DNA of 64,000 nt from Alentia gelatinosa. Taxonomy: Eukaryota > Annelida > Polychaeta > Phyllodocida > Polynoidae. The number at the start of each line of letters is the position of its first letter. Positions within the stretch are counted from its first letter, which is position 1. The position numbers were made by a program, and so were the translations under genes. Below, piece after piece: positions 1-64,000 of the stretch. The notes beneath the pieces were generated by a model. The model searched no databases, was not told where the DNA came from, and worked only from the letters and a program-made list of their open reading frames with translations. Location: NCBI GenBank assembly GCA_950022655.1, contig OX465582.1, positions 92,890,704-92,954,703 on the forward strand, written 5' to 3'.

Positions 1-796
1 ACGTCTAATCTGCTTTCCTTCTTGTTTCCTTTGCTTTGTATTTGATATCAAGCCCAAATACGAGCGACAAAGTGTGCACTGACCCATGACGACCCCAGCC
101 TTTAGCCGACACGCCCCATGCACTCACGGCTTTCTCATCCATCGGCGAATCTCCCTTATCTCACTCTCCTAGCAGAGGCGGAGAGCTGGCCCCGTACTCT
201 GTGGATATTATCAGGGCGGGGTGTGGCCTCTCATAGTCTCAGATCTAATCACAATAGTAAGGGGGAGGAAGTCGTAGCGGTAGACTGGCTCCAGTCCCTG
301 CATCCTAAAGCTACCCCTCCATTTATGTCAACCCTCCTCGCTGGAATTCCTGGGCCTATCAGGCATTATGGGAAGTCCAAATGTTGCGAAGTAGTTTTAG
401 TTCTTAACCCTTTAAGGGCGGGTTCCTGTGGCAATGATATGTGGTAAAGGGCGGGTACTAGTGCCAATGTATACCACCTGCGGGCGGGAGGTCTCAGGCC
501 TATTACAAGTATTAGTTCTATAGTTCTAGTTTAGGACATGATAAGATATGCAATCATTAATCTTATTATCCATTTCACCCAGAATCATTAGATGGTTGTT
601 GCATCTATATTCTGTGAAATTTCATGACTATATATCCAATATTTCCGATTTTATTCCACAAAAACGAAATTTTGCAAAATAGAGAAAAGTATGCCTTTTG
701 ACACGGTTGTTCCCATTTGGCATAACCCACCATGAATGGGTTAATGATGTCAATGATCAAAGAATTGAGCAAGTCTAGCGTATATAGCGGTTACTG
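1..796. other. No gene seen; AT-rich intergenic DNA
   Basis: No convincing coding region or known element was recognised. A short open frame at 118-447 has no domain or composition that sets it apart from chance. Around 415-495 the motif GGGCGGG recurs about every 40 bp with partial similarity between intervals, suggesting a decayed tandem repeat. Confidence 0.4.
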
Positions 797-1117
797 GAGA
801 ACTCGCCCCGCAACAAAGTCACCCTATGATTTAAATGAGAACTCTTCTTAAAACAAAAAATGTCCAAGATTTAAAAGAGAACCTACCCCAAAACAAAGTT
901 GCAACAGGATTTAAAGAAGAACTCGCCTGGAATCACAGTCACGGCACAATTGAAAGGTGAACTCTCCTCAAGACAAAATCCCCAGGAACTAAAAGACAGC
1001 CCTCCCCAAAATAAAGTTGCCCCAGGGTTTAAATGAAAAATCATCCCAAACAAATGCGCCTCAAATCTTAGCAGAGAGTTCGAACCCATCCTGAAACAAA
1101 GTCCCAACACCATTGAG
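797..1117. repeat. Degenerate ~40-bp tandem repeat
   Basis: Successive units begin GAGAACTC or similar at 797, 837, 877, 917 and 957 and continue more loosely to about 1115. Each unit carries an AACAAAGT core followed by GATTTAAA. The 40-base spacing is exact for the first five units, then drifts. One more recognisable unit occurs at about 1399-1440, beyond an insertion, so the array was probably longer. No coding potential is evident. Confidence 0.7.
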
Positions 1118-1126
1118 AAAAGAAGT

Positions 1127-1370
1127 CGCAATTATCATTTATCATCATTATCATTACTTTATTGTTTTTTCTTACTATTGAACTTGCATATCTGGTTGAA
1201 CTCTTACTACGTTGGTAATGTCATATAACAAATTATTTAATAATGTATGTACATAGGAAGATCTCAAGCTACTTCGATGTATACCTAATGATGTGTCAAT
1301 CCACGAACAGTGGAAGATCTTTCGCAAGAAAGAACTGTTTTTGCTCTAATTTAAAAAAAAAAAGAAAAAA
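1127..1370 (+). mobile_element. Short LINE-tail/SINE-like insertion with poly-A and 9-bp TSD
   Basis: The insert splits the 40-bp tandem array. It ends in an A-rich tail and is flanked by direct repeats AAAAGAAGT at 1118-1126 and 1371-1379. Its 3' part (GTGGAAGATCT followed by GAACTG and the A tail) matches in layout the 3' end of the LINE remnant near 5710-5765, so it is probably a severely 5'-truncated copy of the same kind of LINE, or a SINE sharing its tail. No coding sequence remains. Confidence 0.6.
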
Positions 1371-1468
1371 AAAAGAAGTGACAGCTGAGTCTAAAAGGGA
1401 GCATGCCCTAAAACAAAGTTAACCCATAATTTAAAAGCAAAAAAGGCTCATTTCAGAGAAGACACACT

Positions 1469-1906
1469 CACTGCGCGAAAAACCACCAGTGTAATGCTAT
1501 ATATATATATACTACAGTAGAGTGGTATTTGAAAGTAAAAACTATTAAAAAACCGTTTACAAAACCAAAGACAGCTGGGTTCATTATATGTATTTAATGA
1601 AGAGATAATAAATGGGGGTTTAGAACAATTTATGATAAAAATGATAATATAACATTGACTTATGGCAAATGAAATATGCTAACAGTGGTGTCCCCAAGTG
1701 GCAGAGATCGGAACTATTGGATAGTGGTGTAAATACAACAGAATCAGGCATATATATGACATAAATATGACCGCAACATGGACGCTAATATATAGATGAG
1801 GCGTATGTATGTATACACACGGGGAATAGGACGACCTTGTATACGCAAAAGCATAACTATTTACACCGGGCGCATGCATATATAAAATGGTGGTTTTCGT
1901 ACAGTG
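1469..1906. mobile_element. CACTA-like (CMC) non-autonomous DNA transposon, TSD ACT
   Basis: The left end reads CACTGCGCGAAAAACCACC and the right end is the approximate reverse complement (GGTGGTTTTCGTACAGTG). It is flanked by the 3-bp duplication ACT at 1466-1468 and 1907-1909. CACTR termini with a 3-bp TSD are the signature of CACTA/EnSpm-type elements. The inner sequence near 1670-1860 is homologous to the 3' part of the larger copy at 25054-26109. The element is 438 bp and encodes no transposase, so it would need one in trans. Confidence 0.75.
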
Positions 1907-2114
1907 ACTGTAATTTAGTTTTTGGCAATAGATAAGCACTTGCAAGCCAATGTTAATACCTTCACATAGTGATTGTGTAGCAATGGATCAGATAAAGATA
2001 TTGCACATTATACCCTTGGTTTGCGCTATAAACCTCATACAAGTATATGAATGGACATTGTTTTCAACTATGGCCGCATGCTCATATACTCTGCCTGAGG
2101 GCTAGAGTGGTCAC

Positions 2115-2510
2115 CAGAGGAGGTGTGAAGCGCAGCGCCCCCTATCGTTTTGGCATGGACTCAAATGACAGCTGATGCAGATTCCTATCCAAAAATAGGC
2201 TAACTAGTAACAGCTACTACATACAAACTGTTAGAGCTCTATCAGAAATCTTTTCAGATATTGATAGAGTGACATCTAATGTACTCCAAACCATAATAGA
2301 GCTCAATAGAGCTCCACGTTTTAAGGCTGTTTGGTGTTGTGGAATACAGCCTTATTTCTCATAGGCTAGGGCTTACTAGCAACACACAGTCCATTGTCAA
2401 GAGGTCTTTCCCCAATGCTGGCAGGTTTGAAAGTGGTGCCTTGAACCCTGCCGCGATCGCATATATGAGTTGGGTCGCTATAGGGGGCGCTGCGCTTCAC
2501 ACCTCCTCTG
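2115..2510. mobile_element. MITE with ~30-bp TIRs and 9-bp TSD
   Basis: The ends CAGAGGAGGTGTGAAGCGC (from 2115) and its reverse complement (ending 2510) form long terminal inverted repeats. Flanking direct repeats are AGTGGTCAC (2106-2114) and AGTGGTTAC (2511-2519), 9 bp with one mismatch. A 9-bp TSD fits Mutator-like elements, but an 8-bp hAT-type duplication cannot be excluded given the mismatch. No transposase is encoded in the 396 bp. Confidence 0.7.
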
Positions 2511-2526
2511 AGTGGTTACATAGACT

Positions 2527-2690
2527 TTAAAACTATCCCTTCGCTATCTGCATGCTAACACTGTGACTATAGGAGCAGAGGGCCAGTGTTTCAGAGTCTT
2601 AGAGTCTTAGAGGCATTCCCAGCTGACCATGACCAATCAAGGGACCGAAATACATGTACCTCATTGACTCACTGGTCGGTGGTGACCACA
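2527..2690 (+). repeat. Dispersed repeat family I, partial copy
   Basis: The sequence beginning AAAACTATCCCTTC and containing AGCTGACCATGACCAATCA is also present at 5775-5998 on the same strand and at 49584-49812 on the opposite strand. This copy lacks the right end, where the full copies end in a mirrored CTATCC motif. It directly follows the 9-bp-TSD MITE. Confidence 0.6.
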
Positions 2691-2758
2691 TTTTTCGGGA
2701 AGGGTGTTTTTTCTGTATTTTCCAGGTTCAATCCGAATTCCCCACTAAATCCTTGAGG

Positions 2759-2840
2759 CTAAAGCCGGAGACACACCAAGCGAGTCAAGGTGGCGATCTC
2801 TGGAATCGCCGATACAAAATAGTATGTATCTGAGATATTC
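2759..2840. mobile_element. Left end of a 'CACACCAAGCGAG' MITE (family B), truncated
   Basis: TAAAGCCGGAGACACACC and the following bases match the left ends of the clustered elements at 7097-8399. The matching right end is absent, so this is a truncated copy. Confidence 0.6.
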
Positions 2841-2917
2841 AGATCAGTGCCGAATGGTCGGCCTATTGAAAATGGTCTTATTTGGCTGTACTAATGCCAC
2901 CGAATGGAAATCCAAAG

Positions 2918-3193
2918 TAAGGCCCGGCGTCCACCTACTACGATATGGCACCGATATGGTCTACGATGCACCTCCCGATAGAAAATCAAAATCGCGTCGG
3001 AAGGTCTCCTAATATCGGGGCAGTTGACCACGTTTCTTCGATTAGGCACCGAAAAAAAGCCCTTACGATGCATGGTGGACTGGCATGTCTACGATTTTGT
3101 ACCTTCCCGATATGTCTCCGATATTTGCTTTTTTGTATCGGTCCCATATCGGTAGGTCTAAATTTCTATCGTAGTAGGTGGACGCCAGGCCTA
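2918..3193. mobile_element. MITE family A, copy 1
   Basis: The ends are AAGGCCCGGCGTCCACC and its mirror GGTGGACGCCAGGCCTA, bounded by TA on both sides. About 25 bp of terminal inverted repeat continues into CTACTACGAT. Other copies lie at 37212-37496, 39294-39580 and 43902-44187. TA flanks suggest a Tc1/mariner-type or TA-targeting origin. No protein is encoded. Confidence 0.8.
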
Positions 3194-3294
3194 ATGCTCA
3201 AAAAATTATTTGGCATAGATTAGGCAATTGGGGCACTAGCCACCGACTTTAAAGGTAGAATAATTTGTGCCATTTTCGTTGGACAATGGAAAAT

Positions 3295-3513
3295 GGCTCG
3301 TTGAATAATCTAGGGTCATAAATGTAGACCCTTTTCTGTATGCCATAGACATCCAGGGACGATGTGGGTCAACTTTATTGAACACTTTTGGACGACCTTG
3401 TGAACGGCTGATACTGTCTTTACAAACGAACTTGAATATCATTAAACAATAACCCTTGTGAAAGGTACAGTAAAGTGTCTTCATGTAAGATCCTAGATTA
3501 TTAAACGGGCCCC
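3295..3513. mobile_element. MITE family L, copy 1
   Basis: Terminal inverted repeats GGCTCGTTGAATAATCTAGG (left) and CCTAGATTATTAAACGGGCC (right) bound 219 bp. A second copy with the same ends lies at 15605-15857. No open frame of note is present. Confidence 0.65.
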
Positions 3514-4944
3514 TGCTCCTTGTTCCTGGCATGCACATTCCGGGGCTTTGAGACGCTGGTGGGCTGTCACATCTGTCACGTCTGTCACGTTGAATTCACG
3601 TCTGTGACAGACACACTGTCTGAGGCTACATTCCCTCTTGACCTGGCTGTCAGGAGTGACATTGCAGATACAGACAGTTTCCCTGCAGGCTCTTTCTAAT
3701 CTAACCTTATTTTCTATTGGGTATCATTCTTAATTCTGATACCTTAAACTAGACAGAAATTTCAAACTAACAAACAGAAAAACAGAGTTCATGGACATTA
3801 TCTGATGTAGTGTTTGTCCGTAAACTTTTCTACGTTTTCTTTTCAATATTTGAGCCTTCTTTAGCTTCAGTATTATTCCAGAGATTGTCTTATTGGCTTT
3901 CGTAGTTTACATGTGACTATCATTCGTATATGCCGTATATGGTTCATATAAACAGTGAAGATCTCTATATTGCTCAATATTGCTCAATATTTCAGTACAA
4001 ATAGAAAGTCAAGCGGAGTTTTAAATATTATGATTTTGTTTATTACCATTGTGTGTTATTAACCCTTTAACCGACATTTCATCTGGGATACAATAGAACC
4101 CCGCCTAACGGACACCCCGCGTAAGCAGACACCCCACGTAAACGGACATCATTGCTCGGGGTTTCACTGTATGTAATTACTATACCCATGCCATATTTAC
4201 TGTAAATACGCACTGTTTCACCACTTAAAAAATGCTGTACGGAACAGTGTTCCATACGGGAAAATACAGAACACCTGTCCATACACATTGACTAAAATAT
4301 TAGTTTTTGGGCCAAAATGAATTACCGATTTTTCTTGATTTGGGGCATATAGTAAAAATATAACGTCCAACCACTGGAACGTTCTCCCGACACAATACAG
4401 ATTAATCCCCACCTACCCCCAGTTCAAGTATAAAGAAAAGACTTTTTTATCAAATAGCCGTCAAAACTATTAATAACCAAGGAACTATCAAAACTTTGAA
4501 GCCTGAATTAGTGGTCAGGGAGTCCTGGATTATATTCAATATCTAAACTGATTTTTCAAACATGCATTGTTGTTACTTGTTGCTTTAATTGTTAAACTCC
4601 TGTAGTACCTATACTCATGTAATTGCTTAGCTTATAGGGTAAATGAATCTCGATGTACTCATAGAAAACATGCAGTTGTAAACAACTACCCAAATGTCAG
4701 GTAATTATCACTATGTTATGAATACAGGACATAGCTTATTACAGAGATTTCCTCAATGTATATATCATCTGTTAAGTTAGGACTGTTAGTTAGCTAGCCG
4801 AATGTCAAGCCACTACATGTACCGTTTTCAAACCAAGTACGATATGCTGGACCAAATTGAAAACAGGCAGATTGCCTTATTTTGTTCAGGTTAAATAAAC
4901 TGATATAAAAAAAACAACCCATGCTTGGACTAGTCTCAATACTC
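3514..4944. other. No gene; small tandem triplication near 4100-4150
   Basis: Nothing recognisable as a gene. At about 4103-4150 a 17-bp motif of the form CGGACACCCCGCGTAA occurs three times in tandem with point differences. A second small duplication (TTGCTCAATA) occurs near 3970-3990. Confidence 0.4.
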
Positions 4945-5013
4945 GATGATAATTTACGGTTCATATGGAATTGGCGTAAACGCCTCGTTCCGTATGAACT
5001 GTAAATTATCATC
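4945..5013. repeat. Long hairpin with GC-capped tip
   Basis: Arms GATGATAATTTACGGTTCAT (left) and its near-perfect reverse complement ending ATCATC (right) pair over about 26 bp. The tip itself forms a GC mini-hairpin, GGCG-TAAA-CGCC. A second small palindrome (AACGTT...AACGTT) follows at 5043-5063. It could extrude as a cruciform or fold as RNA. Similar GC-tipped hairpins occur near 19716, 62021 and 63047. Confidence 0.65.
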
Positions 5014-5280
5014 TCGTTTTGTTGTGTGTACAGTATGGTCAGAACGTTATATATAATAACGTTACTACAGGTGCATGAACTTGCTATATTTTTGTATTTC
5101 TTGATTTAATAAAAAAACATAAATAGTTTTTATCAACGGTAAGAATTTTTCAAAGATTCAAAGATTGACCCCAATGACCTGCAGAAGTCACCGACTGCCG
5201 GGGCTTTGGTATTTCTGGAGGGGCCGATCCTGTTTGGTGTCGCGGGCCGAGCTACATGGACGCATTCTACCACTAGCAGC

Positions 5281-5770
5281 TCAGCCTTGGTGGGGTATGA
5301 GGATGAGTTTAGAGAGGTCCATATAGACTTTCAGCTTACTGCATACAAACTCATATAGACTCAACACAACGGACAACCCGCCGCAAAACAAAATAAAATT
5401 CAAACAGGAGCCAATTAGAACCACATTGTACACCAAAAGCCCAATTATTCGCGGTGAAAACCTATGGAACTCTCTAGATGCTGAAACACAGTTTTTAGAA
5501 ACGACAACAGAGTTAAAAATAATAATAAAGGAAAGATACACTATCTATGAACATAAATGATAACATGCCAGTGACTATAACCCACATCCACACTTCACCA
5601 TCATCCAACCATCCTATATGCACTATATATACTATGTAAATGTACTTCATATGTGCCTGTTACCGCAACTGTTTTGTTGATCTGGATGTACCGTGAAACA
5701 ACTCTAGACCAGTGGAAGATCTGCCTGTGCAGAACTGGCGTTTATTACTGAAATAAAAAAACAACAACAA
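5281..5770 (+). pseudogene. LINE ORF2 C-terminus and 3' tail, remnant
   Basis: In one frame, roughly 5353-5561 reads through to a stop and includes RGENLWNSLDAETQF, matching the conserved C-terminal patch (xxGxxLWNxL) of LINE reverse-transcriptase ORFs, as in LINE C near 34170. A 3' UTR follows, containing GTGGAAGATCT and an A-rich tail ending near 5776. Upstream the frame is broken. This is a 5'-truncated, decayed non-LTR element of the CR1/L2-like type. Confidence 0.65.
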
Positions 5771-5774
5771 AAAA

Positions 5775-5998
5775 ACAACTATCCCTTCACTATCTGTGTG
5801 ATAGCCACTGTGATATTGAGAACAGAGCAGGGAGCCAGTGTCACAGTATCTTAGAGGTGTGCCCAGCTGACCATGACCAATCACTCAAGACCAAAATACC
5901 TGAAAACCCACTGGTATTGATGTGTTTGGATCCTAGACTCAGGCTGTTAGAGAAATGGCAAGTTGACTGGGTGCAAGTGGGTTACAGGAAACTATCCA
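5775..5998 (+). repeat. Dispersed repeat family I, complete copy
   Basis: It starts ACAACTATCCCTTCAC and ends GGAAACTATCC, with a short shared CTATCC-type end on both sides. The same sequence occurs inverted at 49584-49812 and partly at 2527-2690 and about 50358-50400. It abuts the poly-A tail of the LINE remnant. It is probably a non-autonomous DNA element; no coding region is present. Confidence 0.65.
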
Positions 5999-6429
5999 TA
6001 GGCTGTGCTTGACTCAAACCTTTTAATTGCATGCTCATTCATCAATGATGAACACACTATTTACTCCTAGTTTACATTTTGTGTCAGCAGCAATAAGGTC
6101 TGTCGGTGGTTCGTGCCTGTATACCGGGGATGGCCAATGGGAATAGGCTATTAGGAGATAACAAAAGATCCACACCGTTTTCGTCGGCCAATGGAAACGG
6201 GCCTATACTGTTTAGTCCAGCCTTGTGCCTATGTGATAAAACACTATCACACCTACAGAGTGCGAACTGCGGATGTGATCATAAGGCTGCAATTCTTGTT
6301 TCTTTTCACTAAAATATGACAATTGGGTCTATACTTGTCTCCACTACTTACCTACTATGGAGTTTCTTGTTGTTATCACTGGCCAATGTGTTATGTCCTC
6401 CTTTGTTTCTTATTGTCTATGAAAAATCG

Positions 6430-6665
6430 TATTACTCCCGGATGTGGGAGGGAGGGGTGGTTGTTTTTCTGCGAGCACCTAAAGCCTAAAATATGCATAT
6501 GAACTCCTGTGTTGTTCCCTTATATTTTACTATCCATACCTGTATATGGCTTTAATCTCCTCGATGTTACTGGAGGGCCCAGGTGGCAGAACGGCCTTGG
6601 CCGAACTTGGAGACTAATGTATGGTCATACCCTGAATAAAAGCATTAAAAAAACAAAAACAAAAA
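6430..6665 (+). mobile_element. LINE/SINE 3' tail fragment
   Basis: The segment ends in a polyadenylation-like CCTGAATAAAAG followed by an A-rich tract at about 6640-6668, typical of a retroposed 3' end. No ORF remains that can be tied to RT. A neighbouring patch around 6125-6215 contains GGCCAATGGGAATAGG and GGCCAATGGAAACGGG, related to the ends of the element at 44584-44894. Confidence 0.45.
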
Positions 6666-7096
6666 ATACTAATAAGTCTCGTACACTCAATCCTCTATTG
6701 CTAAATAATACGTTGCTCTGTAGGTGCTTCGCCAAATCTGCCGCGTATCTATGAGGCCAGTTTCAGCTTGGGCCGAGAGGGGAATATAGGTCTGCTCTTT
6801 TATCTCCTATGAGACATGGGAAGCCTAATGCCGTAATCATACCTCTAATCATATAATAGACAAGGATACCCGACAGACGGACCTTTGTACCGGGGGCAAA
6901 TTGTCGGTGCCCATTCCGTCAGCAGGTGAAGAGGTCCCTCTATCAGGTTAAGAGACACAAAGGCTGGGTCTAGTTAGCAGTAACAGGAGAGTTGAGGCAG
7001 TGTCCTATGTGAATATTGCAATCATCGACCGGACTATTCATACTTGTTAGACCTCGGCTCATGAGAGTTGGACACTATATGGCCGACCGATCTCTA

Positions 7097-7313
7097 ATGC
7101 TGGAGACACACCAAGCGAGAAACACCGCGATTTTCGTAATCGCCAGCACAAAATGGCATGTCTGTGAGCTTTTATTTCATATTTCACCGGATTATTGCTT
7201 CTGAAATGCTAAATGAACGGTTGGGGACTATGAAATAATATCGCACATTCGCGCCAATTTATGTTGGATATTTTGGAGATCGCTGCCGTTACTCGCTTGG
7301 TGTGTCCCCAGCA
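7097..7313. mobile_element. MITE family B, copy 1
   Basis: The left end TGCTGGAGACACACCAAGCG and the right end ACTCGCTTGGTGTGTCCCCA form about 25-bp inverted termini around 217 bp. TA-type flanks are visible. The next family copy starts within a few bases, so the elements sit head to tail. Confidence 0.7.
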
Positions 7314-7315
7314 TA

Positions 7316-7541
7316 AAGCCGGGGACAAACCAAGCGAGTAGCACAGCGATTTCCGGAATCGCCAACACAAAATGGCCTATAAATGAGCAATTATGTCATA
7401 TTTCATCTGATAATTGGTTGTGATAAGCTAAACTATCCGTGAGAGATATCCCTATGAAATCATAACTCAGATAAATGCTATTTTCTATAGGCGATTCTAA
7501 AGATCGCCGCCTTGACTCGCTTGGTGTGTCCACGGGGGTAT
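7316..7541. mobile_element. MITE family B, copy 2
   Basis: Ends AGCCGGGGACAAACCAAGCG and CTCGCTTGGTGTGTCCACGG, with an internal GGAATCGCCAACACAAAATGG block shared with copy 1 and the copy at 8134. It adjoins copy 1 directly. Confidence 0.7.
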
Positions 7542-8399
7542 AATGCCGAAGACACACCAAGCGGGAAACGTTGGCGATAATTTTACTTGCCAACGAAGTC
7601 TTGGCGATTATAACATTTTTCGCTTGGTGTGTTCTCTACTCGCTGGGATATGAGAGCGACTTTGATGTAGGCAAGTTAAAAAATCGCCAGCATATCCCAT
7701 GAACGATAATATCAAACATGTTTGATATTCTCGCCAAGAGAACGCCAAATTCTTCCACATAATCGCCAACATGAAATCGCTATAGTACTGCAAAAAAAAG
7801 GGACACATTGAGTTTTCTGTCATTGTCAGCGATATGTGAGCGAGTCCAACTAGTATGAAAAAGTGAACTAATCGATTGAGTTTTATAGTCCCATGATCAC
7901 CTTACAATTCACAAACTTACAGTGGCTTACTTGCCAATGTAGTGATCGCCAAATATCAAAAATCGCTATAATACTATGCAAGTTTTGCAATAATCGCTCA
8001 GAGGAGTTTCTCGCTGCCGTTTTCTCGTTGCCTTCACTCGCCTAGTGTGACCGAAGATCCTCGGCGAGTGACCAAAACCCCCTCCCACCTTGTAGGTGAG
8101 AAACGTTGAGCGAATCCATTTCTCGCTGGTTCATAAAGCCGGAGACACACCAAGCGAGAAAGGCAGCGACTTCTAGAATCGCCAACACAGAATGGCGTGT
8201 ATGTGAGCTATTGTTTCATATTTTACTTGATTATTGCTTCTGATACGCTAAATTTTTAGTGGGGGATATTACTATGAAAAAATATCTCAGATATATGCTA
8301 TCTTATATTGGCGATTCCAGAGATCACCGCCTTGACTCGCTCGGTGTGTCTCCGGCATAATCGCCGAGTGTTCCGCTCGCTTGGTGTGTCCACGGCATA
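7542..8399. mobile_element. Nested MITE family B copies
   Basis: A left end at about 7543 (GCCGAAGACACACCAAGCG) pairs best with the far right end TCGCTTGGTGTGTCCACGGC at 8376-8397. A complete family copy (8134-8358) is inserted between them. Additional partial ends near 7620-7640 and 8030 suggest more than two rounds of insertion and decay. No gene is present. Confidence 0.6.
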
Positions 8400-8589
8400 A
8401 GCTCGTTCTCTTAATGTTTTAAATGGCAGCACTCTCTGGCAAATTCATTGCCGATGAATTATTCCAACACGGTGCAATTAGCAGAAACTGATTAATAGTA
8501 AGCAGTGTTAGTGTTTATTGCATGATGGGCAGGTCGTGTAGCTGCAGAGTGAGTAGTCAACCTGAGCAGGGTGCGATAAACACAATAAA

Positions 8590-8770
8590 GCCTATAAAGG
8601 GAGCGTCCACCAACCAAAACAAGGCTACAACAATGGGTTCCCGACAAGGTCCACGAATGGCCTACAATTGGAGGCCTTGTCATGGTTGGTGGACCCCAGT
8701 TCCCGACAAGAGTCTACAACAAGGCCACAACAAAGCTACGGTTGTAAGCTTGTCGGGAGCCTTCAGACAA
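8590..8770. repeat. Small nested fold-back repeat
   Basis: GTCCACCAACCAAAACAAGG (8606-8625) is mirrored by CCTTGTCATGGTTGGTGGAC (8672-8691). A second inverted set, TCCCGACAAG (about 8639 and 8701) against CTTGTCGGGA (about 8749), overlaps it. The locus can fold on itself at two levels. It lies just downstream of the antisense LINE tail. Confidence 0.5.
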
Positions 8771-8784
8771 GGCTTTTTCTTCTT

Positions 8785-10200
8785 TTTTTTTTATTCAGAA
8801 TTTTTTTTTTTTAGGCAAACATTATTCCCACACTAATAGCGATCTTCCAAAATGAATTCACATATAACATGTAACAGGATTACAAGACAAATACATTCAG
8901 ACATACAATTACAAATACAAATATTTACAAAGAGTATTGCCTTGGTCATTTTACCATCACATATCCACTTGTCTTTACAATCTATTGATTATGTCATTGG
9001 ATCATAAGGTGTTCCCGGTCCAGGAAGGTATGCAATTTCTCCTTTATTTTCATTTAAACTCTCCCCTGATCGGAGTGCTTATACATATCTAGGCAATTTG
9101 TCCTAGTAGTGCTTCCCTTTGCAAATAGAGGATTGTTTGAACATTTCAATTCTTTCTCTTGGGATCTTTGGATTTATCTTAGTGTCTTTTCTAGTACTTT
9201 TATTTCCATTGACAACGATATGAGAATCGTCTTCCGCCCACCATTAAATAAGCTTTTGAAAGACATTTATTTATCCTGGTTAATGCTCAGCCCCGAGGGA
9301 CTGGTCTTAACGCATAACCATCTCCTTGTTTGTTACATTTCATCTTTTCTTTTGGCGCTACCACACAACATAGATACAGTCAGTAAATAACATATAGAGC
9401 AAACTTGTAAATGATCCGTTATTACACAGAAAAACGTGATGCAATAGTGTTATGATATAGAGGAGACCTGGTATGGCTGGCCAACATCAAAGATATTCAG
9501 TGTTCATAATTGAAGTTATGGAATGCATGTCATTAGAAAGTCTTTTGGGTCCTTTTGAAGTCCGTATAAGTGTCTATGTTTCTTATAATAGCAGGTAAAT
9601 GATTCCAAAGTGTAGCACTGTGATGATAAATACTTTTTTTATACATCTCCTTATGATTTTTTTCGGTAATAAAAGTCGGTGCAGTTGTGCTATTGTGTTA
9701 AATTTGATAATTGATGTATAGTTAACAATATATGGAATTTTCTCCTGTTATACAAGTAAGGGAATTGAGTAGTTCTATGTTACAATTCAACATGTGTTCT
9801 CGGGTGTCTTTTACTGATCAATTCTTAACGCATTATTTTGGAGAATTTGTATTCTTTCTAGGTCAAAATTACTTATTGTATCATAAAAATATCTTCATAA
9901 TCCATTGTAGGTAGAATCATGGTGTTGTATATCAGAACAAATGCATCTCTTGTTAGATAAGGTCGTATTTTTGCAAGGAGGAACAATTTACAAGTGCGAG
10001 GCCTGTCTGACTATTTTATTTATATGTGCTTTATAATTAAGGTTTTAGTATCCAATGTTACACCAATGTGTAATACTAGTGCACTTTTTGCAGCAGATCT
10101 TGATTTAGATAAAGTCTTATGTTTTCATTTCTGAGTTTTCTTGGAATGTTAGTTGATGAAAAAAAACTAACTTAGATTTTTGGCGTTTATAGTTATTTTT
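8785..10200 (-). pseudogene. Decayed LINE (RT C-terminal region and 3' UTR), 'LINE E'
   Basis: On the minus strand, about 10070-9850 reads in pieces as HIGVTLDT and LAKIRPYLTRDAF...YNTMILP, matching the thumb/C-terminal region of LINE RTs. About 9650-9540 reads KSIYHHSATLWNHLP, the usual C-terminal patch, followed by a stop. A long 3' UTR runs to the T-rich tract at 8780-8815 (the poly-A tail in antisense). Several stops and frame changes show it is dead. Upstream RT motifs are missing. Confidence 0.6.
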
Positions 10201-11770
10201 AACTGTTTATAGTTAACTTTCCAGGGTATTCAGATCAAAGGGGTAGCACGGCTGATGTTTATCAGGCATAGTTTGCAAAACTCATATAGCTTTTAATGTA
10301 GGCCCTCCTATGACAGTCCCAGCACTATCATATGAGAATCCTGAGAGAAACCTTCCAGATACTAAACCATCTCCAGGCTTCATGACGTTTTTGTACACTT
10401 CCCCTGCGAGACGTAAAGATTATCTTTCTGTTATCTATCTGAAGCGTCCCACCATTACCAACATTCTACGTAAGTCTAATCACTTCAAGTCACCAAAATT
10501 ACCCAAAGTGATTTATTGCCAACTTTAAATTACTCAGAATTGGTGATACAATCTTGGGTTGCCTAGTGCTTCCGTCAGGTGTCAGGTTCTTCTCACCAGA
10601 TAAAATGGCGGCGTAGAAGGCCACCTGGCGAGTGGGAGGTGGACTTCATACTGGGAATAACGAGACTAATATCTATTATTCTCTCCAACAAGAACCGAGG
10701 TTTTCCATAAACTCATGCCCAATTTCTGGAATGCATTAAAACTCAGATATAGTGGGATTTTGAAACTGCTACTTCCAAAGATTTAGTCTTTTTATCCTTA
10801 TCAGTTCCAACATGGCACTCAAGTATTATTCTTTATTGTGTATGGTAATGTACAAAGTGGTTCACAAAATCTGTCACCTTTAAAACACTAATCAAAAGTA
10901 TCCTAAATTTATAGCCATAATATATATTCTTGTTGAATGTCCTGTGATTAACTAAAGATATAACTTAACATCAGATCAAGGGTGAATTGCCCTGTTATGA
11001 AGCCCGAAAGGCATTCGCGATTAAATTATATTAAGAATAAGAATTACTTTTTATTAAAGAACCAGTTCAAAAAGAGGTAGATTATACAACGACCCAAACA
11101 AAAACAATTTGTCCATACAAATTCATTTGGTGGATGTTCCTCAATGTATAGTTAATTTTTGCCCGACCACTGATTTATAAATGTTTGGTAAACTGCTAAA
11201 ACAAACTTATTGATTACTGAAATCACTGGTCCATAGTAACTGACACTTTACCCCAAACTGCACTCACTCTTGTAAACACTATATCAAAATTCATTAACTT
11301 ACATCTCCTAAATGTGGGGTCGCTTCTAGCTTAATGCGAGTGTTCCACCAGAAACCCGATTTAATCCAAAATAAGCTGAAATAAACGACTGAATTGATCG
11401 TGTGAAAAATCGTATTAGGGTTGAATTGCGTGTTGTTTGCTGTTGGAGGAGCACCTCAAATTGTAACTGTTTAGATCGGTACTGAACGTGCGGGTCTGTA
11501 GGGGCTCTCACAAGTCAACTGCATGGTCATGGGTAACCCATGGCCTGTTGGTCAGGGGTGGTCATTGCACCCCCTGGTGACTCTCCTCCTCACTACCTGC
11601 GCCCCCGGCGCACCCCCTAGCGCTTCTCTCGCGCACCTCTCATCGACGTGCAACCGCTCAGCACGCTTCTCTGTCTCACTTCTCGCTTCACGCTCACACC
11701 GTACGCACGTTCATCTTTTCTTCCCACCCACCCACTCCTACCTCACCTACTCTCTCCTCTCGTAGGGCTA
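10201..11770. other. No gene; unannotated interval ending in pyrimidine-rich DNA
   Basis: No coding region recognised. The plus-strand frame at 10310-10528 has no identifiable domain. AAAATGGCGGCG near 10602 resembles a YY1-type site. From about 11540 to 11765 the plus strand is strongly C/T-rich. Confidence 0.35.
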
Positions 11771-11774
11771 TCTT

Positions 11775-11789
11775 ATTGTATTATTATTA

Positions 11790-11838
<49 letters not shown>

Positions 11839-11850
11839 CATTATTATAAA
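11775..11850. repeat. (TTA)n microsatellite
   Basis: An almost uninterrupted TTA/ATT run with a few C interruptions. Open frames here encode only poly-Ile or poly-Tyr and are artefacts of the repeat. Confidence 0.95.
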
Positions 11851-12295
11851 ACCTCATATAATGAGTTGACAAAATATCACTTATTATATAAAATATATAT
11901 CATAATTGACCAGAACAAACAGTATGTCAATTATTCATTGTATTCACTGTATTCACTTATTCATATCAATTAGTACTCATAAAATTAAAATAAATTGTAT
12001 CAGCCTACTCCGGCTTCACTCTCTTTTCTCTAGGGTTAGGGTTAATGTCGGAGTAAATTGGATCAGCATCGACGCGCCTTGGAAGGGGGGGGGGGGCTCA
12101 CTGGTGCTCCCTGCCATCATTAATCAACACCACAACACCCTTCCCCTTTATACGTCACATCACTTCCGTCTTATTCACCCCAACCCGTCAGCCCGCCATT
12201 TTCCATATCTCCATTTTCCCACCCACCCACACCTCTTTTTATTTTGATATATTTCTCTCCTTCTATGATCTTACACCCATATATTATTCATAGGG

Positions 12296-12379
12296 ATTAA
12301 TCGTATTATCTCTCCTAATTTCAGAAGAAATTTGTATCTCACACCTGGTGGGGTGTTGTTGATATTTATTTCCAATTAG
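12296..12379. repeat. PLE1 left inverted terminal arm
   Basis: Exact reverse complement of 13740-13823 over 84 bp as read by eye; the inner end reads TATTTCCAATTAG and the outer end ATTAATCGTATTATC. It precedes the truncated RT reading frame. Confidence 0.9.
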
Positions 12380-12393
12380 AAATAGTTGGGACG

Positions 12394-13071
12394 TTGGATG
12401 TGAGTGCCCTCTACACCAACATCCCCAATGATGAAGGCATATCAGCCATCAGAGAAAAATTATCAAACAGGGGAGTATCCCCAAACCCGAGTACTGATAG
12501 CATACTAGAACTACTGACAGCCGTACTGACACAGAACAACATACAGTTCAATGAAACAAACTATATACAGATTAGCGGTACAGCGATGGGGACTAGACTG
12601 GCCCCATCATACGCTAATCTATATATGGAATCACTAGAAACAAAGCTACTGGAGGGATACGACCTCCAACCCAAGGTATGGTCGAGATATATCGATGATA
12701 TATTCTTCATCTGGGAGCACGGTGATAATGAACTACAAAAGTGGTTCAATTACCTCAACCATGCACATGACAGGATAAAATTCACGATGGAAACATCAAA
12801 AACCCACGTGAACTTCCTAGACACGACGGTCAAAATAGGTTTGGATCATAGATTGTACACCGACCTATACACCAAACCGACCGACGAGAATACATACCTA
12901 AGATATGAATCCTCCCACCCCCCTTCGCAAAAAAAGAGCATCCCGTACTCACAAATGCTTAGAGTGAAACAGATTTGCTCAAAGGATGCAGACTATCAAA
13001 GACATGCATCACAAAAAATGAAGGACTTCCGGAATAGAGGATATCCAAACTTTCCTGATCAGCATCTATAG
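12394..13071 (+). pseudogene. PLE1 reverse transcriptase core (N-terminally truncated)
   Basis: The frame carries Penelope-type RT motifs in order: DVSALYTNIP (motif A, catalytic Asp) at its very start, GTAMGTRLAPSYANLYM (motif B) in the middle, and YIDDIFFIW (motif C, the catalytic Asp pair). A C-terminal patch (QKKSIPYSQMLRVKQIC) typical of PLE RTs follows. There is no proper ATG: the open stretch starts at a TTG where the element is truncated, so the N-terminal RT motifs are lost. The frame ends early near 13071, and the endonuclease continues in another frame. The ancestral enzyme would have copied element RNA into DNA. Confidence 0.85.
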
Positions 13072-13120
13072 GCAGGGCAAACCTATACTCCCATCCATAG
13101 TTGAACAAAACTGGGAGATA

Positions 13121-13705
13121 TTGAGAAAATCCACCACCACCAAGGGCCTGTATAAAAGCAACTTGGTGAAAGGATACAAACGCCCAAAAAATCTGAAAGA
13201 CCATCTGGTCAGGGCCAGAACCACTTTTCACCTGGAAGGTAAAGTCAAAACCAATACCCACAGTAACATCTGCAATAAACCAAATTGCAAATACTGTGCA
13301 ACACTGAACCGAGGACCCAAAATAAAGTCCAAAACCAAAGGCACCACACATAAGTGCAGAACCAACATCACATGCAATAGCTCAAATGTGATATATTGCA
13401 TTGAATGCAAAAATTGCAAATCACAATATGTTGGACAGACAAAGAGGAAAATTAAAGAGAGGATCTCAGAACACCTGAGATCAATCCAACAAAAAAGTGC
13501 CATAAGCGATGTGCCAAAGCACTTCAACCAATGCACCCACAAGGGCGTAGAAGATGTCCAGGTCTATATCCTAGACTTCATCTACAGACATCCAGACAGC
13601 AAACGTGCTGGGATACTCAGAGACAAAATTGAGTATAACTGGATACACCGACTGAAAACTCAGGCCCCACAGGGAATGAACACAATGGATAGCAAATATG
13701 GATAG
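13121..13705 (+). pseudogene. PLE1 GIY-YIG endonuclease domain
   Basis: The frame continues the PLE polyprotein after a frameshift near 13060. It has a Cys-rich linker (CNKPNCKYC, then CNSSNVIYCIECKNC) and the GIY-YIG nuclease core: VIYCI, QYVGQT, KIKERISEH with the catalytic Arg, and KIEYNWIHRLKT with the catalytic Glu. It ends normally at SKYG. This domain nicks the target DNA in Penelope elements. It lies 35 bp upstream of the right inverted arm. The gene is broken by the upstream frameshift and truncation. Confidence 0.88.
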
Positions 13706-13739
13706 AACCATCCTCAACGCCACGTCAAAAATTTTTTTT

Positions 13740-13823
13740 CTAATTGGAAATAAATATCAACAACACCCCACCAGGTGTGAGATACAAATTTCTTCTGAAA
13801 TTAGGAGAGATAATACGATTAAT
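13740..13823. repeat. PLE1 right inverted terminal arm
   Basis: Exact partner of 12296-12379. It follows the endonuclease stop codon and the motif GCCACGTCAAAAATTTTTT, which recurs next to the equivalent arm of PLE2 (in antisense near 45768). Confidence 0.9.
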
Positions 13824-14396
13824 TCAATAAGGTTCGATCCATAAAGACGACTATAAGTGACTGTCCTTAGTTAATGTCAAAATTAGGATGGGAGAAAAAC
13901 ACCTCCCAGATAATAGATATACAAACGTATATCTATACAATATAAAAGACCTATAGACCGGCTATTATTCGCCTGATGAGACGAGACCGTCGAAACTATT
14001 GAGCAAGAAAAAAACTCCGAAAAGGGTTTTTACCTACTAATACACAGAGACAAGGTTTGAAACAGGCCCCATAGAGGGACCCAGAACCGAATACCAAGCA
14101 GTTCTGATTCTACACACCAGGATTCAAACCCTGGCAATGTAGAGGAGTGGAGGCGCCACCAGCAAGGGTGAGCCCGACCACACATAGAACATTGCTGACC
14201 ATTGGTCATTCATATTTCGCGCCACTCTTTGTTCGACTTTTCGACCAATGAGAACACGGAAAACAAACCACGTGATAACAATGAACCAATGAAGGTCTAA
14301 CTCTGTGAAGAAATTAACATAACGCAGACCGCAGCAAGCGGTCCACTGCACTGAGACAGTCACTTGCTCGATAGTCGCGAAGCCGCAACGTCCCCT
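13824..14396 (+). promoter_or_regulatory. PLE1 tail with CCAAT and CACGTG motifs
   Basis: Downstream of the hammerhead-like motif, the tail has CCAATGAGAACAC, CCACGTGATAAC and GAACCAATGAAGG (about 14245-14295). A CCAAT / CACGTGA / CCAAT cluster is also found in the PLE2 tail (45155-45205, antisense). This looks like a shared promoter module of the terminal region. It also has an antisense tRNA-T-arm-like CCAGGATTCAAACCCTGG at 14117-14134. Confidence 0.4.
13973..13996 (+). ncRNA. Hammerhead ribozyme-like motif in PLE1 tail
   Basis: CTGATGA, a 4-bp stem GACG/CGTC closed by AGAC, then GAAAC matches both conserved core boxes and stem II of hammerhead ribozymes, which are known in Penelope-like terminal regions. 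I could not assign an unambiguous cleavage site or stems I and III, so activity is uncertain. A matching motif with a different stem II sequence is in PLE2 (45488-45514, antisense). Confidence 0.6.
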
Positions 14397-14591
14397 CCAT
14401 ATTATTTTTAGGGATATCTTATCATATTTTATTCCATCTATCACAGGTGTAATATCCATTTATTACATTAGTATTATTCCTGTTTTATTCAATAAAATCA
14501 TTTTATGAAATCAGTTCTATTTTTCCCAAGCCAGACGACTCTCTCTTCATTCCAACTTCCTTTGCAGGTGATAGCATCAGTGGAAACACCT

Positions 14592-15092
14592 GAAGCCGGA
14601 TGCCCATCTACCGATTTAGGGTTGAACGATTAGTTCCCAAATCGTATAGGAGTCGGTCACCTTGTCGCAGGCAAATTACGTAACCCCTTGCTCGACCCAC
14701 ACACTGATGAAATTGGTGTATGGTCCACTAATCGTTAGGGGAGGGCAAAAACCAAAGAAACCTAGTGTGGCACCCCCCTACAAGCCTAACCAAGCGATTA
14801 CTGTATTTACTGCATCGGCCAACCTATCAACCCTCCTTTCCCAACGTTCTGTTGCCGCCGACTACATTTATCAACATGTGGATAAACTGATCCCCACCGA
14901 TTTTGGAACATTGAAACCACAACATGTCGGGGACCTCTGAAGGAGGTGGTTCACTAATCGCTGAGTAGCCTTGCCTAGCTGTCCTACATCTACCGACTCC
15001 GTTAGGATGGCTTGGCTGAGACAAATTACCCTCCGTTTGTCGCCGATAAACGTATATAATTTTTCCGAAATCGGTAGATGGGCATTGGGCTT
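14592..15092. mobile_element. MITE with GCCCATCTACCGATTT termini
   Basis: The left end AAGCCGGATGCCCATCTACC and the right end GGTAGATGGGCATTGGGCTT are inverted repeats around about 500 bp. Additional internal copies of similar motifs (near 14960-15000 and 14730) hint at internal symmetry. No transposase frame is visible. Confidence 0.65.
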
Positions 15093-15604
15093 AAATCCCT
15101 CTTCTACCAGCGAAGGTAGTTTAAACGTTTATTCTGATTTCAGACGGAACTTATATATATGCTTGCAGCGGACTGCGATTTCCCATGATGTGATTCCTTG
15201 CGTTTTTCACCAGCAAAGTTGTGAATTCTGAATTGGTTGGTGGTGGCCTTGTTCCATAATCTTCGCTAAAGTATTCGCCAAGCATTTCTTGACAGTCTTT
15301 TTTCCATTCTTCAATCTGGCAGAGATTTAGCCAAATTCGATTTCCACCTGCCGATTATAACCACTGATCATGCCATTTCACACTGCCGACCGATTGTGCG
15401 ACACATCTAGTGCAATAATCGTCAGGTGGAAAATATATGATCAATAATTTTTCTCCCCCATCTTATGCAATCTGGCACCACAGACCATCTTCTGAACCAA
15501 CTGAAGAAATTTCCGAAGAAACAAAGTGACTTGATTTAATTGGTGGCGGTTTGCATTTTACTAAAAAAATGTTGGTTAGTGTCCATCGCATTTTTGCAGT
15601 GCAG

Positions 15605-15857
15605 TGGGCCGTTTAATAATCTAGGATGTATCGTATAGCTGGACGATAAGATCTAACTCAAGATGGAGGAGGTCTGTGACGATCCACACGAAATACCGTT
15701 TCATAAATGAGATCCCTTGTGGACAGTAAAATCCCTCTTGGAAATTGTTCTAAGTTCGTCACAGAAGTCTCTTAAGGATAAGTCCCTCGAACCTAAGCCT
15801 GAGGCCTCATAGACGTGGGATAATTTCTACAATATATCCTTGATTATTCAATGGGCC
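15605..15857. mobile_element. MITE family L, copy 2
   Basis: The ends GGGCCGTTTAATAATCTAGG and TTGATTATTCAATGGGCC mirror each other and match the copy at 3295-3513. The right terminus is more degenerate. Confidence 0.55.
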
Positions 15858-16851
15858 ACATGTTCTAGGAAGTGCTGAATAAACCTACGATAATCCAGCT
15901 CCTCCAGAGCCTCTTTTCTTCCTTTAAATCATGCATATTCCTTTCTCTTCCACCATGACCAGCCATTTTGTTTAAAAAAACACTGAATACAATTAAAATC
16001 ACAACTTATTATACTGTATTTTAAAAACAAGCTAAATGTACGACAGCCCTATAGGCATCCTTGGTGTAGGAGTATTTTAGATAACTTAGGAGAATTTGGA
16101 GGACAAATTTATACAATGAGATTTCAAAGGCTGTATGAGATCGTATCATTGAACTCTCCTAGCTCTAAAACCAAATGGCTTATACAACGACATTGGCCCT
16201 AGGACGATCAGAGGACAATTTCTCCGACTTGTCCTGGATTATCAATTGGCCCACTAGGTCTCTTATTATACACCACCAACCTTCCACAAGGAGAACCACC
16301 GACCGACTTTTGTACAGCGTGAAAGCTATCGGTGGGGTTTCCGTCTGCAGGTGGAGACGCCGCATTAGACAGACAGCAGGCACAGGAAGCCAGTGTCGCT
16401 TCCTCAGTGCTTGATGGCCGCGCCGCAGGTGTGAGGATATCATCAGGCCGAGCTAAATGCTACTGCCAAAACACTGAGGCGCAATTTCAGCCTCACATTA
16501 ACCTACATTGCCCGCTAAGATATAAAGCAAAGAACAAACAGGTTCCTTCTTACTATCATGGACAATTTTATAGTTCTGTAAAAGATCCTTGATACTTTTG
16601 TGTTACTTCATCATATTTTCCTCATGTCGTAATGTACTAAAACTGATCAGAAATTGGACTTACCCATTACGATGCTGGTCTAAACTTTCTATCGTAGTCG
16701 GTGGAGGCTGGGCCTAATCAGGAAAGTCTATATATGATAGTATGACTGGTTCTAGATAATTCATATTGAATGGATATTAAAAAAAAAATCTTATTTCGAA
16801 GCTCATGGTTCTTTGACCTCTCCCGGAGATTCTGACATGCCAGAACCTCCA
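15858..16851. other. No gene; decayed MITE ends
   Basis: No supported gene. CTATCGTAGTCGGTGGAGGCTGGGCCTAA at 16690-16716 is a decayed right end of MITE family A. A patch at about 16250-16350 resembles the ends of the CCATTGGCCGAT element at 44584-44894. Open frames at 16175-16592 show no domain. Confidence 0.4.
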
Positions 16852-17178
16852 GGGACCTGTTTCACTAGTTTCGTGACATGTCTAGACGGCGTGACATGTC
16901 TAGATGGCATCTAGATGGTGTGTCCGGTTTTATAAGAACTATACATTAAACTTCGTTTTGTCCGTTCTTGCTTGCACTGTTGGTTTCGCTTTTCATGTCT
17001 GTCTAATACTTTTGTCACAAAACTAGTGAAACAGGTCCATGACGTGTAGATTTGTCTAATTTCTGTGTTTGGGGTCTGTCTTTTCCTAAGGGCAGCTATT
17101 TGTGTTGTCACGTAACTAGACAACTCCAATGTCTGTATGGTGTCACAGACATGTCACGAAACTAGTGAAACAGGTCCC
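16852..17178. mobile_element. MITE family C, copy 1 (with internal extra end)
   Basis: The left end GGGACCTGTTTCACTAGTTT and the right end ACTAGTGAAACAGGTCCC are near-perfect inverted repeats. A second right end (AACTAGTGAAACAGGTCC) lies inside at 17020-17038, so one copy has inserted in, or recombined with, another. The other copies are at 19165-19416 and 57584-57958. Confidence 0.75.
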
Positions 17179-17699
17179 AGGTAGCACATTCAAGGTGCCC
17201 TATACATTTCTTATGAGGTCTCTGTAATGGGTAGGTAAAGAAGCGGGATAATTCTCTGTGATGGCCTGCAGTAAGTTGTGTGCAGCTGCGATGGACATGC
17301 AGCAAATGAGGTTAATATGGGTGCGTGATTGGCACTAATTGCACTGAGCAGAGCAGATTTAGGACAGGGCGAGGCAGTGTGGAGAAGGGGAACATATGTA
17401 TGTCCTCATTTATCTGTATCCCAAGGAATGTCTGTTGCTATCAGTGGGGAAAATACAGTGATTAGAATCTCCAGCGGTGTACCTTGAGTTTACATTTACA
17501 ATAATTGATGGTCTCTTGAACAGGCGGCCGGATACCACGAGCGGATTGATGCGTAGTAATACACGAGCGCTATCGAGTTTATCACGACGTCCACCTCGAG
17601 TGGTTTACTGGGCCACCTGTCTACTAAATCATCGTTTGTTAGATTTATCATCTTTTCGAATAATTCAAACTCAGTAATTGCCATATAAAAGAATATAGC

Positions 17700-17930
17700 A
17701 CTAGGGACTACTATGGCTTTGAGGTTTTATCTCACCCCTGGTATTTTTTCTCCAACATTGGGAACTCGTATCTAACATTAGACATTTAGGAAACATATCC
17801 AATGGGGGATAATGTCACAAATCTTAGCCCATTAGTCAATGTTAAGGGTAAGATAAATTCAGGAACCCATTCAAGTTTAGGATCAGAGCTCGATCCCATC
17901 TCGTTTGAAAGAGTGTAAAGCAGATATCAA
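17700..17930. repeat. Repeat related to the fold-back at 19690-19980
   Basis: TTAGCCCATTAGTCAATGTTAAGGGTAAGAT and the following GATCCCATCTCGTTTGAA match, in inverse orientation, the right part of the 19690-19980 locus. It appears to be a half copy of the same palindromic element, without the second arm. Confidence 0.55.
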
Positions 17931-18154
17931 GATAATGTACTCGGAGTATGACTGGTGTTGAGAAAGTCAACTCATCTCATATTCACTCATTATTATCTGT
18001 ATACCTTATTTTCAGTTCTTCTTTGTTATTTAAGATTGTGCTAAGTGGTTGTTGCCATTTGTAATGAGGATTGCATTCTTGTATAGCCCACATGAGTCAG
18101 AACTGCTTTGTTCCATTAAAAAAAATCTCTACAGGAGGCTTAGGGGGTTGGATC

Positions 18155-18781
18155 CTATAATGATTTGTGGCGGAGCTGACACTTCTCACCATAGGGGCAT
18201 TCTCTGGTGTTAGCAAAGATTGGGCAGATCCTCTGGACCTTGTCTTGTTTCCCCCCTTGGTCTGTGGTTTCTTGGTACTCCTTCCTTCTTTACTTTCCTG
18301 GGAGCCCTGTTGGGTTTTTGACTGTGTGGGGATCATTTTCCCGGGTAGCAGTGAGAGAGCCTGTGTCACTCTATTTCTCATCGTCAACTTTCTCCAAGGC
18401 CGTGCTCTCCTCCTCAATGAATTCTGCAAACCTGCAGTTCCCGAGCGTAGCCAGAGCCTGTTGTAGCCTCCTGGCCCGTCCCGGGGGATCAAAATTTCTT
18501 TGACATCCTGCTGCGTCATGATCATTAGGACTTCGTAGTCTGGTGTAGTCTTCCTGGACAAGGACTTCTGTCGTTTTTTATTTGAAGCCTGACGCCTTAG
18601 CCCTCATGGTGAAGTCAAAGTCAGAAGCAGACTTTATCCCATCTGCCATGATGATGCTTAGAGCATAAAGCAGAGCGCGTGCTGACTGCGCAGGCACAGG
18701 AAGGCGAGTGACTTGAGCCTGGGAAGTAGATGGCCGAGGCTGCCCCAGCTCCACAGTTGGCGTTCTCCGCCCCCGCTCCCC
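18155..18781 (-). pseudogene. Decayed ORF with CCCH zinc finger
   Basis: One minus-strand frame from 18781 to the stop at 18155 stays in phase across about 209 codons with only three internal stops (18578-18580, 18371-18373, 18290-18292). It contains MADGIKSASDFDFTMRAKA from an ATG at 18649, an acidic helix-like patch FAEFIEEESTALEKVDDEK, and a CCCH finger C-x8-C-x5-C-x3-H at 18167-18226. The overlapping longer open frame (18097-18561) has no ATG and no domain and is probably the shadow. Each stop could derive from a Gln codon by one C-to-T change. It may be a retroelement gag-like protein or a retroposed host RNA-binding gene; I do not recognise the family. Confidence 0.45.
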
Positions 18782-18879
18782 TTATCCTTGTCTCCCATTT
18801 AAACCTATATATAACTTTGTATGTCTCCATAATGCACTGCAGGTGTACATAACTAGCATATTCGACATTATATCTATGC

Positions 18880-19164
18880 CTATTCTTTACCCCAGGGGTG
18901 CAAGAGCCCAGGGAGGGCGACAGCTTGCCGGAGGGCCATGGCGTAGGCACAACCCGCTTTTGCTTGGAAGTCAATGGGGCTGGTGAAATCATGGTACCAT
19001 GGCCTCTGAAACCAAGGCCACCTTGACCATGCCCCCTGACAAATAACAAAAATCAGATAAGGGTCGAGGCTGGGGGGGACGAGGAGGACTTTGTTGGCTG
19101 CCCAAACGTACAAGATGAACCTGAGAAGGTCAGCCTTAACTGAAGCTGGGATGATGATAGACCA
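18880..19164 (-). pseudogene. Probable RNase H-like remnant of a retroelement
   Basis: The minus-strand frame reads ASVKADLLRFILYVWAANKV then PPSLDPYLIFV, resembling the start of the RNase H region that follows RT in DIRS/Ngaro-type and related elements (xxKADLxWWxxFL...). The motifs are weak, and other frames show better matches locally, so it is frameshifted. It continues from the RT remnant on the other side of the MITE at 19165-19416. Confidence 0.35.
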
Positions 19165-19416
19165 GGGACCTGTTTCACTAGTTTCGTGACATGTCTAGAT
19201 GGCGTCTGTGACACCATACAGACAGATTGGGGTTCACTATAGTCTCATGACAACGCAAGTAGGCCTGAGTTTCGCTTATCACAAACAGTACGTCGCCAGC
19301 TGTGACACAACATTTGACATTAGATGTGACATGCGTTATGAAACGTGCTTGCACTATTGGTGTGGCTTCTCATGTCTGTCCAGCACTTTTGTCATGAAAC
19401 TAGTGAAACAGGTCCC
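19165..19416. mobile_element. MITE family C, copy 2
   Basis: Ends GGGACCTGTTTCACTAGTTT and AAACTAGTGAAACAGGTCCC, nearly perfect inverted repeats over about 25 bp, with an internal GTCTAGATGGCGTCTGTGAC shared with copy 3. It interrupts decayed retroelement coding sequence. Confidence 0.85.
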
Positions 19417-19690
19417 TGATCTTGGGGATGGTGGTGAAGAAGGGGACGACTTGTGAGATGAACTTGGAAGACTGGGATACACGTCTTGATACACAGAGGA
19501 GGCGGCAGACGAGCAACTGGAGTTGGGACCGGTTTATTTAGCGTCAAACTCGCCAGGCCTCGCAGTCCTGGACAATATCCTCCAGGCGGTCCTTGGGGAT
19601 GTGGAGGATCATTCAAAACCATATCAATGTATATCCGCAGCCACTCAAGGTGGTGAATGGGGTCGAGGATTGACAGATATTATAGAGGAA
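19417..19690 (-). pseudogene. RT C-terminal/connection remnant (DIRS/Ngaro-like?)
   Basis: Two adjacent minus-strand frames together read TTLEWLRIYIDMVLN, then MILHIPKDRLEDIVQDCEAW, then NRSQLQLLVCRLLCVSRRVS, then FISQVVPFF. This is the pattern (FLGxxID...LxIPxDKLxxL...QLQSLxGxLxFxxxxV) seen at the end of RT in tyrosine-recombinase and some LTR retrotransposons. Frameshifts and stops show it is dead. It runs into the MITE copy at 19416. Confidence 0.55.
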
Positions 19691-19715
19691 ACCCATGAAA
19701 GTTTAGGGTCTGAGC

Positions 19716-19801
19716 TCGTATCCCATCGAGTTTGAATCACGTAGTAATTCACAAGGCGAAGCCGCGTGAATTGCTATGTGATTCAAATGAGATGGGATCG
19801 A
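19716..19801. repeat. Long imperfect hairpin with GC tip
   Basis: Arms ATCCCATCGAGTTTGAATCA and TGATTCAAATGAGATGGGAT pair over about 36 bp with a few mismatches. The tip is AATTCAC-AAGGCGAAGCCGC-GTGAATT, again a small GC hairpin (GGC-GAA-GCC). It forms the centre of a larger fold-back element (about 19690-19980) whose half copy lies at 17700-17930. Confidence 0.65.
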
Positions 19802-19982
19802 GGGATGGGTTTCTGAATTCATCTCACCCTTAATATTGACTAATGGGCTAACATTTGTGATATTATCCACCATTGGATATTTTTCCTAAATATCTAATGG
19901 GTGTTTGATACGAGGTTCCAATGTTAAGTCTATGGAGAAAAAATATCTGGAGTGAGATAACAACCTATGCCAACTCTGACTC

Positions 19983-20062
19983 CTACCCCCACCTACCCCC
20001 TGCCTACCCCCTGCCTAACCCACGCCTACCCCCTGCTCATGCCCCAGCCTACCCCCGCCTAA
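19983..20062. repeat. C-rich degenerate tandem repeat
   Basis: A repeated CCTACCCCCTG-like 11-bp unit, with variants such as CCTAACCCACG. The minus strand is G-rich and could form quadruplexes. Confidence 0.7.
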
Positions 20063-20089
20063 CCCCCATCCGCAACCTTTATCACCATG

Positions 20090-20237
20090 GGTGGGACTAG
20101 GACTTCTCCAGCTATAATCCTTGTGATACGTCAGAGGGAACGGCCAGGGTCGGCCGGGGAGCGGCCGAGGGCAGCCAGAGGGCGGGTGGGACTAGGACTT
20201 CTCCAGCTACAAGCCTTGTGATACGTCAGAGGGGCAG
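20090..20237 (+). repeat. Imperfect tandem duplication, period about 94 bp
   Basis: GGGTGGGACTAGGACTTCTC followed by CAGCTATAATCCTTGTGATA occurs at about 20090-20137. It recurs at about 20184-20232 with few differences, separated by a GC-rich spacer. Confidence 0.75.
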
Positions 20238-20239
20238 CG

Positions 20240-20526
20240 GGGGACAGTGGGGGTTTCTTTTTTTTTATCAGTATACATACACACCAAATGTATATGACGT
20301 GTATAAGACCAGCGTATACATGTTGCGCGGAGGATATTTCCTCTCGTATATGCCTGGTGTGAAATACAGCCAAGACGCATCTGTATTTAAAAGGTATCAG
20401 TCTTGTATACGCCTCATACGCTGGCGTGAAATAAGGGCGTATATATATGAAAACAAGTCAATATTCAGCCGATAAATGCACTTCTGTGAGAGCGTATATA
20501 TGCATAAAATGGTGGTTTTCGCACAG
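20240..20526. mobile_element. CACTA-like element, right-end fragment
   Basis: The right end AAATGGTGGTTTTCGCACAG-TG matches that of 1469-1906 and is preceded by several GTATATACGCC/GGCGTATAT-like subterminal motifs. No matching CACTG left end or TSD was found on the left side, so it is probably truncated. Confidence 0.55.
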
Positions 20527-20595
20527 TGACCTTAACTTGAAAAATCAAATAATTTATAATGCACAGCTTGGCCTCGAGTTTGTCATTATACACAT

Positions 20596-20766
20596 GCATC
20601 GACCGTTGAAAACCATTCTCAAGGGTGAAGGTCTCATTCAGTCAAATAAGAGAAGGGATAAAAACAATTACAATCATTATACCTTATTATACATATAGAT
20701 TGACTGTTTAAAACCATTCTTAAGAGTCAAGGTCTTCCTCAATGAAATATAGGAAGGGAAAAAATA
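20596..20766 (+). repeat. Two-copy ~105-bp direct repeat
   Basis: GAAAACCATTCTCAAGGGTG... (about 20606) recurs as TAAAACCATTCTTAAGAGTC... (about 20710) with shared downstream GAAGGGA and A-rich ends. Confidence 0.55.
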
Positions 20767-22327
20767 GTTAAATTTATTTCTAAGAAACAGAACTGCAAAA
20801 GAAAGGAAAACACCCTGCACAAACACAAAAGGCAAAATTGGGATTGATTAAAATATCACAAACGAACAATGATAGCTTTGGATTGAAGCTGAAAACGGAC
20901 CTGAACTAAGTATAAAAAAATATCCCAATATCAAAAGGTTATGGTGAATGTAAATTGTCTTTCAAAAACCAGGATGTATTAAACAAACAGAAAATCAATC
21001 CATTGTTAGAGTCACAATTCCATTTGAAAAGAAGCAAATGATTACAAAAAGCCAGTCTTGTTTTTTAGAAATTTGTATCAATGTTTACAAAGAGCAGGCA
21101 TACAATCATTTGAAAAGTTTTAATGACTTGAACGAAGCTGTAGAGATCTTTTGAATGGCGAATATATAATTTTTTGGAATAATTTTATTGACAGTAAGTT
21201 CAAACATTCAATAAATGATTTTCAACATAACTGTCCAGTGATTAAATACATTACATAGCGACAACACGGTGTACATAGTACACAGAAAGAAAACAACAAT
21301 TCCACGAAGACAAGCTTCTTACAGAGATATAGTTCATCAGTTGTACATTGCAAACTGGGGTAATCCTAAATCCAGATCTTAGTTTGAGATTATATAAAGG
21401 TAAGTGCTTATAGATTTAAAATATTTCAAGGTGTACTAGCGACTTCGTTGAGTTGGAGTTGGCTCCCACCCCCACCTGTCCTGCTCATATGAGCACATAC
21501 CCGCACCCCATGAAGCTGAGACTGAGTCCCTCCCAACCCCCTACCCCCTTGCCGGTGATGGTGGCACCCTCTCTCGGCTACATTCCCACCTTAAGATCCT
21601 TACAGCTCCTATCATTTCGAGTGACACAGAACCTTTGCCAGCAACCAGCGTAGTGGTCTCATTGCTTTCTCTCGAGACTAGCAGATTAAAAAACTACATT
21701 AATAAACTTTGATTTTGGTATGGCTTGAAATAAATCATAAGAGAAAAGGTATTTCTGTCAATAGATCTACAAAAAAGAAGAACAGGTTCTAGCTTTCCTT
21801 CCATGAGATTCTCACTCTCGTGGCCCCTCAGTCTCCAAACCCAAATTTGCTTCACTATGTCTCTATATAGATAGATGTGCGGGAGAATCGCCAAGCGGAT
21901 TTTACCGGAATTGTAGATTTTTATGATATAGTAGGTAATGATAAAGGAAAAACAGCCCTGGCATTTCATCTGTGAATTGTTACACACTCAGAGACCTGAA
22001 AATACACCCCCCCCCCTTTACTAGAAGACAAGGATTTGCTGGTCTGTGAGATTGTAATAATTCACAGATTTCTTTTTTTTTTAATTCGTTTATTCACTGA
22101 ATATTCGACGATACATTTGTTGTTCTTCCATATCCGTGTGTAACATGCAACTGAATAGAACTTTGATGAGGTAATAAATACAGGAATGATGGTCTTAGAC
22201 TAGTATGTATATATTACAATGTAAATGTGCGAATTTAAATGCCCAGTCAGTTTTCCCACTTCACTTCACCAGAGCTGCTGTAAAGTCACCCCCTGTGTAC
22301 TCAAACCAGAGGTGACGGCCACATTTG
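20767..22327. other. No confirmed gene; possible 3' flank of the candidate exon
   Basis: AT-rich, with a T-rich antisense retroposon-like tail at 22070-22085. A minus-strand frame at about 21690-21540 reads coherently for some 50 codons (ETTTLVAGKGSVSLEMIG) but ends in a stop, and I cannot tie it to a family. CTCTCGTGGCCCCTCAGTCTC near 21812 recurs at about 41393. Confidence 0.3.
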
Positions 22328-22629
22328 TCAAATCAAACCGAACCAGCCACCTCTCCATCTGCCTGATAAACTACACTTCCAGCTAACAGGGGGCGCTACT
22401 TCTACCGCTGCAGACGTCACTTCCGCCGCAGGGCTGGTTTCCGGCGGGTGGTGGGCTGGGGAAGGCAGGGAGACTGGGCTGGCCACAATCTCGATCAGTG
22501 GTTCCGACAGGTGGACCTTGGAGGTGGGCGTGTAGGGGGTGTTGGGTGAGGGTCTTGATGTCCGCGGTCTTGGAGAGTGTGGGCGTTCAATATACCTGTA
22601 ATTCCAAGGTGTTTCCTCAAGGCTGCCCC
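22328..22629 (-). CDS. Candidate terminal exon of a host gene
   Basis: A minus-strand open frame without ATG runs from about 22660 to a stop at 22328. It reads GGSLEETPWNYRYIERPHSP, then a Pro/Ser/Thr-rich stretch with RPRTSRPSP and TPYTPTSKVHLSEPL, then VEVAPPVSWKCSL. A CACAG acceptor-like site precedes it at 22630, giving an exon of about 302 bp. The region is GC-rich compared with its surroundings, and the composition looks like a disordered C-terminal tail. No upstream exon was found and the polypyrimidine tract is weak. It could also be a chance frame in GC-rich DNA. Confidence 0.35.
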
Positions 22630-23160
22630 CTGTGCTGACAATATGGTCATGTATCCATAATTAGTCTAAGTGCTCGGGCAGGGTCCTCGCTTTCTGTCCC
22701 TTTGATGGTATATCTTACAATCCATGTTGGCGTCACCTGGTGATATTTACGATGATCATTCTAAACTTAGTCCATGTGACTTATGTTAACAATTTAATTT
22801 AACCTGACTTGATTCACATAGGTCAACATGTATTTTATGCATTCAAAAATAAGAAATGTTACCTATACTTGTTTTCTCACCTATTTATTCAGCAGGAAGT
22901 GTATATTCTCGTTTAGACTTACAGTGAGTGATTCTCTTTTACACTAAAGCATTTAACTATTGTCATGATCCAAAATACCGGTTTGTGAAACATACAGATT
23001 ATATCCTTTGGCCTAACAAATAAAGCTATCTTCGATCCCCCTTGGTTACGATCAATAGGGTCGCCCCCATGCGGTAAACACAGAGCCAGCATATAATCCT
23101 GATCTCGATGTACCTGAGTCAGTCCGATCAGCGCAACGCATTGTAACACCATATACAATA

Positions 23161-23173
23161 AGGGGGGGGGGGG
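23161..23173. repeat. Poly-G run
   Basis: An uninterrupted G homopolymer adjoining the LINE A 3' end. Comparable G or C runs occur near 12087, 22000, 50541 and 63505. Confidence 0.9.
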
Positions 23174-23463
23174 GTGTCCACTGGGCTCCCGACGGGAACC
23201 AACGCGCCCCGATTTTTTTAGTTTTTTTATTTAGTACTGTAAAAGGGTACATACAGACGAACTCTGCATTGCAGATTATCAGGTCGTCTTTTCACGTGAC
23301 GAATTACAGAGCGTAGCGAACATTAAACAAATCCGTTCGCTTAGAGAAGATTTATACAAGGTGATGATGTTGGTAATGGAAATGGAAGATAAGATGAGTG
23401 TATTAAGATCACCGATCGCATTGAGACCAACATACTCGATTTAGGCAAACCCAGTAGGCTAGT

Positions 23464-23995
23464 TCAATTGTACCGCTCAAAATACTTCAGCTTCACATGT
23501 TTTTTTAAATTATAGAGACTACTATTCTGTATTTCAAATGGGAGTTCATTCCAGTAGTTCATACTGTAATAAACCAGGCTTTTTCGGAAGAAAGATGTTT
23601 TGGGCCTCTTTAGTTTGATAGTTCTTTTATGCTGGGTACGCGTCATCGGTTCCCTCGTTACCTCAATACCAGCAGCAATTTTCCTCATTAACAACGTTTT
23701 TAAATACTTTCTTCTATTTTCTAGCCTTTGTACGCGACATACCGCGTGCAATTCATCTGTAGATTTTTCCCCTATAATACTTCTTGTACAAGTGCGAAGA
23801 CCCCGATTCTGTCCAATTTGTAGCTTGTTTCTTAAAGATTGACTCGCCCCATCCAGTAAATAACCCGGATAATCAAATATGGGCGCTATTAGGGTAGTGT
23901 AGATTCAAACACTTGTCGTTTCGTCTATATATTTTTGCAAACCTAAACAGTCTATAGTTTATCTTTTTTAAAGTTTCGGTTACACATTTTGTCCA
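23464..23995 (-). pseudogene. LINE A ORF C-terminal part
   Basis: From the junction with LINE B the minus strand reads TINETLSWTKCVTETLKKIN, then after a stop and frameshift continues IAPIFDYPGYLLDG, LRNKLQIGQNRGLRTC and FFRKSLVYYSMNYWNELPFE, ending with a stop at 23464. This completes the thumb and C-terminal patch of LINE A begun at 26386. Confidence 0.75.
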
Positions 23996-24174
23996 ACTAA
24001 GCGTTTCGTTGATCGTTTTTTTTGTGTTTTTTTTATTCAGGTATAAGGACATACAGATTCACCCTGAGTTGGGCATTCTTCCATCGTAGTCATAACAAGA
24101 CAAACAACTATAGACAAGACACACAGGACAACACACTTTGCAGTTTGGCTAGGTCAGTGTTAGGCAGCAATCAA

Positions 24175-24432
24175 TCAACAGGTTAATATTTCTGGTATTT
24201 CAAGAAGTTGGTGTTTTAGTTGTACCTTATAGTAAGAAGAGTCAGTTATTCGTTGAACATCTTTAGGTAGACTGTCCCATATTGGGATTCCCAGATACAG
24301 GGGAGATTTCCTATATTTTTCAGTTCGCAGAGCATCTACCTTTAATAACAGTTTTTCCTGTCTTCTGGTTGGTATTTCGTTCACTTCTAGGTGTGTGGGG
24401 TCATTTGACCACCACCACAACATCATTAACAA
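24175..24432 (-). pseudogene. LINE B ORF C-terminus
   Basis: Reads EKLLLKVDALRTEKYRKSPL then YLGIPIWDSLPKDVQ, the C-terminal patch (RTEKYRKSPLYxGxxxWDxL) shared closely with LINE D. It is separated from the RT fragment by frame breaks. Confidence 0.75.
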
Positions 24433-24665
24433 GTGGAGGAATCTTCTGTACCGGAAGGGTCTTATTTAACACTGTTGATAAAGCTCAGTTATATGAAGTT
24501 CCCTTACATGTGCTGTCCCAATAGATGCCCTCATGCAGTGATGAAATGACACATCCAAGCGGTGGTCATCTACGTGTGCACAACTCAGATAAACAAAGTC
24601 CACATTGTCGTAGATTGCCAAAATACATTGTTTCAGGATTTGTATTCGTATCCCCTTTGGTAGTA

Positions 24666-25049
24666 CTATTTTAGGAGGCGTAGTTTTTGGGTCTTTAAGT
24701 GTGCTTCGGCGATGATTTTATTTACCTGGTTCTTAAATGTTAGATTGCTGTCCAGTGTAATACCTAAATAGCTTACAGTTATGAAATTTGTCGTCAGGCC
24801 ATATGAAGATAGTTTCTTATATAATAGCAAGTGACACACGCTGTCAAAGGCCTTTCGGAGATCGACAAATGTACATAAACTTGCGACCTTCACATTCATT
24901 GCACTATTTAGGACTGTTAATAGTTTAAAAATTGCTTGATTAGTAGAGTGCCCAGGCATGACACCGAATTGGTTTTGGTGTATCATCTCATTGTATACTA
25001 AGTGATCCATCACTTTTTTCTGAATAGCCTTCTCTATAATCTTAGACAT
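24666..25049 (-). pseudogene. LINE B RT fragment with internal deletion
   Basis: Reads KIIEKAIQKKVMDHL, NQFGVMPGHSTNQAIF and FVDLRKAFDSV, and then jumps directly to SYLGITLDSNLTFKNQVNKI. The PQG and YADD motifs, about 150 residues, are missing, so the copy had an internal deletion. It cannot encode an active RT. Confidence 0.8.
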
Positions 25050-25053
25050 GGTT

Positions 25054-26109
25054 CACTGCACGAAAAGCACCATTTTACATATATATACACCATCGCGATA
25101 ACGCACATATCGGCTGTATCGTGGCTTGTTTATACTTGTATACACCTCTTATACGCGTCTGCGTTTCAGGCGTCTACGAGACAGTTTCCATATGTAGACG
25201 CACGCGACTTGGCTGTCTTTCACGCCTGGCGTATTTAAGATAAAACATACTCTGTGCAATATATATATACGCCAGGCGTATATATGATACCAAAAATAGA
25301 TAAAATTGCGACCCGCGGCCCGCCGCGTCCTGTGGGTGTTGGTAGAGGATGCACCAACACCGACCCGCCACCCGCGACCTCCCAACCCCACCCCCTACCG
25401 CCCCCCTCAGTGAGAAGCCCCCCGCTGCCCGCCGCCCACCGCCCAACGCCGGCCGCGTTTGTACAGGTTGACTCAGTGGGAAACCCTCCCCCACCCCCCA
25501 CCGCCCGCCCATGCCCGCCGCTGCCCGCTGCGAGGTGTTACAGTGTCGGACTAGAGGCCGCTCGCCTCGTGTAAGATGATTTCAGTCCTGAGGGGCGGAG
25601 TCGGAGTCGGAGTCGGAGTCGGGAGGAGGACTCTGTCACCCAGAGACACTGGGGGGAGGCGATTATAAAGTAAGGCTGACTGTCCACACATTGAAATGGT
25701 GTTTTAAAGTTAAATAAAATATCAGAAAAACGGTAAAAAAAAACAACTTAATGCAGGTTTTGTGTAATTAATCAATTTATACTCAATCAGGTTTTATAAA
25801 GGTTTTATAAAATAACTTGGTAATATAAGATTGCATTTTTCATATAAAACAGACTTGGATGGTTAATGGAAAATGAAATATGCTACCAGTAGTGTCCCCA
25901 AGTTGCAAAGATCGGAACCTTTGGATGTTGGTGTATATAAAACAGAATCAGGCGTATATGTGACGTATATAAGACCGCACCATGGACATGTATATACGCC
26001 ACTAGATAGGGCGTCTACGAGACGGATTACAGGTTCAACTTCTAGACGCAAAATCCTACTGTTAGACGCGTTTCGGATGCATATGTAAAGCGGTACTTTT
26101 CGTGCAGTG
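25054..26109. mobile_element. CACTA-like element, 1056 bp, TSD GTT
   Basis: The left end CACTGCACGAAAAGCACC and the right end GGTACTTTTCGTGCAGTG are inverted repeats continuing about 30 bp. TSD is GTT at 25051-25053 and 26110-26112. Subterminal GTATATACGCC and GGCGTATAT motifs recur within about 200 bp of each end, as CACTA elements typically have. The centre (25300-25660) is very C-rich with a (GGAGTC)4 run, unlike the AT-rich ends, and may be captured DNA. No transposase is visible. Overlapping open frames in the C-rich part are composition artefacts. Confidence 0.8.
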
Positions 26110-26385
26110 GTTGGTATGACTGTTATGGGACGCCAGTTTGAAAATTCTGCTAAGTCTCCAGTTTTCGGTAGTGGGGTTACGGTTCCATGAAGTAGTGAGA
26201 TTGGAAACCTGCATGTGCGCATGATGACATTTATTACTTTCATGATAATTTCTGGTTTACTCATGAGTATTCTCTTTAGCTGTCCTGAGTTTAAGCTGGT
26301 TAAACCGGTTGCTTTGTTAGGTTCAATGCCCTTGAGTATTTGTATTACCTCGGCTAATGTCACCTCATTGGGAGCTAAGATTGTT

Positions 26386-27122
26386 ATGCCCAAGTAGGAA
26401 TACGAATTACAAAAAGGGAGGACACTTTCATTTACTACTAATCTCACCCGTTGTTGGACTTCTTTTACCATATTTAATTGGTACCTCGATCCAAAAAGAC
26501 ATACCTTAGATTTACTTGTGTTAATTTTCATAAAGTTTGTCTTACACCATAGATCTAACAATTTTAAGTCTGCATTCAGCCTATGTAGAGAATTTTCCTG
26601 AATATCATCCATTGTATATAAGACAAGATTGTCTGCATATGCTATATGAGAACAGTTGAAAGAGGTGGTAATCATATCATTTATGTAACAATTAAACAAT
26701 AACGGTCCTAATATACTCCCCTGTGGTACTCCATTTCTAACTGGCAGGTAATCAGATAAAGTCTTTCCAACCTTTACTCTTTGCATTCTATTACTAAGAT
26801 AATTTTTGGTCCAATCTACAATATAAGAATTAAGTCCCATTAAATGAAGTTTCTCAATTAGAATTTTGTGATTAACCCTGTCAAAAGCCTTACTTAGATC
26901 AACAAAAATTACCGTGACAACCCTCCCATTATCCCTATATCTATATAGATCTTGAACAAATTTAGTGACAGCATCAACAGTACCCCTCCCCTTTCTAAAA
27001 CCGAATTGATTTGAGTTTAGAATATCATGTATATCTAAATGTTCGGTGATCGACTTATGAAAAACTTTCTCGATAATTTTCCCAGGTAGGGGCAACAGCA
27101 AAATAGGTCTCCAATCACTCAC
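26386..27122 (-). pseudogene. LINE A reverse transcriptase, central part
   Basis: The minus-strand frame contains DWRPILLLPLPGKIIEK, QFGFRKGRGT, FVDLSKAFDRVNH (catalytic Asp), NGVPQGSILGPLLFN, YADNLVLY (the catalytic box, with Asn in the second Asp position) and SYLGITI. Beyond 26386 the same open frame continues into LINE B sequence and then CACTA sequence, so the 419-codon open frame is a chimera. YADN instead of YADD would probably inactivate the enzyme. Confidence 0.85.
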
Positions 27123-27170
27123 TGATTCAGATATACCGTTTTTTGGAATAGGAACAATGTCCGCTTTAGC

Positions 27171-27690
27171 CTACTCAGCAGGAAATATTGACACATTTAT
27201 AGACATTTGATATAGATGTCTGAGCTGATCAATAATAATTGTGAAAACATCCTTCAAGACTCGAGAGTTGATATTTCTTACCCCGCAACTTTTACCTATA
27301 TCTATATCGTTCACTAATTTATATAAGTCAGATAGGGTAACAGTTGGTTTGACCGTTTCAAGTTTTGGATCACTTTCCATTTGATTATCTATCTCATACA
27401 TAATGTCTTCGGTTGTAGTATCAGACGAAGGATCACCAATACTATTAAAAAATACATTCATATAATTAGGGAGTTTATCCAGCTCAACATAACAACTAGT
27501 TTCTTTATCAAATAATTTTCGGACTGTGGTGGTGGTTACAGGATCATAGAGGTGTTTTATAGACTGCCAAAATTTTCTCTGACTATCCAATTGTTCTTCA
27601 AGTCTGTCTGACCAGTATCGTCTTTTTGCCTCCTTTATTTCTCTGGAAATTTTTTTATTTAAAGTTTTTATCTGCTTACCAAAATAGGAT
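27171..27690 (-). pseudogene. LINE A linker region before RT
   Basis: Reads KFWQSIKHLYDP, YMNVFFNSIGDP and DIGKSCGVRNINSRVLKD, the usual region between endonuclease and RT in CR1-like LINEs. It ends FPAE then TAG at about 27170; the frame then continues AKADIVPIPKNG into the RT block. The TAG sits where most relatives have Trp, so it is a nonsense mutation. Upstream coding similarity fades near 27745. Confidence 0.7.
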
Positions 27691-27905
27691 GTGCGGTGAG
27701 CGGCATGGTGTGAGGACGTGCTTCGCGTGTGCTCCCAGTGTAGTCAATGATTTCTATATATTAAGCTGAAGATCAATGGATATCTCAAAACCAAAAGGGA
27801 ACAGACTATAGGAGTATATCACACGGACTAAGAACCACTGATCATTCTCAAGTGGAAAGTGTACAAAGTTGATAAATATCACCTGGATATTCTTAGGATC
27901 TCAAC

Positions 27906-29795
27906 ATGAGTGACGGCACGCGCATCGAAACTGATTATCGCTCACCTGCTGTATGCACTACACCACAAATGGAATCGATACCAAATGAAAATGACGAATG
28001 TAGAAAGAGAAACAGGTCTCTCCAGTCAACACCAGGAGGAGAAAACTCACCATCGCAACAAACGCAAAAAAGAAACAAGTCTGATAATTCAGAAACTGAG
28101 GTAAGCGGGGAATTACAAAATATACCGGCAACTAAACACGACATCAGTGACTTAAAGGAATGTATAATAAGCAGTTTGAGCACCCAAACTAAACGGATTG
28201 ATGCGATTGATGTAAAACTGCAAGCACTAAGTAAACATACTGCTCGTACAATTGATTCCGTTAACGCAGACATAACCAATGTACAAAAAAATCTGGATAG
28301 TGAGAGCACTGTACATAAGGATTCTATGGATGATATTCGCAGAAAAATGCAGGATCTAAATAGGAAAATGACTATTTTAATGGATAACATGGGTAAACTC
28401 AAAGATGAGAAAGTCACGGAAACTGGGGAACAACAACATACAGATGATGATTCTAACACACGACATAATTATGCTGACAGAGATAGGAATGTGGTTGTAA
28501 TGGGCTTGCACACTGAATACGACCAGGACCTTCACGGGGCCGTACATTATATGTGTTCGGAGATGGGAGTATGGTTTGCGCCGGGCGAGATCCTGAAACT
28601 AAGTAGAATGGTACCACAACGAGGACCTTCTAATGATAGACCACCACCTGTATTAATTTCCTGCTCTACGAAGAACGCGAAAAACAAGTTTCTATCGCAC
28701 GCAGCCAGAGCGAGTTATTCAACGCTGGGGCGCTTGAGCATATTGCCGGATGAGCCAGCCTATCTTCGCAAGCAACGAGGGTTGATGAAAATGGTATTTG
28801 GGTACCATAAGAGAATCGGAACGGATATCAGTATGCAGGAGTTCGGTTTAACCATTGAAGGAGAGGAGATTTCGCTTAAAGAGATGGAAAAAATCGAGGA
28901 TCGTTGGCTACCAGATGACTTATTGCAGAAGAGGAGGAGGGGAGAATCCCTAATACGCACGAATTACCAGAGAAATCCCCGACATCTTGAGGAAAATAAT
29001 CCCAGCTACACGGCATGGTCCACAAACTTAGACCCAACGAAATGGGAAAGGGACCCGAGAGTACCCCCCATAGATGCAAACAATGATTGGCCCCCACTCG
29101 CACCGCTTGACCTAAAGGTACAGCACAAGCAGGTCAACCCACTTCATACTGTAGTTGGAAATGTACACACGGCTAACCAACAAGTAGATGCATACACTCC
29201 CTCTGACCCAGTGGTGGACAAACCAATTAGTGATGAACCAGGCACGCCTGCGGCTGTGTTTGACTCAGGTGTGTATAGGGCACCATGTGGCATAGTGTTC
29301 GCCAGGGCTAATGCCTATCTGAGTAACTTCTTTCCCGCAAAAATCAGAGTGAAAAACATTGGAAATATGATAAAAAATGAGTTGCTGTTCAATTCAGTAG
29401 AGCAAGCTTATCAGTATAGTCATGCGATTATGGTCAATGACTTCCGTGTTGCCTTTTGTGTGATGAATTCAAAGGATGCTCATGATGCAAAAAAACTGAG
29501 TCATGAAATCACCCCTAAAGACGATGCTAATTGGGAAAATATTAAGGAAGCGAAACTGAAAATGCTCATGACTGCGAAGTTCGAACAGAATGCTGATTTG
29601 AGGGAAAAGCTGAAGGCAACCTTTCCATATATGCTGGTAGAGGGCACTAAAGACGCATTCTGGGGCTCAGGATCAGACCTAGCTGATACAGTAAAACAAA
29701 CAAACATCATCGGGAAAAACAGGTGCGGACAGCTTCTCTGTGAAGTACGAAACGAGATTCTGGCCAAGGTAGACCCTTTGTCAATAAGGAAATAA
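27906..29795 (+). CDS. LINE C ORF1p: coiled coil, RRM-like and C-terminal NADAR domain
   Basis: 629 codons from an ATG at 27906. Residues 1-60 are polar and basic. About 60-165 is heptad-like and likely a coiled coil. About 195-290 (NVVVMGLHTEY, then FLSHAARAS and LSILPDEPAYLRKQRG) fits the RRM-like fold of LINE ORF1 proteins, which bind element RNA. A Pro/charged linker leads to a NADAR domain at about 462-618: GIVFARANAYLSNFFP, NSVEQAYQYSHA, KFEQNADLREKL, LVEGTKDAFWGSGS, then NRCGQLLCEVRNEI. NADAR proteins act on ADP-ribose or NAD-linked substrates; bacterial members remove ADP-ribose from DNA guanine. The motif Glu (SVEQ) is kept. The domain is not a usual LINE component. The NADAR identification is strong; its role here is inferred. 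Confidence 0.9.
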   Translation: MSDGTRIETDYRSPAVCTTPQMESIPNENDECRKRNRSLQSTPGGENSPSQQTQKRNKSDNSETEVSGELQNIPATKHDISDLKECIISSLSTQTKRIDAIDVKLQALSKHTARTIDSVNADITNVQKNLDSESTVHKDSMDDIRRKMQDLNRKMTILMDNMGKLKDEKVTETGEQQHTDDDSNTRHNYADRDRNVVVMGLHTEYDQDLHGAVHYMCSEMGVWFAPGEILKLSRMVPQRGPSNDRPPPVLISCSTKNAKNKFLSHAARASYSTLGRLSILPDEPAYLRKQRGLMKMVFGYHKRIGTDISMQEFGLTIEGEEISLKEMEKIEDRWLPDDLLQKRRRGESLIRTNYQRNPRHLEENNPSYTAWSTNLDPTKWERDPRVPPIDANNDWPPLAPLDLKVQHKQVNPLHTVVGNVHTANQQVDAYTPSDPVVDKPISDEPGTPAAVFDSGVYRAPCGIVFARANAYLSNFFPAKIRVKNIGNMIKNELLFNSVEQAYQYSHAIMVNDFRVAFCVMNSKDAHDAKKLSHEITPKDDANWENIKEAKLKMLMTAKFEQNADLREKLKATFPYMLVEGTKDAFWGSGSDLADTVKQTNIIGKNRCGQLLCEVRNEILAKVDPLSIRK

Positions 29796-29841
29796 CTAAA
29801 CACTTTGTACGCCTAGTAAATTGCCGCAACAACAAGACAAC

Positions 29842-30507
29842 ATGGATCATGAAGAGTTGAAGTACTTGTTAGTTGGTGACTCGCGTGCCAGGCACTTAGA
29901 CTATCTAATACGACAAAAGAGGAAAGACACTACGGTGTTGTATTACCCGGGCGCCCAGATTGATCGACTGACCAGAAACACAGTTAAAGAAATTAGGAGT
30001 GCGAAAACGTTTGGAGTAAAATATCAAGCGGTATATATTATTGGAGGCACCAATAATATTACGTATAAAAGCTACCAAGGGGCACCGAAAGTAAGCATAC
30101 GAAAAGGAAGTGATGATGAAATAATCAGTGATGTGTTATCTAGCTACAGAGAACTTAAGCTTGCTGTAAAGGTGATCACACAGGACTGTAAAGTAGTAAT
30201 ATCGTCACTTTATATTATTGATCTTCAGACAGTGAATAAGATGTCACAGAGTCACCCTGAGCAGCATCGGTTGAATGGTCTCATTAAATCTATTAACGAA
30301 GGAATCCGAGACCTTAATACAGAAAGTGCGGTGATCACCCCTTACATATGTCGAGAAGTGCACAAGAATGTCCCAGGAAAAGCAACAAGATTCCAGACAA
30401 ACAAGTTGTATGATGGTGTACATCCATATTATGGTGTCCAGATTGCAGTAACTGACATTTTGTGCAAAGCAATCGACAAGAATGTAAATCGTCATCTGCA
30501 CTACTAG
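29842..30507 (+). CDS. LINE C ORF2p: SGNH-hydrolase-like protein
   Basis: 221 codons from the first ATG at 29842, 46 bases after ORF1; the open frame extends upstream to a TTG at 29821. SGNH blocks are intact: YLLVGDSRARHL (block I, nucleophile Ser), VYIIGGTNNI (block III) and YDGVHPYYG (block V, Asp-x-x-His). SGNH esterase domains are known inside ORF1 of some CR1/L2 LINEs; here it is a separate ORF. The likely activity is a lipid or carbohydrate esterase or a related hydrolase, and its benefit to transposition is unknown. LINE D has the same ORF at the same place. Confidence 0.85.
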   Translation: MDHEELKYLLVGDSRARHLDYLIRQKRKDTTVLYYPGAQIDRLTRNTVKEIRSAKTFGVKYQAVYIIGGTNNITYKSYQGAPKVSIRKGSDDEIISDVLSSYRELKLAVKVITQDCKVVISSLYIIDLQTVNKMSQSHPEQHRLNGLIKSINEGIRDLNTESAVITPYICREVHKNVPGKATRFQTNKLYDGVHPYYGVQIAVTDILCKAIDKNVNRHLHY

Positions 30508-30533
30508 CTATAAACATCCACCTAGCGACTCAG

Positions 30534-31088
30534 TGATCGGTAGATCACCGTATTACAGTAACTATACATACTCTTCTAGTGATCGGTAGATCATTAATGA
30601 ACAATGAAAACAACAACACAGTGATCAGTAGATCATCGTCTTATGATAACTATAGAGAATCTTCTTGTGATCGTTAGATCATTAAATAACAATGATATTC
30701 GCAACGATACCAACTGGGGATCGGTAGATCTGCTATTATAAGAACTGTAAAGTTATACTACTAAATCATCCTAGTGATCGTCAGATCATTATATATATAT
30801 ATATATACTTTGTTATCAATTAGAATATACAGATTGAGAAAATCGTCTTTGGTATTATGTTTTCTTGTTTTCTTGTACTTATATATGAAGGTATTCTGCT
30901 AAGGGCGTAACGTGATTGATAGATCACATTGTATTATATAATTGGTATCAATATAATCTCATTATATCATTACAGCTACTTGTTTATCTAATTATTTATG
31001 TATGTATATCTATTAACTCGAGATCTGTTACCTACGTTATGATCTGTCAAAGTAAAATAACCGGTTACTACTGGTGATCGGGAGATCA
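30534..31088 (+). repeat. Eight GATC-N4-GATC palindromes between ORF2 and ORF3
   Basis: TGATCGGTAGATCA and close variants start at 30534, 30580, 30622, 30668, 30718, 30775, 30913 and 31075. The arms TGATC and GATCA pair around a 4-base loop. Intervals of 46, 42, 46 and 50 bp, with alternating similar spacers, give a higher-order unit of about 88 bp. The arms are conserved more than the loop or spacer, suggesting selection on a DNA-binding site or RNA stem-loop. Possible roles are an internal promoter or enhancer for ORF3, or translation re-initiation. LINE D has a related set. Confidence 0.85.
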
Positions 31089-31441
31089 CCACAGGCTATT
31101 ATAGATCTGTACGGACTTTGACTTTGACTTAAATTAAGTTATGCTGTTGAGCGGAGGATAACAACTTATTTAAGTGACTTTGGCTGCACTGGGTGGCGCG
31201 GCGCGAGACACCCTCACTACCTCCCTGTAATTAGCTGATTAGTGTATAAGACTAATCAACGTATAAGACTTAATCAAAACTTTCTAATCTACTGATCTAT
31301 CAGTGGTTAGTCAGTTTTCGGATTGGCCCTTATAAGGTATAGGGGCAAATCGTCAACTTTACTATTATCTATTTGTCTTACCTTTCATCCTTCTATTCAT
31401 TTCACATTTTTCAGAGTTGAAGTAATTAGTATAGACTTAGT

Positions 31442-32941
31442 ATGGATCAGAAAGGGATTAAAATTATTGGTCAGAATATAAGGAGTTTGTTCACAAAGAA
31501 GGAAGAAGCATATGAAGCTTTTAAAGGATGTCAGTTCTTATGTTTTAGTGAAACTCTTTTACATGAGCTATATGAAGATAATATGCTTTTAATGAATGGT
31601 TACAAATTGTTTAGATTGGACAGGATAACTGGAAATTGGGGAGGAGTGTGTTGCTATGTGGGAGAAGATTTTGCCGTCCATAGCAGATATTGTACTAAAC
31701 TAAGTATAACATGTGATAACCACGAAATCCTAGTGATATTAGTGGACAAGCCCATGCTCAAGAAAATGGCAATAATCACTTGCTATAAACCGCCGCCCAA
31801 GTCAGCAATACTTTTCTATAGCAAGTTAGAAGAAATAGTTAATGCACCAGAAATAATTAATAGGGAAATTTGGATAATTGGGGATACAAATGTTGATGGT
31901 AAAAATAACAATAGTGTTGAATTCAAAACAATGATGAACTTCGTTAGAAATACCGGGCTTAAACAAATAGTAGTTGATATAACAAGACCAAATCCTAATG
32001 GAGGAACAACAATAGATCACATATATACCAATAGTTTGTATGTTAAATCTGTGCATACGTTAAATGAGATGTTGAGTGATCACTATGCCACAATAGCCAT
32101 ACGAAAACATGATGGTAGAAAAAAGAAAAGAGTTGAGTTCAGTGGTAGAAGCTACAATAATTATATAAAGGAGGATTTTAGTAAATATTTAATCGGGGAA
32201 AATTGGAAGACTTTTTGGGAAATTAATGATGTTGATAAACTGTGGATTATCTGGATGGAGAAAATGAACAGATATTTAGACTTAGTGTGTCCGATTAGTA
32301 AAAAGAATTTCAGTGACTGTAAACCAACATGGATGTCCAAAAGCCTACTTAACTTAATTAAACATAGAAGAGACCTTGTTAAATGTTTGAAAATAAAAAG
32401 AGATGGAGATATCCTAAAAGAAATACGTAGAGTGACTCGACAAATTCGAAACCAACTTAAGTCTGAAAAAAGTGAATTTTGTAAGCAAAAGTTAACTGAG
32501 GCACGAGGACATCCAAAAAAGTTCTGGAGTTTGATTAATAATGTGATAAATCCTAATGAGAATATACAAAAATGTGTACTGGAAAGAAATGGAAAACAAT
32601 TACCTTCTATTGAGGTCCCTGATTATATAAATGACTTTTTCGTTGAGATAGGGAAACTACTTTTTAACAAGCTTGATAAAACATTGTATGAAATGAATGA
32701 ATCTGGATTGCTGGATAGGACTGAAAATACGAGTGTATATGATTACCCAATAGTATTCAAATCTGAAGATATAATAAGAAAGTTAAAAGAACTCAGTTCA
32801 AATAAGTCCAGTGGAATACAAGATGTGTCGACCATAGTATTAATGGACAGTATTGAGTTGTGTAAAGAACAATTTACCCACATTTGTAATGCTTCTGTAT
32901 CTAATGCTAAATTTCCAACCGAGTGGAAAAAGCGACGGTAG
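31442..32941 (+). CDS. LINE C ORF3, first part: APE-like endonuclease and start of RT
   Basis: From an ATG at 31442. APE-type endonuclease motifs: IGQNIRSL (Asn), CFSETLL (Glu), CYKPPPKS, WIIGDTNVDG (Asp/Asn), TTIDHIYTNS (Asp-His) and LSDHYATI (terminal Ser-Asp-His). It then enters the region before RT (FWSLINNVINPNE, NKSSGIQDVSTIV). The frame ends EWKKRR at 32941 because one A is missing from an A-run near 32930; the RT continues in the next frame. The endonuclease nicks target DNA to prime reverse transcription. Confidence 0.88.
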   Translation: MDQKGIKIIGQNIRSLFTKKEEAYEAFKGCQFLCFSETLLHELYEDNMLLMNGYKLFRLDRITGNWGGVCCYVGEDFAVHSRYCTKLSITCDNHEILVILVDKPMLKKMAIITCYKPPPKSAILFYSKLEEIVNAPEIINREIWIIGDTNVDGKNNNSVEFKTMMNFVRNTGLKQIVVDITRPNPNGGTTIDHIYTNSLYVKSVHTLNEMLSDHYATIAIRKHDGRKKKRVEFSGRSYNNYIKEDFSKYLIGENWKTFWEINDVDKLWIIWMEKMNRYLDLVCPISKKNFSDCKPTWMSKSLLNLIKHRRDLVKCLKIKRDGDILKEIRRVTRQIRNQLKSEKSEFCKQKLTEARGHPKKFWSLINNVINPNENIQKCVLERNGKQLPSIEVPDYINDFFVEIGKLLFNKLDKTLYEMNESGLLDRTENTSVYDYPIVFKSEDIIRKLKELSSNKSSGIQDVSTIVLMDSIELCKEQFTHICNASVSNAKFPTEWKKRR

Positions 32942-34257
32942 TACCCATACCTAAGTCAGGAAATAACATGTTAATAGACAACTGGAGGCCTATCTCTTTG
33001 TTGAACCTCCCCAGCAAAATCATCGAAAAGCTTATTCATTCTGTTACTTATGATTTGTTAAATGATGTGGAGTTACTTGAAAATAGGCAATATGGTTTTA
33101 GAACAAAAAGAAGCGCTGGTGACGCTATTTTTTCTTATTTGAAACATCTTTATGAGGCTAGGAGTAAAGGTCAAATAACTATTTCTTGTTTTGTGGATTT
33201 TCGCAAAGCGTTTGACTCAATTAATCACAGTCTACTCTTGTTAAAACTGGAAAAATTACTAAAAATTCCACTTAATCTTTTATATTGGTTTTATGATTAT
33301 CTATTAAATCGAGAACAGAGTGTCAAAGTAGACGGTTTAAAATCAAAACAAAGATTTGTAGAATTCGGAGTCCTTCAGGGGTCAGTGTTAGGCCCTTTAC
33401 TTTTTATATTATTTGTAAACGATTTAGGTAAACATATTAAGTTATCACAGTTTATTCAATATGCTGATGATGTTGTTGTTTTCTATTCTAATAGTGATCT
33501 AGAAAAGTGTGAACAAATTATACAAGAAGATGTTGATTTATTGTCGAACTGGTGCCTAGCTAATGGATTGACAGCTAATGTAACCAAAACAAAAGTTATG
33601 TGTATTGGTACACAAATAGGTTTAAAGAAAATGAGAAAACCCAAGATTTTAATGAATGATATAATATTAACTTGTTGTAGTAAATATAAATATTTAGGAG
33701 TGATAATCGATGAGACATTATCATGGGAACAACATTTTAAGAGTATCGTAAAAACGGTTAGTAGTAAGTTATATAAATTCAACAAATTACGTAGTTGCTT
33801 AACAAATGATGCTGCCAGAAGTGTTTATATTAATAGTATTGTTCCTCACATGGAATATTGCTCATTTATCTATGAAAGTTTTAGGAAACGGGATTTGTCA
33901 ATTATAGTAAAACTTAATAACCGGGGGATGAGGACTGTGATAGGTTCAGTATCTAGACTGACATCAATTAGCAAATTATATGATCTTTGTAACATTGATA
34001 CACTAGAATCTAGGTGCTGTAAACAACTGTTATGTATAATGTATAAGAATAAGAACAATTTGGAATGGACTGAAAATAGACCACGAAGGACAAGGACACA
34101 AGAGAAACTCTTATTTGCACTAGATACTACGAGATGCACCACAGTGTATAACAGTCCGTACCAGAGAGGGGCAAGACTGTGGAATCAGTTGTCTCCCGAA
34201 CTACAAAATGCGATGAACATTGACCAATTCAAGAAATTACTTAATCATAGAAATTAA
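32923..34257 (+). CDS. LINE C ORF3, second part: reverse transcriptase
   Basis: Continues ORF3 after the frameshift: ATVVPIPKSGN, DNWRPISLLNLPSKIIEK, RQYGFRTKRSAGD, CFVDFRKAFDSINHSLL (catalytic Asp), LQGSVLGPLLFILFVND, FIQYADDVVVFY (catalytic Asp pair), KYLGVIIDETLSWEQH and the C-terminal patch PYQRGARLWNQLSPELQ, ending with TAA at 34257. The Met at 32923 is only the first in the frame, not a genuine start. Apart from the frameshift the RT looks complete. RT and the upstream endonuclease together carry out target-primed reverse transcription. Confidence 0.88.
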   Translation: MEKATVVPIPKSGNNMLIDNWRPISLLNLPSKIIEKLIHSVTYDLLNDVELLENRQYGFRTKRSAGDAIFSYLKHLYEARSKGQITISCFVDFRKAFDSINHSLLLLKLEKLLKIPLNLLYWFYDYLLNREQSVKVDGLKSKQRFVEFGVLQGSVLGPLLFILFVNDLGKHIKLSQFIQYADDVVVFYSNSDLEKCEQIIQEDVDLLSNWCLANGLTANVTKTKVMCIGTQIGLKKMRKPKILMNDIILTCCSKYKYLGVIIDETLSWEQHFKSIVKTVSSKLYKFNKLRSCLTNDAARSVYINSIVPHMEYCSFIYESFRKRDLSIIVKLNNRGMRTVIGSVSRLTSISKLYDLCNIDTLESRCCKQLLCIMYKNKNNLEWTENRPRRTRTQEKLLFALDTTRCTTVYNSPYQRGARLWNQLSPELQNAMNIDQFKKLLNHRN

Positions 34258-34515
34258 CGATTGCCATGTATGCAACGTGTTTATACAACTTCTTTTTTTC
34301 ACTTCATCTCATTATTTGATGTATTACTAATATATTCTTCTCTACTATACTAACAACCATTCTTCATATTCTTTTTGTATCTGGATGACAAATTTTGCTG
34401 TAAAACAACTAATGTTATCATTTTGCTGTCACTTCCGGGTGCCTGAAAAACTCGACTTTTGTTGAGAGGTACTGTGAATTAAAAAAAAAATAAATAAATA
34501 AAAAATAAAATAAAG

Positions 34516-35756
34516 TTTGTACAATTTAGTAAGTTCCTTACGCTCAACAAAAAGGGCATTTATACAATCAGTTATCCAGTAATTTTTTTCCTTTTTAAAA
34601 GGCATTTTCTTAACAGGACACAGTTGGTTAGGTTTCTACGATATAGATGTATAGTGTATAGATGACACTTTAAATGGGAAATCATATGTAATAATCGGTG
34701 AAAAATTATAAGATTTTCAGAATGTCTAGGATATATATTAGTTATGCAACTCTGCAAAAATGGTGAAATTTGATAGTAGATAAGACCTCAAATCGACCAT
34801 TTTAAACTTGAACTTGGAACTGTTTTTTTTTTAATTAGATATTATTAGGAGATATTATATGATATCGTTTTGTATCTACAGATAAAATATCAATCATAAA
34901 TATGCATTATTTCTGGAATTATAAAGGAAATATGATTGATTACACTGGTTCCATCGTGAGCTATATCGGGGTGTATCGGAACCATGGCACCTTTTTCATG
35001 AACCCTCCCAACACGTTACGACGCACACCAACGTGAGCCGACGCGAACCGATACGCTACAATATGCCTCCCGACGCGCTACGATATGGTAATTTTGTATC
35101 GGCTCGCGTCGGCTTTGATGGGTGCCCTGTCTTAAGCTTGTAACGGGTCTAAGCCTTGGAGTCATTCATTCAGCTTACTATTCACAATCGATAGTAACAC
35201 TATATACATGGGAACCTCGAGGTTTTGGTCTCTGCTTCCTCTTTTTTAAAACACATAAACCGTTATTTTAACTTTAACGAATTCACCTACTACTAGCGGT
35301 CTGTCTTGCTAGAAAACATTGTAATCACCCTTTCCTGTATAAATCTAGATAAGGCTATCTGACTAGTTTACTCAGCTTCTGAATGTTCATGTATTGTTAA
35401 CCTTGATAAAGGGCAAATCGGCTCGAAACGTTGGTTCAAATAAAAATGCCTACAAAAACTATTTGGCTGTCCTATGATTGTACTGCTTTCCTACATCTAT
35501 CCTGTTGGGTATTTTGTTGAATATCAGTGTACATGGGAGCAAATTTGACAAATTTGAAAATCATGAAAATTATGAAATTTCGGAAATAGGAAAACTGCAC
35601 ATAAATATATAATCACTGTAAATTTGGACGAGCCTTCAGCGTAGGAGAATCAATGGTTTGCTGCAATAAAGTGAAGTTGCACTCTGTGCCTATACGAAAA
35701 TTACTATTGCCATGTTTACGTGTGTGCTATAACAAAGAGTAGTGTGAGTGAAATTA
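34516..35756. other. No gene; possible PLE-terminal remnant near 35389-35450
   Basis: AT-rich DNA, then at about 34960-35120 a repeated CGATACG/CGACGCG patch. CCTTGATAAAGGGCAAATCG followed by GGCTCGAAACGTTGG at about 35391-35425 resembles the CTGATGA...GAAAC blocks of Penelope terminal regions but with a broken first box, so it is probably a decayed PLE tail. No coding region. Confidence 0.35.
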
Positions 35757-35941
35757 AAGCGCTAGATCCACTAAGGCAACCAAGCGAATGCGTCTGCGAT
35801 CCAAGCGACTGTGCGAATCCCATGCTATGATATTCAATATATTGAATATTGTCGCAAGGCATTCGAATGTCCATGTGAACATCTGCGAACGTCTGCGAAC
35901 CCAAATTTGCATGGAAAATCGCCTTAGTGGATCTGGCGCTT
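35757..35941. mobile_element. MITE family D, copy 1
   Basis: The ends AAGCGCTAGATCCACTAAGG and CCTTAGTGGATCTGGCGCTT are inverted repeats bounded by TA. Internally it has an exact palindrome TTCAATATATTGAA and two units of CGTCTGCGAA. The other copies are at 39086-39293 (inverted) and 40287-40496. Confidence 0.85.
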
Positions 35942-37211
35942 AAGACAATGGTACAATATCACATTAGGAAGAAGGCATATTTACCACAGGTGTTCCCTAT
36001 AAGGAAAGGGGTTGGTCATGTGATGCTTGACGATTAAACAGGAGTTTTTTTTGTTTTAGTACATTAGAGTGCTGCTCAGCTCTGTGCAGCAGAGTAGGAG
36101 GAAACCATCTGGATGATAACAAGGCGAGCGTTGCTTGCTGATTCACAGTGATTAGAACGCGTAGTATGCAGGGGAGGCCTCAGTCTTCCTGGAGTCAGGT
36201 CGTTCTGCTAGTGGGTGTATGCGTGAAAACAGTTCTACTCTGTGCATGCCTAGAAGACCGACATTCATAAACAAGCTCTCACATGGAGAGCACAGGGAAC
36301 ATCCCAAGACTCATAACACTGTGAACAGAAAGGTATATTATCTGGCTGAATGAATAATAAGGGGGACCATGGTGATGATCTTTTGGATCGTGATTCAGTG
36401 CAATTGGACATAAGGAGCGATGAAACAATAGACCAATGTGAATCGTGTTAAGTGTCATTGGATTATTGGGACAATGTGACTAATATGTGAATGAAAAGGA
36501 AAAACAACAAGAATCGTAGACAATATATTAGAGGTTTAATAAAGGAAACTGTTGGTATTGTTAGTAAGAACCTATAGTCAGTTATCTGTGCCTCTGGTTA
36601 TGGATGTGTGAGGTTACCGTACACCTATGACTAAATCACAGCAAGCAATCCTACTAAATTCATAGATGAGATGACAAAGTAAGCCAGGAAACTATTAGAT
36701 CTTCAAGCGATCTGATAATCATTGTTCTCCGAGTCATAGGTAAAGGTACAAGGTTGATAAAAAATGAAAGGATTATAAAGGTACAAGGTTGATAAAAATT
36801 GAAAAGGTACAAGGTTGATAAAAATTGAAAGGATTGTATTGTCTTACAAAGGTTTCACAACTCACCACTGAGACTGCTTACTTCTTGTTTCATTTCCACG
36901 TGTTCTCTGATGAAAGAGCTGATCCACACCAGCAGTTTTGTTCTTCCTCCTTTGTCGCCATCTTGTTTTGTTGTGGTGTGCTATTTTCCAGATGGTTACA
37001 GCTGTTTTTTGTGTGTACCTTTTCTCTTTCTAAGAAAGACATTCAGCAGAAAGGACATCTGTTCTTGTGTGACTGTCATACTCTCTGGAACAACTGAAAC
37101 AACGTTCAATTGCATGTACCTCTTGATAGAAGCTCATATGAAGATCTATAAGAAACTCTATGAGCACCAGATTCAACTATCATCATAAAAAACTATTATC
37201 AGGCTATTATC
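35942..37211. other. No gene; short direct repeats
   Basis: AAAGGTACAAGGTTGATAAA occurs three times between 36741 and 36825 in near-tandem array. The frames at 36825-37188 encode low-complexity Cys/Phe-rich sequence without a domain, and I do not support them as genes. Confidence 0.45.
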
Positions 37212-37496
37212 AGGCCTGCCGTCCACCTAATACGATAGAAATTTAGACCTACCGATATGGCACCGGTACAAAAAGTAAATATCGGAGACATATCGGGAAC
37301 ATGCAAAATCGTAGACATATGTCTAGACATGCCAATTCATCACGCATTGAATGGGGTTTATATCGGTGTCTAATCGCAGAAACGTGGTCAACTGCCCCGA
37401 TATTAGGTGACCTTCCAACGCGATTTAGATTTTTCATCGAGAGGTGCATCGTAGAGCATATCAGGGCAATATCGTAGTAGGTGGACGCCGGGCCTT
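37212..37496. mobile_element. MITE family A, copy 2
   Basis: Ends AGGCCTGCCGTCCACCTA and TAGGTGGACGCCGGGCCT. The internal AGACATATGTCTAGACATGC block is shared with the copies at 39294 and 43902. Confidence 0.8.
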
Positions 37497-38893
37497 AGTG
37501 TTCAAAGACTAGTACCAAGCAGACTTGTAACTATTATACGACAGAATTTCTATCCAAAGGAAATTAGGAATATAACATATGACTTTTCTTTTATGGAATC
37601 GAAATTAAATGTAAGAGAATCCAAATTCTGAATTGTCGGAGAACAATAATTGTAACCTCCCATCTGAATGACTAAAAAACACTTACTTTTTTTCCATATG
37701 GAATTTTGTGCAAGATATGGTTTTCTTATATTCTGTCAAAGGCGAGGACGGTGACCTAAGAATTGTAAAATTTAAATGTTTAGTTTTTTACATATACTAT
37801 ATTTTGCGAAGGTTTGAGGAAAATGACAGGGGTTTTACAATGTTGAAAGCAACTATTTAGAATTCCTCTGTATTCATTTATAAAATCATCATAATATTGA
37901 TCTCCAAATTCAAGAACTAACACGGTGACTCCCGATTATTAGGTAAGATATGTTTTCTATAATACTGAGAAATCATCATATAAAATCTTCAGGTAAATGA
38001 CCTGGGTTTAAATTTTAAGCTAAGTTGTCCGAAATGCCTTTCATGAATAAATTAGGAACCGGGCCACCTACATAATAGGCTACAGACTCTAATAAACCTC
38101 GATACAGCACGGACGATGAATTCAGACCTATATAATTTAACACCAACTTTCTTTAATGGCAGCCTATTTTGTAAATACTTTTAGCAGACATCGGCAAGTT
38201 GAAATTTTTGAAAGTCGGCGATCAATTTATATTCTGAATTCTGCCGGGGGTTTTTTTTGCAACACTTCCTGACAAAAATGTCGCGGTAGAGTTTGATTTT
38301 GACTGTAATTGTGAATTCAGAAGAGGGATGAAAAACGCTAAATGAAAATCTTTGGGAAAAGAAATCTTTGGCTCGTTTTTTTTAGCGCTCGCACCACCGT
38401 CCAATATTTGCATATCAGAACGGGTATAGTTCCTAGATATCAAATTTTGTCAAAAGATTGAAATAGGGTCGTACAACCACGTCCTTTATAAAAAAAAAGT
38501 CTTGGATAAGTAACATTACAGAAAGCCAACTGAAAGTAGCTTTACTTAAGATCTTCCTTTAAATCAAAGGAAATATCGGGAAAGATCATAATTGGAAGAT
38601 TGACCTTTATATAATTGAATAATTCGCGATAATTTGAGGTAGATAATGACAGTGCGCATTTTGAATCCATTAACCTGAATTTTTGGACCAATTTTAAGGT
38701 GGCGAGGTACAATTTGAAGGTCGTATTACCTGGGAGAGAACCATAAAGTGGTTCAAAGGCCAGGAGGTTACCTGCTTAAAAGGTTTTACATAAGAGGGTT
38801 TCCCTGAGAGTCCGGGCCTTATGGGGTGTCGCTGTCAGGAGCATTCAACGGGAAAGGTTTTAAGTACTCAACAGTAGGAGAAAACTGGGGGAT
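37497..38893. other. No gene seen
   Basis: AT-rich sequence. The only longer frame, 38222-38443 on the minus strand, has no domain. A short repeated motif CAATGT/AGGT is not informative. Confidence 0.4.
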
Positions 38894-39085
38894 ATCAGTG
38901 TGACAAGTTGTCAGTGAGGGAAAGTTTGAGGGTGAGGTGTTTCAATGTGAGGGTTTAATTTGAAGGGGGTTTGAATTTGAAGGGTTAAAGTGTGAGGGGT
39001 TTGGCTGTGATGGGTGTTGGTGTGAGTGTTATGAGTGTGAGAGGTCTGACTGTGAGGGGCTTTGAGAGTGAGGGGCATGAGTGTA
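38894..39085. repeat. ~15-bp minisatellite split by MITEs
   Basis: Degenerate units of the form GTGAGGGGTTTGAGT run from about 38906 to 39085 and resume at about 39585-39635 (AGTGTGAAGGGGTATGAATA). The intervening 39086-39580 is MITE D copy 3 plus MITE A copy 3, so the MITEs inserted within the array. Confidence 0.75.
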
Positions 39086-39293
39086 AAGTGCCAGATCCAC
39101 TAAGGCAATTTTCCATGCGAATTTTGGTTCGCAGACGTTCGCAGACGTTTGCAGACGTTCGCAGACGTTCGCAGACGTTCGCAGACGTTCGCATGGACAT
39201 GCGAATGCCTTGCGACAATATCTAATATATTAAATATCATCGCATGGGATTCGCACAGTCGCACGGATCGCAGACGCATTCGCTTGGTCGCCT
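39086..39293. mobile_element. MITE family D, copy 3 (inverted) with expanded 10-bp minisatellite
   Basis: Starts GTGCCAGATCCACTAAGGC. Its internal 10-bp unit TTCGCAGACG is repeated six to seven times (about 39128-39192), against two and four units in copies 1 and 2. The right end is cut at GGTCGCCTTA by MITE A copy 3. Confidence 0.8.
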
Positions 39294-39580
39294 TATGGCC
39301 CGGCGTCTACCTACTACGACAGAATCGTATACCTCCTGATATGGCACCGATACAAAATGTCAAAATCGGTGTCATATCGGGAAGGTTCAAAATCGTAGAC
39401 TTATGTCTAGACATGCCAATCCACCACCAACTGTATGAGGTTTTTATCGGTGTCTAATCGCAGAAACGTGGTCAACTACCCCGATATTAGGTAACCTTCC
39501 CACGCGATTTTGATTTTTTATCGGGAAGTGCATTGCAGACCAAATCGGAGCCATATCGTAGTAGGTGGACGCCGGACCTA
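39294..39580. mobile_element. MITE family A, copy 3
   Basis: Ends TGGCCCGGCGTCTACCTACT and AGTAGGTGGACGCCGGACCT. It immediately follows the truncated end of MITE D copy 3. Confidence 0.8.
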
Positions 39581-39969
39581 AGGGGATAGGAGTGTGAAGG
39601 GGTATGAATATGAGGGTGTTTGAGTGTAAAGCTCAATGCCCATCTGCCAGATAAGCATATTACAGCTAGGTCAGCTAATGTATTAGTTTGTATGCAGTTT
39701 CGATATCCCTGTGTTATCTAAAGTATATCTAAAGTATCATTGAGGTGATATGCGTGGATGAGACACCAAATGGGAGCTGGAATACCATAGACTACGATGT
39801 AATCAGTGCTATTTTTCTAGAAATATCATGCATGGTATTATGGCCGTTTTACGTTCATACACTCTGTGAATCAACACTATGGTATACGTTGCCAGGTAAA
39901 TGTTTGGCTTCAGCTGTGGCGTAACTAAGAAGATAAGGTGCGACACCGGCCTGTTGAAAAAGGCCTATT

Positions 39970-40286
39970 GTTGAGATCCACTAAAGTGAATGCCATGCGA
40001 CTGGGTGTTGCGACTGCCATGCAAATGCCATGCAAATGCTAGATCGACTACAACAAATGCCAAGCGATTACAATGCAACCGAATTTGGGATTCTGGAATG
40101 CAATTAAAAAAGGGGTTTCACCTTGTGGGAATACAAGAACTAGAAGCGATAGCCCTGCTCCTAGCAGTATTATGAAAAATGATGAGACTTTGTGCGACCG
40201 TGTGAAAATATTCAAAGGTTTTCATATCATTGCATGCCAGTCGCATGAGCCAGGCGACTCCCTAGTGGCCACCATACTACTGTCTA
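39970..40286. mobile_element. Degenerate MITE related to family D
   Basis: GAGATCCACTAAAGTGAATG with repeated ATGCCATGCAAATGC-like motifs on the left, and CAGTCGCATGAGCCAGGCGA then CTAGTGG on the right, give partly mirrored ends similar in style to family D. It directly precedes copy 2 of family D. Confidence 0.4.
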
Positions 40287-40496
40287 AAGCGCCAGATCCA
40301 CTAAGGCAACCAAGTGAATGCGTCTGCAATCCATGCAACTGTGCGAATCCCATGCGATGATATTCAATATATTGAATATTGTCGCAAGGCATTCGTATGT
40401 CCATGCGAGCATCTGCAAACGTCTGCGAACGTCTGCAAACGTCTGCGAACCCAAATTCGCATGGAAAATCGCCTTAGTGGAATGGCACAGCTATAT
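40287..40496. mobile_element. MITE family D, copy 2
   Basis: Left end AAGCGCCAGATCCACTAAGG and right end CGCCTTAGTGG, the latter losing its last bases. It has four CGTCTGC(A/G)AA units and the TTCAATATATTGAA palindrome. Confidence 0.8.
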
Positions 40497-41059
40497 CCAA
40501 TTGGGTCTTTGATCACCAGTGATCGTTTCAGCCCAACAGGTCTATGCAACACCTTGTCTATGAAACACCTCCCTGTTTTATATGTGTATACCATAAACTA
40601 CTATACCCAGATGCACTTCTCCTATGATACATTTGTAGCCGTAATTTTCTGAGAGAGGCATGAAAGCTTCAAAATGTGCGATTTTATCTCACCCATGATA
40701 CAAATTTGGCCATAGGAATATGTCTGGTTTAGACACGGACTTGGATGACCGCGGTTTTAGAGCTCAGTGCACGCCTGGCCTAAAAGTTCCCAAAATGGCA
40801 CTTCAGAGAATTCCATGATACGCTTAACATTTTCGGGTCGTGTCTTATCTAATATGTATGCGGCAATCAGTATGCACACTCGATGGTATTCTCTACAGAG
40901 AACAACAAACTCGCTCTTAGTTCCTCTCAATCAGGTTGTAAATGATTGTTGTTGTGCAGAATTCTCACCAAGCGCCTGTTTATAAGCACATTTATCTATA
41001 TATCCCTGCACACCCTCCTCTCGACGCCCTCAATCCACTCCACCGCCGTCGGTCCTTGT
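40497..41059. other. No gene seen
   Basis: No supported coding region or repeat end. It is AT-rich, and the pyrimidine content rises towards 41050, just upstream of the promoter-like patch. Confidence 0.4.
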
Positions 41060-41200
41060 GTCAAGCCTCGTGATTGGCTTGTGATTGTCTCGCGAGAAAT
41101 CGGGTTTTCCCGCGAGACACACGTGACTTGATTTCGTTGCCAGTTGGAACCACGTGAGGTAAACGGAAGTGAAGTGGGTGGACGTCGGAAAATGTAGACA
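41060..41200 (+). promoter_or_regulatory. Promoter-like CpG patch with TCTCGCGAGA, CCAAT and CACGTG motifs
   Basis: The patch combines an inverted CCAAT box (GTGATTGGCTT, about 41070), the palindromic metazoan promoter motif TCTCGCGAGA (41088-41097) with a related CCCGCGAGA 13 bp on, CACACGTGACTT and CCACGTGAGG E-boxes, and ACGGAAGTG, an ETS-like site. An ATG at about 41212 opens only 11 codons (MVLLYIVVFSV). This resembles a housekeeping-type promoter or the terminal region of another PLE; direction is uncertain. Confidence 0.4.
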
Positions 41201-42063
41201 CAATATCATCATGGTTTTGTTGTACATCGTCGTATTTTCCGTGTAGTTGATACGCAGTAATCTCCGAGCAAATGCGAGGATATACACAATAATGATTTGT
41301 ACTGTTTAGCAGTTGAAGTTGTCATCTTCCAGGAGATTACGGCCACTCTACACAAAACGAATCATTATTGAATTTACAAGAATCCCCCTCTCGTGGCCCT
41401 TCAGTCTCCAGGCTTAGGTCTGGTTCACTCAGAGCCCAATATGTGGGAGGAAATCCAAACAAGTCCGACCAGAATCATTGGTTTTTTTTAAGATACGTCA
41501 GGTAAAAACTCACCTACACGATGAACAACAGAAAACACACGAATGACATATGGGATGACTACACATTCTATAAGATTATAGAACTGTCAAGGATATTGGT
41601 AATTTGCTGCACTGGATGCATCTTAAGGTGTGTCCATATCATTATAATAACCTTATCTTTAGGTGGAGATTGGGGGAGGGGTATTGGTCTGTTAATGTTT
41701 GCTGGCACTTTTCTATGACTTAGTATAACACAATGATACTGATTTACATTCCGTCTTCCCATACCTCAATGAGTGTCTGCAACATTTTCTCATTCCACAA
41801 AAAACTTCTGAATACCTCCACCCCTTCAACACTTGATGTATATGGGCTTGATTTTTTTCTCCTGTTAATGAACTCGTTACCGAGGGTGTCTCTACAATGT
41901 CAGTTAAAGAAAGCATTGTGTGTCGGTCTGGCAGTCGTACGAATTCACTGTGTTTGTATATGATCAGGAGGCCCTTCCTTTACATTATCATTGGTCGCCT
42001 TATGGCATTTTGAGAACCACATTTGAAAAATGCACTGACACTGCGATTGTGTTCACTGTCGCC
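41201..42063. other. No gene recognised
   Basis: CTCTCGTGGCCCTTCAGTCTC at about 41393 matches a segment near 21812, so a dispersed repeat passes through here. Open frames of 60-70 codons lack domains. Confidence 0.35.
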
Positions 42064-42434
42064 TAACCCGGCGTTTACATTAGACGACTAAGTATGTGGT
42101 GACTGTAGATCGTCAAGCCGGTGATGGCAATGTCCACTGCAAAAATCGTCGACCTCAGAATACGCCTGAGCGTTTACACTGACGACACACAGTCACCACC
42201 TGTCCAGACGACTAATTTAAGGCGGCTTGAAATAGTCGCCGACGTCAGAGTGTGACTGATAGTCGTGAGGTGGTGCCAAATTGTGTAATCTGACATAATC
42301 AGATGATCTGCAGTCGCCACACGCTTGGTGTTTACATCAGACGATTTCTAGCTTTTTTTTCTGCTGAAAGTCGTCAGGAGGTGCAAAATGCCAGAATCGC
42401 CAGCCAGAATCGTCTAGTGTAAACGCCGGGTTGG
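42064..42434. mobile_element. MITE family E
   Basis: Ends AACCCGGCGTTTACATTAGA and TCTAGTGTAAACGCCGGGTT are inverted repeats of about 27 bp around 370 bp. Internal AGTCGTC/GACGACT motifs recur many times, giving the element internal symmetry; a partial inner end occurs at about 42325-42345. No coding region. Confidence 0.75.
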
Positions 42435-43882
42435 GTTAGTCCTAATCGTATTCATTCAGCCAATATCGTTTTAATTTTTATAAATACCTCCCAGATGTGA
42501 CATACCATGAGAGGTTCAGGATGTTCCAGCATCCTTGATATGAACTTATTCTAAGCTAATGAGCTTATACATATGGCTCTAATGAGGAAAGAATATATAC
42601 CCTGAATGGGAGGTCCAATATCCACGCTCTAGATTGAAAATTTAGTCACTATGATGAGCAAATTACAACTAAGAATGCCATTCTTCAATTGAAGGACTTT
42701 TTAACCATATATGATAGATCACTGGTTTCCTATGTTTGTTTATAATCTATACACTGTATTAGTATAATATATGAATGATGTGGAACTGACAAATATAAAC
42801 TACGAGGTAAAGATATATGTATAATAGTCTTCTGAAAATTACTGAAAATAAAGATATTTCCTCGGTATCGAGGTAGAAAGCTTTGAGATGGCGTAGATGA
42901 GTCTTTGAATAAACACAACAGGTTTTATTTTACTCCAAATATCTTCTCATCAACTATCATCAATTTACCTGTGGGTGATATGAAATTATACAGTTGTGTT
43001 TAATGGTTAATTACTAAACTGGATTGAGGAATTTACTGTTGTCCACGATGTGAAATAACATTGAAGTGTGTACCAGAAATTGCAATAAAGGAATAGCATC
43101 TTTGTAGATGGTTTAGTTGGAATATCCACCCTAAAAAATAGATAAATAAAAAATAAATAATAATTACAAAAAAAACCCAACAAAAACAACAACAAAACAA
43201 AGGAAAATAACCGATGCATGATAAATGAATGGAAACGGACAAGGTGGGCAACTATAAAGAGTCAGTGCCGTTTTTGTCGGCCAATGGGAAGTACCCTACA
43301 TACATAACATCAGGAGACTTCTTGCTCCTGGCATTTGCTGCATGGAAGTAGAATTCTCCAGGGACAGCCGGGCGACAGTAACAGGGCTGGTAATCTCGGG
43401 TGATAATTGGGTCAGCAGTAATGTGTTTTTACGCTGATCCCTCGTTACTGTAAATGCTTGCTGTGTATGCTCATGTTTTTATTATGTCTTCTCATCTGGT
43501 GAAAGAGGAAGCAGCACCTAGCGCATGCAGGCACATATGTACAGCACATTGTCTATGCAATTAACTCACGGCATGCATTTATCGTATTCAGGAATAGGAG
43601 AGAGTATGTTACACAAATAGGTGGTCGGAATTTACTCTTGCAGTGCAGAGAGAGTTATTCATTAACGATGGGAGGCGCATCGATCAAGTTTCAAATCGTT
43701 TGTATTGAAGAGCACTGGAATTATCTTTTATATATTTTAGTAAATCAGGCCTATTTCACCTATTGGGTTTGGATATCTGGAGAAAACGCAAAATTTATTT
43801 ATCTATAATAAGGAAGAATCCCAAGACATCAGATTTGATTGATTATTGACATTATTTGAAACTCACCAGGTGGTGCCACAGT
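42435..43882. other. No gene; A-rich retroposon-like tail near 43134-43205
   Basis: AT-rich DNA. AAATAGATAAATAAAAAATA and following A-rich text could be a decayed retroposon tail. TGTCGGCCAATGGGAAGTAC at about 43276 is an isolated end related to 44584-44894. Confidence 0.35.
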
Positions 43883-44187
43883 GAGGCCCGGCGTCTCCCG
43901 ATAGGCCTGGCGTCCACCTACTACGATAGAAATTTAGACCTCTCAATATGGCACCGATAGAAAAAGCAAATATCGGAGACATATCGGGAAGGTGAAAAAT
44001 CGTAGACATATGTCTAGACATGCCAATGCACCACGAATTGTATAGGGCTTTTATCGGTGTCTAATCGCAGAAACGTGGTCAACTGCCCCGATATCAGGTG
44101 ACCTTCCGACGCGATTTTGAGTTTGCATCGGGTGGTGCATCGTAAGGCATATCGGTGCCATATCGTAGTAGGTGGACGCCAGGCCTA
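43883..44187. mobile_element. MITE family A, copy 4, with duplicated left end
   Basis: A complete copy runs from AGGCCTGGCGTCCACC (43903) to GGTGGACGCCAGGCCTA (44187). It is preceded directly by a second left end, AGGCCCGGCGTCTCCCGAT (43884-43902), so one copy inserted near the tip of another. Confidence 0.75.
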
Positions 44188-44583
44188 AATAGTGAAATGG
44201 TGAAATAATCTGACGACCAGAACAGCAAGTAAACGCCTCAGCGGAAAGTACCGTCTTCCGCCTTCCACAAAACCCTTTTACTGCAATCTAGAAGTTCCCT
44301 CCCAAGGGAAATTTCGCTCGCGGAAAAAATCCTGGCAGGCGAGAAATATAACCTGATTTGCCATGTTGGAATTGAGGTTTTCATACCCAGAGGGACGGGT
44401 ACACCAATAGGCACTGTCATGATGCGTTTACTGTGGAGACGGCTGTGCCAGCATCCCTTGTGGTGTGTTGTTGTATGGGAGTGTAATATTCCACTGTATA
44501 TGTATGCACTTTCATGTTATTCTTTGTAGCGTGTCATAATCAATTACATTGAGCGGGCAGCTACACCATGTACATTGTGACTA
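44188..44583. other. No gene recognised
   Basis: No coding region or repeat end recognised apart from a short minus-strand frame at 44238-44420 without domain. Confidence 0.35.
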
Positions 44584-44894
44584 AAGGCCTGTTTCCATTG
44601 GCCGATCTCCCATCACCGATCTACTGTCAGGAACCACCGACAGACGTTTGGCACTACTGACCCCAAATCGGTCAATGGAAACTACCCAGCTCGTGAAATG
44701 ATCCATGACTTTCTCTGCTTACATTATGCAATGTGGCACCACCCACCACTGAGTGAAAGCTTGGTCACTGAATGAAATCTACAACCCTCACCGATTTTTC
44801 TTTACATACGCGCAGTCAGTGGGACCACTGACAAACTTTCTGGGTAACTAAAAAAAATCTACACACATTTCATCGGCCAATGAAAACAGGCCTT
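44584..44894. mobile_element. MITE family G, TA-flanked
   Basis: Ends AAGGCCTGTTTCCATTGGCC and GGCCAATGAAAACAGGCCTT, bounded by TA at 44582 and 44895. Fragments of its ends occur near 6130, 6200 and 43276. Confidence 0.75.
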
Positions 44895-45487
44895 TATCGG
44901 GAGGTCTGAAATCGGGTGGTTTGAAATTGTAGAGCATAGAAACGCGTTTGGAGGACCAAAAACATAACCTATGGTCATGATTGCCTGACAATTCAATCGG
45001 TGTATCAATTCAGATCTCAGGCAGAAATGTGTGAAGTAACGAGGCTTATCAATTTCCAGAACCGTCTCCCACCACTTGCGACCACTGAATAGAGAGACCA
45101 GGGAAGAGGACGCGCGGAGGTTCCCATGTCCTTCTGCGTACCCTACTTTCGGAGTCGTTGATTGGCTGAGGCGTGCACGTGACCTTCAGCGCTTTTTTCA
45201 TTGGTTGGTTGTATCTGGCACGGCCGGCTTGAGTCCGCCGGACATTCGACTATATGTCTGAGGCTCGCTGTATGTTGGTCCATACAGTTCCTTATGGGTT
45301 CTCTACACAGAGAGCCCAACGTAGGGGTTCTATCGATCCCTACGTTCCCAGCTTTGTTCAAGGCTGGGAGGAGGCCTACTTATGAGTTGTGATGCCTGAC
45401 AAAAACCAAGTTCGTCAGTATAACACTATGGTGAACCAGCACCGTAGCGTTATGTGTCTTGTGTTGGATTTAAGTGTTTCTCTCGTG

Positions 45488-45514
45488 GTTTCGACTGTTA
45501 TCCAGTCTCATCAG
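45488..45514 (-). ncRNA. Hammerhead ribozyme-like motif in PLE2 tail
   Basis: On the minus strand: CTGATGA, stem II GACTG/CAGTC closed by GATAA, then GAAAC. The core boxes are identical to PLE1 while the stem II sequence differs but stays paired, which is good evidence for a conserved RNA fold. The cleavage site is not resolved. Confidence 0.6.
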
Positions 45515-45698
45515 GCAAAGTGTGGTAGGTATTCTTCTGTGGTCTTTCCTGCGGGGATTTCTCCCCGTAGGAGGATACTGCAGTCCCTTGTTTGTTTTTT
45601 TGCATGTATATAGACAAAAAAACATTCCTTTCTTTCTCTCTATTTCTGTGCAGTCCTAGTATCGTCTGGATTCGTCCCCCTGGATTTGGGCAGTACTT

Positions 45699-45755
45699 TT
45701 CATGTAATTTTTTCCGTTCTGATGGATGGTTAATTCCGCGGTTGGGGAAAAAATT
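45699..45755. repeat. PLE2 inverted arm, downstream side
   Basis: TTCATGTAATTTTTTCCGTT... pairs with 47808-47864 over about 56 bp with two mismatches. It contains GGTTAATTCCGCGGTTGGGG. Confidence 0.85.
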
Positions 45756-45794
45756 TTTGACGTGGCATTTTTCAGGGGCGGACCATCAGAGGAC

Positions 45795-46855
45795 TTAACA
45801 TGTATTATAGGTACTCAACCTTTGAGGGTAGTAAAATCATATAATTATCTTGGAGTACTTCTTGACCAGAACCTGAATTTTAACCAACATGTGGAGAAAA
45901 TCCTGAACGAGGTACGACAACGATGGTTTAAGTTACGGAAAATAAGGTATTGCCTAAATACAGACACAGCAGTTAAAGTTGTGAAACAAATGGTCCTGCC
46001 AAAAATCGAGTATGTAGGATTTATTTACAGTTGTACAACCGTAAGGAACAGAGCAAGACTACAAACTATGGTAAATAATTGCCTACGAACTGCACTTTCT
46101 ATCAGGAAGAACACAGATGTGCATGTTAGAGAACTTCAAGAACAGGTCCGTATCAGACCAAATTTCTTTCGGAGCGCGATCCAATTATTGATGATAATAC
46201 ACTGGTGGCAAATGATACCTGGTAATATTATTGATACCAGGGAGACGTGTAACACTCGAGGTAATCAAAGAATACAGCTAAAGATAAAAAGACCAAAAAC
46301 AGAGAAATTTCGACATAGCCCCCTCTACCGAGGCAATGAGCTATGGAATTTATTGAAACCTAGTACGCAAAAACTAACTTCCAAGAAAGATTTTAAAAAT
46401 GAAATCAAGACATACCTGATGAATGCCGAAATTTATGAAAAGGTTGAAGCAATTTGCCGATAGAATCAGAGTCATATGACCTGATATATGTATACTCCTG
46501 GTGTCATATGACCCTGGATATGAAGGTAAAAGTGAGTAAGAAAAGACTGTCTCTTAAAGACTGACCCCAGGTGGCTGGGACTCCGGTCTGTGTGCAAACA
46601 CATACATATAAGTCAAAGTAGTATTAATACAGTGATATGTGGATGAGCATGACCAGGTTAAGGGCCTTACTGGACTCGTTGGCAAAAATACCCTATGTTG
46701 TACTGTAATGTCTGTATAATGTCCTGTATGTCGTGTCCTGTTTTGTAACCTGTTATATTTGTTAGGACGACGCAAGGAAGAACGCCCACAACCAGGGTGA
46801 TTGTACTGTCTGTTTATGATAATAAAAAAAAAAATAATAAAAAAAAAATCTCTGG
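45795..46855 (+). pseudogene. 5'-truncated LINE fragment inside PLE2 (related to LINE D)
   Basis: The plus-strand frame to 46463 reads SYNYLGVLLDQNLNFNQHVE, LRKIRYCLNTDTAVKVVKQM and RIQLKIKRPKTEKFRHSPLY then RGNELWNLLKP. This is the C-terminal third of a LINE RT ORF, closest to LINE D by eye. The frame up to about 45795 is PLE2 sequence, not LINE. A 3' UTR follows and ends in an A-rich tail at 46822-46848. RT catalytic motifs are absent because of truncation. Confidence 0.8.
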
Positions 46856-46861
46856 CGACTA

Positions 46862-47821
46862 CTAGCCGTACCTGTTGTCCAGAGTGTTGAGACCATGTTG
46901 AGAGTGTGTTTTTAGTCGGTGTATCCAGTTGAATTCAATTTTATTTCTCAGACGTGCCGCTTCTTTCGAATCGGGGTGTCTGTATATGAAATCTAGTATG
47001 TGTACCTTTACGTCTAGGGTACCGTTGTGAGTTTGTTGGTTGAAGTGGCTTGGTATTTCATTCTTCCTTGTGTTGTTTTTGATGCAGTTCAGGTGTTCTC
47101 TGATTCGTTCCTTGATCTTCCGCTTTGTCTGCCCCACGTACTGCATGTTGCAGGATTTGCACTCGATACAGTAGATTACGTTGGAGCTGTTGCACGTCAC
47201 ATTCCATTTTGTTTGGTGTTTTCGTCCCGTGGTTTTGGATGTGACTTGTCCATCCATGTTAAGGATGCGACAGTACTTGCAGTTTGTCTTGGTACACTTG
47301 TTTTCCTCGTTGTTTTTCTGTTTCTTGTTGGTTTCTAGTTTATCTTCGGTGTCGTCCCGTTTGTTGGGTTGTTCTTTTTTCTGTTTCTCTTTTGCCCTTG
47401 GTATCGGCTTGGTTCGGTCGGTGTTGTTTTCTTGAGGGTGGCTTGGTTTGTAGTTCGTTTTTGCTTTTACTAGGTAATCCTTGACGTTTTTCGGGCGTTT
47501 GTATCCGTTGATGAGTTTCTTCTTGTGCAGTTCTTTGGTCGTGATGGATCGTGCCAGGATATCCCAGTTATCTGTGATTATTTTCCCCACAGTGTTTTTT
47601 TCGGGTTGGTAGGTGGTTACTAGAACCACTCCCTCTTGTTTGTTGGTGTCCTTTCTTTTTTCCAGTAGTAGTTGGTTTCGTTCTTTCAGATCTACTTTTT
47701 CCTTGCATTCGTTGATGAGTTTCTTTGGGTAGCCCTTTCTTTCAAATTCACCCATTTTTCTCTCGCAGTGTTTCTCGTAGTCGTCGTCCTTCTTGCAAAT
47801 TCTTCTCAAATTTTTCCCCAA
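46862..47821 (-). pseudogene. PLE2 GIY-YIG endonuclease with RT C-terminal remnant
   Basis: The minus-strand frame starts at a TTG at the truncation, so there is no real start. It has a basic linker (KINGYKRPKNVKDYLV), Cys motifs CTKTNCKYC and CNSSNVIYCIECKSC, and the GIY-YIG core QYVGQTKRKIKERIREH and KIEFNWIHRLKTHS with catalytic Arg and Glu, ending DNRYG. It shares the family signature with PLE1 but has a longer charged linker. Its RT core is missing. Confidence 0.85.
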
Positions 47822-47864
47822 CCGCGGAATTAACCATCCATCGGAACGAAAAAAATTACATGAA
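47808..47864. repeat. PLE2 inverted arm, upstream side
   Basis: Partner of 45699-45755. It forms the outer left end of the element in its own orientation and touches the target duplication. Confidence 0.85.
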
Positions 47865-48300
47865 CAGATCTCAGGCAGAGTTTTAATAATGAAATATACT
47901 ATGACTTTAGTAACATCTGTAGAGGTATTTACAACATATTATGATATAATTTTTCAGACACTAAAGCAATCAACTCAAAACATTATAACTGTGGTAGAAT
48001 CATAATTCCATTATGAAACTATGATTTTCATACCCGTATACCTAACCAATTTATACCATATTTACAGCAACTATATATCTGTAAGCGCTCTACCTAATTC
48101 CAGAATTTGAATCGTGAGGGAATCATGACCATGGTCTATGTTTTTGGTCCTCCAAAGGCGTTTCTAGGCTGTACGATTTCAAACCATGTCCACGATTTCA
48201 AACGATCTGGGACCTCCCGATAGGTCAAGATTTGGGCATTTCAAAACAAAGCTATCGAAAGTATGTCGTATACCATCGTCGTAGGTGGGGGCTGGCCTTA

Positions 48301-49583
48301 AGTCACCGGTAACTGCGCCATCCGTGGGCCACTCGGCAGCGATTTTGTCCACCATCATGTTTTCAAGGAAAATGTACTCGAGGTTTCGAGTAAATCTTTG
48401 ATATGCAACTACCAGTGCGAAAATTGCCATCCTGATTACGTTTAGTTTTCAATAAAACTTTCTGAACAAAGTAAGCAAAGAGCTGGTGTCAAATACTAGC
48501 CATGAAATTAAGGTCCTTATCATGACTTTCCAATTCGTAACTCAGATTTTGATCGTATGATTAACAGAGATTAAAATTAAGGCGACATTTAATGAATAGA
48601 TACAAACGTAGTAAAGCCTCACATTTCTGTTGTGATTTGATACAATTGAAGCAAATATTCGATAACAGTTATTAATTGATTGAAATAGTTGTTATTTCTG
48701 AGCTACAAAATTGCCATTTGCTCTTAATCCTTCACCGATTTTGAGTAAAACGATGGGTTCCCAAAGCTATGACTGCAGTTATGACTTCACCCTCTTAGTG
48801 CTGATATGTGTCATAATCCTATACCTTGTATTTATCCAGCCATTGGGAACTAATGGCAGATTACTGTAGAGGAGCCCCCTGTTGTTAAATCCACCAACCA
48901 CCCAGCGGGATTGCTGTATAGTGAAGCTGATGGACTAAAAGCCAAGGACTAAATCAATTTGTGAACGGGGGCGTCGAATAATTGACAGATTCCAGTTTAT
49001 CGTTTTATTAATTACCCTTAAATGCGATTAGTTGTTTTACCGTCCATCTCCAATGAGACGATTTGCTGGCTTCCGTTTGGTAATAGAAGTAATTCATTAG
49101 TGAGACAAAGCCGAGGCGCAATCTGGCTTTAGGAACGGGCCCCTGTTTTAAACACTGTTAATATGACTTTGTTTCGCTAAAATGGTGATGGAATCAGATA
49201 AATGGTAACTGTTTTCCCCTTTGATTACGAGTAATGCCTGCTTTGTTTTCCTGTTAATGCTAGGGGCCTAGTTCTGGCCCAATCGATTAAGGTCAGACAC
49301 TAGGAACAAATGTTAAATTCATCATTGAAGAATGAGCATGGAAATTTATTTCAGAAAAAGAGACAATTAAAAAGTTTGGGTGTTATCCAGTGAGTGAGTT
49401 ACTTGTTGTAGCCCAATGTCAACCAATCAGTCGAAAAACTGCCTCTATATGGTATAAATACGTCAATCCCCAGTAAGCCAATGGGGTATACTGTAACTAG
49501 GAGCGAAAAGTAAGTTCATCATAGATGAATGAGCGTGTAATTATAAACGCATAACAAATAAAAGGTCTGAGTTAGATTTAGCC
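48301..49583. other. No gene seen
   Basis: No coding region or repeat family recognised. AACGGGCCCCTGTTTTAAAC at about 49136-49155 and similar GGGCCCGTTTAAA at 50398 are related in sense to the ends of MITE family L. Confidence 0.35.
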
Positions 49584-49812
49584 TATGGATAGTTTTCTAC
49601 AACCCACTTGCACCCAGTCAACTTGCCATTTCTCTAACTGCCTGAGTCTAGGATCAAAACATATCAAAAACAGTGGGTCAATGAGGTATTTTGGTCTTGA
49701 GTGATTGGTCATGGTCAGCTGGGCACACTTCTAAGACCCTGAGACACTGGCTCCCTGCTGTGTTCTCACTATCACAGGGAACAGCATGCAGATAGTAAAG
49801 GGATAGTTTTCT
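49584..49812 (-). repeat. Dispersed repeat family I, inverted copy
   Basis: Reverse complement of 5775-5998 throughout, from CTATGGATAGTTTTCTACAA to AAAGGGATAGTTTTC. A further partial copy lies at about 50358-50400. Confidence 0.7.
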
Positions 49813-50569
49813 TCAGTTTTTAACATGATTCGATAAAAAGTGTTCAACTTTTGAAAGTGTTGAATAAGCAATAATTTTAGCTTCACGATAATAAAGTTTG
49901 GAAATTATTTATCTTAATAGTGTTTAGGATTCAGAAGTGATTATTTATATAGTGGTTAACATAAGGAAGAGTTTAAATACAAAGAGTTTGCGTTTGGGAG
50001 GTGTTTAAGCATGAATAGTTTAGCATTATGAACTGTTTAAAAGCCTTTAACCAAAGGAAGTGTTTAGAAGATTTTCATTTAGTCTTCTATAGATACTAGT
50101 AACGAATACCATATTGCAAAGAAAACAAGGACAAGGGAAATTTTGTTTTTAGTGGATTCCATAACCATGTATCATAGTCACAAACATTAACAACCAACAA
50201 GACAATATAAGGGCGAAACTTACCTGGCTCTCGATTCAAACCGACACGCTCTGCGAAGCACAATTGCATTGAATTTTGTTGGGCGTCGAGGTGCATCGGG
50301 AGGTCTGAATTTGTGCATTGGCACTGGTGGGTTACATTCCTCAGTTCAGTCATTATTGATTGATCATGGTCAGCTGAGCACTCCACTAGGACACAGGGGC
50401 CCGTTTAAAGACAAATGCTGGCAGTTGGGTGATTTCTAAATTCTATTGAGTTTTGCAAATAACTCAGGGTAATATAAGTTCCATATATTAGCAAATAGAA
50501 AATGCAAAAATAAATGGCATGTCACCATGCTAACTTCTATGGGGGGGGGGGGATCTGAAAATATAAGTG

Positions 50570-50601
<32 letters not shown>

Positions 50602-50806
50602 TCAGGAGTTATTTTATGACAACAGTACTCGCTCTCATGAGCGATCTTCCGTATCGTAGTCAGGACATTACAGGACAGTACAGTATAGGCAGATTATACA
50701 TACATATACAACATACATAGAAAAAACAGGTTATATACATATACATATAGCTCTATACATTATGTACCCTTTTCTATTTCAAAGCCAGCACTTCAGTATT
50801 TAGAGT

Positions 50807-53695
50807 CTAGTTCTCTACAGGCATTGTATGTACCACCTCCTTTATTTTCATTTTGAATTTATCTATCCTATCAATCGATTGTATTTCTGGCGCTAGAGTA
50901 TCCCATAGTAATCCACCCACATAAAGAGGTGATTTCCTGTACTTTTCAGTCCTAGGCCTCTTTATTTTTAATCTTATTTTATTCTGACTTCGTGTTCTGT
51001 CATTTCCATCTGTAAAAACATTTTTGTTGTATCTACTCCACCATCTTACAAGTGTCATTAGGTGGCCTGCTCTCCTAATTGCTAAAGGCCTCACCTTACA
51101 TAGTCTCATAACCTCTTCCATGTGCATGTCTGTTGGTTTCTTTATCTTTAGTGCTACTCTTAGAGCTTTATTAAACAATAGTTGTAATTTATTTCGTAAA
51201 GTCTTGTTTATACAGTAATACACATGATCGGAATACTCAACTACTGATAATAGCATGTGCTTAACAATTTTTATACTTGCCTCGGTGTTAAGGTACTTTC
51301 TTATCTTTCTTAATTTGAATAATTTCATATTTAATTCCCTGGTTACCTTTTCTACCTGTTTTTTAAAATTCATTCTTTCATCTAGGATCACCCCCAGATA
51401 TTTGTAGCTTTGTACAGATAAGATACTTTCGTCGCCATATTTCACAGCTTTAGTTCTATCAATCCTGTTGTTATTACTTACCCACATAATTTTAGTTTTT
51501 TTCGTATTTAATTTCATCAAATTCTTGTTAGTCCATGCAATTATATTTCTTAGTTCTTCTTCAACACGAAAGAACACTTCCTGCTGCGTATCTCCTGTTA
51601 CTATCAGTGCTACATCGTCCGCATAAATAACTACTTTCGAGAAATGTAGTACATCAGGTAAACAGTTAATAAACAGTATAAATAACAATGGCCCCAGGAC
51701 CGAACCTTGGGGCACTCCATAACTAATTGGTTGTTCTGAAGAAAAGGTATCATTAACTTTCAAAATTGTAGTTCTATTTATTAGGTAATTTTGTATGACA
51801 TTTATTAAATTTCCATTTATGTGTAGGTTTACCAATTTTTCAACTAATAAGGAATGATTGACGCTATCAAATGCTTTGGAGAAGTCTATGAATAATATGG
51901 CTATTGTTTTCTTACTGTCTAGTCCAAGTAAAACTTCATTAATTAATGTAAAAATAGCTTGGCTTGTGGATCTTCCAGGTAAGAAACCAAACTGCTCTTC
52001 AACAAGTACATTTCTAGTATATAGTTCATTTAACAAATATTTATGTAAGATCTTTTCGATAACTTTTGATAACATAGGCAAAACCGTAATCGGCCTCCAG
52101 TTTCCGTATAACTTTAGGTCACCGTCTTTCGGTAGTGGCGTAATCTTTCCCATTTTTAGAATATCTGGAAAATAATTATTTGCCAAGACTTTGTTTATAA
52201 CCGCTACTAACAAGTTAGGCTCAACTAATATAAGTTTCCTAAGTATTCCTGTTTTTACTAACTCTATGCCAGTACTTTTTTCACCATCCAATTTTCTCAG
52301 GATCTTAGTTACCTCTTCTCCATCTGTCTTCATCAGTTGGTAATGTTCATGCAGTTCATTTACGTCGTTGTCTTCTATACTTTCATTACCTGGTTTCGGA
52401 TTCTGTAGCTCATCAGGTTCTTTTGCTTGCCGTACTACCGCTGCTTCTTCCATTACTGGTTCGCCTATCTTTGAAAAGAACACGTTCATATCATCCGCAA
52501 CTTCCTTCCTAGTCATATTATCCATTTCCGGAAATACTTTCTGTTCTCCATCTGTTGGGTTCCATGTTTGCTGTAATACCCTCCAAAATTTTTTTGGGTT
52601 ATCTCTATTATTTTGTAGATTTCTATTTATTAGTTCACTTTTCATATTCCTCAATCCATTTGTTATTTCCCTCCTCAACCTTCTAATTTTTTTAAGTGTG
52701 TCTATGCTATGTTCTCTACTGTAAGACGTTATAAGTTTAGCTCTTAATTCTATTTTATTTGATAGTTTCCTAGAAATCACCATTCCCTGATGTGTCCTTA
52801 CTTCTTTTGTATTTATTGGGTAATTTTCACTTATATTTTTGGTTATATACCTTATGTAATTCTCACACTCCTCCGTGCCTTCTATTAATCTTCCCATATT
52901 ATATCCATTAAAGAAATTGTTGAGTTCATCCTCTGTTATCTTGTTAATATTTCTAAATTTAATAATTTTCCTTACTGATTTATCTCTTTTCTTTTTTCGT
53001 ATTCCAAAAATCATTACATGATCCGATAAAAAGTAGTTTATGTTGCCCGATTCTATGATATATTTGGAGTTAGTGTAAATATGATCTATTGTGCTTGATC
53101 CATTACCATATAAAAAAGTTTGATGTGTTTTCAATTGCTCTAACATATTATCACTTAAAAACTCCCTCATACGTTTATATTTATTACAAGTTAAAGCTAA
53201 GCTATTTACGTTCATATCGCCTAGAATCCATATCTCATGATTTTTGAATTCGTTATCTTGAATTATTGTGCTAAGTGTTTCATAAAAGAGGTCTATTTCC
53301 TTTCCAGGTGGTCTATAGATTGACATAATTAACATTTTCTTGTGATTGGGTTGTTCCATAGTTATTATCAGACTTTCTATTATTTCGTTTGAATAAGTAT
53401 ATCTATCTATAACTGTTACGTATGGTATGTACCTATTGTTGACATATATCGCCACGCCTCCTCCTATTTTATCATAACCATAGTTCCGATCTGTTCTAAA
53501 TATAGTCATGTTTTTTAGGTTTAGCATATTTTTGGCATATTTATTAGTTAACCATGTTTCCGTTATCGTGAGAAAGTCTATATCCTGAAAGATATAATTG
53601 AGCTCATCTAATTTAGCGTACAGACTTCTGATATTTACGGTAAGTAACTTTAATCCTTTTAGTAGTTGCAGTTCGTTGGGCTTATAGTATACCAT
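50807..53695 (-). CDS. LINE D ORF3p: APE-like endonuclease and reverse transcriptase
   Basis: An intact frame of about 962 codons from the ATG at 53695. Endonuclease motifs: LLTVNIRSLYAK, TITETWLTNK (Glu), MSIYRPPGKE, WILGDMNVNS, STIDHIYTNS and FLSDHVMIFG. RT motifs: NWRPITVLPMLSKVIEKIL, EQFGFLPGRSTSQAIF, LFIDFSKAFDSVNHSLLVEK (catalytic Asp), YGVPQGSVLGPLLFILFIN, VVIYADDVALIV (catalytic Asp pair), SYKYLGVILDERMNFKKQ, and C-terminal KIKRPRTEKYRKSPLYVGGL. No internal stop. The protein should be capable of target-primed reverse transcription if expressed. Confidence 0.92.
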   Translation of the reverse strand: MVYYKPNELQLLKGLKLLTVNIRSLYAKLDELNYIFQDIDFLTITETWLTNKYAKNMLNLKNMTIFRTDRNYGYDKIGGGVAIYVNNRYIPYVTVIDRYTYSNEIIESLIITMEQPNHKKMLIMSIYRPPGKEIDLFYETLSTIIQDNEFKNHEIWILGDMNVNSLALTCNKYKRMREFLSDNMLEQLKTHQTFLYGNGSSTIDHIYTNSKYIIESGNINYFLSDHVMIFGIRKKKRDKSVRKIIKFRNINKITEDELNNFFNGYNMGRLIEGTEECENYIRYITKNISENYPINTKEVRTHQGMVISRKLSNKIELRAKLITSYSREHSIDTLKKIRRLRREITNGLRNMKSELINRNLQNNRDNPKKFWRVLQQTWNPTDGEQKVFPEMDNMTRKEVADDMNVFFSKIGEPVMEEAAVVRQAKEPDELQNPKPGNESIEDNDVNELHEHYQLMKTDGEEVTKILRKLDGEKSTGIELVKTGILRKLILVEPNLLVAVINKVLANNYFPDILKMGKITPLPKDGDLKLYGNWRPITVLPMLSKVIEKILHKYLLNELYTRNVLVEEQFGFLPGRSTSQAIFTLINEVLLGLDSKKTIAILFIDFSKAFDSVNHSLLVEKLVNLHINGNLINVIQNYLINRTTILKVNDTFSSEQPISYGVPQGSVLGPLLFILFINCLPDVLHFSKVVIYADDVALIVTGDTQQEVFFRVEEELRNIIAWTNKNLMKLNTKKTKIMWVSNNNRIDRTKAVKYGDESILSVQSYKYLGVILDERMNFKKQVEKVTRELNMKLFKLRKIRKYLNTEASIKIVKHMLLSVVEYSDHVYYCINKTLRNKLQLLFNKALRVALKIKKPTDMHMEEVMRLCKVRPLAIRRAGHLMTLVRWWSRYNKNVFTDGNDRTRSQNKIRLKIKRPRTEKYRKSPLYVGGLLWDTLAPEIQSIDRIDKFKMKIKEVVHTMPVEN

Positions 53696-54135
53696 TTGAT
53701 ACCAGATCACACAATCTCATCTTATTAAGAATCTGCATCCGATTGTAATTAACATATTTGGTTTTTGTTATGCACTTACAGTTCTCCAACATAGACACAA
53801 ACAGTAATACATTTAACAAGTTACATATTAACAACATACACCCTACACCAAACGACATGCCCATACGTGTGAAGACACAATTGCATATATTAATAAAATA
53901 TACACAATTGAGCCCCTGACAAAGGAAATACTCTTCAGAAGGCATAGTTACAAGTGTGCAGGTAAACAGAAGTGACATGGAAAAACAACAACAACAGAAA
54001 GTATATCATACCCCCCAAGGCAGCGGCAAGAACTCTTGGAAATAAAGTATTTTGTTTCATTTATTTAATTCTTCATTATCATATCTATATATATTATTTT
54101 CTCTCAGTCGGAAAAGATAAGCGATTCTTATATTT

Positions 54136-54252
54136 AGATCTCATGATCTCCTATTTGCTTAGTCACTGATCTCATGTTCAAGTATCCAAGCAAGTTTATA
54201 CGATAGGTTTGATTTATATTTTCGCCAATAGGATTACTGATCTCATGTTCAG
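54136..54252 (-). repeat. Three GATC-type near-palindromes in the ORF2-ORF3 spacer of LINE D
   Basis: On the minus strand TGAACATGAGATCA occurs at 54239-54252 and 54167-54180, and AGATCATGAGATCT at 54136-54149. The shared core is GATC-ATGA-GATC, with one arm altered in two copies. The layout and position match the GATC-GGTA-GATC array of LINE C, although the flanks differ. Confidence 0.7.
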
Positions 54253-54382
54253 TTCGCAGATTTATATTTCATACTTCGTTTCATGTCCATTTTCCTCTCG
54301 ATATAATTATCGCATCAATATACTAATTAGTTAGTTACTCATGCCTCTTCATAGTCTTTCGCTATTCTTCTTTAGCACTTAG

Positions 54383-55051
54383 TTATCCATGTCGTCCCTG
54401 TAGCTTGTTTTTTGTTATACAGAGGCTTAATTGCGCAGCTATTTTCTTCAAAGTCTCGAAGTACGGATGCACACCATCGTATAACTTATGGTACATGTTC
54501 TTCATAGCTTTGTTTTTTACATTCAGGTGGATTGGTCTACCCAGATACGGTGTGTACAGGTTGTAGTCCATATTTGTTCTTGTCATCGCTTGGTTAACTG
54601 CTTTTATTATAGCCTCTAGTTTCGATTGATCCGTGTGGACTCCCGTTCTATTATTGTTTGCGGTTTGTAGATCCATACCATAAATAGACCCAATGATCAC
54701 AGCACAGTCTCCGTCCATTGCGTTTACCGCCAGCCTAAGTAGTTCATATTGTTCAATTACGCTGAGTGTTATATTCCTTTCACTACCTTCTCTGACAGAT
54801 ATACGTGTTGGATTCGTTTTCTTTACAGTAATAGAGTTTGTACCACCTACTATATATGCTGCCTCATAGCGTTGTCCACGTATTCTTGCCCTGCGTATTT
54901 CGTCCACGGCCGCATTTGCGAGTTGTTGTATTATGGCACCCGATTTGTAGATCACCTTGCAGTCAGCACCACGTTCATGGTCCAGTAACCTTTGGAGTCC
55001 CCGCGCCCTCGAGTCTCCTACAATTAAGTATATAGGACTTACGTTGTTCAT
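54383..55051 (-). CDS. LINE D ORF2p: SGNH-hydrolase-like protein
   Basis: 222 codons from an ATG. SGNH blocks are intact: YLIVGDSRARGLQRL (block I), AYIVGGTNSITV (block III) and YDGVHPYFETL (block V). Alignable with LINE C ORF2 along its length by eye, including the RARG/RARH and DLQT patches, but clearly diverged. It lies 143 bases downstream of ORF1. A conserved stand-alone hydrolase in two diverged LINEs implies selection for its activity. Confidence 0.85.
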   Translation of the reverse strand: MNNVSPIYLIVGDSRARGLQRLLDHERGADCKVIYKSGAIIQQLANAAVDEIRRARIRGQRYEAAYIVGGTNSITVKKTNPTRISVREGSERNITLSVIEQYELLRLAVNAMDGDCAVIIGSIYGMDLQTANNNRTGVHTDQSKLEAIIKAVNQAMTRTNMDYNLYTPYLGRPIHLNVKNKAMKNMYHKLYDGVHPYFETLKKIAAQLSLCITKNKLQGRHG

Positions 55052-55194
55052 TTTTTGTTTCTCAGGTCGCCTCTCTTTTTTTTTTTTTTGTATCCACCGT
55101 TCTTTAACTATTTTGTGTTCTTCACGCTTGGGCTAGACCTTCTTGTCTGTGTTCTCAATAGTTTTCAACATGGCGTCTTTCTGTCATGCGCATT

Positions 55195-56139
55195 TTATAC
55201 TGGGGTCTCCTGGCGTGGATCACCTGCACCATTTAACATGTTCCCTATTTGCCGCGCATTTAATTCCATAGTATTTGTTTCTCTCCGGATGTCTTCCCTT
55301 ATATGCAACAGTAACCTTCCAAGGCGATTTTCTCCAGGGTATCTACCCGCATCATATTCCAGTGAATCAATATTTAAACCTCCTCCCCAGTATTTGTTTG
55401 TGGTACCTTCTACCAGGTTCTTTGGGTGCGTTGAGAGTAGTTTACCTTGTATCTCAGGATTCTGTCGAAATTTCCTTTGTAAGATAAATTCCATGACCTC
55501 CTGCTTAGACTTGATCCATTGAAAGTTCTCTTCACAGTCATCCGCTATCCTCTTTGCTTGTAATGGGCTGGTTGCATCCTGGACCTTTAAGACTAAATCC
55601 GGTCTATCGTTGATTCGACATTTTTCCGCTTGGTAGCATTGTTCTGCGGACAAATACGTCTTTCCATTGTATTTTACATGTACATCGCTAAAGTTACTCA
55701 TGAACGCATTTGTTCCTTTAAACACTAACCCTGCTTTTGTTAGCCTAGTGCCTGGGTAGTCCCATTGCGTCTGGGTATTTTCAGCCTGCCTCGTTTCACT
55801 GCCCTGCGTCGCCTCGCCACTCCCGTTAGGCACAGTTACTTTAGTTGTGGCCACTGCAGCAGTAGTTGGTAAGTGAGCTCGTGCTTCATTTGTATTATTT
55901 TCTGTTTTTCCCTTGACTTTTTTCTTCTCATTTTCTTCATTTTCCCGTTCTTGGACTGTATCTATTTCCATGCTTGTTTCTGTGTCATCCTTTTTACTAT
56001 TTTCCGTTTCTCTCACTTCTTCCCTTTCTATGCTGTCCAAAATCATTTCCTTATCGATTTCTCTTCTTTCAACCGTTACGTCCCTTAGGTAACTGATATC
56101 CCTTCTCCTGCTCATATCGCTACGCTGTTCCTCTTGCAT
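55195..56139 (-). CDS. LINE D ORF1p (5'-truncated) with C-terminal NADAR domain
   Basis: 314 codons from the first ATG; the frame is open for about 30 more codons upstream (ISGTWYNARYCENIPREYIP), so the real N-terminus is lost. Residues 1-75 are highly charged and acidic, then a Ser/Thr/Gln linker, then NADAR at about 137-290: GLVFKGTNAFMSNF, YLSAEQCYQAEKC, FILQRKFRQNPEIQGKL, NLVEGTTNKYWGGGL and NRLGRLLLHIREDI. The key Glu (SAEQ), Trp-Gly and LVE motifs are kept. The RRM-like region seen in LINE C is not visible here and is probably in the missing part. Confidence 0.85.
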   Translation of the reverse strand: MQEEQRSDMSRRRDISYLRDVTVERREIDKEMILDSIEREEVRETENSKKDDTETSMEIDTVQERENEENEKKKVKGKTENNTNEARAHLPTTAAVATTKVTVPNGSGEATQGSETRQAENTQTQWDYPGTRLTKAGLVFKGTNAFMSNFSDVHVKYNGKTYLSAEQCYQAEKCRINDRPDLVLKVQDATSPLQAKRIADDCEENFQWIKSKQEVMEFILQRKFRQNPEIQGKLLSTHPKNLVEGTTNKYWGGGLNIDSLEYDAGRYPGENRLGRLLLHIREDIRRETNTMELNARQIGNMLNGAGDPRQETPV

Positions 56140-56235
56140 CCAGGGGATGTATTCTCTCGGAATATTTTCACAATATCTCGCATTATACCATGTACCTGAA
56201 ATGCAAACTTCTTCTTGCTTAACTATTGCTGTCTA

Positions 56236-57583
56236 TGGGAAAATGTAATGACTTTGTTGCTAAATGACACTGATGTTCTATTGCTTCAATTCTATTATAT
56301 CTTCAAATAATTATGGGTTATTATAGTAAGGAACATGTACATGGGAAATACTAAATAAAATACAATGTAACCATGCTAGTTTCTATGGGAAGGCCACCAG
56401 AAGAAGGTAATTGCTTATCTATTGGTGTCCAAGGGAAGTCAGTTTTAGTGAGTGGTTAATTGCCTCTAATCTAAATTTATATATACTACAAAATAACAAA
56501 AAAAGAAGTAACATATAATAGACCACTATGGCCTTGTTTCTTTAACTGGATTACCGAGGATGGAAAGAATGTGTTTTGAATGTATGATTGTTACATCCGA
56601 CAGAAATAAAGATTTGCTAAAAAAAAAAAAGAAGAAGAAGAGAGAAGACCGTCTTAAATAGAAGCAGCCACTGCAAAGAAGATCACGAAGCATCGCTCGG
56701 CTGAGAATTTGGCGAGTTGGAACATCCCCTTCAGAGAAACCTTTACCGATTGGGCCAACCCTTTGATGCTAGTCGGCGTCTCGCCTAACTATTTCTCCTT
56801 GATCGTTAAACTGGCCCCTGTTTCAGCATATGTTATGCATTCCGTATTTTGCAAAATGAACGACCCTCAAAGGTGAGATGCTTAAAACCTTATACTGTTA
56901 TTTTAAGTGGATCAAAGGTTATCACACTTTCCCATATATTGTAGTGAGAATTACTGTGATGGTTTCTAAGCTGCAGTTCTCTTTCTTGCTAAGTGTCACT
57001 TGCGTTTGATGGCGCATATTGTAATGGGCATACTTACTGTGAACTCCCACCTCGGCACCCTCAGTCCATTGTTGTCATTACTGGTGTGTTAGTCCCATTC
57101 CCACAGGCACCAACATCAATCCCTTCAAAGAAGTCTTAGAAGAGGAGTGAGACAAAGGCTTCAGAACTTCAAATATGCCCCCTTTAAGAGTACTTAACTG
57201 AGATGTGGCATGAACAAAAACAAAATTTCCCAAACTTTGTCTCGCATTAGACTACTTGTGGATCAAAGTTACCTATACATCAACTGAAAGGCATTATTAC
57301 TATCCATGAGATTTGCTAAAGGTGTATGGAATTGTTCTTTGTCAAGGTCTAGTTCATTAGGGCCATAGTCCCGTCCTCTATCCAGGCCTTAAATCGGGTA
57401 GATAACCAATTGGAAACCTTGTACTGACCTTGTGTTAACTATATAAAGGCATATCCTACAATTCACGGTGGCGCCACTTGGTGATTTTACATATTGTCAC
57501 TTATTATACCCTAAATCAAAAGAAGAAATCACCACAACTTCGCACAATAACTAATGTGTTATTTGGTTTTGCTATATGGACCA
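56236..57583. other. No gene; retroposon-like tail near 56500-56640
   Basis: GACAGAAATAAAGATTTGCT followed by an A-rich tract with GAAGAAGAAG at about 56600-56640 looks like a short retroposed tail on the plus strand. CATGCTAGTTTCTATGGGAA at 56370 resembles sequence near 50527 on the other side of LINE D. Confidence 0.4.
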
Positions 57584-57958
57584 GGGACCTGTTTCAGTAG
57601 TTTTATGACATGTCTAGATGGCGTCTGTGACACCATACGGACAGATCAACACAAGTTGCGGCACTTAGGACAAGACAGACCCCAAACATGGTGCATCCGG
57701 TTTCAAAAGTATTTGATGATTTCACTCACTTCCCTAGGCATGAAGAAAAGACACTTTAACATGGGCAAGGGACATATATAACCTAAAATCATACCAAAGA
57801 TGAAGAGAATTGGCCACTCCAATCCGCTGATATTTGACATCAACCGTGACATGCGATTTGAAACCAAACAACAAAATTTCCCGCTATTGCTTGCACTGTT
57901 GGTGCCGCTGTTGATGTCTGTCTAGGCATAATGTCACAAAACTACTGAAACAGGTCCC
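57584..57958. mobile_element. MITE family C, copy 3
   Basis: Ends GGGACCTGTTTCAGTAGTTT and AAACTACTGAAACAGGTCCC, with TCTAGATGGCGTCTGTGACA inside. It is longer (375 bp) than copy 2, with an inner insertion or retained interior. Confidence 0.8.
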
Positions 57959-60900
57959 TGGTGTCCGTACAGTATTTGCTTTCTATGTTATTTTAATGTT
58001 ATATGATAAAATGGTGGATATATACAATATAAGTATGGCAGAGGTAAAATATAAGTTAATCCTATATACCTATAACGAAGATTCTATGGCTACATACCTC
58101 TGCTGGGGGTGTAGAAACGTTTACTGCCCAAGGCTGACGTTTACTAGCCGAAGTTAACATTTACTACCCAAGGACTTCATATAATCAAAAGTGACGATCG
58201 TTAAATAAAAAAATAGCGGACAGTACCGAATCAGGATCCAAGATGGTTTAAGTACTCCTATGTACTAGCATAAGGTATGTAACAACTAAGTATACAGGTA
58301 TTAGATATTGGACAATAATTCTAAAGAGTTTAAATAGGAATAATAACCAAGGCAGCAATTGCAATGATTTAGAAGCCTTCAAAATATATGCATAGGTAAA
58401 CAAAATTGATGCAGCTATGACGTCGCCGTGGTGTTGTTGCATAGCAACCTGCATAGCAATGGGCTGGAAACAGGCAGGATGAAAATATACACGTTGGCGT
58501 TACTCGATAAGGTTGGACAAGGCTTCATGCTTGATTGGGGGGTAAAGAAATTGCCATTTCTATAGACCAGAACATATTCTAGTCTAACTTCTTCAACTGG
58601 CATGTAGTATGTGATATATATTTACCCACTTGCATTCATGAATTAATGAATATATCAGGGACGAACCAGTCACCACTTCATTACCTGATAAAAAGTTCGC
58701 TAGAAATGTCTTCATACAAACATAGACATAAATTACCATCATTATTCATAGACATATACATTCCCCATATGAAGTATACATGTCCCCCAGTCTCTTTGAA
58801 GGCTAGGGTTATGTATTTCACCAGAAGGTTGTGATAGCTCACTCAATGCTATAATGTCCCATTCAGTTCGCCCTTTGAGGCATCACACAGGGTCAATTCA
58901 TCCTGCTACATATCAGCTACAAGCATGCCTGGCGATGAAAAAAATATTTAAAAAAAAACAACCCACAAATTAATGAGTCTCATCTTTGCAATCCTCCGAA
59001 GAGCAATATGGCGGACGGGTCAGCAGTTCGGCTGCCGCTCACCAGGGGTGAGTGTTGTGGTAGAGGCTGGGAGAAGCTTAATGGATGGGAAGTGGGTCCT
59101 GAAGAGACGGATAGCTTCCTATAAGAGTCCCCCTGTGTGTGCAGGTCTTTTTTTCAGTGGCTATAGCTGCAGGGTGCACATGGCAAGCTTAGCCCCCCTC
59201 CCAATGGGCTCATGCTTCAATGTACCAGCTTGTTGCACTCCACAGGTTTAAAGTGGCCTGCACCGCTCACTGCTGTCGGCTTCCAGCCCTTATCGAGCTC
59301 ATCTTCTTCAATTATCGCCCACCTTTCCACTTCCGGTCTGCCCTAACATCGCCCACCCATCCAGTTCAATAACAGCACCGACTGCGGAGTCCACCTGTAT
59401 GAAACTTATGATCCAGCTTTGTTTTCCTCGATTCGTGTTTATAGATCCTTGCCTATTGTTTCCTGACATTTAATTATATATTAGCAGCCAGCTATTACAG
59501 AGACTCCATAGGAAATATATAAAGTATCTGGCATTCGCTACCTGGATATTCTGGCATGTCAGAATCTCCGGAAGATGATTCCGGAAAAGAATGTTCCTAT
59601 GCCAAAATTTCAGTTTGGAAGTCGGAAACCATATCATTGTCCATTTGAGATTATATTGAAATTTATCATTCATAATAATGAATGTGTTACCTCGAAAATC
59701 TATATCGATAGAAACAAATGAACGTTTTGTTCACATAGTAAATAGGGTAAGTTGGACCTGTATGAAGTGCGTAGGTTTACACCGAATTATCTCACCTGTA
59801 ATCCATGTTATCAAACTATGCAATATTTGTTTACATATTGGATGCTATCCCTATGTCTTTTTATGATTACAAATTATTGGTTCCACCCAACTACCAATCT
59901 ATTCCGAAACCTGTCGAAATGGAGATCGAGCAGGATTGGAAAAAAATGAAAAAGAAAATTATATCAGCATGGCCAATTGTGCCAATTTTACTCTGACAGA
60001 TTTGGGCTCTAATGGGATTTAGCGTTTGATTACATTCACACCTCGACCCGAACCACCACACAGCTGGGACTAGCCTGGAAGCCTGGCCTACTCACATTAT
60101 AGGCCAGGTAACGGGTTGCATTGGTGCACTATGGGTAACGCCTCAATTTTTCTGTTGCATTGTGGGATTGCGCCACTGAGACTGCATTCTCGTGACATCA
60201 TTCTACCTCAGAGTATCTATTTTTACTCTGTGATTCTACCCATCCAGAGAGGGCTTTCCCTACACTCTAGTGCAAAATATGGGACTGGTTTTAGCCGTGT
60301 CAGCGAACATACCAATTTTCCAGTCACAGCTCAACTCTAAAACATGTACATTATTACACATATTATCAACTTTCTTTTATTTTGCTTGTTTACATCTTAA
60401 AACATTCAGCAGACTTGCTTCACCCATAGAGCTGTAACTTGACAGCTCTATGCTACACCATAACGTGAATGCGGTGTTTCGCAGAAATTTTAATGTTTGG
60501 CAACAAAATGTCAAATGATACCAGGGAAATCCTGATAATGACATCAGGCCTAATGTGGTCTATTGGCAGGAGAGCTGGCGTGACTGACAGTTCAAGGTTG
60601 TGCTCGAGTGTTACGTAGGAACCCGTTACCAGTCCCTTATTTCATTTGGGCAGGTAAGCAGTCTGAGCAGGATCTAGTGCCCCGCGTCCTGTAGTGAAGA
60701 GCAAACACACCACTCGACGGACCGGACCCCTACGGTAGCTAGTTGTTTGAAAATGGCCTAGTCTGATATTCTCAATAACAATGTGTGGTTGCACTACAAC
60801 CCCTTGTTCTGATACCCTCTGCAAATAATGATCAACACCACAAGATGTCAGCCCAGTTTTAACCATGATGCTATCTGTATTTGATTAAAGAACATATTAA

Positions 60901-61469
60901 TCATTCCCTATCTTATCCAATATATTCTCCTGAATGTGCTTCAATGCTATCACATCGAAAGAATTATGGGTATCTCATGAATATATTGATACTATATCCG
61001 ATATTACGTAAGCAACGCTTTTCCACTTTCGTAAAGATGAATTTGCTATCCGATTATAGCCAACGATACCACAAAAACAGAAGCAACGACCCTCAGTAGA
61101 ACAGTGATGAGGTACATGCTAAAGTCTCAAGGGTCGCAGGATCAATTGCAAAGAAAGCAGTGGACAATCTATAATTGTCATACTGTGAATGGAAATAATA
61201 GAGGATAACTTGTTTTGGTTGAAAAATTCCAGTTACGTGGCTTGATGCTAGGTTAGTTAGGATGCTTAAAGTTATTTACCTGTGCTTCTGAATCCCTGTA
61301 TTCATTATGCACCTATTACAAAGCGTCCATAGAAAACACATAGGGAGTGTGTATCATCATACCCGGAGCATAAAGATATGTTGTATGCTCCTGGATGCAA
61401 AAGCTGTCACATACTGAAAAAAAGTGCATATGGGTGACAGACTGCATCCTTTGACCCTCACCTGCACGC
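57959..61469. other. No confirmed gene
   Basis: AT-rich DNA without a recognisable gene. GCAATATGGCGGACGGGTCA at about 59004 with a GGTGAGTG donor-like site 37 bases on could mimic a first exon, but nothing follows that supports it. At 58100-58165 the motif GTTTACT(G/A)(C/G)CC(A/G)AGG recurs three times. Confidence 0.3.
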
Positions 61470-61900
61470 TTTGGCTGACAGACTGCACCCTTTGGATAAA
61501 TAACGCAATCTGATTGGCCGAGAGGCCGGCAACAGAATTCTAGGTGCCAGATTCAAAAATGGCTGATCGCTTCACTTCGCGAGTTCTGAGGCTTCGTACA
61601 GAAATCACGGAGCGAGTTTGTGTGAAAATACATCAAACATCGAGGTCGAATACGGTAACGAACCACGTGATACACTTTAGATAGCTTAGATATGTGAGAA
61701 ATATCGATTTCGATACATTCACGGGTCGAGCTGACGACTCGTCGATGTCAACAAATGCAAAACCCCTGTGATACACTGCACCGCTCGAGTACAGCTGTCC
61801 GACGGCTCGATCAAGCGTAGCAGGGTGACCGTGCGTTAATTTATGCGGCGGTATAATGTATTCACACCTGCGCGGTGATCACTTCTGGTTGTCAACTTCC
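61470..61900 (+). promoter_or_regulatory. Promoter-like repeat module, copy 1
   Basis: ATCTGATTGGCCGAGAGGCC (inverted CCAAT box) lies 46 bases before AAAAATGGCTGATC, a YY1-like/start-like motif. CCACGTGATACACTTTAGAT follows. The same order with about 60-70 percent similarity by eye recurs at 62140-62560. It could be the promoter end of a transposable element or a duplicated host promoter. Confidence 0.45.
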
Positions 61901-62020
61901 GGCGTGTCTGCTAACATACACATCATCTTTGCGAGTTGTAAAATGTGACTTTGACATCGAATTACGGTCAGTTTTAGCAAATTAAGACCGAATTAAGGTA
62001 TATAATAATATGAAACCATA

Positions 62021-62093
62021 GAGTTGTTTCGGAGAAATTCGTTCTGAACGAGCCGGCACGGCGAGTTCAGAACGAATTTCTCCGAAACAACTC
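62021..62093. repeat. Perfect 29-bp hairpin with GC-capped tip
   Basis: Arms 62021-62049 (GAGTTGTTTCGGAGAAATTC...) and 62065-62093 are exact reverse complements. The 15-base tip holds GCCG-GCA-CGGC, itself a hairpin. The pairing extends outward with TATGAAACCATA against TATGGTTTCA after a 30-base interruption. TAAGGTATATAATAAT lies just 5' of it and also precedes the hairpin at 63047. Confidence 0.9.
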
Positions 62094-62139
62094 ATAAATC
62101 TACCCCGTACTGTCACCATAAATATGGTTTCACATAGTA

Positions 62140-62560
62140 CGCATATAACATATAGAGTGCTTTGAACGACATACGGAGTGCTTTGAAAAATAACACAATC
62201 TGATTGGTCGAGAGGCCGAAGCTCTCAGCTGGGTGGAAATTTCAATAATGGCGGACATCATCGAATCGTGAGTTTGACAACGTCTCATTAACGGCACGAA
62301 ACGAGTTAAAATACATATTTAGCGAATATTGAGGTAGATTACGTACAGGATGAACATGATGCAGTCTAGATAGCTTAGTTATACAGAATCAACAAGCACT
62401 ATTAGTCCACTGTGCCGCTCCGCGTTATCAACGTAAAATTATGTTGGCTACCTAGTGCCAGTGTCCAAACACTGCGATAACTTTTTTGTTACATGCTGGA
62501 TCTGCTACTATGGCGATTGCTTTGCTCACTCTCCGTACACATCCTCTGTTATGCTGACGC
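62140..62560 (+). promoter_or_regulatory. Promoter-like repeat module, copy 2
   Basis: ATCTGATTGGTCGAGAGGCC then, 45 bases later, AATAATGGCGGACATC, followed by a donor-like TCGTGAGT. It is homologous to 61470-61900, including the shared downstream GATAGCTTAG. An initiating codon and splice donor this close would give a seven-residue first exon; this is only suggestive. Confidence 0.45.
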
Positions 62561-63046
62561 TTACTATTAGCAGAGACTATGGTTTAGAGAGTGACGTTCA
62601 TATAATTTCGCTGTGATCCCTTGTTTTACAGTGTGTGTGTAGGCCTAAATAAAGTTCACTGGTCCCGGTCGTTCCAGAAAGAGAACCTCTTAGAACTGCT
62701 GTAATACAATGTGAGACTCGCTTGTCCTTAACCTGCAAAAGACATTCACGGAAGCGAACGTCGGAGAAGATTGTCTAGACACTTGCTCGACAAGACACTG
62801 GTGCCAATGCAATGCACCATTTCCAATCTCCAAGCTTTGTACTCTGTACTAGCTTGCCGAATGTGGGAGCGTATAACAGAGGATGTGTTTGGAGAGGAAG
62901 CAATGTAATCGCCGTAGTAACAGATCAAGCATGTATCACAACGTACACAACGTCTTTGGGGGCAGTGTCCAGTCGAGTGAGTAGTGGTCTATGGGCGATT
63001 AAGGTAAATTCTGAATGTTGTAACACATTGTAAGGTATATAATAAT

Positions 63047-63090
63047 AGAATTACAACATTACCGCTAACGAGCGGTAACATAATAATTCT
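63047..63090. repeat. Imperfect hairpin with GC tip
   Basis: Arms AGAATTACAACATTACCGCT and AGCGGTAACATAATAATTCT pair with four mismatches around a 4-base loop AACG. The GC-rich half is at the tip. It is preceded by TAAGGTATATAATAAT as at 62021. Confidence 0.65.
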
Positions 63091-64000
63091 ATATTTATCC
63101 ATCTAAAATAAATACCAAAAAGGTTCAAATAAAATAAAAATCACATTTTTCTCCTCATCATTAAGGAAGCTGGTTACGAACTCCTTGAAATTCCCTTTTT
63201 GTTGCCTCCATTGAAATTCAGGTCAATCTGGCTGTGAATTCCCGCCCGTCCTTTTTCGGTAAACCCATTTTCCGCCTGATCGCCCCTACTTAACCTCCTT
63301 TACTGAGACCCTCGTCTGCACTTTTTCCCTGTGCAGTAATCAGCTTAGCTTTACAGGCAGCCGTCGCTGGAGGGCCCCCACTTGGGTGTTCAGGGGTTAC
63401 ACAGGTAAAGTCGTTAGAGAGGGGAGTGTGAGGGTGTGACAATGTCATTAATTACGATTCTATAGTTACCTGATACTTATTGTGTTATGGGGGTGGCTAT
63501 CTTGCCCCCCCCCCCCCCCCATCTTGCACCCCATGCAAGCCAAAAACAGCCACAAATTATTTGTTTTTAATTTTATGGTAGTCAGAGGTCAAAATCATTG
63601 CTGCAGATTCTTGCCGATCGCATCATAACTATATCTATATTCAATTAAAAATCGAATGAACCTTTCACCTATGTCACTTAAAATGTGCTGTTGTAAAAAG
63701 TAGCGATACAATGTGAAAATAAAGATACTTTACAACACGATCCGATATTACTGGGGCAACGCTTTTCCCAAATTTGTAGGAGCAACTTACACCCCAGGGC
63801 CACTTTTTGTGGTATCGCTAGCTGTAATTAGATCGCAATTTTATCTTTACGACTATACATTAACGATCCAACTGAAAAAGCGGTATCGCTATTTTTTACG
63901 ATGCGATAGCGATACAACAGTTCAGGGGCACATATTGAATGAGACAGGGGAAAATTGATTAGTTCTTTAATCAAATACAGATGGAATCACAGTTAAAACT
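63091..64000. other. No gene; poly-C run at 63505-63520
   Basis: No supported gene. A 16-base C run lies at 63505-63520. The remainder is AT-rich with short frames lacking domains. Confidence 0.4.

Follow-up and report, generated by a model that had tools for sequence, protein, structure and literature searches.

A predicted YbiA-type NADAR domain on the ORF1 protein of LINEs from the annelid Alentia gelatinosa

NADAR proteins are reported to reverse the ADP-ribosylation of guanine in DNA (PMC11543638), and those tested also remove guanine-linked ADP-ribose from RNA (PMC11833690). All NADAR/YbiA proteins tested in one study hydrolyzed guanosine-ADPr on a DNA substrate, and the roles of NADARs across eukaryotes are called unclear there (PMC11125620). 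Mutagenesis of the E. coli C7 NADAR identified a lysine (K50/K95 position) as needed for efficient hydrolysis, for which arginine can stand in in vitro; a glutamate at the position of E43 together with a lysine at that of K50 is described as largely conserved over the superfamily, without being a strict criterion (PMC11543638). Guanine-N2 DNA ADP-ribosylating activity is reported from six clams, from one of which the enzyme CARP-1 was cloned (PMC11209040). Retroelements with the domain have been described as well: several ORF1 proteins of Crassostrea gigas Tx1 LINEs in Repbase have apparent NADAR domains, and Gypsy elements of Ectocarpus carry NADAR (PMC12477816). The bare fusion of NADAR to a LINE ORF1 is thus already published, contrary to the sequence-only reading of the DNA presented here, which knew of no such LINE. 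That paper was the only one on NADAR in retroelements that we found in the open-licence literature, where nothing was found on NADAR LINEs with other reverse transcriptase (RT) types, a three-ORF layout, constraint on the domain or the histidine group described below.

We analyzed a window of 64,000 nucleotides of A. gelatinosa DNA (contig OX465582.1), in which two LINEs, element 1 on the plus strand and element 2 on the minus strand, carry a NADAR domain (Table 1). The ORF1 protein of element 1 scored 92.5 bits against the Pfam profile PF08719 (NADAR; cut-off 35.1), and structure prediction gave the domain a YbiA-like fold. The preceding part had no match in Pfam; the predicted model assigns to it the coiled coil, RRM and CTD of a type II ORF1. 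An APE-type endonuclease (EN) and an RT lie downstream of ORF1, as in a LINE. Profile and fold bear out the sequence-only proposal of a NADAR domain fused to a LINE ORF1 protein of RNA-binding type, and on the predicted model element 1 is a LINE with a YbiA-type NADAR on a flexible arm of an RNA-coating-type ORF1 protein.

Table 1. Features of the two NADAR LINEs, in window coordinates.
Feature	Position	Strand	Remark
Element 1 ORF1, 629 aa: coiled coil, RRM, CTD, linker, NADAR	27906..29795	+	
Long helix (coiled coil), ORF1 residues 80-168	28143..28409	+	AF2 secondary structure
RRM and CTD, L1 ORF1p type, ORF1 residues ~195-344	28488..28937	+	
Disordered linker, ORF1 residues 350-448	28953..29249	+	pLDDT <50
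NADAR domain, ORF1 residues 450-622	29253..29771	+	
Glu499, equivalent of E43 of P. nicotianae NADAR	29400..29402	+	
His506 at essential Lys position (K50/K95), common to close relatives	29421..29423	+	
Glu579, equivalent of E125 (YbiA-family Glu)	29640..29642	+	
Element 1 ORF2, SGNH/GDSL hydrolase-like, 221 aa	29842..30507	+	below Pfam cut-off
17-nt GATC-rich palindrome-like repeat, seven copies, between ORF2 and ORF3	30528..31087	+	
Element 1 ORF3, first piece: endonuclease and RT start	31442..32941	+	
Element 1 ORF3, second piece: reverse transcriptase, other frame	32923..34257	+	RVT_1 2.1e-34
Element 2 EN-RT ORF, 967 aa, open frame	50807..53710	-	
Element 2 SGNH ORF	54383..55132	-	
Element 2 ORF1 piece with NADAR	55195..56232	-	

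The predicted structure of ORF2 of element 1 (pLDDT 88) had the GDSL esterase 8gr2 as its best Foldseek match (4.4e-7), and the catalytic residues S14, D191 and H194 are invariant in all 12 aligned copies. A sequence profile of the SGNH ORFs matched PDB sequences weakly, with the 'ORF1-encoded protein' 4c1b (E 0.022) ranking behind designed proteins and GGA1; the fold match settles the identity of ORF2, which on its predicted fold and Ser-Asp-His residues is SGNH/GDSL hydrolase-like. ORF3 is broken into two frames near position 32930. Its EN piece has a weak Pfam match of its own (E 0.034) and is 37% identical to the EN of element 2, which matches Exo_endo_phos_2 at 7.3e-10. The repeat between ORF2 and ORF3 has the core TGATCGGTAGATC, and six of its seven copies lie within 30530-30787 at steps of 42-57 bases. 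A strict form of the motif was absent from 19 of the 20 loci fetched from the genome (see below) and occurred once in L040, outside the spacer; the spacers at these loci, from SGNH ORF to ORF3, span about 450-1750 bases where measured.

Element 2 (50807-56232, minus strand) repeats the order of element 1, with NADAR frame, SGNH and EN-RT, and the first part of its ORF1 was not found in the frame that carries the NADAR. As the two elements are just 27% (NADAR), 42% (SGNH) and 32% (RT) identical, the NADAR-SGNH-EN-RT layout is old. No convincing pair of target-site duplications was found for either element. A truncated LINE RT (25863-27743, minus strand) ends directly before the 5' end of element 1. 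Elsewhere in the window, an RT piece with a GIY-YIG domain after it (12394-13705, plus strand) and a second GIY-YIG frame (46862-47821, minus strand) are, from their layout, presumably Penelope-type remains.

A NADAR profile search over the assembly of the window (1.234 Gb) gave 3136 candidates, of which 150 were scored. All 150 exceeded the NADAR cut-off; the domain lay in an open frame of at least 500 aa in 93 and had a stop inside in four. Twenty of the 150 places were read with 10 kb of context, hand-picked mostly from the top of a list ranked by NADAR score, which favors intact NADARs. Nineteen of them are LINE copies. The NADAR lies in an open frame of at least 450 aa in 15 of the 20 places (15 of the 19 LINE loci) and in a frame of at most 282 aa in four LINE loci (L034, L038, L039 and L044); Pfam, run on ten of the places, found it over cut-off in all ten. 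At 16 of the 20 loci, the NADAR is followed by an EN and an RT of the type seen in the window. An SGNH frame was found in 14 of these 16 by tblastn and in all 16 by a profile built from ten of the rows, the independent finds being L038, L039, L044, L045, L048 and L049; it is split over two frames in L039, L044 and L048. In the reported element, the other ORFs that were scanned matched SGNH, EN and RT only.

The remaining place, L031, has a stand-alone NADAR frame of 242 aa (2402-3127, plus strand) with a Ser/Lys-rich tail, the best NADAR match among the scored candidates. No LINE ORF was matched in its 10 kb context, and it is likely a cellular NADAR. In a protein database the window NADAR had one match, P0002, a protein of 664 aa that looks ORF1-like by eye, with the NADAR in mid-protein and a further C-terminal part of 230 aa; a query with the element 2 NADAR had none. 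Viral and bacterial-archaeal genome contigs gave 14 and 55 pattern matches, respectively, none of which was confirmed by tblastn.

The fused domain is under strong purifying selection. Between related copies, w in the NADAR was 0.030-0.037 at dS of about 1 (eight pairs, in effect one contrast) and 0-0.16 in nine close pairs; against this reading, four pairs near saturation gave 0.34-0.44. The pairs dropped were 498 that were saturated and nine that were too close, one of these being a locus entered twice (L008 = L036). dN was lower in the NADAR than in the preceding ORF1 part in 11 of 11 pairs, a comparison in which upstream segments were as short as 23 codons (1.5-kb flanks) and the ranking of loci by NADAR score lowers the NADAR dN somewhat.

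Because the NADAR sits on a protein of RNA-coating type, removal of guanine-ADPr from the RNA or cDNA of the element is the most economical explanation, and we give an even chance to the whole reading in which the NADAR of LINE ORF1p removes base-linked ADP-ribose from either. ORF1p would bind the element RNA as L1 ORF1p does, and its NADAR unit would remove base-linked ADP-ribose, most likely guanine-N2-linked, from that RNA or, alternatively, from the cDNA synthesized in target-primed reverse transcription; a guanine ADP-ribosyltransferase, of the CARP-1 kind known from clams, would then be unable to block copying. RNA would seem a substrate no less likely than DNA. An eraser acting on the element's own nucleic acid had also been proposed from the letters of the window, with host PARP-type ADP-ribosylation as its trigger. 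The first part fits the tethering to ORF1; the PARP trigger is a weaker idea, since NADARs tested on uracil ADP-ribose made by PARP10 are reported to have had negligible activity or none (PMC13036486), and those tested on phosphate-end ADP-ribose, including that made by PARP14, to have left it in place (PMC11833690).

Active-site residues were compared in an alignment of 19 LINE rows mapped on the P. nicotianae NADAR structure 8bau; L044, which has an internal stop, and L045, nearly a duplicate of L042, were not included. E43, E125, W89 and W133 are kept in all 19 rows, and the active-site residues are among 18 invariant alignment columns; Asp at D130 is found in 16 rows and absent in three. 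K50 is present in 18 rows, with element 1 and its His506 as the sole exception, and these same 18 rows have the pair of Glu at E43 and Lys at K50. The catalytic residue in the last strand is Glu in the YbiA family, Asp in the BC4488 family and His in phage. Glu stands there in all 19 rows (Glu579 in element 1), as in the YbiA family, and the Asp that marks DarT1 partners at the E125 site is absent. The full NADAR signature claimed by the sequence-only reading fails at the essential Lys, replaced by His506 in element 1 and also in close relatives. One fetched copy outside the alignment, L015, has Lys at the NADAR catalytic Glu and is otherwise like its family.

The exact motif EQAYQYxHA, with the histidine, occurs at 23 places in the genome, and EQAYQYxKA at 12. 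The P0001 search gave 83 matches (70 of 3372 candidates scored), 65 of which span the site of His506: EQAYQYxHA was found in 20 of the 65, EQAYQYxKA in none, and neither exact motif in the other 45. The histidine motif was present in 20 of the 30 matches with at least 47% identity and in none of the 35 below 47%, and in 14 of the 16 that are at least 50% identical and start before residue 60. Decay of a single copy as the cause of His506 is ruled out by this spread over many relatives. Further copies of the element 1 ORF1 share 47-59% identity over nearly the whole length, and another contig holds a copy that is 98% identical and whose ORF1 frame is open, so the His506 group was mobile recently. 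This group, including the reported copy, has probably shifted in chemistry or substrate.

The predicted fold is retained where His takes the place of the essential Lys, as it does in the reported copy and in many of its close relatives; this, together with the long end branch of the window NADAR (1.59), would suit a domain that binds ADP-ribose on protein, RNA or DNA breaks and guides the RNP to nicked, ADP-ribosylated chromatin. However, Lys is kept in 18 of the 19 LINE rows and both Glu in all of them, and a pure reader would have no need for the catalytic Glu in most families; we regard this alternative as unlikely.

By analogy with E. coli YbiA, which also acts on riboflavin intermediates, the substrate may be a small molecule. 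A domain acting on a NAD- or riboflavin-related metabolite as YbiA does, unrelated to nucleic acid marks, would agree with the YbiA-family Glu of the LINE NADARs and with their placement on the YbiA side of a 100/98 branch, apart from L031 and P. nicotianae (three outgroup rows, long branches). We nevertheless find it distinctly improbable, as the NADAR is part of a LINE copy in 19 of 20 places and, in 15 of these 20, of a single long ORF1 frame, and all tested NADAR/YbiA proteins also hydrolyzed guanosine-ADPr on DNA (PMC11125620). Monophyly of all LINE NADARs has a p-AU of 0.377, with YbiA placed among them, and the tree with outgroups warns of long branches for L031, win1, P0002 and YbiA. 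The stand-alone NADAR of the genome, L031, was rejected as a recent source, as it does not group with the LINE NADARs in this tree with three outgroup rows only.

A structural ORF1 module, for RNA packaging or oligomerization and kept for its fold only, would fit the strong constraint by itself but not the active-site residues among the invariant columns, and is very unlikely. A chance match, an artefact or a host NADAR gene beside a LINE is ruled out with near certainty by the single open frame, the 98% and 47-59% identical ORF1 copies elsewhere and the same fusion in 15 of the 20 places read.

From motif style and the lack of likeness to L1, the window-type RT may belong to the Jockey superfamily (CR1/L2 lineages). 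Three of the 20 read loci (L035, L041 and L043) have an EN-RT of L1 type: L035 matched human L1 ORF2p at E 3.7e-109 over residues 46-919, where element 2 reaches only 3e-12, and L041 and L043 join L035 at 100/100 in the RT tree. L043 also has an SGNH-like frame directly after ORF1 (9.6e-21). RT and NADAR trees were built from the same 20 of 22 rows, leaving out L031 (no RT) and L045 (near-duplicate of L042); the L043 RT fills 35% of the columns of the RT tree. Three groups are supported in both trees: L035/L041/L043; L032/L036/L037/L047/L048; and element 2 with L040, L033, L034, L039, L042, L044 and L046. A fourth group, L038/L049/L050, has support in the RT tree, where the fork next to it that bears element 1 is unresolved; the NADAR tree places element 1 with these three (97/96). 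Many forks of the NADAR trees (9 of 17) are unresolved. The domain has thus for the most part been passed on together with the other parts of the element.

RT path lengths average 6.7-7.9 between the L1-type and the other loci and 2.9-3.05 among the others; the corresponding NADAR values are 2.9-3.0 and 3.1-3.3, and at about 3 in a short alignment they are possibly saturated, which could exaggerate a signal of exchange and shrink differences. The NADAR thus differs far less between the two RT types than the RT itself does. This suggests that the ORF1 module was exchanged between RT types, or captured from one source, in accordance with the reticulate evolution described for ORF1 (PMC4120745).

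NADAR-ORF1p and the SGNH hydrolase after it might form a mobile two-enzyme 5' cassette that was exchanged among LINE superfamilies and multiplied to counter a host enzyme adding ADP-ribose to guanine in the RNA or cDNA of retroelements, with the change from Lys to His shared by one group reflecting an arms race or a switch from eraser to reader. We offer this tentatively and think it on balance doubtful. If true, this would provide the first demonstrated case of a retrotransposon with an anti-ADP-ribosylation enzyme at work, and guanine ADP-ribosylation would be a genome-defense mark in invertebrates. An eraser of the clam-type mark, selected inside abundant LINEs, could link the eukaryotic roles of NADARs with the reason why clams make a guanine-N2 DNA ADP-ribosyltransferase, and NADAR LINEs make it testable whether base ADP-ribosylation restrains invertebrate retrotransposons. 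More generally, our results suggest that enzyme-bearing ORF1 modules of LINEs pass from one superfamily to another.

The C. gigas Tx1 LINEs resemble the elements described here in the apparent NADAR of their ORF1, and are mentioned briefly, without analysis, in the accessible text of that source (PMC12477816); here, the RT is not L1-like in 16 of the 19 LINE loci, which also encode an SGNH protein in an ORF of its own. New relative to that mention are the copy numbers, the selection, the active-site survey and the signs of module exchange. Ectocarpus Gypsy elements are likewise retroelements with a YbiA-family NADAR, but they are LTR elements with the NADAR reported at the N-terminal part of Pol (PMC12477816). 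The P. nicotianae (8bau) and E. coli C7 NADARs are stand-alone proteins (PMC11543638), whereas the LINE NADARs are fused to ORF1; the reported copy differs from 8bau by His for K50, and at the E125 site the LINE NADARs have Glu where DarT1 partners such as C7 have Asp. Human L1 ORF1p, a type II ORF1, shares the coiled coil, RRM and CTD with the predicted ORF1 of element 1, which adds a long C-terminal linker and the NADAR. Esterase ORF1 proteins of the ZfL2-1 type (type IV) are also LINE-encoded SGNH hydrolases with S, D and H kept; there, the SGNH is a domain of ORF1 (PMC3905857, PMC4120745), whereas here it is a separate ORF that follows a type II ORF1.
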